A DNA stretch of 64,000 bases, taken from NCBI RefSeq assembly GCF_020215705.1, contig NZ_JAIWNB010000011.1:248001-312000 (forward strand). The letters run 5' to 3'. A program made the position numbers and the translations under genes. This DNA comes from Nonomuraea aurantiaca. GTDB taxonomy: Bacteria > Actinomycetota > Actinomycetes > Streptosporangiales > Streptosporangiaceae. The notes under the pieces were generated by a model. The model saw nothing but the letters and a program-made list of their open reading frames with translations, searched no databases and was not told where the DNA came from. Every line of letters begins with the position of its first letter. Position 1 is the first letter of the stretch. Positions 1 through 64,000 of this stretch are shown here, piece after piece.

Positions 1-489
1 TCCAGTATCGACGTCCGGCTCGATCGGTTCTTCCGGGTGTTTGAGAATCATCGGTATCCGCATATCGATCCGTCCGTCGAGCAGCCGGATCTGACGCGGA
101 TGGTGGAGCCTGACGGGGATGATCCGTTCATTCTGCATCCCGGGGAGTTCGTGCTGGCTTCGTCGTACGAGGTGATCAGCCTGCCTGATCACCTGGCGTC
201 GCGGCTGGAGGGGAAGAGTTCGCTGGGGCGGCTCGGGTTGTTGACTCACTCGACTGCAGGGTTCATCGATCCGGGGTTCAGTGGGCATGTCACGTTGGAG
301 CTGTCCAATGTGGCCACGTTGCCGATCAAGCTGTGGCCGGGGATGAAGATCGGGCAGCTGTGTGTGTTTCGGTTGAGTTCGCCGGCTGAGCATCCGTACG
401 GGTCGTCGAAGTACGGGTCGCGGTACCAGGGGCAGCGCGGGCCGACGCCGTCCCGGTCGTTCCGGAACTTCCATCGGACGAAGATCTGA
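1..489 (+). CDS. dcd: dCTP deaminase (5' end outside window)
   Basis: This is the C-terminal 162 residues of a dCTP deaminase, open at the left edge; family members are about 190 residues, so roughly 30 are missing. Dcd converts dCTP to dUTP, or directly to dUMP in bifunctional forms, feeding dTMP synthesis in the cytoplasm. The conserved stretches are visible: SSIDVRLD at the edge, [13 protein letters not shown], the nucleotide-binding [11 protein letters not shown], and [19 protein letters not shown] with the catalytic Glu. The C-terminal tail, [13 protein letters not shown], is typical of the family. The reading frame is already open at base 1, so the internal GTG at 37 is not the start. 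Identification is secure; mono- versus bifunctional activity is not resolved. Confidence 0.95.
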
Positions 490-1301
490 CGAGGATCCGA
501 TAAAGGCCTCCGACGAAGGTCTCTGACGAAGGTCTGATGCTCTGGGGTGTTTGAGGGCGGACTGATTGGGGCTCGCCTGGCGTGCGGGTCTCCCCCGGCA
601 TCCCCCGGAGTACTGGCGGGCGGCTTGCGGGAAGCTGGCGGGCACCCCTCTGGTAGCTGGCTAGGGCCCCAGATACCTGGCGGGTGCCTCGGGGGCTTGC
701 GGGCATCTCGGGTACCTGGCGGGGTCTCCCCGACGGACCTCCCGGCCCCCAAGGACGGGCGCCCATCGGATGGGCCTCCCAGGCGGGCTTCCCTCGGCAA
801 ACTGCGGGCATGCCTCGGGCAGTGGGCGGGCGTCCCCGGAAAACTGGCGGAGAGCAGCGAGCCTCCAGCGTCCGACCTATGAGCAGGCGGCCAGGCGGCG
901 CCTGCTCCCAGTAGCGGCTCCAGACCCGTCAGAAGCCGCTCTGACCGCGGACCGCCTCGCACCGCACCACCGCCCGCCCCACTCTGCCCGCGGACCGCCC
1001 CACACCACCCAGCCCCAAGACGTCCGAAGACGCCCGAAGACACGACACGCCCGACCAACCCACCACCGGACTAGCGGTGGTCCGGAAATGTCACCAAGAT
1101 GGACTGGACAAGCGGCGACCGAAACCCGCGGCCAAGTCTCCCCCACCCCGCCGTGGAAAAAGGGCAACCAAACTACCAACCGGCCCGGTGTCGCACACCA
1201 TACGAAGGGTAGCCAGTAGGAGAAGGGGACATGAAGTTCGCATTTCTCCTGGTAACCCGTACTCTCTACCACGGACCATCCCCGCACATCTGGAGAACGA
1301 C
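490..1301. other. Long non-coding region between dcd and the DUF47/Pit genes
   Basis: About 810 bases hold no credible gene. Frames open across it give Arg/Pro/Gly-rich shadows with no family resemblance on either strand. The first part (490-540) has a short direct repeat of GACGAAGGTCT. The middle (545-860) is a degenerate GC-rich repeat tract, listed separately. The part from about 900 to 1080 is C-rich with CACCACCGCCC-like runs. The last 100 bases presumably carry the promoter for the phosphate genes, and a strong Shine-Dalgarno-like AGGAGAAGGGG (1218-1228) followed by ATG at 1231. No tRNA-like cloverleaf was recognised. Confidence 0.6.
545..860. repeat. Degenerate GC-rich repeat tract
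   Basis: The motif CTGGCGGG, or close variants, recurs near 613, 635, 677 and 716. A companion motif CTTGCGGG or CTGCGGGCAT occurs near 624, 696 and 802. Copies are divergent and irregularly spaced, so this is a decayed repeat tract rather than a clean tandem array. It is non-coding by eye. Function is unknown. Confidence 0.5.
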
Positions 1302-1919
1302 GTGCGCCTGCGTCTCACGCCACGTGAGGACAGCTACTACGACCTGTTCGCCGACTCCGCGAACAACCTGGTCACTGCATCCCGCCTATTGGTCGAGATC
1401 ATTAGCGAGGGATCGGACAGGGAAACCCTGGCCGAAAAGATGCGCGCCTGCGAGCACGCCGGGGACGAACGCACCCATGCGATCATGAACCGCCTCAATG
1501 AGAGCTTCATCACTCCGTTCGACCGTGAGGACATCTACCGTCTCGCCTCGAACCTCGATGACGTGATGGACGCCATGGAGGCGGCATCCGATCTCATCGT
1601 GCTCTACCAGATCGACCACCTCCCCAAGGACGTCGTCCGCCAGGTGGAGGTGCTGGAGCGGGCCGCCGAGCTGACCGCCGAGGCCATGCCGCGCCTGCGG
1701 TCGATGAAGAACCTCAACGAGTACTGGATCGAGGTCAACCGGCTGGAGAACCAGGGCGACCAGGTCTACAGAAGGCTGCTGGCCAAGCTGTTCAGCGGTG
1801 AGTACGACGCGTTGACGGTCATGAAGATGAAGGAGGTCGTCGACGCGCTCGAAGAGGCGGCCGACGCCTTCGAGCACGTCGCCAACACGGTCGAGTCGAT
1901 CGCGGTCAAGGAAAGCTAA
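1302..1919 (+). CDS. DUF47 family PhoU-like protein
   Basis: The 205-residue helical protein begins VRLRLTPREDSYYDLF, the usual N-terminus of DUF47 proteins, and continues with FADSANNLV, CEHAGDERTH, FDREDIYRLASNLDDVMD and the C-terminal EEAADAFEHVANTVE repeat typical of the PhoU-like fold. DUF47 proteins accompany Pit-type phosphate transporters and are thought to modulate them; the mechanism is not settled. GTG 1302 is chosen because it matches the family N-terminus and has GGAGA upstream; the frame is open further upstream but unlike the family. The Pit gene starts 5 bases after the stop, so the two are almost certainly co-transcribed. Classic high-affinity Pst components are absent here. 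Confidence 0.9.
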   Translation: MRLRLTPREDSYYDLFADSANNLVTASRLLVEIISEGSDRETLAEKMRACEHAGDERTHAIMNRLNESFITPFDREDIYRLASNLDDVMDAMEAASDLIVLYQIDHLPKDVVRQVEVLERAAELTAEAMPRLRSMKNLNEYWIEVNRLENQGDQVYRRLLAKLFSGEYDALTVMKMKEVVDALEEAADAFEHVANTVESIAVKES

Positions 1920-1924
1920 CCCCT

Positions 1925-2929
1925 GTGGACCTTTCGCTCGCCCTCGTCATCGGCGTGGTCGTCATCGCACTGGCCTTCGACTACACCAACGGGTTCCACG
2001 ACGCGGCGAACGCCATCGCGACCTCGGTCTCGACCCGCGCGCTCACGCCCAGGGCCGCGTTGTTCATGGCCGCCGCGATGAACTTCATCGGCGCCCACCT
2101 GGGCACCCAGGTCGCCGCGACCGTCGGCAAGGGCATCATCGACGCGCCGGACGGCTCGCATGGCCTGGTCATCGTGGCCTCGGCGCTCATCGGCGCCATC
2201 TGCTGGAACCTGATCACCTGGTATTTCGGCCTGCCCTCTTCTTCCAGCCACGCCCTCATCGGCGGTCTGGTCGGCGCGGCGCTCGCGTCGACCAGCGCCG
2301 TGCACTGGGACGGCGTGCTGGAAAAGGTGGTGGTCCCGATGGTGCTCTCACCGCTGCTCGGGTTCACGCTGGCCGGCGCGATCATGATCGCAATATATTG
2401 GATCTTCCGCAACAGCCAGCCCGGCAAGACCAACCGCGGCTTCCGCTACGCGCAGACCGTCTCGGCCGCGGCGATGGCGCTCGGCCACGGTCTGCAGGAC
2501 GCGCAGAAGACGATGGGCGTCATCTTCCTGTCCCTCGTCGTCGGCGGGTACATCAATCCGGGGTCGGAAATCCCGCAGTGGGTCATCCTCGCGTCAGCGG
2601 GGGCGATTTCGCTCGGTACGTACTCGGGAGGCTGGCGCATCATGCGTACGCTGGGCCGCCGGATCATCGCGCTCGACCCGCCGCAGGGCTTCGCCGCCGA
2701 GTCCGCGGCGGCAGTGGTCCTGTACACGGCGGCGATCGGGTTCGGGGCGCCCATCTCCACGACGCACACGATCACCTCGGCGATCATGGGTGTCGGCGCC
2801 ACCAAGCGGCTCTCGGCCGTGCGCTGGGGCGTCGCGGGCAACATCGTGACCGGGTGGATCCTTACGATTCCGGCTGCGGCACTGGTGGCTGCGGTGTCCT
2901 ACTTCGCCCTGCATTGGGTGGTGGAATAA
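1925..2929 (+). CDS. pit: Inorganic phosphate transporter, Pit family
   Basis: A 334-residue polytopic membrane protein of the PiT (PF01384) family, which imports metal-phosphate by proton symport. The N-terminal signature FDYTNGFHDAANAIATSV and its C-terminal counterpart around GFGAPISTTHTITSAIMGVG are both present, giving the inverted-repeat topology of the family with about ten membrane segments. The short central loop (about residues 155-175, IFRNSQPGKTNRGFRY) is typical of compact actinobacterial forms. GTG 1925 is the start, 5 bases after the DUF47 stop. The 3' end overlaps the convergent mshD gene by 68 bases. Confidence 0.95.
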   Translation: MDLSLALVIGVVVIALAFDYTNGFHDAANAIATSVSTRALTPRAALFMAAAMNFIGAHLGTQVAATVGKGIIDAPDGSHGLVIVASALIGAICWNLITWYFGLPSSSSHALIGGLVGAALASTSAVHWDGVLEKVVVPMVLSPLLGFTLAGAIMIAIYWIFRNSQPGKTNRGFRYAQTVSAAAMALGHGLQDAQKTMGVIFLSLVVGGYINPGSEIPQWVILASAGAISLGTYSGGWRIMRTLGRRIIALDPPQGFAAESAAAVVLYTAAIGFGAPISTTHTITSAIMGVGATKRLSAVRWGVAGNIVTGWILTIPAAALVAAVSYFALHWVVE

Positions 2930-3827
2930 CGGCATACATCACGTCGACGTCCCAGCGGTCGAAGCCCAGGGACTCGTACAGGCGGATCGCCGCCGTGTTG
3001 GCCTCGTCTACGTAGAGCATCGCCTGGGCGAGGCCACGCGCGCGTAGATGGTCCAGACCCGCCAGCGTGAGCGCCTTGCCCAGGCCTGTGCCCTGCTGGG
3101 AGGGGTCGACGCCGACGACGTACACCTCGCCGATCGGCTCGTGGCCGTGCTCGGACGAGCCGTGGATCTTGGTCCAGTGGAAGCCGGCCAGCCGCTCGCC
3201 GCGGAAGGCCAGGAAGAAGCCCTCCGGGTCGAACCAGGGCTCCTGCTCACGCTGGCGCAGGTCGCTCGCCGTCCAGGCGCCCTGTTCGGGGTGGTGGGCG
3301 AAGGCCGCGGCGTTGACCTTGAGCCACGCCTCCTCGTCCTGACCTGGTACGAAGGTGCGCAGCCGTACTCCGTCAGGCATCTCGAAAGCGGGCAGCGGCG
3401 TGGACAGGGACCGGCGCATCTGCCAGAGGGAGCGCACCCGCTCGAACCCCGCCGACGCCGCCAGGACGCCCGCGCCCTCATGATCGCCGTGCGCCCACAG
3501 GCGCAGGCTGCCACCCGAAACCTCGAGTACGGCGCGCAGCAGCCGCGTGCCGTGCCCCTGCCGGCGCCGGGCGGGGTGGATGGCCAGTTCGCCGCTGGGA
3601 CCCTCGACCTCGTCGGTGGGATCTATGTGGGCATAGCCCACCAGCGCCTCATCGTCGTACAAGAGCAGGGAACGGGCCTGCGGATCGCCGCCATAGCGCA
3701 GGTGGAGCATGACATGCTCGTTGAGCGGGCGGACACCGTCGGCCTCCGTCGCCGCGTCCACCACGCCGAGCACCTGAGCGATTTCGCGGTCATCAAGTCG
3801 TTGTCTGATCTCCACGTGCGCTGTCAC
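2862..3827 (-). CDS. mshD: Mycothiol synthase (cysteinyl-GlcN-Ins acetyltransferase)
   Basis: MshD acetylates the cysteinyl amine of Cys-GlcN-Ins with acetyl-CoA, the last step of mycothiol synthesis. The 321-residue protein has two tandem GNAT domains: the first with ELAIHPARRRQGHGTRLLRA (acetyl-CoA loop), the second with VYVVGVDPSQQGTGLGKALT and YVDEANTAAIRLYESLGF. The binding signature GWHWTK-like GFHWTKIHG is present. GTG 3827 (VTAHVEIRQRL) matches the family start; an upstream ATG at 3866 would add 13 residues and cannot be excluded. The C-terminus carries a Pro-rich extension of about 20 residues running antisense over the end of pit. Presence of this gene implies a mycothiol-producing actinobacterium. 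Confidence 0.93.
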   Translation of the reverse strand: MTAHVEIRQRLDDREIAQVLGVVDAATEADGVRPLNEHVMLHLRYGGDPQARSLLLYDDEALVGYAHIDPTDEVEGPSGELAIHPARRRQGHGTRLLRAVLEVSGGSLRLWAHGDHEGAGVLAASAGFERVRSLWQMRRSLSTPLPAFEMPDGVRLRTFVPGQDEEAWLKVNAAAFAHHPEQGAWTASDLRQREQEPWFDPEGFFLAFRGERLAGFHWTKIHGSSEHGHEPIGEVYVVGVDPSQQGTGLGKALTLAGLDHLRARGLAQAMLYVDEANTAAIRLYESLGFDRWDVDVMYAVIPPPNAGRSRTPQPPVPQPES

Positions 3828-3935
3828 AGTCCGAACTCTAGGGGTACTGCTGGCAAATAACGCCATGTGGCGGGCCGATGAATCGTTACCTTTGCGACAT
3901 TGGCTGCATAGGTTCCGGCCGTAACGTCTAAGGCC

Positions 3936-5720
3936 ATGACCCCACGTTCCCTCCTCCGGCTAGTGCTGGCCGGAGCCGTCGCCGCGGGCGGGTTCGCCGC
4001 GGCGACCGCCCCCGCGGACGCGAGCAAGGCACCCAAGACCGTTCCGGTACGGCTGCTCGCGCTCAACGACTTCCACGGCAACCTCGAACCCCCGACCGGA
4101 TCCTCCGGCCGGATGGTCGACGAGAACGGCGCCACCGTCGAGGCGGGCGGCGCCGCGTACGTCGCCACGCACATGAAGGCCCTCAGCGACAAGAACACGA
4201 TCGCGGTGGCCCAGGGCGACCTGATCGGCGCCAGCCCGCTGATCTCGGCGGCCTACCACGACGAGCCGTCCGTCGAATTCATGGGCAAGATCGGGCTCAA
4301 GGTGGCCGCGGTCGGCAACCACGAGTTCGACGAGGGATACACGGAGCTGCGCCGGATCATGAAGGGCGGCTGCCACCCGGTGGACGGGTGCTCTCCGGCC
4401 GGCACGTGGAAGGGCGCCCAGTACGACTACGTCGGCGCCAACGTGCTGTTCAAGAACCCGAACGAGAAGACCGACGCCCTCGCGGCGCTGGGCGCGCAGC
4501 AGAGCCAGGTCAAGAAGCTGATGAGCGACTGGGGCGTGCCCGCCCTGCCGCCGGTCAGCATCAAGTGGATGAACGGCGTGCCGATCGGCTTCATCGGCCT
4601 GGTCACCCAGACCACCCCGAACATCGTCACCGCCGAGGGCATCAAGGACCTCAAGTTCGTGGACGAGGTCAAGGCCGCGAACCTGGCGTCCAAGCTGCTC
4701 AAGCTGGTGGGCGTCAGGGCCCAGGTCGTGCTCGTGCACGAGGGCGACCAAGTGACCGCGGGCCAGTCGCCGGACGCCTGCAGCGCCGTCCCGGGCGCGG
4801 GCAACCGCATCGCCACGCAGGTCGACCCCGAGATCGACGTGATTCTCAGCGGCCACTCGCACCAGGCGTACCTGTGCAAGGTCAAGGACCCCGCCGGCCA
4901 GGACCGCCTGTACTCGCAGGGCGGCTCGTTCGGCCGCGTCATCACGAAGGTCGATCTCAACGTGAACGTCAAGACGCGGGACATCGACCGCGCCTCGGTG
5001 GTCGCGGACAACCAAGTCGTGACCCGTACGGTCACCCCGGATCCCGAAATTTCTGCTTTCGTGCAGACGTGGAAGGACCGCGTCGCCCCGGTCGCCAACA
5101 AGCCCGTCGGCCGGATCACCGCGGACATCACCAACGCCGCCGCCCCCAGCGGTGAGTCCCCGCTCGGCGACCTCATCGCCGACGGTCAGCTGGCCGCCAC
5201 CAAGACGGGCGGAAACGCGCAGATCGCCCTGATGAACCCGGGTGGCGTTCGGGCCTCGCTCACTTTCGCCGGCTCCGCGGCGGGCGAGGGCGACGGCGTG
5301 GTGACCTATGGCGAGGCGTTCACCGTGCAGCCGTTCAACAACCTGATGCAGGTCGTGACGCTGACCGGTGCGCAGCTCAAGACGATCCTGGAGCAGCAGT
5401 TCACCGGCGGGCCGAACGCCCAGCCGTTCACCAAGATCCTCCAGCCGTCGGCGAACTTCACCTACACCTACAGCAGCGGCGCGGCGTGGGGATCCAAGGT
5501 GTCGAACATGAAGATCGACGGCGTCGCGGTGACGGACACCCAGACGATCCGGGTCGCGGCGAACAACTTCCTGGTCGGGGGCGGTGACGCCTTCCTCGGC
5601 TTCAAGGACGGTACGGACCTCTGGAGCGGGCCGCTGGACATCGACGCCTTCGTCGACCAGCTGGGCCGCGACAACCCGATCGCTCCGCCCGCCACGACCC
5701 GCATCACCGTGACTCCCTAG
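3936..5720 (+). CDS. Secreted 5'-nucleotidase / UshA-like metallophosphatase
   Basis: A 594-residue exported enzyme of the 5'-nucleotidase family, expected to strip phosphate from nucleotides outside the cell. Residues 1-29 are a Sec-type signal peptide ending near ADASKA. The N-terminal metallophosphoesterase domain shows the metal-binding blocks LALNDFHGNLE, QGDLIGASPLIS, VGNHEFDEG and ILSGHSHQAY in order. The C-terminal 5_nucleotid_C domain (about residues 365-560) includes SPLGDLIADG, NPGGVRASL and the substrate-binding region around FTVQPFNNLMQVVTL. No LPXTG or C-terminal anchor is seen, so it is probably released. A strong intrinsic terminator follows. It lies near the phosphate uptake genes, consistent with phosphate scavenging, though not in their operon. 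Confidence 0.93.
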   Translation: MTPRSLLRLVLAGAVAAGGFAAATAPADASKAPKTVPVRLLALNDFHGNLEPPTGSSGRMVDENGATVEAGGAAYVATHMKALSDKNTIAVAQGDLIGASPLISAAYHDEPSVEFMGKIGLKVAAVGNHEFDEGYTELRRIMKGGCHPVDGCSPAGTWKGAQYDYVGANVLFKNPNEKTDALAALGAQQSQVKKLMSDWGVPALPPVSIKWMNGVPIGFIGLVTQTTPNIVTAEGIKDLKFVDEVKAANLASKLLKLVGVRAQVVLVHEGDQVTAGQSPDACSAVPGAGNRIATQVDPEIDVILSGHSHQAYLCKVKDPAGQDRLYSQGGSFGRVITKVDLNVNVKTRDIDRASVVADNQVVTRTVTPDPEISAFVQTWKDRVAPVANKPVGRITADITNAAAPSGESPLGDLIADGQLAATKTGGNAQIALMNPGGVRASLTFAGSAAGEGDGVVTYGEAFTVQPFNNLMQVVTLTGAQLKTILEQQFTGGPNAQPFTKILQPSANFTYTYSSGAAWGSKVSNMKIDGVAVTDTQTIRVAANNFLVGGGDAFLGFKDGTDLWSGPLDIDAFVDQLGRDNPIAPPATTRITVTP

Positions 5721-5733
5721 CCATCATTCAGGT

Positions 5734-5769
5734 GAAGGGCCCGCTTCGGAAACGAGAAGCGGGCCCTTC
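5734..5769 (+). terminator. Intrinsic terminator after the 5'-nucleotidase gene
   Basis: A perfect 14-bp inverted repeat (arms 5734-5747 and 5756-5769, GAAGGGCCCGCTTC and its complement) with an 8-base loop begins 13 bases after the stop codon. There is no long U tract, as usual in high-GC actinobacteria. Confidence 0.88.
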
Positions 5770-5890
5770 CTCATGTGAAGCCGGATGCTGGGGACTCCGA
5801 TCACGTCGTTATGGTGGGCGGGAGTCGTACGGCGAGACCTGGGGCAGGGTCTCCCGCCCCCACGGCACCCCCGACGAGCGAGGAGAGTCG

Positions 5891-6871
5891 ATGATCTACG
5901 TGACCCGCACCTTGACCGACGCCGCCATGGCGCTCGTGCGCTCGCTCGGCCGGCCCGTGGTGTGCGGCGAGGAGGACCCGCCCGACCGCGCCACGCTGCT
6001 GCGCCTGGCCGCGGGCGCGGAGGGGGTCGTGTGCACGCTCACGGAGCGCATCGACGCCGAGTTCCTCGACGCGGCGGGCCCGTCGCTGCGGGTCGTCGCC
6101 AACACCGCGGTCGGCTACGACAACATCGACGTGGCCGCGGCCACCGAGCGCGGGATCCAGGTCACCAACACCCCTGGGGTGCTCGACGGCGCCACCGCCG
6201 ACCTGACGATGGCGCTGATCCTGGCCGCCGCGCGCCGCGTGCTGGACGGCGATCGGCTGCTGCGGGAGCGTACGCCGTGGATCTGGGGGCCGCGTATGCT
6301 GCTCGGGCTCGACCTCAGCGCCGGAGCGTCGCTGGGCGTGGTCGGCTACGGCCGCATCGGGCGGGCCGTCGCCCGCCGCGCCCGCGCGTTCGACATGGAG
6401 ATCCTGGCCACGCCCACCTCCTCGCCGCTGTCGGAGGACGATCGGCGGGGCGTCGAGTTCGTCGAGCTGCCCGAGCTGCTGGAGCGGGCCGACGTGGTCA
6501 GCCTGCACTGCCCGCTCACCCCGGCCACCCGCCACCTCATCGATGCCGACGCCCTGGGCCGTATGAAGCGCACCGCGATCCTGGTCAACACCGCTCGTGG
6601 CGGCATCGTCGACGAGGACGCGCTGGTCAAGGCGCTGCGGGCGGGGACGATCGCGGGGGCGGCCCTCGACGTGTTCGAGGGCGAGCCGGCGGTGAACCCG
6701 GCGCTGACCGAGCTCGGCAACACCGTGCTGACCCCGCACATCGGCAGCGCGGGCACGGCGACCCGCGAGCGGATGTGCCACCTGTCGGTGTCGAACGTCG
6801 CGGCCGTGCTGGACGGGCGCGAGCCGCTCACACCAGTGAATCTCCGTCCAGGTACAGCGGCAGACGGGTGA
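5891..6871 (+). CDS. D-2-hydroxyacid dehydrogenase (glyoxylate reductase-like)
   Basis: The 326-residue NAD(P)-dependent oxidoreductase belongs to the D-isomer specific 2-hydroxyacid dehydrogenase family. The catalytic N-terminal domain is interrupted by the nucleotide-binding domain, with VVGYGRIGRAVARRA as the dinucleotide loop. The catalytic Arg is in VNTARGGIVDEDAL, the Glu in DVFEGEP and the His in LTPHIGSAG. TNTPGVLDGATADLTMALIL is typical of glyoxylate/hydroxypyruvate reductases; the true substrate is unknown. ATG 5891 has AGGAGAG at the right spacing. The 3' end overlaps the convergent sensor kinase by 44 bases. Confidence 0.9.
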   Translation: MIYVTRTLTDAAMALVRSLGRPVVCGEEDPPDRATLLRLAAGAEGVVCTLTERIDAEFLDAAGPSLRVVANTAVGYDNIDVAAATERGIQVTNTPGVLDGATADLTMALILAAARRVLDGDRLLRERTPWIWGPRMLLGLDLSAGASLGVVGYGRIGRAVARRARAFDMEILATPTSSPLSEDDRRGVEFVELPELLERADVVSLHCPLTPATRHLIDADALGRMKRTAILVNTARGGIVDEDALVKALRAGTIAGAALDVFEGEPAVNPALTELGNTVLTPHIGSAGTATRERMCHLSVSNVAAVLDGREPLTPVNLRPGTAADG

Positions 6872-8219
6872 CGAACTGGGCGCCGGGATAGTGGTCGGTG
6901 ATCGTCAGGGTCCCCCGGTGCGCCTGGGCGATCTCCCTCGACAGAGCCAGGCCGAGTCCGCTGCCGTCCTTGTCCCTGGCCCGGCCCTCGGGCAGGCGGG
7001 TGAATCGCTCGAAGACGTGCTCGCGCTCCTCCACCGCGATGCCCGCCCCGTCGTCGGTGACCGTGATGTCGACGGTCCGGTCCCGTTGGTTGACCGCCAC
7101 CTGGAGGTCGATCATGGTGCTGGCGTGCCGGGTGGCGTTGTCGAGCAGGTTGGTCAGCAGCCGGTCCAGCTGGATGCGGGAGCCCATGACGGGGGCCTTG
7201 CCCATCACGTGGGTGACGACGCTGATGTCGCCTCCCGCACGGCGCCGCCCCTGCTCCTCCGCCAGCTGGCAGGCGTCGACGACGTGCCAGTCGATGACCG
7301 CGCCCGCGTCGAGCCTGGCCAGCATCAGGAGCTCCTCGATGATGTCCGTCAGGCGATCGGCCGACTTCAGGGCCCGGGCGCCCGTCGACGCCCAGTCCGT
7401 GTCGTCCGGGTAGGCGCTGGCCACCTCCAGCTGGGTACGCAGCGCGGTGATGGGGCTGCGGAGCTCGTGCGAGGCGTCGGCCACGAAGCGGCGTTGCGTC
7501 TCGGCGGAGCGTTCCAGCCGGTCAAGGGTGTCGTTGGTGGTCACGGCGAGGTTGGAGATCTCGTCCCCGGAACCGGGCACGGGGACCCGGCGACTCAGGT
7601 CGTGCCCGGTGATCTCGGCCAGCTCGGCCCGGATGCGCTCGACGGGGCGCAGGGTGTGGCCGACCACGGCCCAGGTGATGCCCGCGACACCGAGCAGCAT
7701 CAGTGGGGTGCCGAGGAAGATCAGGGCATAGAGCCACCCGAGCGCCAGGTTGACGTCGCTCAGCGACGCCGCGCCGTACACCGTTATCAGGCCGTACGAC
7801 GTCCGCGACTGCATGGCCATGACCAGGTACTTGGCTCCGGGCTCCACAGCCTCGCTGTCGCCGGTGAGCTCGGTCTCGGTGGCGTAGATCGTCTCCGGCT
7901 GGGGCAGCCGCAGGTTCGCGATGGGGGGCTGACCCCTCAGGTTGTGGCTTGAGGCGAGGACGATGCCCTCGGAGGAGACGACCTGCAGGAGGGGTACGCG
8001 AGCCGGCGTCGGGAGCAGGCTGCGCAGCTCTTTCGTCCGGGCGTCGTTGGCCACTTGTCGTACGGCCAGCTCCACCCGGTTCTGCACGGCGCCGCGGAGG
8101 TTGCCGGGCAACGTGCTGAGGGTAAGGCCGACCGTGGCGACGAAGACCATGGCCGCGATGAGAGTCGCGATCATGGTCAGGCGCGCCCGGATCGAGTAGG
8201 GGTAGATCCGCTTCACCAT
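6828..8219 (-). CDS. Sensor histidine kinase (no adjacent response regulator)
   Basis: A 463-residue membrane sensor kinase. A transmembrane helix at about 14-34 is followed by an extracytoplasmic sensor domain of about 130 residues, a second helix near 160-187, a HAMP linker (PVERIRAELAEITGHDL), the dimerisation/phosphoacceptor box DASHELRSPITALR and a HATPase domain with LLDNATRHA (N box), VTDDGAGI (G1), FERFTRLPEGRARDKDGSGLGLALSREIA (F/G2). All ATP-binding motifs are intact. Actinobacterial kinases of this class usually follow their response regulator, but the upstream 250 bases contain none and the neighbour beyond is divergent, so this is an orphan kinase by position. Confidence 0.92.
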   Translation of the reverse strand: MVKRIYPYSIRARLTMIATLIAAMVFVATVGLTLSTLPGNLRGAVQNRVELAVRQVANDARTKELRSLLPTPARVPLLQVVSSEGIVLASSHNLRGQPPIANLRLPQPETIYATETELTGDSEAVEPGAKYLVMAMQSRTSYGLITVYGAASLSDVNLALGWLYALIFLGTPLMLLGVAGITWAVVGHTLRPVERIRAELAEITGHDLSRRVPVPGSGDEISNLAVTTNDTLDRLERSAETQRRFVADASHELRSPITALRTQLEVASAYPDDTDWASTGARALKSADRLTDIIEELLMLARLDAGAVIDWHVVDACQLAEEQGRRRAGGDISVVTHVMGKAPVMGSRIQLDRLLTNLLDNATRHASTMIDLQVAVNQRDRTVDITVTDDGAGIAVEEREHVFERFTRLPEGRARDKDGSGLGLALSREIAQAHRGTLTITDHYPGAQFVTRLPLYLDGDSLV

Positions 8220-8278
8220 CCCATGGCCCCTAGCATCACTATCTGTGACACTTCTCTATTATGCCGCGAGGAACAGCA

Positions 8279-8308
8279 TTGACACTGACCTGCTGATATA
8301 TCTACCTT
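8279..8308 (+). promoter_or_regulatory. Candidate promoter (TTGACA / TACCTT)
   Basis: TTGACA (8279-8284) and TACCTT (8303-8308) are separated by 18 bases, a good match to a vegetative actinobacterial promoter. It would produce a plus-strand transcript with a leader of about 160 bases that includes the 32-bp tandem repeat before the gene at 8478. Predicted by eye only. Confidence 0.4.
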
Positions 8309-8350
8309 TGCAGCGTTAAATTGTCGCGGAGAGTGAGAGGCTCCACCGTC

Positions 8351-8433
8351 GGCGATTCCGCTGTCAGCGGGGTTTCGCTGCCGGCGCTTCCGCCGTCAGT
8401 GGGTTTTCGCTGCTGGCGATTCCGCTGTCGGCG
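8351..8433. repeat. 32-bp tandem repeat, about 2.6 copies
   Basis: Units begin GGCG(A/C)TTCCGC(T/C)GTC at 8351, 8383 and 8415, exactly 32 bases apart. The third copy is partial (19 bases). Copies one and two differ at only a few positions. The array lies in the region upstream of the gene at 8478 and is non-coding by eye. Confidence 0.85.
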
Positions 8434-8477
8434 TGCACGGCTACCGGGCGATGGCCGGGACCGGCACGGTGGTGGCC

Positions 8478-9467
8478 ATGAGGCTTCTGGTGCTGGGCGG
8501 GACAGAGTTCGTGGGGCGGGCCTTCGTCGACGAGGCCCTCGCAGCCGGCTGGGACGTCACCCTGTTCAACCGGGGCACGCACGCCCCGCCGCCCACGGTG
8601 ACGGCGCTGTGGGGCGAGCGAGCGAAGCCGGGCGGGCTGGCGGCACTTGAGCGTGGTGAGTGGGACGTCGTGGTCGACACCTGGTCGTGGGCGCCGTCCG
8701 CCGTACGCGACGCGGCGAGGCTGCTGGCCGGGCGGGCGGGACACTACGTCTACGTCTCCAGCCGGTCCGTTCACATCTACCCGATGGCGGCCGGTGCCGG
8801 GGAGGACGCTCCGCTGGTGGCGGCCTCGGCCGATGACGGCGATGACGTGGGCTACGCGCGGTTCAAGGCCGGTGGGGAGCTGGCGGCGGTGGCGGCCTTC
8901 GGGGAGCGGGCGCTGCTGGCACGGGCGGGGTTGATCCTGGGGCCGCACGAGAACATCGGGCGGTTGCCGTGGTGGCTCAACAGGATCGCGCGTGGCGGGC
9001 CGGTGCTCGCGCCGGGGCCCGCCGAGCTGCCCCTGCAGTACGTGGACGCGCGCGACATGGCCCAGTGGTGCCTTGAGGCGGCCAAGGACGGGCTGGGTGG
9101 GGCCTACAACGTGGTGAGCCCGTCGGGGTTCGTCACCATGGAGGAGTTGCTGCGGACCTGCATAGACGTGACCGGGTCCGCGGCCGAGCTGCGGTGGGTG
9201 GAGCCGGAGCCGATCCTGGCGGCCGGCGTGGAGCCGTGGACCAATCTGCCGATCTGGCTGCTGGGCGAGGATCACGACAGCATGCACCGAGGTGACGTGT
9301 CGAAGGCCGTGGCGGCCGGGCTGCGGTTCCGGCCGGTGGCGGAGACGGTGGCCGACACGTGGGCCTGGCTGCGGAGCATCGGCGGGCGGGCGCCCATGCG
9401 TCCTGACCGGCCGCCGGTCGGCCTGGACCCGAAGGTGGAGGCCGCCCTGCTGGGACTCGACGGCTGA
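8478..9467 (+). CDS. NAD-dependent epimerase/dehydratase family (extended/atypical SDR)
   Basis: The 329-residue protein starts MRLLVLGGTEFVGRAFVDEAL, an atypical nucleotide-binding loop (GGTxFVGR) of extended SDRs related to isoflavone-reductase and epimerase-like proteins. A YARFK sequence matches the YxxxK catalytic pair, preceded by VYVSSRSVH. ARAGLILGPHENIGRLPWW and LQYVDARDMAQWCL are typical of the reductase subgroup. The reaction is unknown. ATG 8478 is used because the GGTEFVGR loop must be close to the N-terminus; the frame is open further upstream. It stands alone, with the NCS1 permease starting about 50 bases downstream on the same strand. Confidence 0.82.
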   Translation: MRLLVLGGTEFVGRAFVDEALAAGWDVTLFNRGTHAPPPTVTALWGERAKPGGLAALERGEWDVVVDTWSWAPSAVRDAARLLAGRAGHYVYVSSRSVHIYPMAAGAGEDAPLVAASADDGDDVGYARFKAGGELAAVAAFGERALLARAGLILGPHENIGRLPWWLNRIARGGPVLAPGPAELPLQYVDARDMAQWCLEAAKDGLGGAYNVVSPSGFVTMEELLRTCIDVTGSAAELRWVEPEPILAAGVEPWTNLPIWLLGEDHDSMHRGDVSKAVAAGLRFRPVAETVADTWAWLRSIGGRAPMRPDRPPVGLDPKVEAALLGLDG

Positions 9468-9515
9468 TCCCCACCTGCTCTGGGGCGGCGCGGTTACCGG
9501 GTGTACCGTCCGATC

Positions 9516-10922
9516 ATGGACATGATGACCGTTGAGCAGAACGGCATCAACGCCGTTCCGGAAGCCGAGCGGCGGGGCACGCCTCGGGACCTGTTCTGGC
9601 CCTGGGCCGGTGCCAACCTCTCCCTCTTCGGGGTCGCCTTCGGTGTCTACATCGTCGGGCTCGGCCTGGGCGTCTTCCCGGCGATCATCACAGGAGCGAT
9701 CGGTTACGCGCTCTCGTTCGGGCTGGTCGGGCTGGTCGCGATCGCGGGTTCCCGGTCGGGGGTGCCGACGATGACGCTCGGCCGCGCCCCCTTCGGCTAC
9801 CAGGGCAACAAGCTGCCGGCCGTACTCTCCTACGTTTCGAACGTCGGCTGGGAGATCGTGCTCGTGACGCTGTCGGCGCAGGGCGGCGCGGCGATCCTGA
9901 AACGGGTCGCGCCCGGCATTCCCGGCACGACCGCCACGGCGGTCTGCTTCGCGGTCGCCGCCTTGCTCACGATCGTGATCGGGGTGTACGGCCACGCGTT
10001 GATCATGGCGGTGCAGCGGTACCTGACGTACGCGTTCATCGTGCTGACCGTCGTGTACATGATCCTCATGGCCCCGAGGCTCGGCACCTCGCTGGACACC
10101 ACCGCGGGCCCCGGCGGCTGGGTGGGCGCGGTCATCTTCGCGATGACGCTGCTCGGCCTGGGCTGGGTCAACTGCGGCGCCGACTACTCGCGCTACCTGC
10201 CCGCCGCGTCCAAGCCCTCGTCGGTGGCGCTGTGGACGACGGTGGGCGGGGCGGCGCCGCCCATGGTGCTGCTCGTCTTCGGCGTGCTGCTCGCCGGCGG
10301 CGACCCCAAGCTGGCCCAGGCAGCGGGCGCGGACCCGGTCGGGGCGCTGGCGGCGGCCCTGCCGACCTGGTTCCTGCTGCCGTACCTGCTGACCGCCATC
10401 GGCGGCTTCCTGGCCGGGGCGATCATGGACATCTACTCGTCGGGGCTGTCCATGCTGGCGCTCGGGGTGCCGATCAAGCGGCACTACGCGGTGCTCGTCG
10501 ACGGCGCGCTGATGGTGCTCGGCGGCTACTACCTGCTGTTCGTCTCGGCCAGCTTCCTGGCGACCTTCCAGGCGTTCCTGGCGATCATCGGGGTGGTGAT
10601 GGCCGCCTGGGTGGCCGTCTTCCTGGTCGACATGTGGCTCCGGCGGGCGGGCGGGCGGTCGTACGACGAGCGGCTGCTTCGTCCCGGGGCGCCCGCCCTG
10701 AACTGGTCCGGGGTGATCTCGCTGGTCGCGGCGTCGATCGTGGGCATCGGGCTCATCACCTCCAGCGACCCGAACATCGCCCGCGTCGTCGGCTTCCTGA
10801 TGAGCGACCAGATGAGGGCGGGCACGTTCGGGGCGGCCAACATCGGCGTGGTGGTCGCGCTGGTGCTGGCCGGGGTCCTGTACTTCGCGATCTCGAGCCT
10901 GGCGCCCCGCCGCAGCGGCTGA
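9516..10922 (+). CDS. NCS1-family purine/cytosine permease
   Basis: A 468-residue polytopic protein of the nucleobase:cation symporter-1 family (CodB-like), which imports nucleobases or related compounds. About twelve membrane segments are visible, starting with the hallmark PWAGANLSLFGVAFGVYIVG. PTMTLGRAPFGYQGNKLP and the LGWVNCGADYSRYLP region are also diagnostic. The start is uncertain: ATG codons at 9516, 9522 and 9525 and GTG 9501 are in frame, and no clear ribosome binding site separates them; 9516 is a compromise. Substrate cannot be assigned, since no catabolic gene is adjacent. The 3' end abuts a dispersed intergenic repeat. Confidence 0.88.
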   Translation: MDMMTVEQNGINAVPEAERRGTPRDLFWPWAGANLSLFGVAFGVYIVGLGLGVFPAIITGAIGYALSFGLVGLVAIAGSRSGVPTMTLGRAPFGYQGNKLPAVLSYVSNVGWEIVLVTLSAQGGAAILKRVAPGIPGTTATAVCFAVAALLTIVIGVYGHALIMAVQRYLTYAFIVLTVVYMILMAPRLGTSLDTTAGPGGWVGAVIFAMTLLGLGWVNCGADYSRYLPAASKPSSVALWTTVGGAAPPMVLLVFGVLLAGGDPKLAQAAGADPVGALAAALPTWFLLPYLLTAIGGFLAGAIMDIYSSGLSMLALGVPIKRHYAVLVDGALMVLGGYYLLFVSASFLATFQAFLAIIGVVMAAWVAVFLVDMWLRRAGGRSYDERLLRPGAPALNWSGVISLVAASIVGIGLITSSDPNIARVVGFLMSDQMRAGTFGAANIGVVVALVLAGVLYFAISSLAPRRSG

Positions 10923-11069
10923 CCCCCGTCGGGGTTCGTCACGCGACCGTCTCAACCGGTGTGACGGTCCGTCGGGGCTGGCGTCCCTTGGAGGGATACC
11001 CCCTCCGGGGGAGGGGAAGAAACCGGTCCGTCGTGGCTGGCGCCGGAGCGGAAGAACGTGGATGCCGCG
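10923..11069 (-). repeat. Dispersed intergenic repeat, copy A
   Basis: The whole gap between convergent genes is one copy of a repeat also seen near 54.1, 57.1 and 60.4 kb. Read on the minus strand it contains GTTCTTCCGCTCCG, CAGCCACGACGGAC, a GC hairpin CCCCTCCCCCGGAGGGGG followed by TATCCC, a second CAGCCCCGACGGAC, and the core GAGACGGTCGCGTGACG followed by AACCCC. It lies directly against both stop codons. Confidence 0.8.
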
Positions 11070-12854
11070 CTAGGCGGTCACGATGGCGAAGTCGGGTATC
11101 GGGTGGTCGAGTACGGCCACCAGGCGCCGCAGTACGCCGATGTCGCCTTCTCGTTCGACCCGCTCGACCCCGCGGCCGGCCAGCAGGCCGAGTAGCTGCG
11201 CCTTGGTCAGTCGCAAGGTCAGGTCGACCGGCCCCTCGGGTGGGTCGGCGTGCTGGATGAGAGCGCCGTTCGACAGTGTGGTCCGGTACCTCTCGCCCAG
11301 ATCGGTCAGGTGCCAGTCGATGGACAGGCTCTCGTTCCAGGCCCGCGGCCCGTCGATCCGGATGGCGATCGAGTCGAGGATCTGGTCGACGCCGAGCGCG
11401 GCGACCAGGCCGGGCGCGGCCCGCTCCGTGGCGGCCGGCACGACGCCGTCACTCAGCTCCAGCGCACCCGTCAGGTAGAGGTTGCGCCAGGTGGCGTTCT
11501 CCGCGCCGTGCCCGAGCCGGGTGTACACCTCGGCGAGCAGGTCGCGCGCCTCCTTGTTGCCCTCGTCGGCGAAGACCGCGTGGTTGAGCAGCTGTGCGGC
11601 GAAGCGCAGGTCGTTCTCCTTGAGGTAGCGCCGGGCGAAGGCGACGACGGCCGCACCGCCGCCGAGGCACTCCACGTAGCGGATCGCGCTCTCCCTCGGC
11701 GGATGCTCCCACAGGTGCGCGGGGTTGCCGTCGAACCAGCCCAGGTAGTGCTGGTAGATGGCCTTGACGCTGTGGCCCACCGGCCCGTGGTACCCGTGCG
11801 CGTGCCAGACCTGCTCCAGTTCCGGCGGCACCCGCATGGCCTCGGCGATCTCCGCTCCGGTCAGGCCCTTGTTCATCAGCCGCAGGGTCTGGTCGTGCAG
11901 GTAGGAGTGCAGGTCACGCTGCCGCGACAGGAACCGGGCGATCTCCGGCCCGCCCCAGGTGGGCCAGTGGTGCGAGGCGAAGGCGACGTCGAGCTCGGCT
12001 GCGAACAGCGCGACCGTCTCGTCCAGCTGCCGGGCCAGGGCCTTGGCGTCCCGCAGGGGCAGGAGGTTGTGCGGGTTGCGGGTGGCGTTCTCGCCCAGGC
12101 ACAGGGCCCGGTGGCCGGGCAGGTACAGGGTCAGCTCCGGTGGCGCCTGGGCGAGCTGGAAGACGATGCGTACCCCGTCGACCGTCTTCTCCTGTCCCGT
12201 ACGTTCGACCTCGGCCGTGGGAGCGATGAGCGAGGTCGAACGGGCCTTGCCCAGGCCCGGACCGATCTGGCCATCGGGTGATCGTTCGAGCGCCTGGCCG
12301 TACAGGTAGACGGAGCGGCGAGCCGTGGCGGACCAGGCGTGCAGGTGCTCGCGGGCCACGTTCCGCAGGAAGCCCGCGGGCGCCAGGATCGGGACGCCGC
12401 CGCCGGTCACGCCGCGTACGCCGCCGAAGTGGTCGACGTGCGGATGCGTGTAGATCACCCCGGTCACGGGCCGGGCGCCGCGATGGGTTCGGTAGAGGCG
12501 CAGCGCCGCGGCCGCGCACTCGGTGGAGATGAGCGGGTCGATGATGATCACGCCGGAGTCGCCCTCGACGATCGACATGTTCGACAGGTCGAACCCGCGC
12601 ACCTGGTAGACGCCGTCCGTCACCTCGTACAGCCCCTGCCTGGCGGAGAGCCGCGCCTGCCGCCACAGGCTGGGATGCGCGCTGCCGGGGCACTCCTGCT
12701 CCAGGAAGGCGGCCGACTCGCCGTCCCAGATGACCTTGCTGTCGGCGGCGCTCACCACCGCCGGGCTGAACTTCGCGATGAAGCCGCGGTCCGCCGCCGC
12801 CTCGAAGTCGCTGGACTCGAAGTCGTTGGACTCGTGGAGTGGAAGGTCGGCCAT
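11070..12854 (-). CDS. Alkyl sulfatase (SdsA1/BDS1-like metallo-beta-lactamase fold)
   Basis: A 594-residue type III alkylsulfatase: a zinc metallohydrolase that cleaves alkyl sulfate esters such as SDS to alcohol and sulfate. The metallo-beta-lactamase domain carries THPHVDHFGG (HxHxDH) and later LCLGENATRNPHNLLPLRDA, which is specific to the alkylsulfatase group. An alkylsulfatase dimerisation domain follows (about 310-450, with WPTWGGPEIARFLSRQRDLH and YLGWFDGNPAHL), and an SCP2-like C-terminal domain that binds the hydrophobic substrate. No signal peptide is apparent, unlike SdsA1. Start is ATG 12854 (MADLPLHES) or ATG 12866 four codons earlier. The gene is divergent from the HAD phosphatase. 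Confidence 0.9.
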   Translation of the reverse strand: MADLPLHESNDFESSDFEAAADRGFIAKFSPAVVSAADSKVIWDGESAAFLEQECPGSAHPSLWRQARLSARQGLYEVTDGVYQVRGFDLSNMSIVEGDSGVIIIDPLISTECAAAALRLYRTHRGARPVTGVIYTHPHVDHFGGVRGVTGGGVPILAPAGFLRNVAREHLHAWSATARRSVYLYGQALERSPDGQIGPGLGKARSTSLIAPTAEVERTGQEKTVDGVRIVFQLAQAPPELTLYLPGHRALCLGENATRNPHNLLPLRDAKALARQLDETVALFAAELDVAFASHHWPTWGGPEIARFLSRQRDLHSYLHDQTLRLMNKGLTGAEIAEAMRVPPELEQVWHAHGYHGPVGHSVKAIYQHYLGWFDGNPAHLWEHPPRESAIRYVECLGGGAAVVAFARRYLKENDLRFAAQLLNHAVFADEGNKEARDLLAEVYTRLGHGAENATWRNLYLTGALELSDGVVPAATERAAPGLVAALGVDQILDSIAIRIDGPRAWNESLSIDWHLTDLGERYRTTLSNGALIQHADPPEGPVDLTLRLTKAQLLGLLAGRGVERVEREGDIGVLRRLVAVLDHPIPDFAIVTA

Positions 12855-12933
12855 GTCCAGCCCCATTCCCGAGAACCGGTCAACGCATATCCTCGTTAAT
12901 GGGCAATCCCGACAAAGCCCGCTAGGGGGTTCC

Positions 12934-13575
12934 GTGGAAGCGTGCGTGTTCGACCTCGACGGTGTACTCGTCGACTCCGAGCCGGTGTGGGAGGAGGTAC
13001 GGCGGGCGTTCGTCGCCGAACACGGCGGCACCTGGCAGGAGGACACCCAGTCCAGGCTCATGGGGATGAGCACCCAGGAATGGGCCGCCTACCTGCACGA
13101 ACTCGGCGTGGCGCTGCCTCCGGACGAGATCGCGCGCGGCGTGGTGGACCACATGGCCGAGCGCTACCGGCACGGCGTACCGCTGATGAAGGGGGCGCCC
13201 GAGGCGGTGCGGCGCCTGGCGGCGGACCTCACGCTCGGCCTGGCCAGCTCCTCACCGCGCGCGCTGATCGAGGTGGTCCTGGACGCGGCCGGGTTCCGTG
13301 ACTGCTTCGCCGTCACCGTCTCCACCGAGGAGGTGCCGCGCGGCAAGCCCGCCCCCGACGGCTACCTGGAGGCGACCGGCAAGCTGGGGGTAGATCCGCG
13401 CGAGTGCGTGGCGGTGGAGGATTCGAGTAACGGCCTGCGCTCGGCGCACGCGGCCGGGATGCGGGTGATCGCCGTGCCCCATCCCCGTTACCCGCCCGCC
13501 TCCGACGCGCTGGCGCTCGCCTGGAAGGTCGTCCCCGACCTCGACTCCCTCACGGTCGTGGCGCTCGAACGATGA
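12934..13575 (+). CDS. HAD-superfamily hydrolase (beta-phosphoglucomutase-like)
   Basis: The 213-residue protein has all HAD motifs: CVFDLDGVLVDSEPVW (I, with the nucleophile Asp), LASSSPRA (II), a Lys in VPRGKPAPDGYL (III) and VAVEDSSNGLRSAHAAGM (IV). The cap after motif I is the helical C1 type of phosphoglucomutase/sugar phosphatase relatives. Substrate is unknown. GTG 12934 is preceded by AGGGGG and places motif I at the N-terminus. The stop TGA overlaps an ATG that opens a 20-codon mini-ORF leading into the GNAT gene. Confidence 0.9.
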   Translation: MEACVFDLDGVLVDSEPVWEEVRRAFVAEHGGTWQEDTQSRLMGMSTQEWAAYLHELGVALPPDEIARGVVDHMAERYRHGVPLMKGAPEAVRRLAADLTLGLASSSPRALIEVVLDAAGFRDCFAVTVSTEEVPRGKPAPDGYLEATGKLGVDPRECVAVEDSSNGLRSAHAAGMRVIAVPHPRYPPASDALALAWKVVPDLDSLTVVALER

Positions 13576-13654
13576 TCCGACTCAGTAACTCCCGTACGAT
13601 GACCCGACTCACGATGGCGGCGCTCCAGCGATGATCCGACTCAGAACTCCCGCC
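13560..13654 (+). repeat. Duplicated start region of the GNAT gene (59-60 bp tandem duplication)
   Basis: The sequence GCGCTCGAACGATGATCC at 13561 recurs as GCGCTCCAGCGATGATCC at 13620, each followed by GACTCAG and AACTCCCG. The unit thus duplicates the end of the HAD gene and the beginning of the GNAT gene. A third partial copy (CGATGACCCGACTCA) lies between. The upstream copy encodes an intact 20-codon ORF, 13572-13634. Confidence 0.8.
13572..13634 (+). CDS. Possible 20-residue mini-ORF between HAD and GNAT genes
   Basis: ATG 13572 overlaps the HAD stop (ATGA) and the mini-ORF's own TGA overlaps the GNAT ATG at 13631 (ATGA). Its product starts MIRLSNSR, resembling the GNAT N-terminus MIRLRTPA, because the region is a tandem duplication of the GNAT start. 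It may be translated as a coupling step that carries ribosomes from one gene to the next, with no function as a peptide. Expression is not demonstrated. Confidence 0.4.
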   Translation: MIRLSNSRTMTRLTMAALQR

Positions 13655-14104
13655 GATCTCGACGCGTGTGTGCGGGCGCTGGCCGAGGTTCAGGCCGCCG
13701 ACCGCTACCCCGTGGACTGGCCCGACGATCCGTACAGCTGGCTCACGCCCGGCGACCTGCTCCAAGCCTGGGTCGCCCTGGACGAGCAGGGCGCCATAGT
13801 CGGTCATGTCGGGCTTGCTCGGGTCGAGTCGCAGGTCGCCGAGCTGGTCGGCACTCCCGTACGCGCGTCCGTGACCCGCCTGTTCGTCACGCCGCCCGCC
13901 CGGCGCGGCGGGCTCGCCGCCCGTCTGCTGGACACCGCCCTCGCCGCCGAGGACGGACGTCTCACGCTGGAGGTCTCCGACGAGGGCCGGGCGGCCATCG
14001 CCGCCTACGAGAGGTACGGCTGGCAGCGCGTCGCCACCTCCCGGGCCCGATGGCACAACGCGGCCGGCCAACCCGCCCTGGTGCACCATTACCTGAGCCC
14101 GTGA
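13631..14104 (+). CDS. GNAT family N-acetyltransferase
   Basis: A 157-residue single-domain GNAT protein. The acetyl-CoA binding region reads VTRLFVTPPARRGGLAARLL, and the C-terminal AAIAAYERYGWQRV is the usual motif B. The start ATG 13631 overlaps the stop of the preceding mini-ORF. Substrate unknown. The PRPP-synthetase-like gene starts 18 bases after its stop, so HAD, GNAT and that gene may form one transcript. Confidence 0.85.
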   Translation: MIRLRTPADLDACVRALAEVQAADRYPVDWPDDPYSWLTPGDLLQAWVALDEQGAIVGHVGLARVESQVAELVGTPVRASVTRLFVTPPARRGGLAARLLDTALAAEDGRLTLEVSDEGRAAIAAYERYGWQRVATSRARWHNAAGQPALVHHYLSP

Positions 14105-14122
14105 AGCTATCCTTTCGGAATC

Positions 14123-15061
14123 GTGCGAGACATCACGGTATTCAGCGGCAGCGCTCACCCCGATCTGGCTGAGGAGATCTGCTCCCACCTGGGCACCCCG
14201 CTCCACCCGGTCAAGGTCAACCGCTTCGCCAACGACGTGCTGGAGGTCCAGCTCCAGGCCAACTGCAGGGAACGCGACGTCTTCATCATCCAGCCGCTGG
14301 TCCCGCCCGTACAGGAGAACCTGGTCGAGCTGCTGCTGATGCTCGACGCGGCCCGTGGGGCCTCCGCCGCCAGGACGACCGTGGTCCTTCCGCATTACGC
14401 GTATGCCCGGAGCGACAAGAAGGACGCGCCGCGCATCTCCATGGGGGCGCGCCTGGTGGCGGACCTGATGGTGGCGGCGGGCGCCGGGCGGGTGCTGACG
14501 ATGACGCTGCACTCGCCGCAGGTGCACGGCTTCTTCAGCGTGCCCGTCGACCACCTGCACGCGCTGCGCGAGCTGGCCGCCCATTTCCGCCGCTACGACC
14601 TGTCCAACACCGTCGTCGTCTCCCCCGACCTGGGCAACGCCAAGGAGGCCGCGCACTTCGCCCGGCTGCTCGGCACCGACGTGGCGATGGGGGCCAAGCA
14701 GCGCTTCAGCGACGACCGGGTGGTGATCAGCTCGGTGATCGGCGAGGTCGAGGGCAAGGACGTGATCATCCTGGACGACGAGATCGCCAGGGGCACGACC
14801 GTCATCGAGCTGCTCGACCGGCTGCGCGAGCGTGGCGTCAAGTCCGTACGCGTCGCGTGCACGCACGGGCTGTTCGCGGCCGAGTCGATTCAGCGGCTGA
14901 GCACGCTGCCCGAGGTCGAGGAGATCGTCTGCACCAACACCGTGCCCGTGCCCAAGCCCACGGACAAGCTCACGGTCCTGTCGATCGCGCCGGCGCTGGC
15001 GGACGCGATGCGGCGGATCCACGACGGCGAGTCGGTGAGCGCGCTGTTCAGCGCGCCGTGA
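14123..15061 (+). CDS. Ribose-phosphate pyrophosphokinase (PRPP synthetase) family
   Basis: The 312-residue protein aligns end to end with PRPP synthetases, which transfer pyrophosphate from ATP to ribose 5-phosphate. The N-terminal FSGSAHPDLAEEI, central QPLVPPVQENLVELLLMLDA and YAYARSDKKDAPRISMGARL (ATP/Mg region) are recognisable. The PRPP loop reads DDEIARGTTVIELLDRL rather than the canonical DDMIDTGGT, so this is a divergent paralogue; the housekeeping gene is normally next to glmU and not here. GTG 14123 gives the standard N-terminus. Function as a genuine PRPP synthetase is likely but should be treated as probable. Confidence 0.85.
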   Translation: MRDITVFSGSAHPDLAEEICSHLGTPLHPVKVNRFANDVLEVQLQANCRERDVFIIQPLVPPVQENLVELLLMLDAARGASAARTTVVLPHYAYARSDKKDAPRISMGARLVADLMVAAGAGRVLTMTLHSPQVHGFFSVPVDHLHALRELAAHFRRYDLSNTVVVSPDLGNAKEAAHFARLLGTDVAMGAKQRFSDDRVVISSVIGEVEGKDVIILDDEIARGTTVIELLDRLRERGVKSVRVACTHGLFAAESIQRLSTLPEVEEIVCTNTVPVPKPTDKLTVLSIAPALADAMRRIHDGESVSALFSAP

Positions 15062-15088
15062 CGACAGGCGGCTCCGGTCGCCCTCGAA

Positions 15089-15694
15089 GTGGACGTCGCC
15101 GAGGAGCTGGCCGCCGAGCTCGGGGACGCGGTGGCCGTACCCGCCGACCTACGCGAGCCGGACGCGGCGCGGCAGCTGTTCGACGAGGTCGAGCGGCGGC
15201 TGGGGCCGGTCGACGTGCTGGTGAACAACGCCGCGCACTGCGAGACCCCGGACGCCTTCGGCGCCCTCACCGCCGATGGCCTGCGCCGCCACTACGAGGT
15301 CAACGCGATCGCCCCCGCGCTGCTCGTCTCCGAACTGGCGAGGCGGCAGCGGTCCGGCCGCGAGCCGTGCGTGGTGAACGTCTCCACGGACGCCGCCCGC
15401 GCCTTTCCCGGTCAGATCGGGTACGGGACGTCCAAGGCGGCGTTGGAGGCCCTTACGCGGGCGGCCGCGCTCGACCTCGGCGCGGCCGGCATCCGGGTCA
15501 ACGCGGTGGCTCCCGGACCGGTGCAGACCGGCTGGATGGACGCCGAGATGTGCGCGCGGGTCGGCGAGATCGTGCCGCTGAGGCGTGTGGGTGAGCCCGC
15601 CGACATCGCCGACGCCGTCGTGTTCCTCGCCTCGCACCAGGCTCGGTGGATCACCGGTCAGATCCTGCAGGTGGCGGGCGGCCACGCGCTCTGA
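15089..15694 (+). pseudogene. SDR oxidoreductase missing its N-terminal NAD-binding end
   Basis: The open frame gives a classical short-chain dehydrogenase from the middle onward: VDVLVNNAAH, VNVSTDAA and YGTSKAAL (catalytic Ser, Tyr and Lys present), then NAVAPGPVQTGWM and a normal C-terminus. The first 40-50 residues, including the TGxxxGIG cofactor loop, are missing. The only in-frame start is GTG 15089, with no ribosome binding site, and a stop lies at 15059. In another frame just upstream (around 15058-15080) the codons spell TTGGSGR, which could be the remnant of the glycine-rich loop, suggesting a deletion that also shifted the frame. Without the loop the enzyme cannot bind NAD(P), so it is called a pseudogene. 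Confidence 0.65.
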
Positions 15695-15724
15695 GGAAGA
15701 CGCTCCGTCGTGGACACCGCTCTA
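15695..15724 (-). repeat. Fragment of the dispersed intergenic repeat (copy E)
   Basis: Read on the minus strand the gap between two convergent SDR remnants contains CCACGACGGAGCGTCTTCCTC, nearly identical to CCACGACGGACCGTCTTCTTC in the copy at 57.1 kb. The core of the repeat is absent. Confidence 0.5.
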
Positions 15725-16253
15725 GGCGAAGCCGCCGTTGCTCATCAGCAGTTGGCCGTTGATCCACTGGCCCTGGGGTGAGCAGAGGAAGTCGACCAGG
15801 TGGGCGGTCTCCTGGGGCGTGCCGAGGCGGTTGAGCGGGGTCTGGCGGACGATGCTCTCCCGTCCCTCGTCCGTCATCCAGCCGGTGTCCACCGGTCCGG
15901 GGTTGATGACGTTGGCGCTGACGCCGAGGTGGGCCAGCTCACGGGCGGCGGCCAGGACGATACGGTCCAGGGCGCCCTTGCTCGCGCCGTACGGGAGGTT
16001 GCCCACGGTGTGGTCGCTGGTGAGGCCGATGATCCGGCCGGTCCCGTGGGCGCCCGAGAAGCGGCGGCCGTACTCGCGGACCAGCAGCCAGGTGGCCCGC
16101 GCGTTGACTGCGCTCGCCGTACGGGCTCCAGTAGGTGTAGGCGATGTCCCAGCCCGAGGCCGCCAACCGGCGGGCGATCCCGGCGCCGATGCCTACGGTG
16201 CGGCCCACGCCGGTGACCAGGGCCACTTTTCCGTCGCGTCTCGTGTCGACCAT
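15722..16253 (-). pseudogene. SDR oxidoreductase with an internal out-of-frame deletion
   Basis: The minus strand starts at ATG 16253 with an SDR N-terminus, KVALVTGVGRTVGIGAGIARRL, and continues to AYTYWSPYGER at about 16115. There the frame changes: the next family sequence, VNARATWLLVREYGRRF, appears in a different frame. It leads through IIGLTSDHTVGNLPYGASKGAL (catalytic Tyr/Lys) to NVINPGPVDTGWM and the stop at 15722. Comparison with typical SDRs implies loss of roughly 70-80 codons between the cofactor domain and the active site. Neither half can form an enzyme. It is convergent with another damaged SDR and divergent from the nucleotidyltransferase gene. Confidence 0.75.
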
Positions 16254-16263
16254 AGTGGCCATC

Positions 16264-16992
16264 ATGCACGGGCCCACCGATCTTCTGCTGACGCGTTTCC
16301 TCCACGACATCAGGCCGGCCGTACCTCTGGTCGCCCTGTGGGCGCACGGGTCGCTCGCCGCGGGCGACTACCAGCCGGGCAAGAGCGATCTCGATCTCAT
16401 CGCGGTGGTCGAGACGGACGTGACCGAGGAGCAGCGGCGACGGCTGGCCAAGCTGCACGAGGAGCTGGTTCTGCCGCTCGCCGAGCATCTTCACTGCTCC
16501 TACATGCCCAGGCACCGGCTGGGCGACTTCGCGACCGACCATGTGACCTGGGCGCATCAGGAGCTGTACGAGCGGCCGGTCACCCCGGTGACCCGTCGTG
16601 AGCTGCACGCGGGCGCTCTGGAGCTGTACGGCGCACCGCCCGCGGGCCTGCTGCCGCCGGTGTCGGACGAGGAGCTGAGCGGGTTCATCCGGGCCGATCT
16701 CCGGGATTTCTGGCTGGTCAAGACGCGCACGCGCAAGCTGTGGCTGCGGGACATCTGGGTGGATCTCGGGATGATCACCGTGGCGCGGGCGACGGTCACG
16801 TTGCGGGACGGGCGGCTGATCACCAAGCGGGCGGCCCTAAACGTGCTGGCCGAGCTCGGCGCGCCGATGAACGTGGTGGAGGACATCCGAGCCCGCAGGT
16901 ACGGCCTGCCGCGGCCGTTCCTGAGCCGGTTCAGGCGCGCGACCCTGGCCAGGGTCTTCATCAGGGCGGCGATCAAGCGTGCCCTGGCCTGA
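16264..16992 (+). CDS. Nucleotidyltransferase-fold protein (aminoglycoside adenylyltransferase-like)
   Basis: The 242-residue protein begins MHGPTDLLLTRFLHDI and has the nucleotidyltransferase signature HGSLAAGDYQPGKSDLDLIAV (hG[S]xxx...DxD), followed by a helical C-terminal domain. This arrangement resembles streptomycin/spectinomycin adenylyltransferase relatives, but the resistance-specific residues cannot be confirmed by eye. A role in nucleotidyl transfer to a small molecule is an inference from fold alone. ATG 16264 is only 10 bases from the divergent SDR remnant's ATG, leaving little room for two promoters. Confidence 0.75.
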   Translation: MHGPTDLLLTRFLHDIRPAVPLVALWAHGSLAAGDYQPGKSDLDLIAVVETDVTEEQRRRLAKLHEELVLPLAEHLHCSYMPRHRLGDFATDHVTWAHQELYERPVTPVTRRELHAGALELYGAPPAGLLPPVSDEELSGFIRADLRDFWLVKTRTRKLWLRDIWVDLGMITVARATVTLRDGRLITKRAALNVLAELGAPMNVVEDIRARRYGLPRPFLSRFRRATLARVFIRAAIKRALA

Positions 16993-17057
16993 CGATCAGG
17001 ACACCACCCCGGATAGTCTTTGCCGGGTCACCACCAGAAAACGGGGAAAGGCGGAAC

Positions 17058-17696
17058 ATGGGGGAGATCAGGGAGTTCTATCTGGTCGCCGCGTCGTCCG
17101 CGGTGGCACTGCTGCGTGAGCCGGCCGTGGCCGCCGCGTGGGAGAAGCCGAGCGCGTTGACCGAGTTCAGCGTGGCCGGCCTGGCCGCGCACCTGGCCCA
17201 CCAGATCGTCCGGGTCGACAGCCTGCTGGACGACGGCGGACCGATCGGTGAGCCGATCCCGCTGATCGAGCACTTCACCAGGTCGCCGTGGGTGCAGGCG
17301 GGCCTCGACCACGAGAGCAACGTGGGCATCCGGCGGGCCGGTGAGCTGGCCGCCGCCGACGGCCCGGCGGCGCTGGCCGCCAAGGCGGGCGAGCTGTTCG
17401 ACCGGCAGCGGGTCGCCCTGCCCGCGCAGCCCGGCGACAAGGTGGTGTACCTGCCGTGGTCGGGCTGGTCGCTCCGGTTCGACGACCTCCTGCTCACCCG
17501 CCTGATGGAGCTGGTCGTGCACTCCGACGACCTGGCCGCCAGCGTGGGGGTGGAGACTCCCGAGCTGCCACCCTCGGTCGTCGAGCCGGTCGTCGAGCTG
17601 CTGGCGCGGCTCGCCGTACACCGTCATGGCGCGACGGCGGTGATCCGCACGCTGAGCAGGGCCGAGCGGGCGCCCGCCACGATCAGCGCCTTCTGA
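17058..17696 (+). CDS. DinB/MDMPI-type (mycothiol-dependent maleylpyruvate isomerase-like) protein
   Basis: The 212-residue protein begins MGEIREFYLVAASSAVALL and shows the four-helix DinB/MDMPI_N pattern: SVAGLAAHLAHQIVRVDSLL carries the first metal-binding His, and LTRLMELVVHSDDLAASVG the H...D motif near the C-terminus. Members use metal and often mycothiol as cofactor; the substrate is unknown. ATG 17058 has AAAGGCGG upstream. It fits a mycothiol-producing host. The downstream TetR gene is convergent, 16 bases away. Confidence 0.8.
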   Translation: MGEIREFYLVAASSAVALLREPAVAAAWEKPSALTEFSVAGLAAHLAHQIVRVDSLLDDGGPIGEPIPLIEHFTRSPWVQAGLDHESNVGIRRAGELAAADGPAALAAKAGELFDRQRVALPAQPGDKVVYLPWSGWSLRFDDLLLTRLMELVVHSDDLAASVGVETPELPPSVVEPVVELLARLAVHRHGATAVIRTLSRAERAPATISAF

Positions 17697-17712
17697 CCCG
17701 CGCCACGAGAAG

Positions 17713-18279
17713 CTATCTCTGCACCATGCGCAGGGCCGCGACCACCTCGCGGCCCGACAGCGCGCTGTCGGGATCGATCAGCCACTGCGACAGGAACCCC
17801 GTCAGCATGGCCTGGTAGAACGTGCCGACCAGCCGCGCCCGCTCCGGCTCCGCCGCCGGGTCGATGCCCTCGAACAACTCCGCGAGCCCCTGACGCCCCT
17901 CCTGGATGCCGGTCACGAGCTGCTCCCGGATGTCCGGCAGGTGGTCGATCTGGCCCAGCAGCTCGAACTGGGTGACCCAGAGCGGCCGCAGCCGGTCGAA
18001 TGACTCGATCACCCGGTCCCATGCCGCCGCGAAGCGTTCGAGCGGCTCCGCGTCGGGCTTGACGTCGGCGGCCAGCGTCGCCGCCAGGTCGTCGCCCCAC
18101 TCCCGCATCACCTCGAACAGCACCTCGTTCATCAGCGCGTCCTTCGACCTGAAGTGGTAGCCGATGCCCGCCAGGCTCACTCCGGAGGCCGTGGCGATGT
18201 CGCGCGCCGTCGTGCGCGAGTAGCCCTTCTCGATCAGGCAGCGCTTGGCCCCGGCCAGCAGATCTTCACGATTTCCCAT
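17713..18279 (-). CDS. TetR family transcriptional regulator
   Basis: The 188-residue regulator has a standard N-terminal TetR helix-turn-helix: AKRCLIEKGYSRTTARDIATASGVSLAGIGYHFRSKDALMNEV. The C-terminal ligand-binding part is helical with no diagnostic residues. It is divergent from the FAD monooxygenase gene, with a 73-bp gap containing an inverted repeat, so repression of the monooxygenase and itself is likely, with relief by a small aromatic or antibiotic-like ligand. Confidence 0.9.
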   Translation of the reverse strand: MGNREDLLAGAKRCLIEKGYSRTTARDIATASGVSLAGIGYHFRSKDALMNEVLFEVMREWGDDLAATLAADVKPDAEPLERFAAAWDRVIESFDRLRPLWVTQFELLGQIDHLPDIREQLVTGIQEGRQGLAELFEGIDPAAEPERARLVGTFYQAMLTGFLSQWLIDPDSALSGREVVAALRMVQR

Positions 18280-18297
18280 GCCCAGAGTCTAACACGA

Positions 18298-18336
18298 ACG
18301 TCTCAGAAAATCGTACTAGACAAGCGTCTGAGACGT
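18298..18336. promoter_or_regulatory. Candidate TetR operator between tetR and monooxygenase
   Basis: Arms ACGTCTCAG (18298-18306) and CTGAGACGT (18328-18336) form a perfect 9-bp inverted repeat in the divergent promoter region. A second small dyad AGAC-N4-GTCT lies inside. The position fits a shared operator for both genes. Confidence 0.6.
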
Positions 18337-18352
18337 GTGTACCTTTCAGGGC

Positions 18353-19528
18353 ATGACGAACATCCTGATCTCCGGCGCGAGCATCGCCGGCACCGCGACG
18401 GCTTACTGGCTGCGGCAGCACGGCTTCACCCCCACCGTGGTGGAGCGGGCGCCCTCGATCCGCGAGGGCGGCTACAAGGTCGACATCCGCGGCGTGGCAC
18501 TCGACGTGGTCGAGCGGATGGGCCTGCTCGACGCGGTCCGCGCCAGGAGCACCGACATGCGGATCGCGACGCACTACGACGGCAAGGGCCGGCGGATCGC
18601 GGAGATGGACGCCGACCTGTTCGGCGGGCGCGAGGGCGCCGACGCCGAGATCATGCGCGGCGACCTCAACGAGCTCCTCTACGACCTGACCCGCGACGAC
18701 GTGGAGTACCTCTTCGACGACTCGATCACCGGCATCGCCGAGGACGGCACGGTGACCTTCGAGCGGTCGGCGCCGCGCCGGTTCGACCTGGTCGTCGGGG
18801 CCGACGGGGTGCACTCCAACACGCGCGGGCTGGTCTTCGGCGCGGAGTCGGCGTTCGTCCGCGACCTCGGCTACTACATCTCGATCTGTACGGTCCCCAA
18901 CCGTCTGGGCCTCGACCGCGAGGAGGCGGTCCACGCCGCCCCGGGCCGGACCGCGAACGTCTACAGCACCAAGCAGGACAGCAATGCCAAGGCGCTGTTC
19001 ATGTGGTCGTCGCAGCCGCTCGCCTACGACCGCCGCGACCTGGCCCAGCAGAAGGAGTTGCTGGCCCAGGCCATGGCCGGGGTCGAGTGGGAGGTGCCCG
19101 CGCTGCTGGAGGCCGTGCGCGGGTCGACGGACTTCTACTTCGACTCCGTCAGCCAGATCCACATGGACCGCTGGTCCAAGGGCCGGGTCGTGCTGGTCGG
19201 CGACGCCGCCTACTGCGCCTCGCCGGCCTCGGGTCAGGGCACCAGCCTCGCCCTGGTGGGGGCGTACGTGCTGGCCGGCGAGCTGGCCTCCGGCGGCGGC
19301 GTCGACGGCTACGAGCGGGAGATGCGCGCGTACGTGGACGCCAACCAGAAGCTGGGCCCGGCCAACGTCAAGGGCATGGTGCTGCCCTCACGCGCGGTCA
19401 TCTGGTTCCAGACCAGGATGATCAGGCTGCTCCCCCACCTGCCCGGCCGCGACCGGATGATCGACCGCATCGCCGGGCCCATGGCCCGCGCCGCGACGGC
19501 CATCACGCTCAAGAATTACGTGGAATAA
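18353..19528 (+). CDS. FAD-dependent monooxygenase
   Basis: A 391-residue class A flavoprotein hydroxylase, related to TetX and PHBH-type enzymes. The FAD ADP-binding loop is ILISGASIAGTATAYWLRQHG near the N-terminus; FDLVVGADGVHSNTR is the DG motif that contacts FAD and NADPH, and RVVLVGDAAYCASPASGQGTSLAL is the GD motif. Enzymes of this group hydroxylate aromatic or polyketide-like compounds; the substrate is unknown. ATG 18353 places the loop at the N-terminus. Divergent TetR control suggests induction by its substrate, a pattern seen in detoxification genes. Confidence 0.9.
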   Translation: MTNILISGASIAGTATAYWLRQHGFTPTVVERAPSIREGGYKVDIRGVALDVVERMGLLDAVRARSTDMRIATHYDGKGRRIAEMDADLFGGREGADAEIMRGDLNELLYDLTRDDVEYLFDDSITGIAEDGTVTFERSAPRRFDLVVGADGVHSNTRGLVFGAESAFVRDLGYYISICTVPNRLGLDREEAVHAAPGRTANVYSTKQDSNAKALFMWSSQPLAYDRRDLAQQKELLAQAMAGVEWEVPALLEAVRGSTDFYFDSVSQIHMDRWSKGRVVLVGDAAYCASPASGQGTSLALVGAYVLAGELASGGGVDGYEREMRAYVDANQKLGPANVKGMVLPSRAVIWFQTRMIRLLPHLPGRDRMIDRIAGPMARAATAITLKNYVE

Positions 19529-19530
19529 AG

Positions 19531-19569
19531 CATTCCGTTCTGGTAAGGTAGGAACCGAACATTCCGTTC
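19531..19569 (+). promoter_or_regulatory. Direct repeats upstream of the NmrA-type gene
   Basis: CATTCCGTTC occurs at 19531-19540 and again at 19560-19569, with GGAAC-N10-GTTCC overlapping the second copy as an inverted repeat. TAAGGT at 19543 could be a -10 element between them. The arrangement looks like a regulator site, but no regulator gene adjoins this NmrA-type reductase. Confidence 0.5.
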
Positions 19570-19594
19570 CGAAAAAATCCAGAAGGAGCCTCTC

Positions 19595-20419
19595 ATGACG
19601 ATCCTCGTCACCGGTGCCACCGGAACCGTCGGCCGCCTCATCGTCGACGAGCTCACCCGCAACGGCCACCAGGTTCGGGCCCTGACCCGCAACCCGGCCA
19701 AGGCCGACCTGCCCGAGGGCGTGGAGGTCGTCGCCGGGGATCTGGCCGACCCGGGCAGCCTCACGACCGCCTTCGAGGGCGTCCAGGCTGTTCACCTCAT
19801 CAACTTCGCCGGCGACGACTACGGGCCGCTGACGTGCGGCGAGCAGATCGTGGAGCTGGCCGCCAAGTCGGGCGTGCGCAAGGTCACCGTCCTGGGCGGG
19901 CGTGCCGACGGCCCGCTGGAGCAGGCGCTGGCCGCGAGCGACCTGGAGTGGACGCTACTGACCCCGGTCGAGTTCATGTCCAACACGCTGCAGTGGTGGG
20001 CCCAGACGATCAAGGCGGAGGGCGTCATCAGGGAGCCGTTCGGCGGCCGGCTCAGCGCCATGGTGCACGAGCGCGACATCGCCGCCGTGGCCGCCACCGT
20101 GCTGACCAGCGACGGCCACGGGGGCAGGACGTACACGCTGACCGGCCCGCAGGCCGTCACCACCACGGAGAAGGTGCGCATCCTCAGCGAGGCCGTCGGC
20201 CAGGAGATCCGCTTCGTCGAGCTCTCCGAGGCCGAGGCGCGCGCGAAGTGGCGCGCCGACGGCATGGGCGCGGAGACGATCGAGTTCCTCATCGGCGCGC
20301 TCGGCAACACCCCCGAGATCGGCTACACAGTGGTCCCGACCGTCGAGCAGGTCACCGGCCGGGCGCCGCGCTCCTTCGCTCAGTGGGCCGCCGAGCACGC
20401 CGCGGCGTTCAAGCGCTGA
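19595..20419 (+). CDS. NmrA-like NAD(P)-binding protein (atypical SDR)
   Basis: The 274-residue protein starts MTILVTGATGTVGRLIVDEL, the glycine-rich loop of atypical SDRs, followed by VRALTRNPAKADLPEGVEVVAGDLADP. The family includes NAD(P)H sensors and quinone/azo reductases; the C-terminal half has the usual MVHERDIAAVAATVLTSDGHGGRTYTLTGP. GAAGGAG lies 8 bases before the ATG. The 3' end overlaps the convergent ABC ATPase by 11 bases. Related genes are usually controlled by HxlR or TetR regulators, but none is adjacent. Confidence 0.87.
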   Translation: MTILVTGATGTVGRLIVDELTRNGHQVRALTRNPAKADLPEGVEVVAGDLADPGSLTTAFEGVQAVHLINFAGDDYGPLTCGEQIVELAAKSGVRKVTVLGGRADGPLEQALAASDLEWTLLTPVEFMSNTLQWWAQTIKAEGVIREPFGGRLSAMVHERDIAAVAATVLTSDGHGGRTYTLTGPQAVTTTEKVRILSEAVGQEIRFVELSEAEARAKWRADGMGAETIEFLIGALGNTPEIGYTVVPTVEQVTGRAPRSFAQWAAEHAAAFKR

Positions 20420-21413
20420 GCTCCGCGTAATGGCAGGCCGCCCGCGCGGCCGCGGTGGCGGGCAGGATGTCGAGCAGCTGCGACCTGCACTTGGCGTCCA
20501 CCCCCGCCTCGGCCGCCCTCCCGGAGGCGAGCACCTGGCAGCGGGCGTGGAAGCGGCAGCCGCCGGGGATCCGCGTCGGGTCCGGCGGCTCACCAGTGAG
20601 CACGATCCGCTCGGGCGACTCCGGCAGCACCGACAGCAGGGCCTGCGTGTACGGATGGCGGGGAGCGGTCAGTACCTGCTCGACCGGCCCCGCCTCGACG
20701 ATCCGGCCGAGGTACATGACCGCGACCCGGTCGGCGATGTTCCACGCCAGCCCGAGGTCATGGGTGACGACCAGCGCCGACAGACCCAGGTCGGCGCGGA
20801 GCCGGAGCAGCAGCGCGAGGATCTCGCCCCGCACCGAGGCGTCCAGCGAGGCCACCGGCTCGTCGGCGACCAGCACCTTCGGGTTGAGGGCCAGCGCGCC
20901 GGCGATGACCACGCGCTGGCGCTGACCGCCCGACAGCTCGTGCGGGTAGCGCAGGAAGAACCGCTCAGGAGGCCGCAGCCCGGCCCTGGACAGCGCCTCG
21001 GCCACGATCTCCCGCTCGCCGGACAGGCCGTGGATGCGCGGCCCCTCGGCGACCGCCTCGTAGACGGTGTGCCGCGGGTTCAGCGAGCCCATCGGGTCCT
21101 GCAGGACGAGCTGCACGACCTTCCGGTACGCCTTGAGCGCCTTGGAGTGGTAGTCCAGCTCCTTACCGTCATAGACGACCGACCCCGACGTGGGACGTTC
21201 CAGGCCCATCAGCGTGCGCGCCAGCGTGGTCTTGCCGCAGCCGGACTCACCGACGAGGGCCACGATCTCGCCCGCCCCGATCGCCAGGTTCACCCCGTCG
21301 ACCGCGCGGGCCCGCCGCCCGCGCGACGGGAACTCCACGTGCAGGTCACGGGCCTCCAGCAGGGTGGTGTGCCCCGTGGCGACGGTCTCCGAGGACGTCT
21401 CCGTCTCGGTCAT
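20409..21413 (-). CDS. Oligopeptide ABC transporter ATP-binding protein (DppF/OppF-like)
   Basis: The 334-residue ATPase shows Walker A (GESGCGKTTLARTLM), the Q loop, signature LSGGQRQRVVIAGALAL and Walker B VLVADEPVASLD. The C-terminal oligopeptide-binding extension has GGCRFHARC with Cys residues that in this family bind an iron-sulfur cluster. It is the last gene of a five-gene importer operon; its ATG (21413) overlaps the preceding stop as ATGA. It would power import with its partner ATPase as a heterodimer. Confidence 0.93.
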   Translation of the reverse strand: MTETETSSETVATGHTTLLEARDLHVEFPSRGRRARAVDGVNLAIGAGEIVALVGESGCGKTTLARTLMGLERPTSGSVVYDGKELDYHSKALKAYRKVVQLVLQDPMGSLNPRHTVYEAVAEGPRIHGLSGEREIVAEALSRAGLRPPERFFLRYPHELSGGQRQRVVIAGALALNPKVLVADEPVASLDASVRGEILALLLRLRADLGLSALVVTHDLGLAWNIADRVAVMYLGRIVEAGPVEQVLTAPRHPYTQALLSVLPESPERIVLTGEPPDPTRIPGGCRFHARCQVLASGRAAEAGVDAKCRSQLLDILPATAAARAACHYAELSA

Positions 21414-22384
21414 GAGGCCTCCTCCTTGGCCCGTACGTGCACGCAGGCAGCGGTACGGCTGTCGCCCGCGGGCCAGAGCCCGACATCGAGGGTCGCGCAC
21501 TCCTCCAGCGCCACCGGGCAGCGCGGATGGAACGTGCAGCCGGTGGGCAGGTCCATCGGGTCCGGCGGATCGCCGCCGAGGCCCTTGGGCGCCAGCCGCG
21601 ACACCGGGTCGCCGACCGTGGGGAACGCCGCCGCCAAAGCCCGCGTGTAGGGGTGCTTGGCCTCGTGGAACACCTCGCGCGACGGGCCGTGCTCCACGAC
21701 GCGGCCCGCGTACATGACCGCGAGCTGCCCGCAGACGTCGGCGAGCACCGACAGGTCGTGCGAGATCATGATCAGCGAGATGTTCCGCTCGGCGATCAGC
21801 TCCTTGATCAGCGTCAGGACCTGGGCCTGGACCATCACGTCGAGCGCGGTCGTCGGCTCGTCGGCGATGATCAGCCGGGGCGAGCAGGCCAGGGCCATCG
21901 CGATCATCACGCGCTGCCGCTGGCCGCCGGACAGCTCGTGCGGGTAGCTGCGGGCCCGCCAGGCGGGCAGGCCGACCTGTTCGAGCAGCTCGGCCACCCG
22001 TTTGCCGGCCTGGTCGGGCTTGGCCAGGTTGTGCACCAGCAGCGGCTCGGCGATCTGGTCGCCGATCTTCTGGACCGGGTTGAGACCGTGCTGGGCGCCC
22101 TGGAAGACGATCGACGCCTCGGCCCAGCGGACCGCGCGCATCCGGCCCCACTTCATGGTGAGGATGTCCTCGCCGTCGAGCAGGATCCGGCCGCCGACGC
22201 GCGCGTCGCGCGGCAGCAGCCGCAGCAGCGCCATGGCCAGCGTCGACTTGCCGGATCCCGACTCGCCCGCTACCCCGAGCGCCGCGCCCGACTCCAGCTT
22301 CAGCGACACACCCCGTACGGCGGGCACCTCGCCGGAGGCGATCCGGTAGGTCACCGAGAGGTCGTCGAGTTCGAGGAGGGTCAT
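21410..22384 (-). CDS. Oligopeptide ABC transporter ATP-binding protein (DppD/OppD-like)
   Basis: The 324-residue ATPase has Walker A AGESGSGKSTLAMALL, signature LSGGQRQRVMIAMALA and Walker B LIIADEPTTALDV. The C-terminal TGCTFHPRCPVALEEC is the conserved oligo_HPY Cys-rich tail. It is the DppD-type partner to the ATPase downstream, overlapped ATGA at both ends with its neighbours, so translation of the operon is fully coupled. Confidence 0.93.
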   Translation of the reverse strand: MTLLELDDLSVTYRIASGEVPAVRGVSLKLESGAALGVAGESGSGKSTLAMALLRLLPRDARVGGRILLDGEDILTMKWGRMRAVRWAEASIVFQGAQHGLNPVQKIGDQIAEPLLVHNLAKPDQAGKRVAELLEQVGLPAWRARSYPHELSGGQRQRVMIAMALACSPRLIIADEPTTALDVMVQAQVLTLIKELIAERNISLIMISHDLSVLADVCGQLAVMYAGRVVEHGPSREVFHEAKHPYTRALAAAFPTVGDPVSRLAPKGLGGDPPDPMDLPTGCTFHPRCPVALEECATLDVGLWPAGDSRTAACVHVRAKEEAS

Positions 22385-23265
22385 GCGCCCGCCTTCCTGA
22401 GCCGCGGGTTGAGCACGGCCTCCAGCGCGCGTCCCACCAGTGTGAACGCCATGACGACGGCCAGGATGCAGAGGCCGGGGATGAGGATGTACCACCACGC
22501 GCCCTGGGTGGCGGCGCCGAAGTCGTAGGACGCGCGCAGCATCGTGCCCCAGGAGGTCTTGTTCGAGCTGACGCCGAGGAAGGCCAGCGTGGACTCGGTG
22601 ACGATCGCGCTGGCGACCTCCAGCGTGGTACTGGCCAGCAGCAGCGGCGCCACGTTCGGCAGCACGTGCCGGGTGGTGATGTGCCAGTGCCCGCCGCCGA
22701 GCGCCTTGGACCGCTCGATGTACGGCCTGGCCTCGACGGACAGCGTCTGCGATCTGATCAGCCGGGCGGTGGACGGCCAGGTGGTGATGCCGATGGCCAC
22801 GATGATCGTGGCCGTGCTGCCGCCCAGGATGGCCGCCAGCACCAGCGCCGTGATCAGCGAGGGCAGCACCAGGAACCAGTCGGTGACCCGCATGAGCACG
22901 GCCCCGATCCAGCCGCGGAAGTGCCCGGCGGCGATGCCGACGACCATGCCGATCACGATGCTCAGCAGGGCGGCGAGGAAGCCGATGAACAGCGACGTAC
23001 GCGAGCCCCACCAGACCATCAGCAGGACGGACCGGCCGGACTCGTCGGTGCCGAAGGGCTCCGCGAGGCTGGGCGCCGCCCACTTGGTACCCGTGCCGCT
23101 CACCACGCTGGTCACGCCGTCGCTGATGAACAGGGGCGCGACCAGCGCCAGAAGGACCGCGGCGACGAGCACCACCAGCCCGGCCATTCCGGCCCGCTCC
23201 TGACGGAAACTCCGCCAGAAGCGGCCGAGCGCCAGGCGCCTGCGAGACGTGGCCACGGCGGTCAT
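22381..23265 (-). CDS. Oligopeptide ABC transporter permease (DppC/OppC-like)
   Basis: The 294-residue membrane protein has the OppC N-terminal segment (FRQERAGMAGLVVLVAAVLLAL), a periplasmic stretch including FGTDESGRSVLLMVWWGSRTSL and the EAA cytoplasmic loop (YIERSKALGGGHWHITTRHVLPNV) that docks on the ATPases. About six membrane helices. It pairs with the OppB-type permease encoded just upstream with ATGA overlap. Confidence 0.92.
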   Translation of the reverse strand: MTAVATSRRRLALGRFWRSFRQERAGMAGLVVLVAAVLLALVAPLFISDGVTSVVSGTGTKWAAPSLAEPFGTDESGRSVLLMVWWGSRTSLFIGFLAALLSIVIGMVVGIAAGHFRGWIGAVLMRVTDWFLVLPSLITALVLAAILGGSTATIIVAIGITTWPSTARLIRSQTLSVEARPYIERSKALGGGHWHITTRHVLPNVAPLLLASTTLEVASAIVTESTLAFLGVSSNKTSWGTMLRASYDFGAATQGAWWYILIPGLCILAVVMAFTLVGRALEAVLNPRLRKAGA

Positions 23266-24314
23266 GCCGACCTCACCCTCGGGTCGATGATGTGATAGAC
23301 CACGTCGGCCAGCGTGTTCATGAGGATCACGGCCACCGTGATCAGCATGAACGTGCCCTGCATGAGCGTGAAGTCAGGCACCCTGACCGCCTCGTAGAAC
23401 AGCTGCCCGAGCCCCGGCCAGCTGTAGATCGTCTCGACGGTGACCGCGCCGCCGACCACGAAGCCGATGCGCATGAAGACCAGCGTCACCGTCGGCAGCA
23501 GCGCGTTGGGGACCGCGTGGCGGCGGCGCACCTGGTCGTCGCGCAGGCCCTTGGCGCGGGCCACGTTCACGTAGTCCTGGCTGACCTCCTCCAGCAGCGA
23601 CGAGCGCATGACCAGCAGGTATTGGGCATAGACCACGGCCACGAGGGTCAGGCACGGCAGCACCATGTGCATGCCCACGTCGAGCACGTAGGCGAAGCCG
23701 TCGGGCGCGTCCACGCTCTCGATGCCCCGGGTCGGGAAGATGCCGGGGATCGGCCCGATCCCGACGCCGAACACCATGAGCAGGAGCAGCCCCAGCCAGA
23801 ACGTCGGCATGGACCACAACACCAGCGAGACGCCCGTGGAGACCTGGTCGAAGCGGCTGCCGCGCTGCCATCCGGCCCGCTGGCCCTGCCAGATCCCGAG
23901 GCCGACCGCGATGACCAGGCCCCCGCCCGCGAGCAGCAGCGTCGCGGGGAACCGCTCGCCGATGAGGCTGAGGACCGGCCGGTTGTACTCGTAGGAGGTG
24001 CCCAGGTCGAAGTGGAGCGTCTTGCCGACGAAGTCGAAGAACTGGTCGATCAGCGACTTGTCCAGGCCGAGCCGGTGCCGTTCCAGGGCGAGCTGCGTCG
24101 GGGTCATGTTGCGGCCCTGCGCCAGGTTGCGCACGGGGTCGCCGGGCAGCAGCCGGAACACGAAGAACGTGCCGACGATCACCATCGCGATGCTGAACAA
24201 CGCCCCGCCGACCTTCGACAGCGCGTACTTCAGCGTGCCGCGGTAGGCGGGGCGGTCATCACCAGAGCCCGCCGCCTGGACGGCGGGCTCTGCTGCTTCG
24301 AGCGGTGTTGTCAT
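23262..24314 (-). CDS. Oligopeptide ABC transporter permease (DppB/OppB-like)
   Basis: The 350-residue permease has a long hydrophilic N-terminus of about 30 residues, then the OppB pattern: FFVFRLLPGDPVRNLAQGRNMTPTQLALERHRLGLD and the EAA loop DYVNVARAKGLRDDQVRRRHAVPNALLP. About six membrane helices are visible. The start ATG overlaps the stop of the binding-protein gene. Together with the next permease it forms the translocation pore. Confidence 0.92.
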   Translation of the reverse strand: MTTPLEAAEPAVQAAGSGDDRPAYRGTLKYALSKVGGALFSIAMVIVGTFFVFRLLPGDPVRNLAQGRNMTPTQLALERHRLGLDKSLIDQFFDFVGKTLHFDLGTSYEYNRPVLSLIGERFPATLLLAGGGLVIAVGLGIWQGQRAGWQRGSRFDQVSTGVSLVLWSMPTFWLGLLLLMVFGVGIGPIPGIFPTRGIESVDAPDGFAYVLDVGMHMVLPCLTLVAVVYAQYLLVMRSSLLEEVSQDYVNVARAKGLRDDQVRRRHAVPNALLPTVTLVFMRIGFVVGGAVTVETIYSWPGLGQLFYEAVRVPDFTLMQGTFMLITVAVILMNTLADVVYHIIDPRVRSA

Positions 24315-26125
24315 TCGCGCTCGTCGGCGACGCTCTTGCGACGCCGGGTCAAGAGGAAGGCCACGAGCCCGATGACCACCACGCCGCCGACCACGCCGGC
24401 GATGAGGCCGGTGTTGGAGCCGCCGTCGCTGCCGGCCGCACTGGTGCCGCCGGTGGCCTTGACGTCCATGGCGTAGAACGGGTAGCCGCTGCTGCCGCCG
24501 TAGATCAGGCCCTTGTCCTCGGGGACCGGGGTGATGCTGGTGATCCGGTCCTTGCGGTAGCCCTCAAGGTCGTTCGGGTAGTAGATCGCGATCACCGGAG
24601 CGTCGGTGTAGAGGCGCTCCTGCATCTTCTTGATGATCTCGACGCGCTTGGCCCGGTCGAGCTCCTTGAGCTGCTCCTGGTAGAGCTTCTCGAAGGTCGG
24701 GTCGCAGTAGAACGACTCGGTGCCGCCACCCTCGCCCGACGGGGTGGGCCGGCGGCTGCACAGGTGCGTGGCCAGGACCTCTTCGGGGTCGGGGTTGACC
24801 GACCAGCCGCTGATCGCGATGTCGTAGAGCCCCGTGACGCCCGTCTGCTCGCTGAATTTGCTGGAGTCGAGCTTCACCGTGGTCAGCGTGACGCCGATCT
24901 CCTTGAAGAAGCCCGTCAGGTATTCGGCGAGCTTGTCCTCGATCGGGGTGTCGGTGTGGATGCTGAAGCGGAACTCCAGCTTCCTCTTGCCGTCGGGCAT
25001 CGTACGGACGCCGTCGGCGCCCTTCTTGTAACCGGCGTCGTCGAGGATCTTGTTGGCCTTGGCGACGTCGTAGGTGACCTTCTGGTCGCCCGTGGCCTCC
25101 CAGAAGAACTCCTTGTACAGCGGCGGGATGATCGAGCCGTCGGCGGGCTTGGCCAGGCCGCTCTGCACCTCGTCGGCCAGCTTCTGCTTGTCGATCGCGT
25201 AGTGCAGCGCCGTGCGCACCTTCGGGTCCTTCAGCGCGGGGTGACCGTCGCCGACGGGCTTGTTGTCCGTGGTGGTGGCGCCCGGGTTGACCTCCAGGTA
25301 CGCCGCGCGGCGGCCCTGGGTGTTCCACTGCTCGATGTTGGGGTCGCCCTTGATCGACTCGAAGTCCGGCGGCGTCATGCGGCCGATCAGGTCGATGTCA
25401 CCCTTCTTCAAGCCGGCGATGGCGGCCTGCGGGTTGTCGTAGAAGATGAACTGCAGTTCGTCGACCTTGGGCCTGCCCCGCCAGTAGTCGGGGTTGGCCT
25501 TGAGCTTGACGTACTGGTCCTTCTTCTGCTCGACCGCGATGTACGGCCCGCTGCCCACGGCCGGGTAGACGTCGGCCTCGTACTTGGCGATGTCGGTGAC
25601 CTTCTCCCAGACATGCTTGGGCATGATCGGGATCGGGTTCTCCAGCATGGACGCCTGCGGCGCCTTGGTCTTGATGACCAGGTCCTGGCCGTTGGCGGTG
25701 ACACTCTCGAAGTTCTCGACGGCCGGGCCGTTGGCGGTCTTGGCCGCGTCGTCCGTCATGACCTTGTTGAAGGTCCAGGCCGCGTCCTCGGCGGTGACCG
25801 GCTGACCGTCGGACCACTTGGTGCTGCGGATCTTGAACGTCCACGTGAGCCCGTCGGGCGAGGTCGTCCACGACTCGGCCAGGTCCGGGCTGGGCTTCAG
25901 CGTCTTGGGGTCGGGCGTGGTCAGGAAGCTGTACATCTCGCGCTGGATCGCCGACGAGACCAGCCTGACCGCCAGGAAGGGGTTCATCGAGTCCATCGAC
26001 TGCGTGGCGCCGATGCGGACGATCTTCTTCCCCGCTGCCGGTTCCGCGGCTTGGGCCGCCTGGCCCTGACCTGCGACTAATACCGCTACGCCCAGCAGAG
26101 CCAGGCGTGCGAACCATTTCCTCAT
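24311..26125 (-). CDS. Family 5 extracellular solute-binding protein with C-terminal membrane anchor
   Basis: The 604-residue protein is the first gene of the importer operon and determines its substrate, probably peptides. It has an N-terminal Sec signal (RLALLGVAVLVAGQGQAAQAA) with no lipobox Cys. The SBP_bac_5 domain follows: MDSMNPFLAVRLVSS, PDLAESWTTSPDGLTWTFKIR, VRTALHYAIDKQKLAD, near the end YYPNDLEGYRKDRITSI. After a Gly/Ser-rich linker comes a single membrane helix, GLIAGVVGGVVVIGLVAFLL, and a positively charged tail RRRKS. Gram-positive binding proteins are normally lipoproteins, so this one appears tethered at its C-terminus instead. A TTGACA (26193-26188, minus) may be part of its promoter. 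Confidence 0.9.
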   Translation of the reverse strand: MRKWFARLALLGVAVLVAGQGQAAQAAEPAAGKKIVRIGATQSMDSMNPFLAVRLVSSAIQREMYSFLTTPDPKTLKPSPDLAESWTTSPDGLTWTFKIRSTKWSDGQPVTAEDAAWTFNKVMTDDAAKTANGPAVENFESVTANGQDLVIKTKAPQASMLENPIPIMPKHVWEKVTDIAKYEADVYPAVGSGPYIAVEQKKDQYVKLKANPDYWRGRPKVDELQFIFYDNPQAAIAGLKKGDIDLIGRMTPPDFESIKGDPNIEQWNTQGRRAAYLEVNPGATTTDNKPVGDGHPALKDPKVRTALHYAIDKQKLADEVQSGLAKPADGSIIPPLYKEFFWEATGDQKVTYDVAKANKILDDAGYKKGADGVRTMPDGKRKLEFRFSIHTDTPIEDKLAEYLTGFFKEIGVTLTTVKLDSSKFSEQTGVTGLYDIAISGWSVNPDPEEVLATHLCSRRPTPSGEGGGTESFYCDPTFEKLYQEQLKELDRAKRVEIIKKMQERLYTDAPVIAIYYPNDLEGYRKDRITSITPVPEDKGLIYGGSSGYPFYAMDVKATGGTSAAGSDGGSNTGLIAGVVGGVVVIGLVAFLLTRRRKSVADERE

Positions 26126-26243
26126 TGTGCCTCACCTTCAGGCGGGGGTGTCCTGTGTAGAGAAAGGCACACCATACGAACACTGCGTGTCAACGAGTGC
26201 CGGAAAATTGTTTCACCTTCGTTTCCTTGAGCGGTGTAAATTT

Positions 26244-27872
26244 TCAGACCGACTCAAGAACCGTCCCGTCGCTCACCCTCAGGCGACGATCGACGTGTAC
26301 GGCGTCGAGCATCCGCCGGTCGTGGGTGACGAGCAGCAGCGTGCCTGGATAGCTCGACAGGGCCGACTCCAACTGCTCGATCGCGGGGAGATCGAGATGG
26401 TTCGTCGGCTCGTCCAGCACGAGTAGATTAACGCCTCTAGCCTGCAGCAACGCCAGAGCCGCGCGGGTTCGCTCACCGGGCGACAGCGTGCCGGCGGGCC
26501 GCAGCACGTGCGCGGCCCGCAGCCCGAACTTCGCCAGCAGCGTCCGCACCTCGGCGGGCGGCAGCTCCGGCGTCTGCGCGCCGAACGCGTCGAGCAGCGG
26601 CTCCCCGCCCTCGAACAGCCCTCTGACCTGGTCCACCTCGCCGACCACCACACCGGGCCCGAGCGTGGCGTGCCCCTCGTCGAGCGGGGCGCGGCCGAGC
26701 AGCGCGGCCAGCAGCGTCGTCTTGCCCGCGCCGTTGGACCCGGTGATCGCCACCCGCTCGGCCCAGCCGATCTCCAGGTCGACCGGGCCGAGCGTGAACG
26801 CGCCCCGCCTGACCACCGCGCCGCGCAGCGTGGCCACCACCGCGCCGGACCGCGGCGCGGCGGCGATCTCCATCCGCAGCTCCCACTCCTTGCGCGGCTC
26901 CTCGACCACCTCTAGGCGTTCGATGAGCTTCTCCGACTGGCGGGCCTTGGCGGCCTGCTTCTCGGTCGTCTCGATGCGCGTGTTGCGGCCGATCTTGTCG
27001 TTGTCGGTCGCCTTGCGCCGGGCGTTCCTGACGCCCTTCTCCATCCAGGCCCGCTGCGTCCTGGCGCGGGACTCCAGCTGGGCGCGGGTGTCGGCATACT
27101 CCTCGAAGCGCTCGCGAGCATGCCTCCTGGCCACCTCGCGCTCGTCCAGGTACGCCTGGTAGCCGCCGCCGTACAACCGGATCTGCTGCTGGGCCAGGTC
27201 CAGCTCCAGCACCTTGGTGACGGTCCTGGACAGGAACTCCCGGTCGTGGCTGACCACCACCGTGCCGGCCCGCAGGCCCTGGACGAAGCCTTCCAGCCGG
27301 TCGAGCCCGTCGAGGTCGAGGTCGTTGGTCGGCTCGTCGAGCAGGAACAGGTCGTAGCGGCTGAGCAGCAGCGAGGCCAGCCCCGCGCGGGCCGCCTGGC
27401 CGCCCGACAGTGAGGTCATGGGCTGGTCCATGCCCACCGGCAGCCCGATCTCCGCCGCCCGCTCCTCCAGGTCTGCGCCGCCGAGCGCGAGCCAGCGCTC
27501 CAGCGCGACGCTGTAGGCGTCGTCGGCGCCCGGCCGCCCCTCGACCAGGCCCTGGGTGGCGTCGTCGAGCTCCCGCTGCGCCTGCTCGACGCCGGTGCGC
27601 CTGGCCAGGAACCGCCCGACCGTCTCACCAGGGCGGCGCTCCGGCTCCTGCGGCAGGTGACCGACCGTGGCCGTGGCCGGGCTGAGGCGGATGGAGCCCC
27701 GCTCTGGCCGGTCGAGCCCGGCCAGCAGGCGCAGCAGCGTGGACTTCCCGGCGCCGTTGGCCCCGACCAGCCCGATGACGTCGCCGGGGGCCACCACCAG
27801 ATCCAGGTTCGAGAACAGGACCCGCTCGCCGTGCCCCGCCGCAAGGTCCTTGACCACCATCGTCGCGCTCAT
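26244..27872 (-). CDS. ABC-F family ATPase (ribosome-associated, resistance-type)
   Basis: The 542-residue protein carries two ABC ATPase domains in one chain with no membrane segments, the ABC-F layout. Domain 1: GANGAGKSTLLRLLAGLD, LSGGQAARAGLASLLL, LFLLDEPTNDLD. Domain 2: GSNGAGKTTLLAALLGRA, LSPGERTRAALALL, LLVLDEPTNHLD. The charged helical linker between them (about 235-320) is the arm that reaches into the ribosome. ABC-F proteins either tune translation or dislodge antibiotics from the ribosome; which applies is unknown. ATG 27872 is 8 bases after TAGCAT, a likely -10, so the mRNA may be leaderless. Confidence 0.92.
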   Translation of the reverse strand: MSATMVVKDLAAGHGERVLFSNLDLVVAPGDVIGLVGANGAGKSTLLRLLAGLDRPERGSIRLSPATATVGHLPQEPERRPGETVGRFLARRTGVEQAQRELDDATQGLVEGRPGADDAYSVALERWLALGGADLEERAAEIGLPVGMDQPMTSLSGGQAARAGLASLLLSRYDLFLLDEPTNDLDLDGLDRLEGFVQGLRAGTVVVSHDREFLSRTVTKVLELDLAQQQIRLYGGGYQAYLDEREVARRHARERFEEYADTRAQLESRARTQRAWMEKGVRNARRKATDNDKIGRNTRIETTEKQAAKARQSEKLIERLEVVEEPRKEWELRMEIAAAPRSGAVVATLRGAVVRRGAFTLGPVDLEIGWAERVAITGSNGAGKTTLLAALLGRAPLDEGHATLGPGVVVGEVDQVRGLFEGGEPLLDAFGAQTPELPPAEVRTLLAKFGLRAAHVLRPAGTLSPGERTRAALALLQARGVNLLVLDEPTNHLDLPAIEQLESALSSYPGTLLLVTHDRRMLDAVHVDRRLRVSDGTVLESV

Positions 27873-27900
27873 GTAGGCCGATGCTACTAACGTGAGCCAA

Positions 27901-28266
27901 ATGTCTCGCTGGCCCGTGCTCGCCGCCGCCGTCGTCACCGTCGTGGCCGGTCTGGGGGTGCGGCTGCTGTGGGACGGACCGTTCGCCAAGTACGCGGGCG
28001 ACGCGCTCTACACGGTCCTGATCTACCTGCTCATCGTGCTCGTCCTGCCGCGCGTGCGGCCGGTGTGGGCCGCGCTGGGGGCGACCGCGCTGAGCTGGGC
28101 GATCGAGTTCGCCCAGCTCTGGGAGATCCCGCCGCTGCTGCGGCCGCTGCTGGGCAGCACGTTCAACCCGCCCGACCTGTTCTGGTACGCCGTGGGGGGC
28201 GCGGCGGCCTGTGCAGCGCATATGGGGTTCGCTGCGTATTTAGCGACGAGGTCCGCATTTAGGTAA
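27901..28266 (+). CDS. DUF2809 family membrane protein
   Basis: A 121-residue protein with four membrane helices. The DUF2809 pattern is evident: LWDGPFAKYAGDALYTVLIYLLIVLVLP, ALSWAIEFAQLW and the C-terminal GSTFNPPDLFWYAVGGAAA. Function is unknown; it resembles VanZ-like small membrane proteins. TACTAA at 27885-27890 is a plausible -10 that leaves ATG 27901 with almost no leader, so 27901 is preferred to GTG 27892. Its promoter interleaves with that of the divergent ABC-F gene. Confidence 0.8.
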   Translation: MSRWPVLAAAVVTVVAGLGVRLLWDGPFAKYAGDALYTVLIYLLIVLVLPRVRPVWAALGATALSWAIEFAQLWEIPPLLRPLLGSTFNPPDLFWYAVGGAAACAAHMGFAAYLATRSAFR

Positions 28267-28323
28267 AGAACGGTCCTTACCAGCTCGAAACTCCGCTGTA
28301 ACGCCTTGCCTGTGACATGGAAA

Positions 28324-28341
28324 TGGTCTAGAGATAGACCA
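28324..28341. promoter_or_regulatory. Perfect inverted repeat upstream of amino acid permease
   Basis: TGGTCTA-GAGA-TAGACCA is a perfect 7-bp dyad 44 bases before the permease start. TGGTCTAGACCA-like sites are typical of GntR-family operators in actinobacteria; here four bases separate the arms. No GntR gene is nearby, so control would be from elsewhere. Confidence 0.6.
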
Positions 28342-28384
28342 AATCCAGAGAGTCCTCCGCCGCGCATCCCCCAAGGAGACCTCA

Positions 28385-29914
28385 ATGACCACAGAAGAGG
28401 ATTCCAGGCGCCTCGCCGAGCTCGGTTACAAGCAAGAGCTGTCAAGGACCTGGAGCGGTTTCTCCAACTTCGCCATCTCCTTCTCCATCATCTCGATCCT
28501 CGCCGGCTGCTTCACCACCTTCGGCCAGGCCTGGAACAACGGCGGTCCCATCGCCATCTCCTGGGGCTGGCCGCTGATCTCCGTCTTCATCCTGATCATC
28601 GGTCTCTGCATGTCGGAGCTGGTCTCCGCGTACCCGACGGCGGGCGGCATCTACTGGTGGGCCGCCACCATGGGCAAGCCGATCCACGGCTGGTTCACCG
28701 GCTGGCTCAACCTGATCGGCCTCATCGCGGTCACCGCGTCGGTCGACTACGGCTGCGCGACGTTCCTGAACATCACCATCAACCGGCTCACCGGGGGCGG
28801 CTGGGACGCCTCACTCGGGAACGCGTTCCTGCTGTTCGTGATCATTCTGGTGCTGCACGCGCTGATCAACATCTACAGCCACCGGCTCATCTCGCTGCTG
28901 CAGAACATCTCGGTCTGGTGGCACGTGGCGGGTGCCGCGATCGTGGTGGCGATCCTGATCTTCGCTCCGAGCCACCACCAGACGGTCGGCTTCGTCTTCA
29001 CCGACACCATCAACAACTCCGGCTTCGGTAACGGCGACGGCGGCATCCCGTTCTGGTTCTACGTGCTGCCGCTGGGCTTCCTGCTCACCCAGTACACGAT
29101 CACCGGCTTCGACGCCTGCGCGCACGTGTCGGAGGAGACGCAGGGCGCCTCCACGGCGGCCGCCCGCGGGCTCTGGCAGTCGATCTTCTACTCGGCGATC
29201 GGCGGCTGGATCCTGCTGCTGGCGTTCCTGTTCGCCGCGACGAACGTGGACGAGATCAACAAGCAGGGCGGCTTCGTGGGCGCCATCTTCGAGACCGCGC
29301 TCTCCTCGCCGCTGGCCACCGCGATCTTCGCGATCTCCACGATCGGCCAGTTCTTCTGCGGGATGAGCTGCGTGACCTCGATGTCGCGGATGACCTACGC
29401 GTTCTCACGAGACGGCGCCGTGCCGGGCTGGCGGCTGTGGTCGAAGATCGACCGCAACCGGACGCCGGTCAACGCGATCCTCGCGGGCTGCGTGGTGGCC
29501 GCCCTGATCACGCTGCCCGCGCTCTGGGCGCCGGCGGGCTCGACCACTCCGGTGGCCTTCCTCGCCGTCGTGTCGATCGCGGTCATCGGGCTCTACCTGG
29601 CGTTCCTCATCCCGATCTGGCTGCGGCTGCGCATGGGCGACAACTTCCAGCCCGGCCCGTGGACCCTTGGCCGGAAATATCGGGCCATGTGCTGGATCGC
29701 CTGCATTGAGATCGTGATCATCTCGATTTACTTCATCATGCCGATCAAGCCCTCGGCGATCCCCGGCAACGAGAACTTCACCTGGACGGACGTGAACTAC
29801 GCGCCGGTCCTGGTCGGGGTCGTGCTGCTCGGCATCGCCCTGTGGTGGAAGCTGTCGGCCAAGCACTGGTTCACCGGGCCCCGCCGGACCATCGACGAAC
29901 TGCCGATGCCCTAA
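28385..29914 (+). CDS. APC-superfamily amino acid permease
   Basis: A 509-residue permease with about twelve membrane segments. The start matches the family of bacterial/fungal GABA-choline-type permeases: LAELGYKQELSRTWSGFSNFAISFS, then YPTAGGIYWWAATMG, and GFDACAHVSEETQGASTAAARGL, where the ETQ motif is characteristic. AAGGAG sits 8 bases upstream. It probably imports an amino acid or GABA-like amine; the specific substrate is unknown. The stop overlaps the lipB stop by a few bases on the other strand. Confidence 0.92.
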   Translation: MTTEEDSRRLAELGYKQELSRTWSGFSNFAISFSIISILAGCFTTFGQAWNNGGPIAISWGWPLISVFILIIGLCMSELVSAYPTAGGIYWWAATMGKPIHGWFTGWLNLIGLIAVTASVDYGCATFLNITINRLTGGGWDASLGNAFLLFVIILVLHALINIYSHRLISLLQNISVWWHVAGAAIVVAILIFAPSHHQTVGFVFTDTINNSGFGNGDGGIPFWFYVLPLGFLLTQYTITGFDACAHVSEETQGASTAAARGLWQSIFYSAIGGWILLLAFLFAATNVDEINKQGGFVGAIFETALSSPLATAIFAISTIGQFFCGMSCVTSMSRMTYAFSRDGAVPGWRLWSKIDRNRTPVNAILAGCVVAALITLPALWAPAGSTTPVAFLAVVSIAVIGLYLAFLIPIWLRLRMGDNFQPGPWTLGRKYRAMCWIACIEIVIISIYFIMPIKPSAIPGNENFTWTDVNYAPVLVGVVLLGIALWWKLSAKHWFTGPRRTIDELPMP

Positions 29915-30546
29915 GAGGCTTCGAAAGCCGTGGCCACGGCCGCGCGGACGGTGTCCATGGACGTGGCCTCCAGCTCTCTCTTGAGCGAGGTCATGTCCAC
30001 GTCGGGCATGCCGCAGGCGACCGCCCAGTGCCACGGCTCCAGGTCGCCGTCGACGTTGAGCGCGAAGCCGTGGCTGGTCACGCCACGGCTCTGCCGCATC
30101 CCGATGGACACGACCTTGCGCCCGGTCTCGGACGTCCAGACGCCGGTCAGCAGCTCGGAGCCGGGCGGGGTGTCGCGGCGCTCCGCGGGCAGCCCCAGCG
30201 CGCCCAGCGCCTCGACCAGCCGGAGCTCCACCTCCCGCACGTAGTCGACGATGCCCTCGTCCTCGCCCAGCTTGACGATCAGGTAGCCGACGAGCTGGCC
30301 GGGGCCGTGGTAGGTGAGCTGGCCCCCGCGGCCGGTCTCGACCACGGGGATGCCGCGCGACGGGTCGGGCAGGTGGGTCACCGGTGTGCGGCGCCCGACC
30401 GTGTAGACCGACGGGTGGCTGAGCAGCCAGAGCGTGTCCGGCCGCTCGTCTCGTTGGCGCTCACCGACGAGGTCGGTCATGCGCTCCATCGCCTTGTCGT
30501 AGTCGACGAGCTCATCCTGGAGGAGTGTCAGCGGCCTAGCCCTCAT
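29911..30546 (-). CDS. lipB: Octanoyl-ACP:protein octanoyltransferase
   Basis: LipB moves the octanoyl group from ACP to lipoyl domains, the first step of lipoate assembly. The 211-residue protein contains the conserved RGGQLTYHGPGQLVGYLI, the Lys in GRKVVSIGMR and the catalytic Cys in VACGMPDVDMTSL. Length is normal. ATG 30546 gives the expected N-terminus (MRARPLTLLQDELVDYDKA). lipA, which often adjoins lipB, is not present here. Confidence 0.95.
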   Translation of the reverse strand: MRARPLTLLQDELVDYDKAMERMTDLVGERQRDERPDTLWLLSHPSVYTVGRRTPVTHLPDPSRGIPVVETGRGGQLTYHGPGQLVGYLIVKLGEDEGIVDYVREVELRLVEALGALGLPAERRDTPPGSELLTGVWTSETGRKVVSIGMRQSRGVTSHGFALNVDGDLEPWHWAVACGMPDVDMTSLKRELEATSMDTVRAAVATAFEAS

Positions 30547-30566
30547 GCGTTCCAGGATAGGACGCC

Positions 30567-30749
30567 CTAGTAGCGCTTCGGCTCCTCGGGGACGAGGATC
30601 CACATGGCCACGTAGACCACCCAGAGCGGTCCTGGAATGAGCGACAGCAGCAGCCAGAGGATCCGGACGAGGGTGGGGGGCAGGCCCATCTTGTCGGCGA
30701 GACCGCCGCAGACGCCGGCCAGAATTCTGTGCTCTCGTGAGCGGTACAT
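30567..30749 (-). CDS. PspC-domain small membrane protein
   Basis: A 60-residue protein that is just a PspC domain: HRILAGVCGGLADKMGLPPTLVRILWLLL followed by a hydrophobic segment and PEEPKRY. PspC domains are associated with envelope-stress systems. GGAGGAAACG precedes the ATG. It is a short stand-alone version common in actinobacteria; it may share a transcript with lipB, 20 bases downstream. Confidence 0.9.
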   Translation of the reverse strand: MYRSREHRILAGVCGGLADKMGLPPTLVRILWLLLSLIPGPLWVVYVAMWILVPEEPKRY

Positions 30750-30809
30750 CGTTTCCTCCGTGTGGTTGCACCTGTCTGGAAAACGGATGTCCAGGCAAGA
30801 GATATCCCA

Positions 30810-31322
30810 CTAGCCACCCTGAGAAAACCCTGAGAGGGTCAGCCACTCGTGCGCCTGGGCGAGGTGCTGGCTGGTCAGGCCCGTTCTTGGATCAACATGA
30901 ATGAGCAGGAAATCATCGAGACCCTGAGTGCCCCTGAGGTATTCCTCGTCCTCCAGCCACACCTGGTCGTCGAACCACACGAACGGTCTACGGCCGACAT
31001 AGGCGGCTACGTGCGGGGTTTTAAACATTTCCCCGTACAAACCGCCCTGGTCCGATCCCGGTCCCATGGGGATGACGGGCAGCGGGGGCAGGCCGAGCCG
31101 GGGCCCGATCCACTCGTTGGCGTGCTCCTCCCAGGTCGTCGCCCAGACCAGCTCGGCCCCGGTGACCAGGGCCAGCTCCAGCAGCCGGGTGCCGTGCCTG
31201 GCGTTGAGCTGCACGGTGTAGACCTGGTCGCCGACCGTGCAGTGGTAGCGGCGGAAGTCGGGGGTGGGCCGGCTGAACGGGTTGAGCACCCCGTCGACGT
31301 CGATCAGCAGCAGCGGTCTCAC
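30810..31322 (-). CDS. HAD-like domain protein
   Basis: The 170-residue protein begins VRPLLLIDVDGVLNPF, a HAD motif I (DxDGVLNP), and has ELVWATTWEEHANEWIGPRLGLP and FVWFDDQVWLEDEEY, the later Asp-containing motif. This family is widespread in actinobacteria with unknown substrate. The GTG start overlaps the stop of the AraC-type regulator (GTGA), so the two genes are translationally coupled. Confidence 0.85.
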   Translation of the reverse strand: MRPLLLIDVDGVLNPFSRPTPDFRRYHCTVGDQVYTVQLNARHGTRLLELALVTGAELVWATTWEEHANEWIGPRLGLPPLPVIPMGPGSDQGGLYGEMFKTPHVAAYVGRRPFVWFDDQVWLEDEEYLRGTQGLDDFLLIHVDPRTGLTSQHLAQAHEWLTLSGFSQGG

Positions 31323-32233
31323 CGGACGGCCCGATGCTCCTGCGGGCTGACGCCGCGCACCCGCTTGAAGGCCGCGCTGAGCGCGAACGGACTGCCGTAA
31401 CCGACCTGCCTGGCCACCGAGCCGACCGTCGCGTCGGGCTCGCGCAGCAGGTCGGCGGCCAGAGCCAGCCGCCAGTCGGTCAGGAACGCCATGGGCGGCT
31501 CGCCGACCAGCTCGGTGAAGCGCCGGGCCAGCGAGGCCCGCGAGACGCCCACCTGCGCGGCCAGCGTGGCGACCGTCCACGGGTGGGCCGGGTTGTTGTG
31601 CAGCATCCGCATGGCCCTGCCCACCACCGGATCGCTCTGCGCCCGATACCAGGCCGGCGCCTCGTGGGTGGCGAACCACGACCGCAGCACGGAGATGAGC
31701 AGCAGGTCGAGCAGCCGGTCGAGGACCGCCTCCTGCCCCGGCTGGTCCTTGACGATCTCGGCGCCCAGCAGCGGGACGAGCGGGTCGCCCCGCTGGACCA
31801 GCAGCGTGGGCAGCGCCTCCAGCAGGCGCCTGCTCACCTCGCCCTCCATGTGGTAGGCGCAGGTGATCATCACGGTCTCGCCGTCCGCGGCGTTGCCCCA
31901 GGTGCGTACGCCGAGGTCCATGGCCTGGGCGAGCGACTCCCCGTCGACCGTGGTGCAGTGCTGGTCGGGGTGGATGACGATCTGCGGCGGCGTGGCGGGG
32001 TTGTCGGCCACGGTGTACGGCCCGGGCCCGCGGATGATCGCCACCTCCCCTGGACACATCCGGACGACGTCCCCCTCATCGGGCACCACCCACGCCTCCC
32101 CGCGCACCATCACCACCACCGTGAGCGGGGCCTCGTCCTGGATGCGCAGCGACCAGGGCGGATCGAGCATACAGCGGAGCATGAAGGCGCCCCTTGCCCG
32201 CGGACCGTCGAGGAGAGCGGCAAGCTGGTCCAT
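31319..32233 (-). CDS. AraC family regulator with cupin domain
   Basis: The 304-residue regulator has an N-terminal cupin-like sensor (CPGEVAIIRGPGPYTVAD) and a C-terminal double helix-turn-helix: WTVATLAAQVGVSRASLARRFTELVGEPPMAFLTDWRLALAADLLR then VGSVARQVGYGSPFALSAAFKRVRGVSPQEHR. It is divergent from an NmrA-type oxidoreductase gene 75 bases away, its most likely target. Related AraC regulators of this cupin class often control adjacent SDR or reductase genes. Confidence 0.9.
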   Translation of the reverse strand: MDQLAALLDGPRARGAFMLRCMLDPPWSLRIQDEAPLTVVVMVRGEAWVVPDEGDVVRMCPGEVAIIRGPGPYTVADNPATPPQIVIHPDQHCTTVDGESLAQAMDLGVRTWGNAADGETVMITCAYHMEGEVSRRLLEALPTLLVQRGDPLVPLLGAEIVKDQPGQEAVLDRLLDLLLISVLRSWFATHEAPAWYRAQSDPVVGRAMRMLHNNPAHPWTVATLAAQVGVSRASLARRFTELVGEPPMAFLTDWRLALAADLLREPDATVGSVARQVGYGSPFALSAAFKRVRGVSPQEHRAVR

Positions 32234-32307
32234 GGGCTAGACGATCGCATATGGGATTGCGCTTCTCAACCATGGAGAGTCTCAGGCTTCGGCGGCTTAC
32301 TTGAGCC

Positions 32308-33120
32308 ATGACAACTTTGGTGCTGGGCGGCACGGGCAAGACCGGCCGCCGCGTGGCGAACAGGCTCACCGTTCTCGACCACCCGTGGCGGATCGGCTCC
32401 CGCTCCGCGCGACCGCCCTTCGACTGGACCGACCGATCCACCTGGGCGCCCGCTCTGGACGGCGTCGACTCCGTGTACGTGACCTACTATCCCGACCTCG
32501 CCTTCCCCGGCGCCCTGGAAGACGTCCAGGCCTTCACCTCGCTCGCCGTGGCCGGCGGCGTCGGCCGGCTGGTCCTGCTCTCCGGCCGGGGCGAGCCGAT
32601 GGCCGAGGCGGCCGAGCAGGTCGTCCAGTCGTCAGGGGCCGACTGGACGATCGTGCGGTGCGGCTGGTTCATGCAGAACTTCAGCGAGGGCTACCTGCTG
32701 GACCCGGTGCTCGAAGGGGTCATCGCGCTGCCGATCGCGGACGTGCCCGAGCCGTTCGTGGACGTGGACGACATCGCGGACGTCGTGGTGGCGGCGCTGA
32801 CCCAGGAGGGCCACAGCGGCAAGCTGTACGAACTGACCGGGCCGAGGCTGCTCACCTTCACGGATGTCGCCGCCGAGCTGTCCAAGGCGACGGGCCGGGA
32901 CATCGTCTACGTGCCGGTGACGGCCGAGCAGTTCGCGGCCGGAGCCCGCGAGCAGGGCGTGCCCGAGAACGAGATCGAGGGGCTGAACGGGCTGTTCGCC
33001 GAGGTTCTGGACGGCCGCAACGCGCACCTCGCCGACGGTGTCCGGCAAGCGCTCGGCCGGCCCGCCCGGGACTTCTCCGACTACGCCACCGCGAACAAGT
33101 CAGCCTGGACCGTGCGCTGA
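32308..33120 (+). CDS. NmrA-like NAD(P)-binding protein
   Basis: The 270-residue atypical SDR starts MTTLVLGGTGKTGRRVANRL with the GGTGxxGR loop and continues with the NmrA-type core: DWTIVRCGWFMQNFSEGYLL and DDIADVVVAALTQEGHSGKLYELTGPRLLTFTDVAAELS. It belongs to the same broad family as the gene at 19595 but the two are only distantly alike. Its last codons lie in the first unit of a palindromic tandem repeat. Likely under the divergent AraC regulator. Confidence 0.87.
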   Translation: MTTLVLGGTGKTGRRVANRLTVLDHPWRIGSRSARPPFDWTDRSTWAPALDGVDSVYVTYYPDLAFPGALEDVQAFTSLAVAGGVGRLVLLSGRGEPMAEAAEQVVQSSGADWTIVRCGWFMQNFSEGYLLDPVLEGVIALPIADVPEPFVDVDDIADVVVAALTQEGHSGKLYELTGPRLLTFTDVAAELSKATGRDIVYVPVTAEQFAAGAREQGVPENEIEGLNGLFAEVLDGRNAHLADGVRQALGRPARDFSDYATANKSAWTVR

Positions 33121-33179
33121 CGCACCACTTGGACCGTGCGCTCAGCGCACCACCTGGACCGTGCGCTCAGCGCACCACT
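33106..33179. repeat. Three tandem palindromic units at a convergent gene junction
   Basis: Units of 24, 25 and 25 bases (33106, 33130, 33155) each read TGGACCGTGCGCT(C)AGCGCACCAC(C/T). Units two and three contain GTGCGCT-C-AGCGCAC, a perfect 7-bp dyad. The first and third units include the stop codons of the two convergent genes. Each unit can form a hairpin on either strand, so the array could act as a bidirectional terminator. Confidence 0.85.
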
Positions 33180-33928
33180 TTGGCCGGATCCCAGCCGGGG
33201 CCGGGCACCGAGGCCAGCAGCAGGCGCGTGTAAGGGTGCTCGGGCTCGGCCAGCACCCGCTCGACCGGACCCCGCTCCACGACCACCCCCCGATGCAGCA
33301 CCAGCGTCTCCTCGCACAGGTGCCGGACCACGGCTAGGTCGTGGCTGACGAACAGCAGGGCCACGCCCGCGTCGCGACGTACCTGGGCCAGCAGCTCCAG
33401 GATCTGGGCCTGGATGGAGACGTCGAGCGCGGCCACGGCCTCGTCGAGCACCAGCACCGACGGCTCGACCGCGAGCGCCCTGGCGATCGCGAGGCGCTGC
33501 CGCTGGCCGCCGCTCAGCTGATGCGGACGCGCGCCGGCCTCGCGGCTGCCGAGGCCCACCTGGTCGAGCAGTTCGGCGGCGCGGGCGGGCGGCTTGCCGT
33601 GCAGGCGGAGCGAGGTGTGCAGGCATTCGGTCGCGGTCAGCCGGGGGTCCAGCGAGAGGTACGGGTCCTGGAAGACCATCTGGATCTCGCGGGCCCGGCG
33701 CAGCCTGGCCGCCTTGCCGCGCTCCTTCGGGCCGCGGGCGCGGCCGGCCACGGTGATCGTGCCGGAGTCGGGGGTGACCAGGCCGACCAGCATGCGGGCG
33801 ATCGTGGTCTTGCCGGAGCCGGACTCGCCGACCAGCCCGAGCGAGCCACCCGGCGCCAGCTCGAAGGAGACCTCGTCGGCGGCCACGGTGCCCTGGAAGG
33901 ACTTGCTGAGCTTCTGTACGGCCAGCAT
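33167..33928 (-). CDS. Dipeptide/oligopeptide ABC transporter ATP-binding protein (DppF-like)
   Basis: The 253-residue ATPase has Walker A VGESGSGKTTIARMLVG, signature LSGGQRQRLAIARALA and Walker B VLVLDEAVAALDV. It ends soon after HPYTRLLLASVPG, so the usual Cys-rich C-terminal extension is absent. It is the last gene of the C45-hydrolase operon; its ATG overlaps the previous stop by one base (TGATG). The 3' end lies in the palindromic tandem repeat. Confidence 0.92.
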   Translation of the reverse strand: MLAVQKLSKSFQGTVAADEVSFELAPGGSLGLVGESGSGKTTIARMLVGLVTPDSGTITVAGRARGPKERGKAARLRRAREIQMVFQDPYLSLDPRLTATECLHTSLRLHGKPPARAAELLDQVGLGSREAGARPHQLSGGQRQRLAIARALAVEPSVLVLDEAVAALDVSIQAQILELLAQVRRDAGVALLFVSHDLAVVRHLCEETLVLHRGVVVERGPVERVLAEPEHPYTRLLLASVPGPGWDPAKVVR

Positions 33929-34869
33929 CAGGCCTCCACGAGGCGGCAGGCGGTTGAGCCGCCCGCGACGGTCAGGGGCCGCGGCTGCCAGGCGTCGCAG
34001 TCGCCGGTGGCGTGCGGGCAGCGCGGCGCGAACGGGCAGCCGGCGAACGCGTCGTCGAGTGACGGCGGCCGGCCGGGGATGGGGCGGATCGGGCGCGGGT
34101 CGCCGAGCTCGGGCGTGCAGGCGAGCAGCCCGGCCGTGTACGGGTGCCGCGGGTCGGCGAACAGCTCCTTGGCCGGCCGCGACTCCACCACCGCACCGGC
34201 GTACAGCACGTGCACCCGGTCACAGTAGGCGGCGGCCAGGTGCAGGTCGTGCGTGATGAACAGCATGCCGAGCTCCCGTTCGGCCTGGATCCGGCGCAGC
34301 AGCGCGAGGGTCTCGGCCTGGGTGGTGACGTCGAGCGCGCTGGTCGCCTCGTCGGCCAGGAGCAGGGCCGGGTCGGCGGCCAGCGCGGCGGCGATGACCA
34401 CGCGCTGGAGCATGCCGCCGGACAGCTCGTGCGGGTACTGCCGCACGCACCGCTCGGGGTCACGCAGGCCGACGGCGGCCAGCAGCTCCAGCGCCCGCGT
34501 ACGGGCCTCGGCCTTGGACCGGCCCAGGGTGAGCACCATGCGTTCGGTGAGGAAGTCGCCGATCCGGCGTACCGGGTTGAGCGACGAGCGCGGATCCTGG
34601 TAGATCATCGACACCTGGGCGGCCCGCAGGTCCCTGAGCGCCGCGGGGCTCATCGAGAGCACGTCGTCGCCGGAAACCAGCACCCGGCCCGACACCCCCG
34701 CCCCCTGCGGCAGGAGGCGCAGCACCGCGCGGGCGATCGTGGACTTGCCCGAGCCGGACTCGCCGACCAGGCCGACGACCTCGCCCTTGCCGACGCTCAG
34801 CGACACCTCGCGCAGGATCGGCCGCCGGCCGCCCGCCTCGATCGTGAGGTCCTCCACGGAGAGCAGCAT
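33928..34869 (-). CDS. Dipeptide/oligopeptide ABC transporter ATP-binding protein (DppD-like)
   Basis: The 313-residue ATPase shows Walker A VGESGSGKSTIARAVLR, a variant signature LSGGMLQRVVIAAALA, Walker B LLLADEATSALDV and the C-terminal FAGCPFAPRCPHATGDCDAW Cys-rich tail typical of DppD. It forms a heterodimer with the downstream ATPase. TGATG overlaps join it to both neighbours. Confidence 0.92.
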   Translation of the reverse strand: MLLSVEDLTIEAGGRRPILREVSLSVGKGEVVGLVGESGSGKSTIARAVLRLLPQGAGVSGRVLVSGDDVLSMSPAALRDLRAAQVSMIYQDPRSSLNPVRRIGDFLTERMVLTLGRSKAEARTRALELLAAVGLRDPERCVRQYPHELSGGMLQRVVIAAALAADPALLLADEATSALDVTTQAETLALLRRIQAERELGMLFITHDLHLAAAYCDRVHVLYAGAVVESRPAKELFADPRHPYTAGLLACTPELGDPRPIRPIPGRPPSLDDAFAGCPFAPRCPHATGDCDAWQPRPLTVAGGSTACRLVEA

Positions 34870-35708
34870 CAGATTCCCCTCACGCCCATGCGGTCGGCGA
34901 GCCGTACGCCGATCACGTTGAACGACACGACCACCAGGGCGATGGCCGCACCGGGCACCAGCACGGGCAGGAACGCGCCCTGCACGATCGCCGGCTGCCC
35001 CTCCTTGACCATGAGGCCCCAGTCGGACGACGGCGGCTGCGCGCCGAACCCCAGGAAGCTCAGCGTGGCCAGGCTCATCAGCCCCTCGCCGAACAGCACC
35101 ACGAGGTAGCCGACGATCGAGCGCCCCATGTTCGGCACCAGGTGGCGCACGCAGATCGCCAGCCCGCCCATGCCCTGCACCCGATAGGCGTCGATGTACG
35201 GCTTGCCGCACTCGGCCAGCGCGACGCTCCTGGTGTACTTGGCGATCGTCGGCGCGTAGGCCAGGCCCAGCGCGATGACCGCCGTGGTCATGCCGTTGCC
35301 GAAGACGGCCAGGATCAGCACCACGAACAGCAGCCCGGGGAAGGCGTACATCACGTCGGTCACCCTGGAGACCACCGCGTCGACCCAGCCCCGGTGCCAG
35401 GCGGCCAGCGTGCCCAGGGCGACGCCGAGAGCCGAGGCGATGGCCAGCAGCAACAGCGGGCCGACCAGCGAGGTGCGGGCGCCGTACAGGATGCGGGTGA
35501 GCAGGTCGCGGCCGGACTGATCGGCGCCGAGCAGGTGCTCGGGCGAGACCGGCGCGAGCGAGGCGCCGAAGTCGACCGCGTCCGGCTCGAACGGCGTGAC
35601 CAGCGGCGCGCACACCGCGCCGACCACGACCAGGGCGAGGAAGGCGGCGGCGAGCAGGTAGCCGAGCGGCCGGACCGGACGCGGCGAAAGCGTGGCAACA
35701 GCGGTCAT
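34869..35708 (-). CDS. Dipeptide/oligopeptide ABC transporter permease (DppC-like)
   Basis: The 279-residue permease has an N-terminal helix, the LLGADQSGRDLLTRILYGARTSL periplasmic/entry motif of OppC proteins, several helices and the EAA loop (PYIDAYRVQGMGGLAICVRHLVPN). The start overlaps the stop of a 23-residue ORF (ATGA), and its ribosome binding site GAAGGAGG lies inside that ORF. Confidence 0.92.
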   Translation of the reverse strand: MTAVATLSPRPVRPLGYLLAAAFLALVVVGAVCAPLVTPFEPDAVDFGASLAPVSPEHLLGADQSGRDLLTRILYGARTSLVGPLLLLAIASALGVALGTLAAWHRGWVDAVVSRVTDVMYAFPGLLFVVLILAVFGNGMTTAVIALGLAYAPTIAKYTRSVALAECGKPYIDAYRVQGMGGLAICVRHLVPNMGRSIVGYLVVLFGEGLMSLATLSFLGFGAQPPSSDWGLMVKEGQPAIVQGAFLPVLVPGAAIALVVVSFNVIGVRLADRMGVRGI

Positions 35709-35776
35709 GAGTCCTCCTTCGTCGGCCTCATGACCAAGGCGCTGTGCTTATTGATGACCTCGACAAGCTCGCTCAT
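35705..35776 (-). CDS. Small 23-residue ORF between the two permease genes
   Basis: ATG 35776 encodes a peptide beginning MSELVEVINKHS and ending RPTKEDS. It has a near-ideal ribosome binding site AAGGAGGCGGAC. Its ATG overlaps the upstream permease stop as ATGA and its own TGA overlaps the downstream permease start as ATGA. The peptide is not hydrophobic. This spacing and the strong initiation site suggest it is translated, either as a small functional peptide or as a coupling device that feeds ribosomes to the next gene. I do not recognise the peptide family. Confidence 0.6.
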   Translation of the reverse strand: MSELVEVINKHSALVMRPTKEDS

Positions 35777-36687
35777 GTCCGCCTCCTTGCTCGGGGGTCG
35801 ATCAGCGGCTGGACCAGCTCCACCAGCGTGGTCACCACGATGTAGGCGGTGACCATGAGCAGCAGCACCGCCTGCGTCACGGGGAAGTCGTGCGTGTTGA
35901 TCGCGTTGACCAGCAGCGAGCCGATGCCGCTGAGGCCGAACGCGGTCTCCACGGTCACCGTCCCGGCGAGCATCCCGGCGGTCACCAGCCCGCACATGGT
36001 CACGATCGGGCCGAGCGCGCCGCGGAAGACGTGCCTGACCACGATCAGCCGCTCGGACAGCCCGGAGGCGCGGGCGACGGTCACGTGGTCGAGTTCGCGC
36101 TGCTCGACCATGGCCTGCCTGGTGACCCGGCTGATGATCGCCAGCGCGCCGAGCGCCAGCGTCACGGCCGGCAGAGTCAGATGCCAGAGCGAGCCGCCGC
36201 CCATGACGGGGAACCAGCCGAGCCGGACGCCGAACAGCGAGATCAGCACGGTGGCCACCACGAACGGCGGCACGGAGGTGGCGAACGTCGTGCCCGCCAC
36301 CACCGCCGCGTCGGTCCGCCCGCCGCGTACCGCCGCCAGCACGCCCAGCGCGATGCCGAACACCACGAACAGCACGGCCGCGTAGGCGACCAGCCCGAGC
36401 GTGCTCGGCAACCGCGCCGCCAGCAGGTCGCCCACCTGGTCGTTGTACTGCGTGGACCGGCCCAGGTCGCCGGTCACGGCGTCGCCGAGCCAGCGCCCGA
36501 ACTGGACGAGGAACGGGTCGTCCAGGTGGTACTGCGCGCGGACGGCCGCCAGGTATTCGGGCGTCAGGTTCTCCTTGCCGCCCGCCAGGAACGTCACCGG
36601 GTCGCCGGGCGCCGCGTACGACGCCCCGAAGATGACGAACGAGGTGACCAGCAGTGTCGCCAGAACCCCGGTCAGCTTGCGGACCAT
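35773..36687 (-). CDS. Dipeptide/oligopeptide ABC transporter permease (DppB-like)
   Basis: The 304-residue permease begins MVRKLTGVLATLLVTSFVIFGASYAAPGDPVTFLAGG, the DppB start with the GDP motif, followed by LAAVRAQYHLDDPFLVQFGRWL. The EAA loop reads DHVTVARASGLSERLIVVRHVFRGAL. About six membrane helices. ATG 36687 lies two bases after the binding-protein stop; the frame is open upstream but antisense-like. Confidence 0.92.
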   Translation of the reverse strand: MVRKLTGVLATLLVTSFVIFGASYAAPGDPVTFLAGGKENLTPEYLAAVRAQYHLDDPFLVQFGRWLGDAVTGDLGRSTQYNDQVGDLLAARLPSTLGLVAYAAVLFVVFGIALGVLAAVRGGRTDAAVVAGTTFATSVPPFVVATVLISLFGVRLGWFPVMGGGSLWHLTLPAVTLALGALAIISRVTRQAMVEQRELDHVTVARASGLSERLIVVRHVFRGALGPIVTMCGLVTAGMLAGTVTVETAFGLSGIGSLLVNAINTHDFPVTQAVLLLMVTAYIVVTTLVELVQPLIDPRARRRT

Positions 36688-36689
36688 GC

Positions 36690-38297
36690 TCAGCCCTTGG
36701 CCCCGAGGTCGGCGGCCCACGGGTAGCCCATGTAGACCTGGGAGGCGGGCGGCCCGGTCACCTTGCCGCCGAGCACGACCGCGGACGGCACCTCGACGAG
36801 CGAGATCCACACCATGTCGGCGGTGAACCGCTGCTGCAGCTCGATGACGTCCTTGGCGCGCTGGGCGTCGTCGGTGCTCGCCAGCGCCTTCGCGACAAGA
36901 GCGTCGTATTCGGGCGAGCTGAAGCCGACCCAGTTGTTGGCCGAGCCCGTCAGGCCGTTGTCGTAGAAGCCGATCGGGTCGGACTTGGTGATGTACCAGT
37001 CGTCGGGCACCAGGTCGACCTGGGCGCGCAGCGACTTGTCGGTGTAGAAGCTACCGAACTCGGACGGCGGCACCGTCTTGATCTGCGCGGTGAGCCCGAT
37101 CTTCTTGGCCGCGTCGACCACCGCGTTGGCGATCACCGTACGGGTCTCGTCCCCGTTGGTGGCCACCACGATCGGCTCCTTGGGCGTGCCGGCCTCCTGG
37201 ACGAGCTTCTTGGCCTCGTCGAGCGACGGCGTCTCGGGCGCGCCGGACAGCTGGTCGTAGGCCGTCTGGAACGCCTGCTTCTCGTACGACCAGGCGCCCG
37301 CGCCCACCGGCACCTTCCACGGCCTGGCCAGCCCGGCGAACCCGGACTTGGCGATGCCCGCCCGGTCGACCGCCAGCGACAGCGCCCGGCGGATCTTCGG
37401 GTCCTTCAGCACGCCGCGGTCGGTGGGCAGCAGCACGAACACCCGCGTGGTGGGCCCGTAGGCGACATTGACCGCCTGGTTGCCCTGCAGCGCGACCGCC
37501 GGGCCGGTGCTGGAGAGGTACGCGCCGTCGGCCGCGCCCGTCGTCAGACTGTTGACCAGCGCGGTGTCGCCCGCCCATTTGAAGGTCACCGTCTTGGTGA
37601 GCGGCTTGACGTCCTTGTTCCAGTACGCCGCATACCGCTCGATGGACAGCTCAGTGCCCGACTTCCAGTCCTTCACCTGGTAGGGCCCGCTGCAGGCGTC
37701 CTCGTGGCCCGGCGTGCCGTACTCCTTGCCCAGCTTGTCCACGACCTTCTGGTTCAGCACGATGCCCGCGCCGCCCGCCATGGCCTGGACGAACAGCGCG
37801 TTCGGCTTCTTGAACGCGATCGTGACCTGGCCCTCGCCGGACTTGCTGATCGACTCGACGTCCTCGAACTCGTCGGACTCGTCCATGCCCTCGCCCGAAT
37901 GCCGCTTCAGGCTCCACACGACGTCGTCGGCGGTGACCGGCGAGCCGTCGTGGAAGGTGGCGTCCTTGCGCAGGGTCAGCACCATGGTCTTGGGGTCGGG
38001 CTGGTCGACCTTCTCGGCCAGCCATGGCTTGACCGTCATGTCGAGCTGCGTCTGCATGAGCCGCTCGCAGACGTTGGCCATGACCGTGCGGTTGTCGGTG
38101 TTGCCGTCGATGTCCATGTCCAGCGTGCCCGGCTCCTCGTCGAGCAGCCAGGTGGCCGAGTCGAGCGCGCCGGTCGCCTTGGCCGTCTGGTTCACCAGCG
38201 TGAGCTTGGCCGGGTCGGGCGCCTTGGTGGTGGCGGCCGGGCCACCGCACGCGGCGGTGAGACCGATCAGCCCGGCCACAGCGAGTGTCTTCTTCAC
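36690..38297 (-). CDS. Family 5 solute-binding lipoprotein
   Basis: The 535-residue binding protein starts VKKTLAVAGLIGLTAACGG, a lipoprotein signal peptide with the lipobox LTAAC, so it is anchored to the membrane by a diacylglyceryl Cys. The SBP_bac_5 domain follows: LDEEPGTLDMDIDGNTDNRTV, KPWLAEKVDQPDPKTMVLTLRKDATFHDGSPVTADDVVWS, KIRRALSLAVDRAGIAKSGF. The GTG start overlaps the stop of the C45 hydrolase gene (GTGA), tying uptake to that enzyme. Its ligand is probably a peptide or an acylated amino compound related to the hydrolase substrate. Confidence 0.92.
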   Translation of the reverse strand: MKKTLAVAGLIGLTAACGGPAATTKAPDPAKLTLVNQTAKATGALDSATWLLDEEPGTLDMDIDGNTDNRTVMANVCERLMQTQLDMTVKPWLAEKVDQPDPKTMVLTLRKDATFHDGSPVTADDVVWSLKRHSGEGMDESDEFEDVESISKSGEGQVTIAFKKPNALFVQAMAGGAGIVLNQKVVDKLGKEYGTPGHEDACSGPYQVKDWKSGTELSIERYAAYWNKDVKPLTKTVTFKWAGDTALVNSLTTGAADGAYLSSTGPAVALQGNQAVNVAYGPTTRVFVLLPTDRGVLKDPKIRRALSLAVDRAGIAKSGFAGLARPWKVPVGAGAWSYEKQAFQTAYDQLSGAPETPSLDEAKKLVQEAGTPKEPIVVATNGDETRTVIANAVVDAAKKIGLTAQIKTVPPSEFGSFYTDKSLRAQVDLVPDDWYITKSDPIGFYDNGLTGSANNWVGFSSPEYDALVAKALASTDDAQRAKDVIELQQRFTADMVWISLVEVPSAVVLGGKVTGPPASQVYMGYPWAADLGAKG

Positions 38298-39427
38298 AAC
38301 GTCTCTTCTCCGTGCGGTCCGTCGTAGAGGTTCCAGGGCACGCGCTCGTACTCGTGGTCGCAGGGCGTGCCGGCGGCGATCAAGTAGTCGCCCGTGGTGA
38401 GGTCGACGCAGCTCGACAGCAGGGTGGCCCACTGCTTGACAGGGGGCTGGCTCTCGTCCGGGTGGGTGCAGAGCGACTCGGGGTAGCCGAGGTGGTCGGA
38501 CATGGCGTGCCTGATCAGCTTGCGCGCCTCGTCGCTGCCGGACGCGTGGCGTACGGCGCGCAGCCCGCCCTCCGCACGCGGCACCCGGAACAGCGAGTCG
38601 GCCGAGCCGGGGCGGTAGCTGGCGGCGAGCTGGGGCGGCATGAACGCCTGGTAGTGGTTGCCGTGCACGAGCAGTCCGTCGGTGGGATACATCCAGCCGA
38701 CGGCGCCGGGCGTGGTCTCCAGGTCGATCGCGAAGCCCGCGCGGTGGGTGACCAGCGCGTTGCTGGCGATGTGGGCCCGCGACTTGGTCAGCGCCTCCAG
38801 CGCCGAGTTGAGGTCGGCGCTGTCGAGGACCCGGCGCCTGATCAGCGTCTGCGGCACGCCGATGGCGTCGTCGAAGCGCCCGCCGAGCCCGTTGGCGTTG
38901 AGCGCGATGCCCGCCGAGTTGGCCCCCTGCCGCCCGACCTGGCCCGCCTCGACGTGCATGATCACGGTGGGCTTGCCCGGCTGGACCACCCTGAGCACCA
39001 TGACCGTGTCGGCCACGCCGGCGCGCCAGTCCCAGTTCTGGCCCGCGTAGATGTGACCGTCGCCGGACGCCTGCTCCATCAGAGCGAAGGAGGTGCACCC
39101 GTCCGGCTCCATGGAGTTGAACGTGGTGTCGTAGATGATCTCCCCGCGCGCGTTCAGCGCGACGATGTCGAGGAACTCGACGCCGGCGCCCTCCGCGACG
39201 CCCTCCATCTCCTCGACCAGGTCGGGGGCGAACGCCTTGCTCGGCTCCACCCAGCGCGCCGCCCGCTGCGTCACCTGGGGCCAGGCCAGGCCGCTGGAGT
39301 GGGCGAACGCCTCGGCGTAGTAGGCCAGCGCGCGGTGGATCCGTTCGCGGGCCTGCTCGCCATACTGGCGCCCGCGTTCTCGCGGACCTCCGGCGATCTC
39401 GACGACGGGCAGGGAAGTGAGGCTCAA
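38294..39427 (-). CDS. C45 family NTN hydrolase (acyl-CoA:6-APA acyltransferase-like)
   Basis: The 377-residue protein has the layout of peptidase family C45: an N-terminal helical propiece (GGPRERGRQYGEQARERIHRAL) and then autocatalytic maturation at Cys in DGCTSFALM, which would become the N-terminal nucleophile of the beta subunit. GQNWDWRAGV and GLNANGLGG-like ALNANGLGG are typical of the mature chain. Relatives cleave or form amide bonds of acylated amino acids, penicillin side chains or peptides; the substrate here is unknown. TTG 39427 has AAGGAG five bases upstream. It heads an operon with a peptide-type ABC importer under a divergent RpiR regulator, so it most likely processes the imported compound. 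Confidence 0.88.
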   Translation of the reverse strand: MSLTSLPVVEIAGGPRERGRQYGEQARERIHRALAYYAEAFAHSSGLAWPQVTQRAARWVEPSKAFAPDLVEEMEGVAEGAGVEFLDIVALNARGEIIYDTTFNSMEPDGCTSFALMEQASGDGHIYAGQNWDWRAGVADTVMVLRVVQPGKPTVIMHVEAGQVGRQGANSAGIALNANGLGGRFDDAIGVPQTLIRRRVLDSADLNSALEALTKSRAHIASNALVTHRAGFAIDLETTPGAVGWMYPTDGLLVHGNHYQAFMPPQLAASYRPGSADSLFRVPRAEGGLRAVRHASGSDEARKLIRHAMSDHLGYPESLCTHPDESQPPVKQWATLLSSCVDLTTGDYLIAAGTPCDHEYERVPWNLYDGPHGEETL

Positions 39428-39453
39428 TGGTGCTCCTTGGACCGGCCGATGCC

Positions 39454-39469
39454 TGTAACGTTCATTTCA
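39454..39469. promoter_or_regulatory. Candidate RpiR operator
   Basis: In the gap between the C45 operon and the RpiR gene the minus strand reads TGAAATGAACGTTACA, an imperfect dyad TGAAA-N6-TTACA. It is centrally placed for control of both divergent genes. Predicted by position and weak symmetry only. Confidence 0.35.
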
Positions 39470-39511
39470 GTGAGGCAACGAGTCCGTAGCGGTCGTTTCC
39501 AGGAAAGAGTA

Positions 39512-40423
39512 ATGAGCGCTACACAGGAGTCAAGGTTCGTAATGGAAAATTCACACAGTCCGATCGAGCAGCTCAGGAGCACGGTGAAGCAGCTCTGGGA
39601 CGAGCTGTCTCCCGCCGAGCGAGCCGTGTGCCAGTTCCTGGTCTCCGCTCCGCCCGAGCAGATCCTCTTCTCCAGCGCGCAGGAGCTGGGCACGGCCTCC
39701 GGCACGAGCAACGCCACCGTGATCCGCACCATGCAGCGGCTCGGCTTCGGCGGCCTGCCGGGGCTCAAGCGGGCGCTCGCCGGTGAGTTCACCTCGGCCG
39801 TCGCGCCCGACGTACGCATGCGGCAGCGCATCAGCCATGTCGGCCACGACCTGTCGGCGATCTGGGACCGGGTCTTCGACGAGGCCCGCGAGCGCCTCGA
39901 CCACGGCCGCCGGCTCTATGACGCGGAGGCGTTCCAGCGCGCGATCGAGGTGATGGCCCACGCGAGCTCGGTGCTCGTCTACGGCGCGGGCGCCTCCGAG
40001 CCGTCGGCCCGTTACTTCGCGCTCAAGCTGGGCCGCCATGGGCACCGCGCCCGCGCGGTCTCGGCCACCGGCTTCGCGCTGGCCGACGACCTGCTCTCGC
40101 TCCAGCACGGCGAGGCCGTCGTCATCTTCCAGCCCGGCCGCAAGCTCAGGGAGCTCACGGTCCTGATCGACCGGGCGCACGCGGTGGGCGCCGGCGTGAT
40201 CCTCGTCTCGGACGAACTGGGCGGCACTTTCTCCGACCGCGTCGACGCCGTACTGGCCGCCCCCCACACGCCCACCGGCATCAGCGCCGAGCCGCTGACC
40301 GGCATCATCGTGGCCGACGCGCTGCTGCTGGCGCTCGACTCGCTCGACGAGAGCCGTTCCGTCGAGCACTCCCACCAGCTGACCGCGCTACGCGAGCAAC
40401 TGCTGGGCCCCCGTATCCGCTAG
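39512..40423 (+). CDS. MurR/RpiR family transcriptional regulator
   Basis: The 303-residue regulator has an N-terminal RpiR helix-turn-helix (LSPAERAVCQFLVSAPPEQILFSSAQELGTASGTSNATVIRTMQRLGFGGLPGLKRAL) and a C-terminal SIS phosphosugar-binding domain (SSVLVYGAGASEPSARYFALKLGRHG). SIS domains bind sugar phosphates or related ligands. It is divergent from the C45 hydrolase/ABC operon, its presumed target. ATG 39512 follows AGGAAAG; ATG 39542, ten codons later, is an alternative. Confidence 0.9.
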   Translation: MSATQESRFVMENSHSPIEQLRSTVKQLWDELSPAERAVCQFLVSAPPEQILFSSAQELGTASGTSNATVIRTMQRLGFGGLPGLKRALAGEFTSAVAPDVRMRQRISHVGHDLSAIWDRVFDEARERLDHGRRLYDAEAFQRAIEVMAHASSVLVYGAGASEPSARYFALKLGRHGHRARAVSATGFALADDLLSLQHGEAVVIFQPGRKLRELTVLIDRAHAVGAGVILVSDELGGTFSDRVDAVLAAPHTPTGISAEPLTGIIVADALLLALDSLDESRSVEHSHQLTALREQLLGPRIR

Positions 40424-40464
40424 CCTCGCCTCGTCACTTACGCGGGTGTGGGAAGGGTGTAGCC

Positions 40465-41295
40465 GTGATCGGCTGGTTCGAAGCGGTGGTGCTGGGGCTG
40501 ATTCAGGGCCTCACGGAGTTCCTGCCGATCTCTTCCAGTGCGCATATCCGCGTGGTCTCCGCCTTCTTCGGCTGGCCGGATCCGGGCGCCGCGTTCACGG
40601 CGGTGATCCAGCTCGGCACCGAGGCGGCCGTCCTGATCTATTTCAGGAAGGAGATCTGGGAGATCATCTCCACCTGGACCCGCGCCCTGTGGACGCCCGA
40701 GTTGCGCAGCCACTACGCCGCCCGCATGGGCTGGTACGTGATCGTCGGATCCCTGCCCATCGGCATCCTGGGCCTGGTGTTCAAGGACCAGATCGAGACG
40801 GTCTTCCGCGACCTGCGCCTGGTGGGCACCACGCTGATCGTCTTCGGCATCATCCTCTGGTTCGCCGACCACACCGCCCGCAACAGGCTCACGCTGGAGA
40901 AGCATCTGAGCTTCACGCACGCCGTCGTCTACGGCTTCGCGCAGGCGCTGGCGCTGATCCCCGGCGTCTCGCGCTCCGGTGGCACGATCACCGCGGGCCT
41001 GCTGCTCGACTACCGCCGCGAGGACGCCGCCAAATACTCCTTCCTGCTGGCCATCCCCGCGGTCCTGTCGTCGGGCCTGCTGGAGGTCGCCCAGATCGGC
41101 GGGGGCCAGGCACCCGCCTGGGGGCCGACCATCGTGGCGACGGTCATCTCGTTCATCGTCGGCTACGCGGCGGTGGCCTGGTTCCTGAAGTACATCAGCC
41201 ACCACCGCTTCACCGGATTCGTCATCTACCGCATCCTGCTCGGGCTGTTCGTCATCCTCGCGGTCACCATCGGCTGGATCCCCGCCCAGGGCTGA
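40465..41295 (+). CDS. uppP: Undecaprenyl-diphosphatase
   Basis: UppP dephosphorylates undecaprenyl pyrophosphate to recycle the carrier lipid for cell-wall synthesis, and confers bacitracin tolerance. The 276-residue membrane protein has both conserved active-site motifs: LGLIQGLTEFLPISSSAH near the N-terminus and PGVSRSGGTITAGLLLDYRREDAAKYSFLLAIPAV. About eight membrane helices. GTG 40465 has GGAAGGG upstream. Confidence 0.96.
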   Translation: MIGWFEAVVLGLIQGLTEFLPISSSAHIRVVSAFFGWPDPGAAFTAVIQLGTEAAVLIYFRKEIWEIISTWTRALWTPELRSHYAARMGWYVIVGSLPIGILGLVFKDQIETVFRDLRLVGTTLIVFGIILWFADHTARNRLTLEKHLSFTHAVVYGFAQALALIPGVSRSGGTITAGLLLDYRREDAAKYSFLLAIPAVLSSGLLEVAQIGGGQAPAWGPTIVATVISFIVGYAAVAWFLKYISHHRFTGFVIYRILLGLFVILAVTIGWIPAQG

Positions 41296-41298
41296 CCC

Positions 41299-42447
41299 TC
41301 AGGCCGACACGTTCTCGGCGGACGAGCGGGCCGGCTCCGGCCGGTAGGTCACCAGCGTGAAGACCAGCGCCAGCAGTGCGAGCCCGGTGGCCAGCACGAT
41401 CACGCCCGCCCTGCCGTACCCGTCGAGTGCCAGGCCACCGGTGATGCCCGCCACGAACAACCCGACGTACTGGGCGGAAGACAGCAGCCCCAGACCGATC
41501 GGCACGTTGTGCGGCACGGCGGCGACGGTCCTGTACTGCTGCGCCGGCGCGACCAGCCACCCGAGCGCGCCCCAGCAGAACGCCCACACCAGGGCGACGG
41601 GCAGGGCGAGGTTCGCGACCGGGATGAGCGCCAGGAACACCGTCGAGGCGGTGATGCCGATCAGCACCATCCGCCGCGGCCCGTACAGGTCGGTGAACCG
41701 CCCGCCGACCTGGTTGCCCACGACCCCGCCGATCCCCCACGCCCACAGGACGGCGGGCAGCGGCAGGTCGAACAGCGAGCCGATATAGGTGTAGGCGGCG
41801 AACCCGGCGGCGAACATCAGCAGCTGCGTCGTCAGCACCGCCACCACCCGCCGGTCGGCCAGCGGGGCGAACCGGTCGGCCAGCCGTCCGGTGGCCTCGA
41901 TCATGACGTCGGGCACCACGGCGGCCACCCCGACGAAGCCGAGCACACCGAGCCCGACCACGAGCCAGATCGTGGCCCGCCAGCTCGACACGGACCCGAG
42001 CCAGGTGCCCAGCGGCACCCCGATCGCCGACGAGACGCTCAGGCCGCCCATCACCAGCGCGAGCGCGCGACCGCGGCGCTCGGGCGAGCTCAGCGCGTTG
42101 GCGACGCCGGAGGCGGTCGGCGTGAACATCGCCGCACCCGCCGCGGCGATGACGCGGGTGACCATCACCAGCGGGTACGTGGGCGCCAGCGCGGTCAACG
42201 CGTTGCCCAGCACGAACACGGCCAGCGCGATCAGCAGCACCCGACGGCGCGACAGCCGCGCGGTCAGGGCGGCCAGCACCGGCGACAGCAATGCGTAGGC
42301 CAACGCGAACACGGTCATCAGCTGGCCGGCCGCCGATAACGAGATATCCAGATCATGTGAAATGGGGGTCAGCAGTCCGGCGGTGACGAACATGCCGGTG
42401 CCGACGGCGAAGTTCCCGAGCGCGAGGGGATAGAGCCGACTGCTCAC
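41299..42447 (-). CDS. MFS transporter (DHA1-type drug/sugar efflux family)
   Basis: A 382-residue, twelve-helix major facilitator. The N-terminal LYPLALGNFAVGTGMFVTAGLLTPISHDLDIS and the antiporter-like motif RVIAAAGAAMFTPTASGVANALSSPERRGRALALV place it with arabinose efflux/chloramphenicol-resistance type exporters. GTG 42447 is preceded by AAGGAG. It is divergent from an ArsR regulator and palindromes lie between them, so expression is probably repressed until a ligand is present. The exported compound is unknown. Confidence 0.9.
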   Translation of the reverse strand: MSSRLYPLALGNFAVGTGMFVTAGLLTPISHDLDISLSAAGQLMTVFALAYALLSPVLAALTARLSRRRVLLIALAVFVLGNALTALAPTYPLVMVTRVIAAAGAAMFTPTASGVANALSSPERRGRALALVMGGLSVSSAIGVPLGTWLGSVSSWRATIWLVVGLGVLGFVGVAAVVPDVMIEATGRLADRFAPLADRRVVAVLTTQLLMFAAGFAAYTYIGSLFDLPLPAVLWAWGIGGVVGNQVGGRFTDLYGPRRMVLIGITASTVFLALIPVANLALPVALVWAFCWGALGWLVAPAQQYRTVAAVPHNVPIGLGLLSSAQYVGLFVAGITGGLALDGYGRAGVIVLATGLALLALVFTLVTYRPEPARSSAENVSA

Positions 42448-42459
42448 TGAGTCTCCTTC

Positions 42460-42508
42460 AGTTTGATGCTCATCAAACTGGCCCATAGTTGGATTGTTGT
42501 CAAACAAT
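42460..42508. promoter_or_regulatory. Two palindromes between the MFS and ArsR genes
   Basis: AGTTTGATG-CT-CATCAAACT (42460-42479) is a perfect 9-bp dyad; ATTGTT-GTCA-AACAAT (42493-42508) is a second. Both lie in the divergent promoter region and fit ArsR-type operators. Confidence 0.7.
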
Positions 42509-42530
42509 GCGACGGAGGTAAGGTCGGAGC

Positions 42531-42848
42531 ATGCGCCTGCTTCCCCATCCGGCCACTGACGACATCCAGCTCACGGAGGTGTTGCGGGCGCTGTCCGATC
42601 CCATACGCATGGAGATCGTCATCCGTCTGGCCAGCCGCGGCGAGATAACGTGCACCGCGGCGGGCGACGACCTCGGCGTCCACAAGTCGACGGCCTCGCA
42701 CCACTACCGGACGCTGCGCGAGTCCGGGGTGATCATGTCGCGGCAGGAGGGGCGGCTGAAGTACATCAGCCTGCGGCGCGACGGCCTCGACGCCCGCTTC
42801 CCCGGCCTGCTCGACGCGATCCTCGCGGCGGCTCATGTCCCGGTCTGA
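42531..42848 (+). CDS. ArsR family helix-turn-helix regulator
   Basis: The 105-residue winged-helix protein has LRALSDPIRMEIVIRLASRGEITCTAAGDDLGVHKSTASHHYRTLRESGVIMSRQEGRLKYISLRRDGLDARFPGLLDAIL. This ArsR class lacks the CxC metal site and normally senses small organic ligands or acts constitutively with an MFS exporter. Its end overlaps the hrpB start by 14 bases, so regulator and helicase share a transcript. Confidence 0.9.
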   Translation: MRLLPHPATDDIQLTEVLRALSDPIRMEIVIRLASRGEITCTAAGDDLGVHKSTASHHYRTLRESGVIMSRQEGRLKYISLRRDGLDARFPGLLDAILAAAHVPV

Positions 42849-45423
42849 GAGGCGGCCCGCGTTCGACGGCCCCCCGCTGCCCCAGGCTGACGGGCTGCCC
42901 ATCCGGCAGGTCCTGCCCGAGCTGCTCGACGTGCTCGACCGCGCCGGCTCGGCCGTCCTGACCTCGCCGCCCGGCACGGGCAAGACCACCGTCGTCCCGC
43001 TCGCCCTGGCGGCGACCGGGCTGCGGGTGCTGGTGGCGGAGCCGCGACGGCTGGCCGTACGCGCCGCCGCCAAGCGGATGGGCGTCAGCTACACGATCCG
43101 CGGCGAGCGGCACACCGGCGCCAACCCCCTGGTGGAGGTCGTCACCACCGGGGTGCTCCTGCAGCGGCTCCAGCGCGACCAGGAGCTGGCCGGCGTGGAC
43201 GTGGTGATGCTCGACGAATGCCACGAACGCCACCTCGACGCCGACACGGCGCTCGCTTTCCTGCTCGACGTACGGGACACGCTCCGCCCCGACCTGCGCC
43301 TCCTCGCCGCCTCGGCCACCGCGGACGCCGTCCCCTGGTCCCGCCTGCTCGGTGACGCGCCGATCGTGCACGCGTCGGGCGCGACGCACCCCGTCGAGAT
43401 CGTGTGGACGCCACCGGTACGCCCGGTCGCCCCGCCGCACGGCCTCCGGGTCGACCCCGCGCTGCTCTCGCACGTGGCCCAGGTCGTACGGCAGGCGCTG
43501 GCCGAACGGGAGGGCGACATCCTGTGCTTCCTGCCCGGCACGGGCGAGATCGCCAGGGTGGCCGCCCAGCTCGGCAGTGGGCTCTCCGGCGGCGTCGAGG
43601 TGCTTCAGGTGCACGGGCAGGCGCCGGCGCGGGTCCAGGACGCGGTGCTGTCGCCCGGGTCGGCGCGCAGGGTGGTGCTGGCCACGTCGGTGGCGGAGTC
43701 GAGCCTGACCGTGCCCGGGGTGCGGGTGGTGGTGGACTCGGGCCTGGCCAGGGAGCCGCGCACCGACCACGCCCGGGGGCTCGGCTCGCTCACCACCGTA
43801 CGGGTCTCGAAGGCGTCGGCCGACCAGCGCGCCGGGCGGGCCGGGCGAGAGGCTCCCGGCACGGTGTACCGGTGCTGGACGGCGGCGGAGCACGAGCGGC
43901 TGGCCGACCACGCACGGCCGGAGATCGCCCTGGCCGACCTCACGGGATTCGCGCTGCAGGCCGCCTGCTGGGGCGACCCGGACGCCTCGGGCCTCGCCCT
44001 GCTCGATCCGCCACCGCCCGCCGCGATGACCGCGGCCGCCCGCACCCTCCACACCCTGGGCGCCCTGGAACCGGCCCCCGGCACCACCACGCCCTCGTAC
44101 ACGCCGGACTCCGAAACCGACCAGGCGAGCGGCGACGGCGCAGACCGGGAGTCCGGTGGGGGCGCAGGCCGAGAGGCCGACGACGGCACCGGACGGGTGA
44201 TGTGGCGGGTGACCGCGCGGGGGCGGCGGATGGCACTGGTCGGCGTGCACCCGCGCCTGGCCAGAGCGCTCCTCGATCTCGGACCGCGCGCCGCCGAGGT
44301 GGTGGCGCTCCTGTCCGACCAGCTCCCCCGCGAGGCGGGTGACGACCTCGTGGAGATCTGGCGCTCGGCCCGCCACGGCCGCGACGGCTTCACCGCCCGC
44401 TGGCGCCAGGAGGTCCGCCGCCTCACCAGAAGCACCCCGCCCCCGAACCGGCAGGCCGTACCACCGGGCGGGCGGGAGTTGACCGACGACGCGGTGGCCG
44501 GGCTGGCGGTGGCGTTGGCGTTTCCTGAGCGGGTGGCGCGACGGCGGGGCGGCGGGTACCTGATGGCCTCCGGCACCCAGGCGCAGTTGGCCGACGGGTC
44601 GCGGCTCGGTGAGGCGAAGTGGCTGGCCGTGGCGGTGGCCGACCGTCCCACCGGCTCGGCGTCGGCCCGGATCCGGCAGGCCGTGGTGATCGACGAGGAG
44701 ACGGCCGGGCTGGCGTTCCCGGTGACCACCGAGGAGGAGATCATGTGGCGGACACCGCCGGGCGAGCGCCGCGGCGACGTGTCCGCCCGCGTCGTCGAGC
44801 GACTCGGCGCGATCGAGCTCTCCGCCACCCCGCTCAAGAACGCCGACGTACGCGAGGCCATCCTGTACGGCCTGCGCACCGAGGACGTGCTGACCTGGAC
44901 CAAGGAGGCCATCGCACTCAGGGACCGTCTGGCGTTCTGCCATCGCGAGCTCGGCGACCCATGGCTCCCGATGGACGACCTGGCGGAGATCGCCGAACGC
45001 TGGCTGGAGCCCGAGCTGTCCCGCGCCCGCCGCCGCGCCGACCTGGAGCGCATCGACGTGGCCACCGCCCTGAAGCGGCTGATCCCGTGGAGCCGACGGC
45101 TGGACGAGGTGGCGCCCGAGCGCGTCGCGGTGCCCAGCGGCTCCCGCGTCCGGGTGGACTATTCGGGCGGGCAACCGGTGCTGGCGGTCAAGCTGCAGGA
45201 GTTGTTCGGCTGGACGGAGACGCCGAAGATCGCGGGCGTGCCGCTCCTCGTACACCTGCTCTCTCCCGCCGGACGCCCGGTGGCGGTGACCGCGGACCTT
45301 GCGTCGTTCTGGCGCGAGGGCTACCGTGCGGTCCGCGCGGAGCTACGCGGCCGCTACCCCCGCCACCCCTGGCCGGAGGACCCGCTGACCGCGGCCCCCA
45401 CCCGCCGCGCGAACCCGAGATGA
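42835..45423 (+). CDS. hrpB: ATP-dependent helicase HrpB
   Basis: The 862-residue DEAH-box helicase has motif I SPPGTGKTTVVPLALA, Ia VAEPRRLAVRAAAKRM, II DECHERHLDADTALAF, III ASATAD, and VI QRAGRAGREAPG. The HA2 and C-terminal HrpB domains follow. At about 425-455 there is an acidic/glycine-rich low-complexity insertion (repeated GADRESG-like units) not expected in the family. The cellular role of bacterial HrpB is poorly understood; it is an RNA helicase. The start ATG 42835 lies inside the end of the ArsR gene, an unusual partnership. Confidence 0.93.
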   Translation: MSRSERRPAFDGPPLPQADGLPIRQVLPELLDVLDRAGSAVLTSPPGTGKTTVVPLALAATGLRVLVAEPRRLAVRAAAKRMGVSYTIRGERHTGANPLVEVVTTGVLLQRLQRDQELAGVDVVMLDECHERHLDADTALAFLLDVRDTLRPDLRLLAASATADAVPWSRLLGDAPIVHASGATHPVEIVWTPPVRPVAPPHGLRVDPALLSHVAQVVRQALAEREGDILCFLPGTGEIARVAAQLGSGLSGGVEVLQVHGQAPARVQDAVLSPGSARRVVLATSVAESSLTVPGVRVVVDSGLAREPRTDHARGLGSLTTVRVSKASADQRAGRAGREAPGTVYRCWTAAEHERLADHARPEIALADLTGFALQAACWGDPDASGLALLDPPPPAAMTAAARTLHTLGALEPAPGTTTPSYTPDSETDQASGDGADRESGGGAGREADDGTGRVMWRVTARGRRMALVGVHPRLARALLDLGPRAAEVVALLSDQLPREAGDDLVEIWRSARHGRDGFTARWRQEVRRLTRSTPPPNRQAVPPGGRELTDDAVAGLAVALAFPERVARRRGGGYLMASGTQAQLADGSRLGEAKWLAVAVADRPTGSASARIRQAVVIDEETAGLAFPVTTEEEIMWRTPPGERRGDVSARVVERLGAIELSATPLKNADVREAILYGLRTEDVLTWTKEAIALRDRLAFCHRELGDPWLPMDDLAEIAERWLEPELSRARRRADLERIDVATALKRLIPWSRRLDEVAPERVAVPSGSRVRVDYSGGQPVLAVKLQELFGWTETPKIAGVPLLVHLLSPAGRPVAVTADLASFWREGYRAVRAELRGRYPRHPWPEDPLTAAPTRRANPR

Positions 45424-45447
45424 CCCCCGCGGCCGACGGGAGCCGAG

Positions 45448-45573
45448 ATGACCGACGAGCGGTTGCTTGAGGCGGCGCGCAACAACGCCGAGTGGTGCGA
45501 CACGGTGTGCCGCTCGCACGGATCCGCCGGCACGTTCAGCGCACTGAGCTGGACCAACCCCGGCGCGCCACCC
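45448..45573 (+). pseudogene. N-terminal fragment of an actinobacterial protein (GNAT-associated type)
   Basis: ATG 45448, with GGGAGCC upstream, encodes MTDERLLEAARNNAEWCDTV and then CRSHGSAGTF, which resembles the N-terminus of actinobacterial GNAT-family proteins (a pattern recalled, not verified). After about 40 residues the sequence turns into a Ser/Pro/Arg-rich stretch that is simply antisense to the threonine-synthase-like gene. It appears to be a 5' remnant. Confidence 0.4.
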
Positions 45574-45584
45574 CACAGACGACC

Positions 45585-46760
45585 TCACAGCACGTCGTCC
45601 AGGGTCGGGTTCGTCAGCACCTCGACCGTCTCCGACCCCACTCCCAGATCCTTGAACCCGCTGGACGTGGCGACGCAGACCACCGGCCCGTCGAAGTCAC
45701 GCCCCAGCCTGCGGTAGGCGGCCAGCCCGGCGGCGCCCGACAGCTCCTGCCACAGCCCCTGACGGGCCAGCGCCCGCTGGGCCGCCCGCATCTCCTCGTC
45801 CGTGACCACCAGGGCCTCGCCGCCGCTGTCGCGCACCGCCCGTACGCCTCGGTGGCCGCCCACCGAGCCGCCGATGCCGTACGCGTCGGTGTGCCCGAGC
45901 GAGACGATCGCGGCCGGCGCCCCCGTGGCGACGGCCCGCGCGTGGGGACCGCCCGCGGCGGCCTCGCAGGAGAACATGCGCGGCGTCGTGCCCGCCAGCC
46001 CGAGCCGGCGCAGCTCGGTGAACCCCTTCCAGACCCCGTAGAGCAGCTCCGCGTAGCCCGTCGGCGCGAACACCGCCGCCGGCACCCCGCCGAGCTGCAG
46101 GAACAGCTCGTACGCGATCGTCTTGTAGCCCTCGGCCCCGAACGGGTGCCCGGTGTGGGTGACGGTCAGGTTGCTGACCGGGTGGTAGCCGAGCCGGTCC
46201 ACGATCTCGCGCATCAGCGGCCAGCGCGCCTCGACCGGCACGGCGAGCACCTTGGCCCCGTACGCGCGGACCAGCGAATGGACGGCGGGCGGCGCGTCGG
46301 CCGAGGCCAGCACGATGGCGGGCAGCCCGGCGCGGGCGGCGTACGCGGCGGCCGAGGCGCCGTGGTTGCCCGACGAGGCCACCACCACACCGGGCGCCCC
46401 CGCGCCCACGGCCGCGCTGACGGCGACCCGGTTGAGCCGGTCCTTGTGCGACCAGGTGGGATTGCGCGACTCGTCCTTGACGTACACGCCTTCCAGCGGG
46501 ATCAGCGGCGTGCCGCCCTCGCCCAGCGTGGGCGCGTGCAGCGGCGGCAGCAGCGGTGACCAGCGCGCGAGGTCGGGGCCCGGCTCCTGTTCGAACAGGG
46601 TCGCGCTGACCCGGGCGTAGTCGTAGTCGACCTCGACCGGATAGGCCAACGACGCGGTGCTCGTCGTGGGGCAGCCGCGGGTCAGCGGCGGCCACAGCGG
46701 ATACGTGATCGAGGGATCGCCCAGGGAGCGCTGGCCGGTGGCCAGAGATGGTCCGTTCAC
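45585..46760 (-). CDS. PLP-dependent threonine synthase/diaminopropionate ammonia-lyase-like protein
   Basis: The 391-residue fold-type II PLP enzyme has the PLP lysine in DESRNPTWSHKDRLNRV, the substrate/phosphate loops VASSGNHGASAAAYAARAG and the Gly-rich region YGIGGSVGGHRG. The overall pattern matches threonine synthase homologues that lack the usual hom/thrB neighbours; such stand-alone paralogues often act on other amino acids. GTG 46760 (VNGPSLATGQ) is chosen; ATG 46787 is also in frame. It is divergent from the SPFH gene across a composite palindrome. Confidence 0.85.
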   Translation of the reverse strand: MNGPSLATGQRSLGDPSITYPLWPPLTRGCPTTSTASLAYPVEVDYDYARVSATLFEQEPGPDLARWSPLLPPLHAPTLGEGGTPLIPLEGVYVKDESRNPTWSHKDRLNRVAVSAAVGAGAPGVVVASSGNHGASAAAYAARAGLPAIVLASADAPPAVHSLVRAYGAKVLAVPVEARWPLMREIVDRLGYHPVSNLTVTHTGHPFGAEGYKTIAYELFLQLGGVPAAVFAPTGYAELLYGVWKGFTELRRLGLAGTTPRMFSCEAAAGGPHARAVATGAPAAIVSLGHTDAYGIGGSVGGHRGVRAVRDSGGEALVVTDEEMRAAQRALARQGLWQELSGAAGLAAYRRLGRDFDGPVVCVATSSGFKDLGVGSETVEVLTNPTLDDVL

Positions 46761-46779
46761 GCGGCCCAAGCCTAGACGC

Positions 46780-46807
46780 GCTATCATCGTGATATCACTT
46801 CGATAGC
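46780..46807. promoter_or_regulatory. Composite 28-bp palindrome in the SPFH promoter region
   Basis: GCTATC-N3-GTGATATCAC-N3-GATAGC is two nested perfect dyads with the same centre (46793/46794). It lies 11 bases before the SPFH ATG and 19 bases upstream of the divergent GTG. The likely binder is the ribbon-helix-helix protein encoded behind the SPFH gene, since such proteins bind short operator half-sites in tandem. Confidence 0.7.
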
Positions 46808-46818
46808 AAGGAGTCGGG

Positions 46819-47649
46819 ATGGAACGACGTGCTTTCCGCCTGAACGGTTTTCTGGTCCTGCTCGTCCTGCTGGCGCTCGCCGCCGTGGCGGCCGTGGTCT
46901 CGCTGGAGGTTCTGGGTCTCGGGTGGATTGTCCTTTTCGTACTGGTGGCCGGCGGGTTCACCGTGGTCAACCCGAACGAGGCGAAGGTGGTGCAGTTCTT
47001 CGGCCGCTACATCGGCACGGTCGAGGACGCGGGCTTCCAGTGGGTGCTGCCGTTCACCAACAAGACCACGATCACGCTCAGGGTCCGCAACTTCGAGACG
47101 GCCAAGCTCAAGGTCAACGACGCCGACGGCAACCCGGTCGAGATCGCCGCGGTGGTCGTCTACAAGGTGACCGACGCGGCCAAGGCCAAGTTCGCGGTGG
47201 ACGACTATGAGAACTACATCGCGATCCAGTCGGAGGCGGCGGTGCGCCACCTGGCCACCACCCACCCCTACGACTCGCACGAGCCCGAGCGCACCAGCCT
47301 GCGCGACGGCGCCGAGGTGGCCACCGAGCTCACCGCCGAGCTGCGCGAGCGCACCGAGCTGGCCGGGATCGAGGTGCTGGAGGCGCGCATCACGCACCTC
47401 GCGTACGCGCCTGAGATCGCCCAGGCCATGCTGGTCCGCCAGCAGGCCGGGCAGGTCGTGGCGGCGCGCACCCGAATCGTCGAGGGCGCTGTGGGCATGG
47501 TCCAGCTCGCGCTCGATAGGCTGGCCGCCGAGCAGGTGGTGGAGCTGGATGAGGAGCGTAAGGCGCAGATGGTCTCCAACCTCTTGGTCGTCCTCTGCGG
47601 CGACCGGGCGATCCAGCCGGTGGTGAATACCGGCAGCCTGTATGCCTGA
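46819..47649 (+). CDS. SPFH/Band 7 domain membrane protein
   Basis: The 276-residue protein begins with two hydrophobic segments ([19 protein letters not shown] and [14 protein letters not shown]) and continues with an SPFH domain: [46 protein letters not shown], then the helical region [50 protein letters not shown] proteins assemble into membrane cages or microdomains. AGGAG lies 9 bases before the ATG. Its end overlaps the small RHH gene by 8 bases, a pairing found in actinobacteria. Confidence 0.92.
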
Positions 47650-47803
47650 GCGCAAGAAGCTCCTGCTGCGCCTCGATCCGGCCGTCTACGACGCCCTCGC
47701 CAAGTGGGCGGCCGACGATCTCCGCAGCGTCAACGCGCAGATCGAGTTCGCGTTGCGGCTCGCGCTGAAGCAGGCCGGCCGGGAGCCTCGCAACGAAGGG
47801 TGA
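47642..47803 (+). CDS. Small Arc-type ribbon-helix-helix protein
   Basis: A 53-residue protein encoded just behind the SPFH gene: [20 protein letters not shown] has the RHH strand, and [20 protein letters not shown] is the helix-helix part, ending in a basic tail. It resembles Arc/CopG DNA-binding proteins such as antitoxins. No toxin-like ORF adjoins it; the SPFH protein is its only partner. It most likely binds the palindrome at 46780 and autoregulates the pair. Confidence 0.85.
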
Positions 47804-47822
47804 AAACCCGCACACTTTAAGC

Positions 47823-49268
47823 ATGTTGTGGACAGGCAGGTCCGCCATCGAGATCGCGACGGCCGTACGTCAGGGTGAGGTCACGGCCGCGGCCGTCGTC
47901 GAGGAGCACCTTCACGCGATCGCCGAGCGCGATCCAGGAGTCGGGGCGTTCCGGCTGGTCAGGGAGCGGGCCCTGGACGAGGCGCGGGCCGTGCAGAAGC
48001 GCCGCGACCTGGCTGACCTGCCGCTGGCGGGCGTACCCGTCGCGGTGAAGGACAATCTGGAGGTCGCGGGCGAGGCCACCCGCGGCGGGTCCGCCGCGAC
48101 GGCGGACACGCCCGCGCGCGAGGACCATGAGACCGTCGCCCGGCTGCGCGCGGCCGGTGCGGTGGTCGTCGGCCTGACGAACCTGCCCGAGCTGGGGCTG
48201 GTCGCCTTCGGCGACAGCGCCTACGGCACCGTGCGCAACCCCTGGAACCCGGCCCGTACGGCCGGCGGCTCCTCGGCGGGCAGCGCCGCGGCGGTGGCGG
48301 CCGGGATGGTGCCGGTGGCGCTGGGCAACGACGGGATGGGCTCGCTGCGCATTCCCGGGGCGTGCTGCGGGGTGTTCGCCATCAAGCCGGGCACGGGCCT
48401 CGTACCACCGCCGACGGAGAACTGGGGCGGCCTCACCGAGAACGGCCCGCTGGCCAGGAACGTGGCCGACCTGGCGCTGATGCTCTCTGTCCTGGCCGCC
48501 GACGAGGGCCTGGCCGAGTCCTGGCGCGGCGGCGAGCGGATCGAGCCCCGGCCGCGCATGCTCCGCTCGGTCTGGGCGGACGACGACGACGAAGTATGGG
48601 CGCCCCGGCCACCGCACGAGACCCCGGAGCCCTTCGACCTGCGCGTCGCCTACGCCCCGCAGCCGCTCCCGGCGGGCCTGCCGATGGACCGGGAGTTCCA
48701 GGCGGCGGTACGCGCGGCGGCCGAGACCCTCAGGATCGCCGGGCACACGGTCGTCGAGCACGGCCGGCGCCTGCCGGCCGCGCTCGGCCCCGCTACGCTC
48801 GCCACCTGGCTGACCCGCGCCGCCGGAGCGGCCACCGGCCTCGACCGCAGACGCCTGGAACCACGCACCCGCGCGCTGGCCCGCGCGGGCCGGGTGCTCC
48901 ACGCGCTCCGGCTGGACGGCGAGCGGGGCCGCGCCCGCTGGCACGGTTACGGCGCCGACCAGTGGTTCGGTGACGCCGACGTGCTGATCACGCCGACGCT
49001 GGCCACGATTCCGCCGAAGGCCGACCGCTGGGGCAAGCGCGGGTTCGCACGCAACGTGCTGGCCAACGTCAGGTACGCGCCCGCCACCGGCGCCTGGAAC
49101 ATGTGCGGCTGGCCCGCGCTCACCGTCCCCATCGCCACCCACTCCAGCGGCCTGCCGATCGGCGTCCAGCTCATCGCCCCACCCGGCGGCGAACCGCAAC
49201 TCCTCGGCCTGGCCGCCCAGCTGTCGGCCGCGCACCCACCGGTCCGGCCGCGCGGCTTCTCGAACTGA
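47823..49268 (+). CDS. Amidase signature family protein
   Basis: The 481-residue hydrolase carries the Ser-cisSer-Lys triad: Lys76 in VAVKDN, Ser150/151 in AGGSSAGSAAAVAAGM and Ser174 in GMGSLRIPGACCGVFAIKP. The canonical GGSIR becomes MGSLR. Amidases of this group cleave a wide range of amides; GatA is unlikely because gatB/gatC are absent. ATG 47823 lies 19 bases after the RHH gene. The LysR gene downstream is convergent. Confidence 0.9.
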   Translation: MLWTGRSAIEIATAVRQGEVTAAAVVEEHLHAIAERDPGVGAFRLVRERALDEARAVQKRRDLADLPLAGVPVAVKDNLEVAGEATRGGSAATADTPAREDHETVARLRAAGAVVVGLTNLPELGLVAFGDSAYGTVRNPWNPARTAGGSSAGSAAAVAAGMVPVALGNDGMGSLRIPGACCGVFAIKPGTGLVPPPTENWGGLTENGPLARNVADLALMLSVLAADEGLAESWRGGERIEPRPRMLRSVWADDDDEVWAPRPPHETPEPFDLRVAYAPQPLPAGLPMDREFQAAVRAAAETLRIAGHTVVEHGRRLPAALGPATLATWLTRAAGAATGLDRRRLEPRTRALARAGRVLHALRLDGERGRARWHGYGADQWFGDADVLITPTLATIPPKADRWGKRGFARNVLANVRYAPATGAWNMCGWPALTVPIATHSSGLPIGVQLIAPPGGEPQLLGLAAQLSAAHPPVRPRGFSN

Positions 49269-49276
49269 CAGTCCGA

Positions 49277-50167
49277 TCAGCTGAAGTCGGGCAGTCGGCG
49301 GCGGGCGTGGTCGATGAACGCTCGCGCGGCAGGCCCCGATGGTCCCGTGGCCCGCCAGACGAGCGCCATCCGGCCGCGCAGCCGCGGCTCGGTGATCTCC
49401 AGTACGTGCAGGTCGTCCTTCGCGGCGGCGACCGCCGACTCGGGCAGCACGGCCAGGCCGAGCCCCTTGGCGGCGAGCTGCCCCAGCACGTACGGCTCGC
49501 TGGCCTCGAAGGCGACATGCGGCGTGAACCCGGCGGCGGCGCACGCCTCGTCGAGAGCGGCCCGCAGGCCGGTGCCACGCGGCAGGCAGATCAGCGCCCG
49601 ATCCGCCAGCTCCGGAAGGGTGACGGCGGGCTTCACCGCCAGATCGTGAGTGAGCCCGACGGCTGCCACCAATGCCTGGTCGACCACCACCTGCGCGTCG
49701 AGCCCCGGCGGCACGCTCGATCCGATGCCGATGAGCCCGAGGTCCATCCGCCCCGCCCGCACCGCCTCGATCAGGCTCTCCGGATCGGACTCCTGAAGCG
49801 AGATCTCCACGGCCGGATGCCGTTCGTGGAAGTCGGCCAGCAGTCCGGGCAGGTCGAGCACGGAGGGCGCGGAGACGGCACCCATCACGACGTGCCCGCG
49901 CAGCAGCCCGGTCATCTCGTCGACGACCAGCCGGGCGCTGGCTACCGCCGCGAGCGCGGCCCGCGCGTACGGCAGCACGGCCTTCCCGACCTCGGTGAGG
50001 CGCACCTGTCGCGCCGAGCGGTCGAACAGCGGCTGGCCCAGCTCCCGCTCCAGCTGCCGGATCTGCGCGCTCACCCCGGGCTGGGCCACGTGGAGCCGGG
50101 CCGCGGCGCGGGTGAAGCCGGCCTCCTCGGTGACGGCCACGAAGTACTCAAGCTGGCGCAGCTCCAT
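49277..50167 (-). CDS. LysR family transcriptional regulator
   Basis: The 296-residue regulator starts MELRQLEYFVAVTEEAGFTRAAARLHVAQPGVSAQIRQLERELGQPLFDRSARQVRLTEVG, a textbook LysR helix-turn-helix, followed by the two-lobed substrate-binding domain. Its target is unclear: upstream on the plus strand there is only a short remnant, and the amidase is convergent. The aldehyde dehydrogenase-like gene is upstream on the same strand. Confidence 0.92.
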   Translation of the reverse strand: MELRQLEYFVAVTEEAGFTRAAARLHVAQPGVSAQIRQLERELGQPLFDRSARQVRLTEVGKAVLPYARAALAAVASARLVVDEMTGLLRGHVVMGAVSAPSVLDLPGLLADFHERHPAVEISLQESDPESLIEAVRAGRMDLGLIGIGSSVPPGLDAQVVVDQALVAAVGLTHDLAVKPAVTLPELADRALICLPRGTGLRAALDEACAAAGFTPHVAFEASEPYVLGQLAAKGLGLAVLPESAVAAAKDDLHVLEITEPRLRGRMALVWRATGPSGPAARAFIDHARRRLPDFS

Positions 50168-50300
50168 AACAAATCATGCTAGCAGCCAGGCAATCCATCT
50201 CTTTGGCTTCTGGATGCGCCATGCCGTCGACCAGGTGCGTGCCGTGTGGGATGCCGGCAACCTGTTCCGGCTCAACGCCGACATCCCACCGGCCTGACGG

Positions 50301-51149
50301 TCAGACCCCCATCGGGTGCCAGACCGTCTTCGTCTCCAGGAAACGCGTCATACGGGTCAGGGCCGGGGCCGCCCGCCAGTCCTCGTCCGGCGACGGGCGC
50401 AGGACCCGCTTGAGGTTCTCCGCCGCCGCCTGCTCGCAGGTCAGCGCCAGGTCGGCGTCGGACACACCGGTCAGGTCCAGCCCGTTGACGTCCATGTGGG
50501 CCGCCAGCCAGGGCGCGAGCTCCTGCTGATGGCCCGTGAGGACGTTGACGACGCCGCCCGGCAGGTCCGAGGTGGCCAGCACCTCCGCCAGGGTGATGGA
50601 CGGCAGCGGCGTCCGCTCGGAGGCGATCACGACGCACGTGTTGCCCGTCACGATCGCCGGCGCGATCACCGAGATCAGCCCCACCAGCGGGTCCTCGGGC
50701 GCGACGACGCCGACGACGCCCGTGGGCTCCGGTGAGGAGAGGTTGAAGTACGGGCCGGCGACCGGATTGGCCGTGCCGTGCACGGAGGCGATCTTGTCCG
50801 ACCAGCCCGCGTACCAGACCAGCCGGTCGACCGTGGCGTCCACGGCCTCCAGCGCCGCCTTCTTGCCGCCGCCCAGCTCCTCGGCGAACTGCGCGCGGCG
50901 GCCCTCCAGCATCTCGGCGATCCGGTAGAGGATCTGGCCCCGGTTGTAGGCCGTGGCGCCCGACCAGCCGGGGAACGCCTTGCGCGCTGCCACCACGGCG
51001 TCACGCACGTCCTTGCGGGAGGCCCGCGACGCGTTGGCGAGGAAGTCGCCCTTGGGCGAGGTCACGGCGTAGGACCTCCCGCTCTCGGAGCGCGGGAACG
51101 CCCCGCCGATGTACAGCTTGTACGTCTTGCGAACGGCCAACCTACTCAT
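50301..51149 (-). CDS. Half-length aldehyde dehydrogenase-like protein lacking the catalytic Cys
   Basis: The 282-residue protein matches the N-terminal, NAD-binding half of aldehyde dehydrogenases: YKLYIGGAFPRSESGRSY, SRKDVRDAVVAARKAFPGWSG, NRGQILYRIAEMLEGRRAQFAEEL, GVVGVVAPEDPLVGLISVIAPAIVTGNTCVV. The sequence stops before the catalytic Cys region. The 3' end is normal with a stop, so this is not an obvious recent truncation. It matches the shorter second domain of ALDH16, in which a full ALDH domain is followed by an inactive one. Together with the full ALDH upstream (477 aa) it would reconstitute a split ALDH16. Confidence 0.85.
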   Translation of the reverse strand: MSRLAVRKTYKLYIGGAFPRSESGRSYAVTSPKGDFLANASRASRKDVRDAVVAARKAFPGWSGATAYNRGQILYRIAEMLEGRRAQFAEELGGGKKAALEAVDATVDRLVWYAGWSDKIASVHGTANPVAGPYFNLSSPEPTGVVGVVAPEDPLVGLISVIAPAIVTGNTCVVIASERTPLPSITLAEVLATSDLPGGVVNVLTGHQQELAPWLAAHMDVNGLDLTGVSDADLALTCEQAAAENLKRVLRPSPDEDWRAAPALTRMTRFLETKTVWHPMGV

Positions 51150-51336
51150 CGCCGCGCCCCCTCCGCATGGTCTCCTCCGACATCTCGACCGGCACGAAGA
51201 CCTGGCCGCACCGGCTCACCCCGCAGCGGTGGGCGTACCAGCCGGTGCGTACGGGCCTTCCGGCGCGGGCGAAGGCGTGGCCGCGCGTGGCCTGCGCCCG
51301 CCGAATGCCCCGGCGGGAACGACGGTGCTCACACAT
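51142..51336 (-). CDS. Small Cys-containing ORF between the two ALDH genes
   Basis: ATG 51336 overlaps the full-length ALDH stop by a few bases, and its stop overlaps the start of the half-length ALDH gene, so it exactly fills the gap between them. The 64-residue product begins MCEHRRSRRGIRRAQ and contains YAHRCGVSRCGQVFVP, which looks like part of a small zinc ribbon. It might be a real coupling gene or fortuitous open sequence; I do not recognise a family. Confidence 0.45.
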   Translation of the reverse strand: MCEHRRSRRGIRRAQATRGHAFARAGRPVRTGWYAHRCGVSRCGQVFVPVEMSEETMRRGRGDE

Positions 51337-52762
51337 CAAGGTAGGCCTCCAACCCGAGCAGCCCGCCCTCGCGGCCGTATCCGGACTCCTTGTAGCCGCC
51401 GAACGGCGCGGCCGGGTCGAACCGGTTGAACGTGTTGGCCCAGACCACTCCGGCCCTGAGCTTGTCGGCCATCCACAGGATGCGCGAGCCCTTCTCCGTC
51501 CAGATCCCGGCCGACAGCCCGTACGGCGTGTTGTTGGCCTTCTCCACGGCCTCGGCCGGGGTGCGGAACGTCAGCACCGACAGCACCGGGCCGAAGACCT
51601 CCTCCCGGGCGATGCGGTGCGACTGGGCCACGCCGGTGAAGACGGTCGGCGGGAACCAGAAGCCCTTGTCGGGCAGGTCGCAGGCGGGCGACCAGCGTTC
51701 GGCCCCCTCCTGCTCGCCGAGGTCGCTGAGCGAGCGGATCTTCGCCAGTTGCTCGGCCGAGTTGATCGCGCCGATGTCGGTGTTCTTGTCGAGCGGGTCG
51801 CCCAGCCGCAGCGTGCCGAGGCGCCGCTTGAGCCCCGTCAGCAGCTCGTCCTGGATCGACTCCTGCACCAGCAGCCGGGAGCCCGCGCAGCACACGTGCC
51901 CCTGGTTGAAGAAGATGCCGTTGACCACGCCCTCGACGGCCTGGTCGAGCGCGGCGTCGTCGAAGACGATGTTCGCGGCCTTGCCGCCCAGCTCCAGCGT
52001 GAGCTTCTTGCCGGTGCCCGCGACGGTCCGGGCGATGATCCGGCCGACCTCGGTGGAGCCGGTGAAGGCCACCTTGTTCACGTCGGGGTGGGCGACCACG
52101 GCGGCGCCGGTCTCACCCGCTCCCGTGACGATGTTGACGACACCGGGCGGCAGGTCGGCCTGCTGGCAGATCTCCGCGAACAGCAGCGCCGTCAGCGGCG
52201 TGGTCTCGGCCGGCTTCAGCACCACCGTGTTGCCGCAGGCCAGCGCCGGGGCGATCTTCCAGGCCAGCATGAGCAGGGGGAAGTTCCACGGGATGACCTG
52301 CCCGGCGACGCCGAGCGGCCGGGGGTCCGCGCCGAACCCGGCGTACTCCAGCTTGTCGGCCCAGCCGGCGTAGTAGAAGAAGTGCGCGGCGACGAGCGGC
52401 AGGTCCACGTCGCGCGACTCGCGGATGGGCTTGCCGTTGTCGAGCGACTCCAGCACGGCCAGCTCGCGGGCGCGTTCCTGGATGATGCGGGCGATCCTGA
52501 ACAAGTATTTGGCCCGCTCGGCCCCCGGCATCGCGCTCCAGACCCCAAAGGCCTTGCGCGCGGCCTGTACGGCCCGGTCGACGTCGTCGGCGGAGGCCGT
52601 GGCGACCTCCGCCAGCTTCTCCTCCGTCGCCGGGTTGATCGTCTTGAAGGGAGAGCCCGAACCGTCCGCGAACTCGCCGTTGATGAACAGCCCGTACGAC
52701 GGCTTCAGATCGACGATGTCGCGCGACTCGGGCGCCGGTGCGTATGCGAAGCTCGCCATCAT
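51329..52762 (-). CDS. Aldehyde dehydrogenase (full length)
   Basis: The 477-residue NAD-dependent ALDH has GQVIPWNFPLLMLAWKIAPALACGNTVVLK, the FTGSTEVGRIIA cofactor loop, LELGGKAANIVFDDA with the general-base Glu and FNQGHVCCAGSRLLVQ with the catalytic Cys. The C-terminal APFGGYKESGYGREGG is complete. The substrate may be acetaldehyde or glyceraldehyde 3-phosphate-related aldehydes released by DeoC, since the gene follows deoC with a one-base overlap (TGATG). The half-length paralogue is downstream. Confidence 0.93.
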   Translation of the reverse strand: MMASFAYAPAPESRDIVDLKPSYGLFINGEFADGSGSPFKTINPATEEKLAEVATASADDVDRAVQAARKAFGVWSAMPGAERAKYLFRIARIIQERARELAVLESLDNGKPIRESRDVDLPLVAAHFFYYAGWADKLEYAGFGADPRPLGVAGQVIPWNFPLLMLAWKIAPALACGNTVVLKPAETTPLTALLFAEICQQADLPPGVVNIVTGAGETGAAVVAHPDVNKVAFTGSTEVGRIIARTVAGTGKKLTLELGGKAANIVFDDAALDQAVEGVVNGIFFNQGHVCCAGSRLLVQESIQDELLTGLKRRLGTLRLGDPLDKNTDIGAINSAEQLAKIRSLSDLGEQEGAERWSPACDLPDKGFWFPPTVFTGVAQSHRIAREEVFGPVLSVLTFRTPAEAVEKANNTPYGLSAGIWTEKGSRILWMADKLRAGVVWANTFNRFDPAAPFGGYKESGYGREGGLLGLEAYLDV

Positions 52763-53757
52763 CAGTCCAAGGTGAAGTAGTCGGGGCCCGCGTAACGGCC
52801 GGTCGTGAGCTTCTGGCGCTGCATCAGCAGGTCGTTCAGCAGCGACGACGCGCCCAGCCTGAACCAGTCGGGCGACAGCCAGTCCTCGCCCGCGGTCTCG
52901 TTGACCAGCACGAGGTTCTTGATGGCGTCCTTGGTGGTGCGGATGCCGCCGGCCGGCTTCACGCCGACCTGCCGGCCCGTCTCGTCACGGAAGTCGCGCA
53001 CCGCCTCCAGCATGATCATCGTCACCGGCGGCGTGGCGGCCGGGGCCACCTTCCCGGTGGAGGTCTTGATGAAGTCGGCTCCGGCCAGCATCGCCAGCCA
53101 GGACGCCCGCCGTACGTTGTCGTAGGTCGACAGCTCGCCGGTCTCGAGGATCACCTTCAGGTGGGCGGAGCCGCAGGCGGCCTTCACCGCGACGATCTCC
53201 TCGTACACCTTGAGATAGTCGCCGGACAGGAACGCGCCGCGGTCGATCACCATGTCGATCTCGTCGGCGCCCGCGGCGACGGCGAGCGCGGTGTCGCTCA
53301 CCTTGACCTCCAGCGAGGAGCGTCCGCTCGGGAAGGCGGTCGCCACGGAGGCGACCTTCACCCCCGAGCCGCGCAGCGCGCCGGCGGCCACGGCCACCAG
53401 GTCGGGATAGACGCAGACGGCGGCCACCCGGGGCGCTCCCTCGCCGGGGTGCGTCGCCTTGGTGCACATCGCACGGACCTTGCCGTGCGTGTCCGCGCCC
53501 TCGAGCGTGGTGAGGTCGACCATCGAGATGGCCAGGTCGATCGCCATGGCCTTGGCGCTGGTCTTGATGGAGCGGGTGCCGAGCATCGCCGCTCGCTGGT
53601 CCGCGCCGACCCGGTCGACACCGGGCAGGCCGTGCAGGAATGCTCGCAGCGTCGCGCCGGACGAGCCGACGTCGGCGAGCGAGGTAGTCACAGTTGACAC
53701 CTCCACAGGATCGCCGACCAGGTGGGCTACGTCCAAACCGGATCTATAAGGCGGCAT
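52762..53757 (-). CDS. deoC: Deoxyribose-phosphate aldolase
   Basis: DeoC splits deoxyribose 5-phosphate into acetaldehyde and glyceraldehyde 3-phosphate in nucleoside catabolism. The 331-residue protein contains VCVYPDLVAVAAGAL, the Asp in EIDMVIDRGAF, the Schiff-base Lys in ADFIKTSTGKVAP and the second Lys in VGVKPAGGIRT. It is longer than E. coli DeoC (259) and has an N-terminal extension, like the actinobacterial class II-type. ATG 53757 has AGGAGG eight bases upstream. It heads an operon with two ALDH genes that could oxidise the acetaldehyde. Confidence 0.93.
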   Translation of the reverse strand: MPPYRSGLDVAHLVGDPVEVSTVTTSLADVGSSGATLRAFLHGLPGVDRVGADQRAAMLGTRSIKTSAKAMAIDLAISMVDLTTLEGADTHGKVRAMCTKATHPGEGAPRVAAVCVYPDLVAVAAGALRGSGVKVASVATAFPSGRSSLEVKVSDTALAVAAGADEIDMVIDRGAFLSGDYLKVYEEIVAVKAACGSAHLKVILETGELSTYDNVRRASWLAMLAGADFIKTSTGKVAPAATPPVTMIMLEAVRDFRDETGRQVGVKPAGGIRTTKDAIKNLVLVNETAGEDWLSPDWFRLGASSLLNDLLMQRQKLTTGRYAGPDYFTLD

Positions 53758-53886
53758 AGGCGCGCCTCCTAAGTACTCCCTGGCCTGGAGTTTCCCGGGA
53801 GATAGGGCATCCGCCCGATGTGGCGGTAGGGGCCTTAGCCCGAACCTTAAGAGTGTCAGCAAGAAACAAGAAGGAGACACACCATC

Positions 53887-54033
53887 ATGAGTCCCGAGAT
53901 CGAATACCAGATCATGAAGAGCCACGTCAACGAGCTGCAGCAGGCGGCCGCGCGACACCGTCAGGTACGCGAGGCCCAGGAGGGCAACAAGTCCGAGCGC
54001 CGCTCGGTGTTCGGTAAGCGCCGCTCCTCATGA
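53887..54033 (+). CDS. Small conserved-type hypothetical protein
   Basis: A 48-residue protein starting MSPEIEYQIMKSHVNELQQA, helical and charged, with a basic C-terminus FGKRRSS. AAGGAG is ten bases before the ATG. Short proteins of this appearance are common in Streptosporangiales and Streptomyces, with unknown function. A hairpin terminator follows 15 bases after the stop. It is divergent from deoC. Confidence 0.75.
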   Translation: MSPEIEYQIMKSHVNELQQAAARHRQVREAQEGNKSERRSVFGKRRSS

Positions 54034-54047
54034 CCGCCCCACAAGCG

Positions 54048-54075
54048 CCCGGCCGCAACCTCCCTCGCGGCCGGG
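54048..54075 (+). terminator. Hairpin terminator after the small gene
   Basis: CCCGGCCGC and GCGGCCGGG form a perfect 9-bp stem around a 10-base loop, 15 bases after the stop at 54033. Confidence 0.7.
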
Positions 54076-54091
54076 CCACCGTCCCTCCCTA

Positions 54092-54170
54092 GGACCGCCT
54101 TCCTCCCCATTTCGAAGGCGGTATCCGAATCGAGACGGTCTCGTGACGAACCCCAGGGGACCCGTCGCGG
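54092..54170 (+). repeat. Dispersed intergenic repeat, copy D (partial)
   Basis: Contains CCTTCCTCCCC, GCGGTATCC and the core CGAGACGGTCTCGTGACGAA followed by CCCCAGGGGACCC, matching copies near 10.9, 57.1 and 60.4 kb. It lies upstream of the LAL regulator gene, between same-strand genes, unlike the other copies. Confidence 0.7.
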
Positions 54171-54242
54171 CCAGCGCCCCAGCGGGCCAAGCCGCCCGTC
54201 AACCTGCCCTAAATGCGTCGAAAGCGACTGGTGAGGCATGAC

Positions 54243-57125
54243 ATGCTGGACGACATGCTGGGACGTTCGGTAAGTCCCGTCTTCGTGGGGCGGGAAGAGG
54301 AGCTCACGACCCTCTCTCAAGCCTTCGACGAGGCCCGGAAGGGCGCCGCGACAGCCGTGCTGGTCGGCGGCGAGGCGGGAGTCGGCAAGACCCGGCTGGT
54401 ACAGCGCTTCGCCGAGCAGGCGGCGCGGAGCGGGGCTCATGTGCTGTACGGCGGGTGCGTCGAGCTCTCCACGGAGGGCTTGGCCTACGCGCCGTTCACG
54501 GCTGCCCTGAGGCAGCTGGTCAGGGAGCAGGGCACCACCCAGATCGCCGCGCTGCTGCCGGGCGGCGCCGAACGCGACCTGGCCCGGCTGCTCCCCGAGT
54601 TCGGCGAGCCCAGCGGCGACGGCGAGACCGACACGGGCCGGGCACGTCTGTTCGAGCAGTTCCTGACGCTCCTCCAACGGCTGGCCGGCAACCGGCCGAC
54701 GATCCTGCTCATCGAGGACATCCACTGGGCCGACCGGTCCAGCCGCGATCTGATCGCCTTCCTCAGCCGCAACCTCGGCACCGCGCAGATATTGATCGTC
54801 ATGACCTACCGCTCCGACGACCTGCACCGGCAGCATCCGCTCCGGCCGGTCCTGGCCGAGCTGGGCCGGGTCAGCGGCGTACTCAGGCTCGACCTGCCCC
54901 GCCTGTCCAGGGACGAGGTCGCCCTGCAGATGGCCGGGATCCTCGGCAGCGACCCCGATTACCCCAAGGTGCAGAAGGTCTACGAGCGCAGCGAGGGCAT
55001 CCCGCTGTTCGTCGAGGCCCTGCTCGACTGCGGCGAGGACTGCGCGTTCCCCGAGTCGATGCAGGACCTGATACTCGGCTCGGTCGAGCGGCTGCCCGAG
55101 GAGACCCAGCGCGTGCTGCGCATCGCCGCCGCGGGCGGCATCAGGGTCGGCCACGCCCTGCTCGCCGCGGTCAGCGGCCTGTCCGACCTGGAGCTGGAGG
55201 CCGCGCTGCGGTCGGCCATCGCCGGGAACGTGCTGCAGATCGCCGACAACCGCGCCTACGTCTTCCGGCACTCCCTCATCCGCGAGGCCGTACACGACGA
55301 GCTGCTGCCCGGTGAGCATCAACGGCTGCACTCGCGCTACGCCGAGGAGATCTCGCGCGACCGCAAGCTGGTGCCGCCGGGCCGGGCCGCCGTGGAGCTG
55401 GCCCACCACTGGTACGGCGCGCGCAACGACCTCTGGGCGCTGATCTCGGCCTGGGAGGCGGCGCAGAAGTCGTTCGTGGCCTTCGCCTACACCGAGGCGA
55501 TCCCGCTGCTCGAACGCGTACTCATGCTGTGGGACCGGGTGCCGGACGCGGCCGAGCGCATCGGCGCCGACCACACGGCGGTGCTCGAACGCGCGAGTGA
55601 GGCCGCCCTCGCGGGCGGCGAGCTCGACCGGGGCATCAAGTTCGTCAAGGCGGCCCTGTCGCAGCTCGACGAGACCCGGGAGCCGGCCCGGGTCGCCACG
55701 CTGATCGTGCGCTGGGCCAACCTCAAGATCTACAAGGGCAAGACCGGCGTCCTCGACGACTTCCAGCACGCGCTGCGTCTGGTGCCCGAGCCGAACCTGG
55801 CCCGCGCGAGCGTCATCATGCCGATGAGCCAGCACCTGATGCTCCGTGGCGACGTCAAGGAGGGCACCCGGCTCATCGAAGAGGGGCTGCGCCTGTGCCG
55901 GGACCTCGGCGACAAGTGCCTCGAAGGGGACCTCCTGCTGAACCTGGCGCTCGGCCACTCGATCGACGGTGACACAGAGGCGACGCTGGCCACCAACCTG
56001 CGGGCGCTGGAAATGGGCCGTCAGGAGAACTCGGGACGGCTCATCGCGCGGGCGATCGGCAACAACATCGACGCGCTGAGCGACCTCGGGCGCTCCGAAG
56101 AAGCGCTCGCGCTGGCCGACGAGGGCTGGCAGCTGGCCAAGCAGTACGGCCGGATGCGGCTCAACGGGCTGTTCATCCTCCTCAACAGGGCCGAGGCGCT
56201 GGAGGCCATCGGCCGCTGGGACGAGGCCCTCGAGACCCTCGCTCAGGCGCTCAGCTTCGGTCCCGTGCTGCGCACCTACAACCACCTGCTCCGCGTACGC
56301 GCCGACATCGCGCTGGCCAGGGGCGAGCTCGCGGTCGTCGAAGGCATCCTGGCGGAGCTGGGCGTGCTCAAGGAGCGGCCCGAGGAGTTCCTCCAGGACA
56401 TCACCAACAGCACCCGGCTGCGCATCGGCTGGCACCTGTTCAAGGGCGAGTCGCTGGCCGCGCTGGCCGTGACCGAGCGCATCCTGTCGTTGTCGTCGCA
56501 GTCCCCGTCGTCGCAGTCCCCCAAAGCCATGCTGGGCTGGCGGCGGCTGGCCCTGGTCACCCTGGTCTGCGACACGGCCGAGGACGCCGAGCCCGACCGG
56601 GTCCGCGCGGTGCGCGAGCAGGCCGCCAGGGTGGCCGCGAACCTCAAGGTCAGCGGGCCGGTGGCGGAGGCGTACAAACTGACGTACTCGCGCGACTTCG
56701 ACGCGGCCGCGGCCGCCTGGGAACGCCTCAAGCGCCCGCACAACCAGGCCAAGGCCCTCGTCAGAGCGGCCACCGCAGTGGCGCGGTCGGGCGACAGGGA
56801 GGGCGCGGCGACCCGCCTCGCCGTGGCCGCGCCGCTGGCCGCCGCGCTGCGGGCGACGCCGCTGATCGACGAGATCGAGGCGCTCTCCCGGCGCGTCGGC
56901 GTCGTCCAGCAGCAGGCGACCGTCCCCGAGCTGCTCACGCCGCGCGAGACGGAGGTGCTCCGGCTGGTGGCGCTGGGCCGTACGAACCGGGACATCGCCG
57001 GCGAGCTGTTCATCTCGGCCAAGACCGTCAGCGTGCACGTGTCCAACATCCTGGCCAAACTGGGCGTGACCACCCGCGGCGAGGCAGCGGCGGCCGCACA
57101 CCGCCTCTCCCTACTGACTCGGTAG
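54243..57125 (+). CDS. LAL-type LuxR family regulator with AAA ATPase
   Basis: The 960-residue regulator has an N-terminal AAA ATPase (FVGREEELTTL, Walker A GGEAGVGKTRLVQRF, Walker B-like TILLIEDIHWADRSSRD), a long helical TPR-like middle and a C-terminal LuxR helix-turn-helix (LTPRETEVLRLVALGRTNRDIAGELFISAKTVSVHVSNILAKLGVTTR). LAL regulators are ATP-switched activators, common in antibiotic and sugar clusters. ATG 54243 has GTGAGG at the right spacing; ATG 54213 is ten codons earlier. At 56493 a 15-bp in-frame tandem duplication yields SSQSPSSQSP. The target genes are not obvious. Confidence 0.9.
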   Translation: MLDDMLGRSVSPVFVGREEELTTLSQAFDEARKGAATAVLVGGEAGVGKTRLVQRFAEQAARSGAHVLYGGCVELSTEGLAYAPFTAALRQLVREQGTTQIAALLPGGAERDLARLLPEFGEPSGDGETDTGRARLFEQFLTLLQRLAGNRPTILLIEDIHWADRSSRDLIAFLSRNLGTAQILIVMTYRSDDLHRQHPLRPVLAELGRVSGVLRLDLPRLSRDEVALQMAGILGSDPDYPKVQKVYERSEGIPLFVEALLDCGEDCAFPESMQDLILGSVERLPEETQRVLRIAAAGGIRVGHALLAAVSGLSDLELEAALRSAIAGNVLQIADNRAYVFRHSLIREAVHDELLPGEHQRLHSRYAEEISRDRKLVPPGRAAVELAHHWYGARNDLWALISAWEAAQKSFVAFAYTEAIPLLERVLMLWDRVPDAAERIGADHTAVLERASEAALAGGELDRGIKFVKAALSQLDETREPARVATLIVRWANLKIYKGKTGVLDDFQHALRLVPEPNLARASVIMPMSQHLMLRGDVKEGTRLIEEGLRLCRDLGDKCLEGDLLLNLALGHSIDGDTEATLATNLRALEMGRQENSGRLIARAIGNNIDALSDLGRSEEALALADEGWQLAKQYGRMRLNGLFILLNRAEALEAIGRWDEALETLAQALSFGPVLRTYNHLLRVRADIALARGELAVVEGILAELGVLKERPEEFLQDITNSTRLRIGWHLFKGESLAALAVTERILSLSSQSPSSQSPKAMLGWRRLALVTLVCDTAEDAEPDRVRAVREQAARVAANLKVSGPVAEAYKLTYSRDFDAAAAAWERLKRPHNQAKALVRAATAVARSGDREGAATRLAVAAPLAAALRATPLIDEIEALSRRVGVVQQQATVPELLTPRETEVLRLVALGRTNRDIAGELFISAKTVSVHVSNILAKLGVTTRGEAAAAAHRLSLLTR

Positions 57126-57130
57126 GACCC

Positions 57131-57231
57131 CCCACCACGACGGACCGTCTTCTTCTCCTCCCCCGAAGGACCCCAGCCACGACGGACGTCACAGGAGTCG
57201 AGACGGTGGCGTAACGGACCCACTCCCCCAG
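57131..57231 (+). repeat. Dispersed intergenic repeat, copy B
   Basis: Contains CCACGACGGACCGTCTTCTTC, a TCCTCCCCCGA segment, a second CAGCCACGACGGAC, and the core GAGACGGTGGCGTAACGGAC. The core runs into the end of the convergent UvrA-like gene, so that gene's last 14 codons or so are made of repeat sequence. Confidence 0.75.
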
Positions 57232-59489
57232 GCAGCCAGGTCCCGGCGAAGGAACTCGGCGGTGTGGGAGCCGTCAGCCGCCAGCAGGTCGCGCGGCGTG
57301 CCCTCGAAGAGCACCCGGCCGCCCTGCCCGCCACCCTCGGGCCCGAGGTCGATGACCCAGTCGGCGTTCTTGACCACGTCCAGGTTGTGCTCGATGACGA
57401 CCACCGAGTTCCCGGCGTCGACGAGCCGGTCCATGATGTCGAGCAGCCGCTTCACGTCCGACATGTGCAGGCCGGTGGTCGGCTCGTCCAGGACGTACAC
57501 GGTGCCGCTCTTGTGCAGTTCAGTGGCCAGCTTGATGCGCTGGCACTCGCCGCCCGACAGCGTGCTGAGCGGCTGCCCGAGCGTGAGGTAGTCGAGCCCG
57601 ACGTCGTTGACCGCGCGCAGCACCCGCCTGAGCTTCGGCTGCGGGAAGAACGCGAACGCCTCGGCCGCCGTCATCTCCAGCACGTCGCTGATCGACTTCC
57701 CGTCGAGCTTGTGCTCCAGCACCTCCGGCCGGAAGCGCCGCCCCTGGCAGACCTCGCAGGTCGACTTCAGCCCGTCCATGAACGCCAGGTCGGTGTAGAT
57801 GACGCCGAGACCCTGGCAGGCGGGGCAGGCGCCCTTGGAGTTGGGGCTGAACAGCGAGGCGCTCACCGAGCCGGCCCGTGCGAACAGCCGCCGGATCTCG
57901 TCCAGCATCCCGGTGTAGGTGGCGGGGTTGGAGCGGCGCGAGACGCTGACGGCCGACTGGTCGATGACCACCGCATCGGGGTGGCGGCTCAGGAACACGT
58001 CGTTGACCAGCGTGCTCTTGCCGGATCCCGCGACGCCCGTCACGACGGTCAGCACGCCGGCGGGGATGTCGACGGTGACGTCCTTCAGGTTGTGCGTGTT
58101 CGCGCCGGCGATCGTCATCGCGCCCGTGGGGCGCCGGTAGCCGGTCTTCAGGGGTAGTCGCTGCTTCATGTACCGGCCGGTCATGGTGTCCGCCTCGGGC
58201 AGCGCCGCCGCGGTGCCCTCGTACACCACCTGCCCGCCGCGTGTCCCGGCGCCGGGGCCGATGTCCACGACGTGGTCGGCGATCCTGATCACCTCGGGGT
58301 CGTGCTCGACGACGATGACCGTGTTGCCCTTGTCCCGCAGCTTGCGCAGCAGCGTGTTGAGCCGTTCGACGTCGCGCGCGTGCAGCCCGACGCTCGGCTC
58401 GTCGAAGACGTACATCATGTCCGTGAGGCTGCTGCTGAGGTGCCGCACCATCTTGACGCGCTGTGACTCGCCGCCCGAGAGCGTGGCGGTCTCGCGGTCG
58501 AGGCTGAGGTAGCCGAGGCCGATCGTGACGAGGTCGCGCACCCGCTCGATCAGGCTCGCCACCACGGGAGCGCCCACCGGGTCGGTGAACCCGGCCAGCA
58601 CCTCAACGAGCTCGGTGGCCTCCATCGCGGCGAGCCGGGCGATGTTGAAGCCGTCGATCTCGCAGCCGAGCACCTCCTGATTGAGCCGGGTGCCCGCGCA
58701 CAGCGCGCAGGTGGCCGTCGTGACGTACTCCTGGAAGAGCCGGCGGTTGGCCTCGGACATCTCGGCGACGTCCTTCTTGATGTACAGGCGGGTGAACCGC
58801 TCCACCACGCCCTCGTAGCTGGAGTTGATCGTGCCGCCCTGCCACTCCAGCGGCACCTTGGCCTGGGCGCCGTGCAGCAGCGTCGCCCATTCCCGCTCGT
58901 CGTAGTCGGCCAGCCTCTTGTCGTTGTCGAACAGGCCGGAGTTGGCGTAGATCTTCCAGTACCAGGTGCCGACCGCGAAGTGCGGGTGCAGGAGGGCACC
59001 TTCGTTCAGCGACCGGGACCTGTCCAGGAAGACGTCGAGGTCGAGCGCGACCGTCCTGCCCAGACCCTCGCATTCGGGGCACATGCCCTGAGGATCGTTG
59101 AACGAGAAGGCGTTGGAGTAGCCGACGAACGGCTTGCCGACCCGCGAGAACAGCAGTCTCAGCAGCGAGTAGATGTCGCTGATCGTGCCGACGGTCGAAC
59201 GCGAGCCGCCCCCGAGCCGCTTCTGGTCGACCACGATCGCGGCGGAGAGGTTCTCGATCACGTCGACGTCCGGCTGCCCGTACTTCGGCAGCCTGTTGCG
59301 GGCGAAGCTGGTGAAGGTCTCGTTGAGCTGCCGCTGCGCCTCGGCGGCCAGGGTGTCGAACACAATGGACGACTTCCCGGACCCGGATACGCCGGTGAAG
59401 ACGGTGATCTGCCCCTTCGGGATGCTCAGGGAGATGTCGCGGAGATTGTTCTCGCGCGCGCCGATGATCTGGATACGGGACGCCTGCAA
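57189..59489 (-). CDS. UvrA-like ABC ATPase (drug-resistance/DrrC type)
   Basis: The 766-residue protein has two UvrA-type ABC domains: first Walker A TGVSGSGKSSIVFDTLA, signature LSGGESQRVKMVRHL; second TGVAGSGKSTLVNDVFL, signature LSGGECQRIKLATEL. Zinc-type Cys motifs CPECEGLG, CALCAGTRL, CPACQGLG and CEVCQGRRF are present. It is about 170 residues shorter than housekeeping UvrA, like the UvrA paralogues (for example DrrC) that protect DNA against intercalators. TTG 59489 follows GAGGAG. The divergent TetR gene and a 37-bp palindrome suggest ligand-induced expression. The C-terminal codons lie in repeat copy B. Confidence 0.9.
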   Translation of the reverse strand: MQASRIQIIGARENNLRDISLSIPKGQITVFTGVSGSGKSSIVFDTLAAEAQRQLNETFTSFARNRLPKYGQPDVDVIENLSAAIVVDQKRLGGGSRSTVGTISDIYSLLRLLFSRVGKPFVGYSNAFSFNDPQGMCPECEGLGRTVALDLDVFLDRSRSLNEGALLHPHFAVGTWYWKIYANSGLFDNDKRLADYDEREWATLLHGAQAKVPLEWQGGTINSSYEGVVERFTRLYIKKDVAEMSEANRRLFQEYVTTATCALCAGTRLNQEVLGCEIDGFNIARLAAMEATELVEVLAGFTDPVGAPVVASLIERVRDLVTIGLGYLSLDRETATLSGGESQRVKMVRHLSSSLTDMMYVFDEPSVGLHARDVERLNTLLRKLRDKGNTVIVVEHDPEVIRIADHVVDIGPGAGTRGGQVVYEGTAAALPEADTMTGRYMKQRLPLKTGYRRPTGAMTIAGANTHNLKDVTVDIPAGVLTVVTGVAGSGKSTLVNDVFLSRHPDAVVIDQSAVSVSRRSNPATYTGMLDEIRRLFARAGSVSASLFSPNSKGACPACQGLGVIYTDLAFMDGLKSTCEVCQGRRFRPEVLEHKLDGKSISDVLEMTAAEAFAFFPQPKLRRVLRAVNDVGLDYLTLGQPLSTLSGGECQRIKLATELHKSGTVYVLDEPTTGLHMSDVKRLLDIMDRLVDAGNSVVVIEHNLDVVKNADWVIDLGPEGGGQGGRVLFEGTPRDLLAADGSHTAEFLRRDLAAWGSGSVTPPSRLL

Positions 59490-59510
59490 CGCCACTCCTC
59501 GATCTCGAGT

Positions 59511-59547
59511 AACTCCGTACGCAGTACATCGTACTATGTACGGAGTT
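59511..59547. promoter_or_regulatory. 37-bp palindrome between the UvrA-like and TetR genes
   Basis: Arms AACTCCGTACGCAGTAC and GTACTATGTACGGAGTT, around a 3-base centre, match at 15 of 17 positions. The TACTAT at 59532-59537 looks like a -10 element, and TACGAT occurs on the opposite strand, so a repressor bound here would block both promoters. The obvious candidate is the adjacent TetR protein. Confidence 0.85.
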
Positions 59548-60339
59548 ATGCTGAGTGAGAAGATGGATGATGTGCCGCTCACGATCGCCCGGACCAGCGC
59601 CGGAGACCCCGCCCGCACCATAGAGCTGCTCTGGAGGCGGCCGGGAGCGCGGCCGGCGCAGCGCGGGCCACGTCAGGGCCACACGGTCGACGAGGTAGTC
59701 GCCGCCGCGATCGCCGTCGCCGACGAGGAGGGCCTCGACGCCACGACGATGCGGCGGGTCGCCCAGGCGCTGGGGATCGGCACGATGTCGCTCTACACGT
59801 ACGTGCCGGGCAAGGCCGAGCTGCTCGACCTCATGCTCGACACGGTCCTCGGCCAGATGCCGCGCCCCGACCTCGCGGACCTGCCGTGGCGGGCGCGGCT
59901 GGAGGCGGTGGCGCGGGCCAACCTCACGCTGTACGAACGACACCCGTGGATGCTCGCCGTGTCCACCACACGCCCGCCGCTCGGCCCGGGGGTCCTGGCC
60001 AAGTACGAGCACGAGCTGCGGGCCTTCGAAGGGCTCGGCCTGGGCGACGTGGAGATGGACGCCGCCCTGACCTACCTGCTCGGCTTCGTCCACGCCTCCG
60101 CCCGCTCAGCCGCCGACCAGCGGGCCGCCCAGAACGACGCGATGACGGACGAGCAGTGGTGGGCCGTCAGCTCTCCGCTGCTCGCCCGCCTCTCCGACGA
60201 GGCCGCCTACCCGACGGCCAGCCGGGTCGGCGCGGCCGCCGGAGCCGCCCACCAGGCCGCCTACAGCGCCGACCACGCCTACGAGTTCGGCCTTGAGCGC
60301 GTCCTGGACGGCCTCCAGGTCCTCATCGAACGCCGCTAG
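59548..60339 (+). CDS. TetR family regulator (TetR_C type)
   Basis: The 263-residue regulator has an unusual N-terminal extension of about 40 residues (ARTIELLWRRPGARPAQRGPRQGHTVDEV) before the helix-turn-helix VAAAIAVADEEGLDATTMRRVAQALGIGTMSLYTYVPGKAELLDLML; the C-terminal domain has the TetR_C pattern. This class includes TetR itself and regulators of efflux genes. The start is uncertain: ATG 59536, 59548 and 59563 are in frame and the promoter palindrome ends at 59547, so 59548 would be nearly leaderless. The partner is the divergent UvrA-like gene. Confidence 0.88.
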   Translation: MLSEKMDDVPLTIARTSAGDPARTIELLWRRPGARPAQRGPRQGHTVDEVVAAAIAVADEEGLDATTMRRVAQALGIGTMSLYTYVPGKAELLDLMLDTVLGQMPRPDLADLPWRARLEAVARANLTLYERHPWMLAVSTTRPPLGPGVLAKYEHELRAFEGLGLGDVEMDAALTYLLGFVHASARSAADQRAAQNDAMTDEQWWAVSSPLLARLSDEAAYPTASRVGAAAGAAHQAAYSADHAYEFGLERVLDGLQVLIERR

Positions 60340-60360
60340 AGGCGCCCTCGCCCGCTACCC

Positions 60361-60519
60361 GTTCTTCCGCTCCGCCGCAGGGGCATCCTCCGAGGGGCCC
60401 GCTTCTTCCCGCTCCCCCGGAGGGGGTATCCCAAGGGACCGCAGCCACCACAGACCGCCACAGGGGCCGAAACGGTCGTGTCACGAACCTCCGGGGACCC
60501 CGTGCGGTCACCGCCCTAG
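60361..60519 (+). repeat. Dispersed intergenic repeat, copy C (longest)
   Basis: Aligns over most of its length with copy A read on the other strand: GTTCTTCCGCTCCG, CTTCTTCCCGCTCCCCC, GGAGGGGGTATCCCAAGGGA, CAGCCACCACAGACCG, then the core GAAACGGTCGTGTCACGAAC and CTCCGGGGACCCC. It fills the space between the TetR stop and the convergent GDT1 stop, and the last bases (CCCTAGACG) include the GDT1 stop codon. Confidence 0.8.
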
Positions 60520-61082
60520 ACGACCGCGTCGACCAGCAGCGCGACCCCGAAGATCGCGAACACCGCGGCGGCCCCATACCTGATCGCCTTCTCCGGCAGG
60601 TGCTTGCCCAGCAGGCGCCCCACCACGATCGCGAGGGCATCGGCGGCGACCATGCCCACGGTGGACCCGATCCAGGTGCCCAGCCAGCCGTGCTGCGTCG
60701 CCAGCGTGATGGTGGCCAGCATGGTCTTGTCACCCAGCTCGCTCAGGAAGAACGCCACCGTCACCGCGACCACGGCGTTCCTGGTGGTGCGCCGGGCCTT
60801 GCGCGACTCCTCTTCCGTCAGCTCGTCACCGCGCAGCGTCCACAGGGCGAAACCCAGGAAGGCGAGGCCGGCCACGACGGAGATGGCGGTGGTGGGCAAC
60901 GCGTCGCCGATCAGCCCGCCCACCGCGACGCTGACGAGGTGCACGGCGGTCGTCGCGATCGTGATGCCGGCCAGCACCGGCCCAGGCTTGAAACGGGTGG
61001 CGAACGTCATCGCCATGAGCTGGCTCTTGTCCCCCATCTCGGCCACGAAAATGACCGCGAGGCTGATCCAGAACGCTTCCAA
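60516..61082 (-). CDS. TMEM165/GDT1 family (UPF0016) manganese transporter candidate
   Basis: The 188-residue membrane protein has the duplicated signature of the GDT1 family: FVAEMGDKSQLMAMTFATRF near the N-terminus and FFLSELGDKTMLATITLATQH in the second half, each within three helices. Relatives such as MneA/Mnx export Mn2+ and others move Ca2+. Here a yybP-ykoY (Mn2+-sensing) riboswitch lies directly upstream, which favours manganese export. The start is TTG 61082. Confidence 0.92.
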   Translation of the reverse strand: MEAFWISLAVIFVAEMGDKSQLMAMTFATRFKPGPVLAGITIATTAVHLVSVAVGGLIGDALPTTAISVVAGLAFLGFALWTLRGDELTEEESRKARRTTRNAVVAVTVAFFLSELGDKTMLATITLATQHGWLGTWIGSTVGMVAADALAIVVGRLLGKHLPEKAIRYGAAAVFAIFGVALLVDAVV

Positions 61083-61118
61083 CTGTCCTCTTCCGCGCGA
61101 CCGAGCCGGAAGCAGGCA

Positions 61119-61268
61119 CCCAGGGAGTTTTCGGGCACGACTTCGGCCCGGTAGCGTCTTGATCCATAGCTACCAGGCCGAAGGTCTCGTCCGCCCGTAC
61201 AGGCCCGCGTGACCGGGCGCGCAAGCGCGCCAGCATGTCGATCACGCGATTGGGACTACTCCCCTTCG
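61119..61268 (-). promoter_or_regulatory. yybP-ykoY manganese riboswitch
   Basis: In the leader of the GDT1 gene the minus strand reads GGGGAGTAG (61264-61256) near its 5' end, then a series of GC hairpins, GACGAGACCTTCGG, a long hairpin (CTTCGGCC...GGTAGC loop GCTACC...GGCCGAAG) and AAAACTCCCTGG at the 3' end that pairs with the 5' GGGGAGT. GGGGAGUA and GAGACCU are the conserved signatures of the yybP-ykoY (Rfam RF00080) aptamer, which binds Mn2+ and switches on UPF0016-type exporters. The gene starts about 37 bases after it. Confidence 0.85.
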
Positions 61269-61305
61269 GTAATTCCGAACAACCATAACAGCGGCCCTCA
61301 GGGAC

Positions 61306-62340
61306 CTATTCCAGCGAGCAGCCGACCAGCACCGGCTCGTTGACGAGCGTGACGCCGAACTTCTCCAGCACCCCGTCACGCACCTCCCCCGCCAGCAGCA
61401 GCAGGTCGGCCGTGGTGCCCGCGCCGGTGGGGTTGGTCAGGGCCAGCGTGTGCTTGGTGGAGATGCGGACCGGCCCGCGTTCGTAACCCTTGCGGTAGCC
61501 GGCCTGCTCGATCAGCCAGGCGGCGGACACCTTGACCGCGCCGTCCGGCATGTCCCAGCGCGGATGACCGGGGGCCCGCGCCGCCAGCTTCTCGGCCTCG
61601 GCGGCCGACAGGACCGGGTTGGTGAAGAACGACCCGGCGCTGCGGGTGTCGGGATCGGCCGGATCGAGCACCATGCCCTTGCCGCGCCGCAGCTCCAGCA
61701 CCGCTCGACGCGCCTGGTCGAGCGGCACGCGGGCGCCCGGCTCGACGCCGAGCCGGGTGGCCAGCTCCTGGTAGGCCACGGGACCCGACAGCTCCGAGAC
61801 GTCGAGCGTGTACGTCACGCCGAGCACCACATGCCGCGCCAGATCCCGCTTGAACGCGCTGTCACGGTAGGAGAAGCCGCACTGCCGCGCCTCCAGGTCG
61901 ACCACCTGCCGCGTCCTGCGGTCGTAGGCGCGTACGCACCTGATGGTCTGGGCCACCTCCTGGCCGTAGGCGCCGACGTTCTGGATCGGGGTCGAGCCCA
62001 CGAGCCCCGGAATGCCGGACATGCACTCGATGCCGGACCAGCCCTCGGCCACCGCGCGAGTGACCAGTCCGTCCCAGTCCTCGCCCGCCTCGACCGTGAC
62101 CAGCACCTCGTCGCCCTCACGGGAGACGGACACGCCCTGGGTGACGACCCGGATGACCAGCCCGTCGAACCCCTCGTCGGCGACCACCAGGTTGCTCCCG
62201 CCGCCCAGCACCAGGGTGGGCTGGGCCTGCCGGTCGGCCTCGGCCACGAGGGAGACGAGGTGCTCCGCCGTACTGGCCTCGACGAATTCGCGGGCAGGGC
62301 CGCCCAGCCCCAGGGTGGTGTACGGCGCGAGGTTCTCCAT
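61306..62340 (-). CDS. murB: UDP-N-acetylmuramate dehydrogenase
   Basis: MurB reduces UDP-GlcNAc-enolpyruvate to UDP-MurNAc using FAD and NADPH. The 344-residue protein has LAPYTTLGLGGPAREFVEA, the FAD-binding TLVLGGGSNLVVADEGFDGLVI, IPGLVGSTPIQNVGAYGQEV and the catalytic Ser in AGSFFTNPVL, then the C-terminal AAWLIEQAGYRKGY. ATG 62340 (MENLAPYTT) is preferred; ATG 62349 three codons earlier is possible. It is convergent-free, with a glycosyltransferase-like gene upstream on the same strand. Confidence 0.95.
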   Translation of the reverse strand: MENLAPYTTLGLGGPAREFVEASTAEHLVSLVAEADRQAQPTLVLGGGSNLVVADEGFDGLVIRVVTQGVSVSREGDEVLVTVEAGEDWDGLVTRAVAEGWSGIECMSGIPGLVGSTPIQNVGAYGQEVAQTIRCVRAYDRRTRQVVDLEARQCGFSYRDSAFKRDLARHVVLGVTYTLDVSELSGPVAYQELATRLGVEPGARVPLDQARRAVLELRRGKGMVLDPADPDTRSAGSFFTNPVLSAAEAEKLAARAPGHPRWDMPDGAVKVSAAWLIEQAGYRKGYERGPVRISTKHTLALTNPTGAGTTADLLLLAGEVRDGVLEKFGVTLVNEPVLVGCSLE

Positions 62341-62400
62341 GGGGCACAAGCTTATGAGGCCCTCGGCATGCCCAGCACCTTGTCGGACTTTCGCCGGGAT

Positions 62401-63402
62401 TCACCCTTGGGGCGCCTCATGGTCGCGCAGGCGGCGTACCGGAAGGCGGTCGGAGGGCACGACCAGCTCGCCCTTGAGGGCCAGCGAGAACTCCAGGTCG
62501 GCGTTCTCACCGTCTCGGGCGTCCTCGGGCAGCGCGCCGATCGCGGCAGACCTGCGTACCGCCATCAGGTCGCCACGCAACGCGCGCACGCGCCCCGGTC
62601 CCGCTTCGTGCCACCCCGTGCCGATCGGCGGTCGCTCCAGCCCGTCCGCCGGTCGCTCCAGGCCGTGCCAGCCCGCCGCCACCGCGCCGTCCGCGACCGC
62701 CGCGACGAGCGGCGTGAGCGCGTCGCCCGACAGCACGATCGAGGTGTCCATCAGCACGTGCACCTCGGACGTGTCGAGGTGCAGCAGCTTGGCCCGGCAG
62801 GCACCCCACGTGGCCGAGCCGCCCCGCCAGTGCGGGGTCTCGGCCACCCGCCACTCGGTGATCCGGTCCGGATGGCGCAGGGCCAGCTCGTGCAGCACCT
62901 CACCGGAGCCGTCCACGTCGCCCAGGTCGAGGGCCAGGACGTGGGCGCCGGTGTGCTCGAGCACCGACTCTATGGACGCCCGTACGTCCTCCGGCCGGCC
63001 GTCGACGATGAGGCTCACGGAGGCCGTGACGTCGGCGGTCGCCACCCGCTGCCGCTCGGCGGCGACGCCCGCCTCGTCGAGCCGGTTGGCGGCCAGGCTC
63101 CCGTCCCAGACGCGCTGGGCGTGCAGCATGTCGTCGTCCGGGTCGCCCCGCTGCTCGGGGTCACCAGAGAAGCCCAGCTCGGCGGCGGGATTGGCGCGAG
63201 CACCCGCGCCTCTCGCCCCCGCGGTGCCGACACCCGTCGCCGCGCCCGCGCCGCCGGTCGTGTCGCGGCCCGTGCCTACGGCGCCCGCCACGTCCTCGGT
63301 CCTGACGGGACCCAGGTGGCCGGGCGGCTTGTCGGTCACCGCGGAGACCGGGATCGATTCGACCGTGGGCCAGATCCTGCCTTGGTGCGGAGCTGTATTC
63401 AT
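62401..63402 (-). CDS. Glycosyltransferase-2-like protein
   Basis: The 333-residue protein has a disordered Gly/Ala-rich N-terminus (about 1-90) and then a stretch resembling a GT2 (GT-A) fold: TASVSLIVDGRPEDVRASIESVLEHTGAHVLALDLGDVDGSGEVLHEL. VLMDTSIVLSGDALTPLVAAVADG stands where the DXD region is expected, but a clear DXD is not seen; MDTS may replace it. So the enzyme may be divergent or inactive. It is placed between murB and hadB in the same orientation, an order I have seen in other actinobacteria. Start ATG 63402 is the furthest in-frame ATG. Confidence 0.65.
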   Translation of the reverse strand: MNTAPHQGRIWPTVESIPVSAVTDKPPGHLGPVRTEDVAGAVGTGRDTTGGAGAATGVGTAGARGAGARANPAAELGFSGDPEQRGDPDDDMLHAQRVWDGSLAANRLDEAGVAAERQRVATADVTASVSLIVDGRPEDVRASIESVLEHTGAHVLALDLGDVDGSGEVLHELALRHPDRITEWRVAETPHWRGGSATWGACRAKLLHLDTSEVHVLMDTSIVLSGDALTPLVAAVADGAVAAGWHGLERPADGLERPPIGTGWHEAGPGRVRALRGDLMAVRRSAAIGALPEDARDGENADLEFSLALKGELVVPSDRLPVRRLRDHEAPQG

Positions 63403-63491
63403 AGGGTCCCGCGTACCCGAGAGCCGCCCCGCCTATCATCGCGCCGAGCTCATCCCGCTGGGCTCATCGCCCTCGCGAGCTGAACACCGCG

Positions 63492-63920
63492 CTACGCGAG
63501 CTGGACCACCGCGCGGGCCTTGGACAGCACCCGGGTGTCGCCCGCCCTGGCCGTCAGCGCGACGACCACGCGCTTGTCCGGCAGCTTCTGCTCCACGACA
63601 CCGCTGATGGTGATCGTCGCACCCTCGTCGTCGTCGGGCACGACCACCATCGAGGAGAACCGCACCCCGAAGTCGACCACCGCGCCGGGATCGCCGACCC
63701 AGTCGGTGACGAACCGGCCGCCCTGCGCCATCGTGTACATGCCGTGCGCGATGACGTCGGGCAACCCCACCGCCTTGGCGAACCGCTCGTTCCAGTGGAT
63801 CTGGTTGAAGTCGCCCGACGCCCCCGCGTACATCACCAGGTTGAGCCTGCGGACGTCGTAGCCGATGGCCGGGATCTCGTACCCGACCTCGATCTCGTCG
63901 TACTTCACCGTGGCAGTCAT
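63492..63920 (-). CDS. hadB: MaoC-like dehydratase, HadB-type
   Basis: The 142-residue hot-dog-fold protein has YAGASGDFNQIHWNERFAKAVGLPDVIAHGMYTMAQGGRFV, the R-specific hydratase motif with the catalytic Asp and His. In mycolate and related fatty-acid elongation, HadA and HadB form (3R)-hydroxyacyl-ACP dehydratase. ATG 63920 lies one base after the stop of the HadA-like gene, so the subunits are co-translated. Confidence 0.88.
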   Translation of the reverse strand: MTATVKYDEIEVGYEIPAIGYDVRRLNLVMYAGASGDFNQIHWNERFAKAVGLPDVIAHGMYTMAQGGRFVTDWVGDPGAVVDFGVRFSSMVVVPDDDEGATITISGVVEQKLPDKRVVVALTARAGDTRVLSKARAVVQLA

Positions 63921-63921
63921 C

Positions 63922-64000
63922 TCAGGCCGCCCCTCCGCGCTCGACGATCGTGTTGTACGTGGTGCAGACCGGCTCACCTGCGACCGTGGCGATGTCGCTT
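63922..64000 (-). CDS. hadA: HadA-like MaoC protein, C-terminal end only
   Basis: Only the last 26 codons lie in the window. They read GEPVCTTYNTIVERGGAA, the typical C-terminus of FAS1-like/HadA dehydratase subunits, and the stop is one base before the hadB ATG. Identification rests on this fragment and on the partner. Confidence 0.75.
   Translation of the reverse strand, partial: SDIATVAGEPVCTTYNTIVERGGAA

Follow-up and report, generated by a model that had tools for sequence, protein, structure and literature searches.

The genome of the soil actinobacterium Nonomuraea aurantiaca (G000; 11.85 Mb, 132 contigs) carries a family of short, gene-less intergenic elements with a modular anatomy. 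The elements are missing from 26 corresponding sites aligned in close relatives, favor CTAG both as target and beside their ends, and have ends that match those of IS630-type insertion sequences (ISs). We conclude that the family very likely consists of non-autonomous miniature inverted-repeat transposable elements (MITEs) of the IS630/Tc1-mariner type that are presumably moved in trans into the TA of CTAG. The analysis started from a 64,000-nucleotide stretch of contig C13 (positions 248,001 to 312,000), referred to as the window, and was extended to the whole genome and to other Nonomuraea species, above all N. guangzhouensis (G052) and another close species (G066).

A dispersed repeat family

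The initial annotation of the window proposed a dispersed family of intergenic repeats that share an ordered set of blocks. This family is real, with three strong copies, one weak copy and one 25-bp fragment in the window, and 65 copies of its conserved end genome-wide. In the window, the core pattern GAGACGGTNNCGTNACGAAC matches four times when up to 3 mismatches are allowed, whereas 0.28 matches are expected and none of 100 shuffles reaches four. Across the whole genome, the exact pattern matches 9 times versus 0 in the reversed control, and a 21-base form at up to 3 mismatches matches 56 times versus 6. A covariance model built from 21 copies yields at least 109 genome matches at E ≤ 1, from a scan in which 150 of 7470 first-look candidates were scored; some of these matches are successive units within one array. 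The count of 65 was obtained with a weight matrix for the 45-bp end applied to fetched loci (67 rows including two from N. guangzhouensis) and leaves out five weak covariance-model loci.

The copies are short, apparently free of a transposase gene, and dispersed in large number, as is typical of MITEs, and complete copies that were read span about 180-590 bp. Rfam returned no gathering-score match to described RNA families in the window. Matches of the core pattern in Haloferax were set aside, as neither fits the four element loci compared. One copy (L119) has no DNA relative in the plasmid collection.

Anatomy of the element

Read toward the conserved end, the element is composed of a left inverted repeat, zero to eight tandem units, a 45-bp end, and a right inverted repeat. 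The terminal repeats are each about 26 bp long and in the best copies read TGCGGTG.CCACGA..GTTC.CCGGG. By-eye reading of the aligned rows gives (T)GCGG.RTCCACGAACGTTCGCCGGG for the left repeat, CACAGGGATCGAGACGGTCGTGTGACGAACC for the conserved end after the array, and TGCGGTGACCACGATGGTTCCCCGGG for the right repeat in reverse. The 45-bp end contains GACCGTC..GACGGTC. The units (consensus TCTTCCGCTCCCCCGAAGGGGGTATCCCTCCAAAGGGACCCCAGCCACGACGGACCGT) are GC-rich, about 58 bp long and arranged head-to-tail, with a median spacing of 56 over 110 spacings. Among 67 elements, two of them from N. guangzhouensis, three have no unit, 11 have one, 23 have two, 16 have three, and 14 have four to eight, counts that take in some partial units.

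Inverted-repeat ends are recognizable in 15 of the 65 N. aurantiaca copies (19 ends), and both repeats are present at up to 3 mismatches in just four (L060, L089, L093, L119). A compact form in N. guangzhouensis is about 130 bp long and has the two ends, with 2 and 5 mismatches, and one locus of this species has five units spaced at 58-59 bp.

Copies in the window

The window copies and related features are listed in Table 1. Four copies and a fragment had been claimed, three of which are strong covariance-model matches: copy 1 (10928-11030, minus strand, 102.5 bits), copy 3 (57141-57225, plus strand, 52.7 bits) and copy 4 (60395-60494, plus strand, 90.9 bits). The fourth, placed near 54092, is degenerate and matches weakly (54091-54157, plus strand, 18.3 bits, E = 0.019); no tandem unit is obvious in it by eye, and the relatives have no empty CTAG there. 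Two extents needed correction. The copy placed at 60361-60519 spans CTAG to CTAG, 60336-60519, and the fragment placed at 15695-15724 covers 15693-15717 and carries the unit word CCACGACGGA at 15704 (minus strand). In copy 1, the second inverted repeat is not recognizable.

Table 1. Features of the element copies in the window, and array-free inserts between IS630-type ends in other Nonomuraea loci.
Feature	Coordinates	Strand	Remarks
Copy 1 (L051)	10923-11069	-	~147 bp; two unit matches; between convergent genes; insertion in N. aurantiaca only
Copy 1 core	10934-10953	-	core pattern
Copy 1 left inverted-repeat remnant	11057-11069	-	CGCGGCATCCACG in element direction
Copy 1 flanking CTAG	11070-11073		contains stop codon 11070-11072 of right-hand ORF
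Unit remnant, 25 bp	15693-15717	-	N. aurantiaca only; before CTAG 15722-15725; CGCTCT on both sides
Copy 2, degenerate	54080-54209	+	N. aurantiaca only; 130 bp replacing 10-11 bp of relatives
Copy 2 core	54132-54151	+	CTAG at 54089-54092
Copy 3	57129-57236	+	N. aurantiaca only; 108 bp replacing 2 bp of N. guangzhouensis
Copy 3 core	57200-57219	+	
Copy 4 (L066), best in window	60339-60516	+	178 bp between two CTAGs
Copy 4 core	60469-60488	+	
Copy 4 right inverted-repeat remnant	about 60490-60515	+	ends GGTCACCGCC; 4 mismatches
Left CTAG of copy 4	60336-60339		holds TAG stop (60337-60339) of ORF ending at 60339
Right CTAG of copy 4	60516-60519		holds stop 60516-60518 (minus) of ORF 60516-61082
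Array-free inserts between IS630-type ends	L374 460-919; L375 825-1372; L376 470-1138; L386 498-1173		

The copies were described as lying in gaps, but the one near 57131 (copy 3) extends into the last codons of the right-hand ORF. It overlaps the 3' end of this minus-strand ORF (57189-59621) over 57189-57236, and its insertion may have altered the last residues of the protein.

All five window places are empty in N. guangzhouensis, and likewise in G066 where aligned or read. The copy 1 site measures 145 bp versus 2 in G066 and 157 versus 6 in N. guangzhouensis, and the empty site in G066 reads CCTAGG. At the remnant, both relatives read GCGCTCTAGGCG without an insert, and both have CCGCTAGGAC at the empty site of copy 3. 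The copy 4 site measures 180 bp versus 4 in N. guangzhouensis. G066 does not have the gene between 57 and 60 kb, and copies 3 and 4 were judged there from one short spacer. Two other insertions of about 60 bp relative to N. guangzhouensis (35710-35772 and 44121-44178) have short edge duplications and by eye do not belong to this family.

Empty sites in related species

The flanks of copy 1 and of locus L040 have matches in all 54 Nonomuraea genomes searched, among the matches listed. The element is absent from the copy 1 site in both relatives in which it was read (G066 and G052), and from the L040 site in all five (G052, G066, G019, G008 and G053). More broadly, both flanks could be aligned in G052 and/or G066 for 26 N. 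aurantiaca sites (24 of the 27 seeded sites plus L040 and L051), and all 26 are empty. At 21 of the 26, the shortest empty site leaves no more than 20 bp unaligned. A covariance-model scan of the relatives' loci (64 sources) detected no copy at the sites; its matches are confined to two G019 loci and a single further, off-site hit at E 0.87.

At two sites the relative carries something else: N. guangzhouensis has a 264-bp array-like sequence at the L120 site and 1024 bp at the L131 site. The former (L215) is GC-rich, combines short repeats with an unrelated tail, and may represent a sister family at the same site.

With stricter filters and E ≤ 0.01, the model has 12 matches in N. guangzhouensis, two in G019 and none in 51 other genomes, G066 among them. 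Three of five N. guangzhouensis loci are common to N. aurantiaca (L072=L041, L077=L055, L104=L126). The empty sites and the common loci together indicate that the family is older than the split between N. aurantiaca and N. guangzhouensis, and that the tested N. aurantiaca copies were probably gained after it. Wholesale loss from both N. guangzhouensis and G066 is less likely. Since three loci are common to N. aurantiaca and N. guangzhouensis and G066 has no model match, losses also seem to occur. The two G019 loci hold diverged unit-like copies (L101, 529-633; L103, 339-418) between convergent called genes, one of them beside CTAG.

IS630-type insertion sequences with the same ends

A check for a partner transposase was proposed together with the family, and it identified IS630-type ISs with the ends of the element in three other Nonomuraea genomes. 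A pattern derived from the element ends matches 102 times in 40 of 54 genomes, 16 of these matches in N. aurantiaca, versus 4 in the reversed control. Inverted pairs of such ends lie about 1.27 kb apart in G006, G059 (two pairs) and G003, with CTAG on both sides and a transposase gene inside. The G006 protein exceeds the cut-off of 100 bits for the NCBIfam IS630 transposase profile, scoring 104.8 bits (E 5.9e-30) in a match that covers positions 1-220 of the 299 in the profile. Across residues 1-256, the G059 and G003 transposases align with this protein at 87-90%.

Among the 16 matches in N. aurantiaca, no IS with both matching ends was seen. On contig C83, a solo end is separated by about 1.2 kb from an IS630-like gene whose matches fall in two reading frames. 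This repeat was rejected as an autonomous copy because the intervening gene resembles, by eye, one for an unrelated NAD(P)-binding protein and the IS630-like neighbor has matches in two frames.

Plasmids also carry related transposases, in 205 records of which 126 are from Streptomyces. Three plasmid loci were read. A Streptomyces plasmid IS630 (L395) has CTAG beside both of its ends, which match at 1 and 3 mismatches, the second locus (L396) has one end at 3 mismatches, and the third (L397) has ends at 4 and 5. In other Nonomuraea, IS630-type ends also flank inserts of 460-680 bp without tandem arrays (Table 1), some of which by eye include coding-like stretches, possible passenger genes.

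CTAG targets and placement at gene ends

Of the 26 shortest empty sites, 13 contain exact CTAG and 17 contain either CTAG or another YTAR, leaving 13 without exact CTAG and nine with neither. In G066, CTAG occurs at 24 of 294 gene 3' ends, at 4 of 32 convergent junctions (≤100 bp) and in 0.8% of random 34-mers; the target windows average 38 bases around the empty sites and the gene-end controls 34. In N. aurantiaca, which holds the element, CTAG occurs at 31 of 285 gene 3' ends and at 9 of 30 short convergent junctions, which makes the contrast with the junction control weaker.

CTAG also adjoins the element ends. Of 19 recognizable N. aurantiaca ends, five are preceded by exact CTAG and eight more by three of its four letters, frequencies that are 0.09% and 4.4% among random 4-mers. 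At loci of other Nonomuraea, 28 of 47 distinct ends are preceded by CTAG and nine more by three of four letters. The search for flanking duplications that had been suggested found CTAG on both sides of the insert at L044, L045 and L066; L066 is copy 4 of the window (60339-60516). At these three loci, duplication of TA and of CTAG look identical, since the first base of the element is G and its last base is C.

Gene neighbors were taken from simple home-made gene calls. Of the 67 elements (65 in N. aurantiaca), 34 are flanked by convergent genes and three by divergent ones; at 16 only the right-hand gene points toward the element and at 10 only the left-hand one, and four have a called gene on just one side. 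Thirty-four of the 63 elements with called genes on both sides (61 from N. aurantiaca, two from N. guangzhouensis) are thus convergent, versus 60 of 293 neighboring gene pairs in 400 kb of G066, where another 61 are divergent. Among the 52 cases in which the right gene points inward, 49 have the conserved end no more than 45 bp from the stop codon of that gene. Genes adjoining N. aurantiaca copies often end in TAG: 25 of 49 on the right and 24 of 42 on the left do so, versus 65 of 285 genes called in 400 kb. A 400-kb stretch of N. aurantiaca contains 107 CTAGs, of which 15 fall inside called genes; the caller covers 74% of the sequence. When the TAG stops of convergent genes overlap, a single CTAG supplies both stops, and both are rebuilt upon insertion, as in copy 4.

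These features suggest a mechanism. A transposase of the IS630 type, supplied by an IS with the same ends, would mobilize the element in trans, presumably by cutting and pasting it into the TA of CTAG. This tetranucleotide is rare in the GC-rich genome, lies mostly outside called genes or at gene ends, and often provides the stop codon TAG for a single gene or for two convergent genes whose stops overlap. Insertion would probably duplicate TA rather than CTAG, and with an element that runs from G to C, CTAG would be rebuilt on both sides. Both genes would keep their stops, so copies could accumulate there. The length of the array may change by slippage.

A more elaborate version is conceivable, in which the transposon lineage has settled on overlapping convergent stops as a safe harbor and the array serves as a portable insulator, read-through being tuned by the number of units. 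CTAG is self-complementary and contains TAG on both strands, so each insertion would rebuild both stops, as this version supposes; we consider it unlikely.

Folding, age and alternative origins

The placement between convergent genes, with only three divergent cases, could also reflect selection: the copies would act as bidirectional terminators or as 3'-UTR elements, keep convergent genes insulated from each other, and sit at stop codons for that function. Their GC-rich palindromes and one stem fit this idea: across 137 units, the main stem has 7 compensatory cells versus 3.0 ± 1.5 in shuffles. Its pairing, however, is 0.906 versus 0.897 in shuffles, and that of a second stem is 0.746 versus 0.758. 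The second stem and both terminal pairings have no compensatory excess over shuffles. The alifold consensus has a covariation term of -0.09, and one copy folded on both strands is no more stable than shuffles (z 0.06 and -0.35). An RNA function was rejected on these grounds. No promoter- or terminator-like consensus site was detected within 57000-60700, and the element is absent from the 26 tested sites in close species. A conserved hairpin or terminator function therefore has little support, and selection for it is an improbable source of the placement, although a terminator effect could arise as a by-product of insertion. Because the stems are hardly maintained, we read the placement as target choice and tolerance rather than function.

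The copies look old and decayed. Over the 45-bp end, the 45 best N. aurantiaca copies differ by 11.8% from their consensus and by 20% pairwise, and fourfold-site divergence between N. aurantiaca and N. guangzhouensis is 0.16. Copy divergence is near species divergence, which points to a burst around the species split or to several diverged sources. As the pairwise value exceeds 0.16, the copies either came from several diverged sources or have a fast-mutating end.

Mobilization by another family that targets CTAG or YTAR, IS5 or IS701, instead of IS630 is highly improbable. MITEPsy1, likened to an IS5-family IS, is described as duplicating CTAG or YTAA in the part of the source available (PMC3189936), and an IS701-family IS of N. 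aurantiaca (L334, C40:24354-25400) is likewise flanked by TTAG and CTAG. The ends of this IS701-family IS, TACTCCAGCCGCACTT, are unlike those of the element, whereas IS630-type ends match at 1-3 mismatches in several species. IS701 was rejected as partner, the best of its three N. aurantiaca matches having ends that differ from those of the element.

REP/BIME sequences are built from a 20-40 bp palindromic unit and have a linked RAYT gene. That the family is REP/BIME-like, its short palindromes serving as binding or mRNA-protecting sites and owing their spread to a RAYT (Y1 tyrosine) transposase, is likewise highly improbable: GC-rich, intergenic short palindromes often flanked by convergent genes would suit it, but the element has units of about 58 bp set head-to-tail inside inverted-repeat ends, its palindromes have almost no covariation above shuffles, and it shares its ends with IS630-type elements and prefers CTAG. 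The initial annotation had likened the copies between convergent genes to REP/BIME or MITE elements. The unit length and the terminal repeats speak against the former, and the empty sites, the IS630-type ends, the CTAG preference and the convergent placement uphold the latter.

Relation to known elements

The closest known kinds of element to this likely IS630-type MITE are the pneumococcal RUP, an IS630-type MITE, and the modular BOX with its tandem core. RUP is described as a 107-bp intergenic repeat with 108 copies and proposed mobilization by IS630-Spn1, and resembles the element in being short and intergenic, in having ends common to an IS630-family IS, and presumably in inserting at TA (available part of PMC2229807). 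It differs in that RUP is a simple 107-bp sequence, whereas the element has zero to eight tandem units, a GC-rich host, and a preference for CTAG and stop codons. BOX of Streptococcus has the plan boxA-boxB(n)-boxC, is thought to be mobile, and has ends likened to ISSpn2. It resembles the element, compared by plan alone, in its variable tandem array between fixed ends; in contrast, no CTAG targeting is mentioned in the available part of the source (PMC3049150).

For IS630 itself, the target is given as the TA within 5'-CTAG-3' (Tenzen and Ohtsubo 1991, cited in PMC2170065), and TA duplication is described for ISY100 in the available part of the same source (PMC2170065). The target tetranucleotide is that of the element, but the systems described there are insertion sequences and composite transposons, whereas the element is gene-less and sits at actinobacterial stop codons. 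MITEPsy1 of Pseudomonas syringae, as far as the available part of PMC3189936 describes it, is unlike the element in having ISPsy2-like (IS5 family) ends, a length of 100 nt, and few copies. The portion of the literature covered by our search has no report that joins 'miniature inverted-repeat transposable' with 'Nonomuraea', nor anything recognizable as this element. In light of these sources, the family, its combination of features and its fit between CTAG and stop codons look new.

The element joins two designs that are known separately, a MITE driven by IS630 and a variable tandem core like that of BOX. The at least 26 before/after pairs in close species could be used to test the effect of a palindrome array on transcription. 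The placement between convergent genes, which looks functional, is explained without a function. A simple target rule (CTAG) combined with genome composition would provide a mobile element with a near-harmless niche at gene ends. As the favored CTAG sits mostly at gene ends, the family could spread between genes without breaking them.
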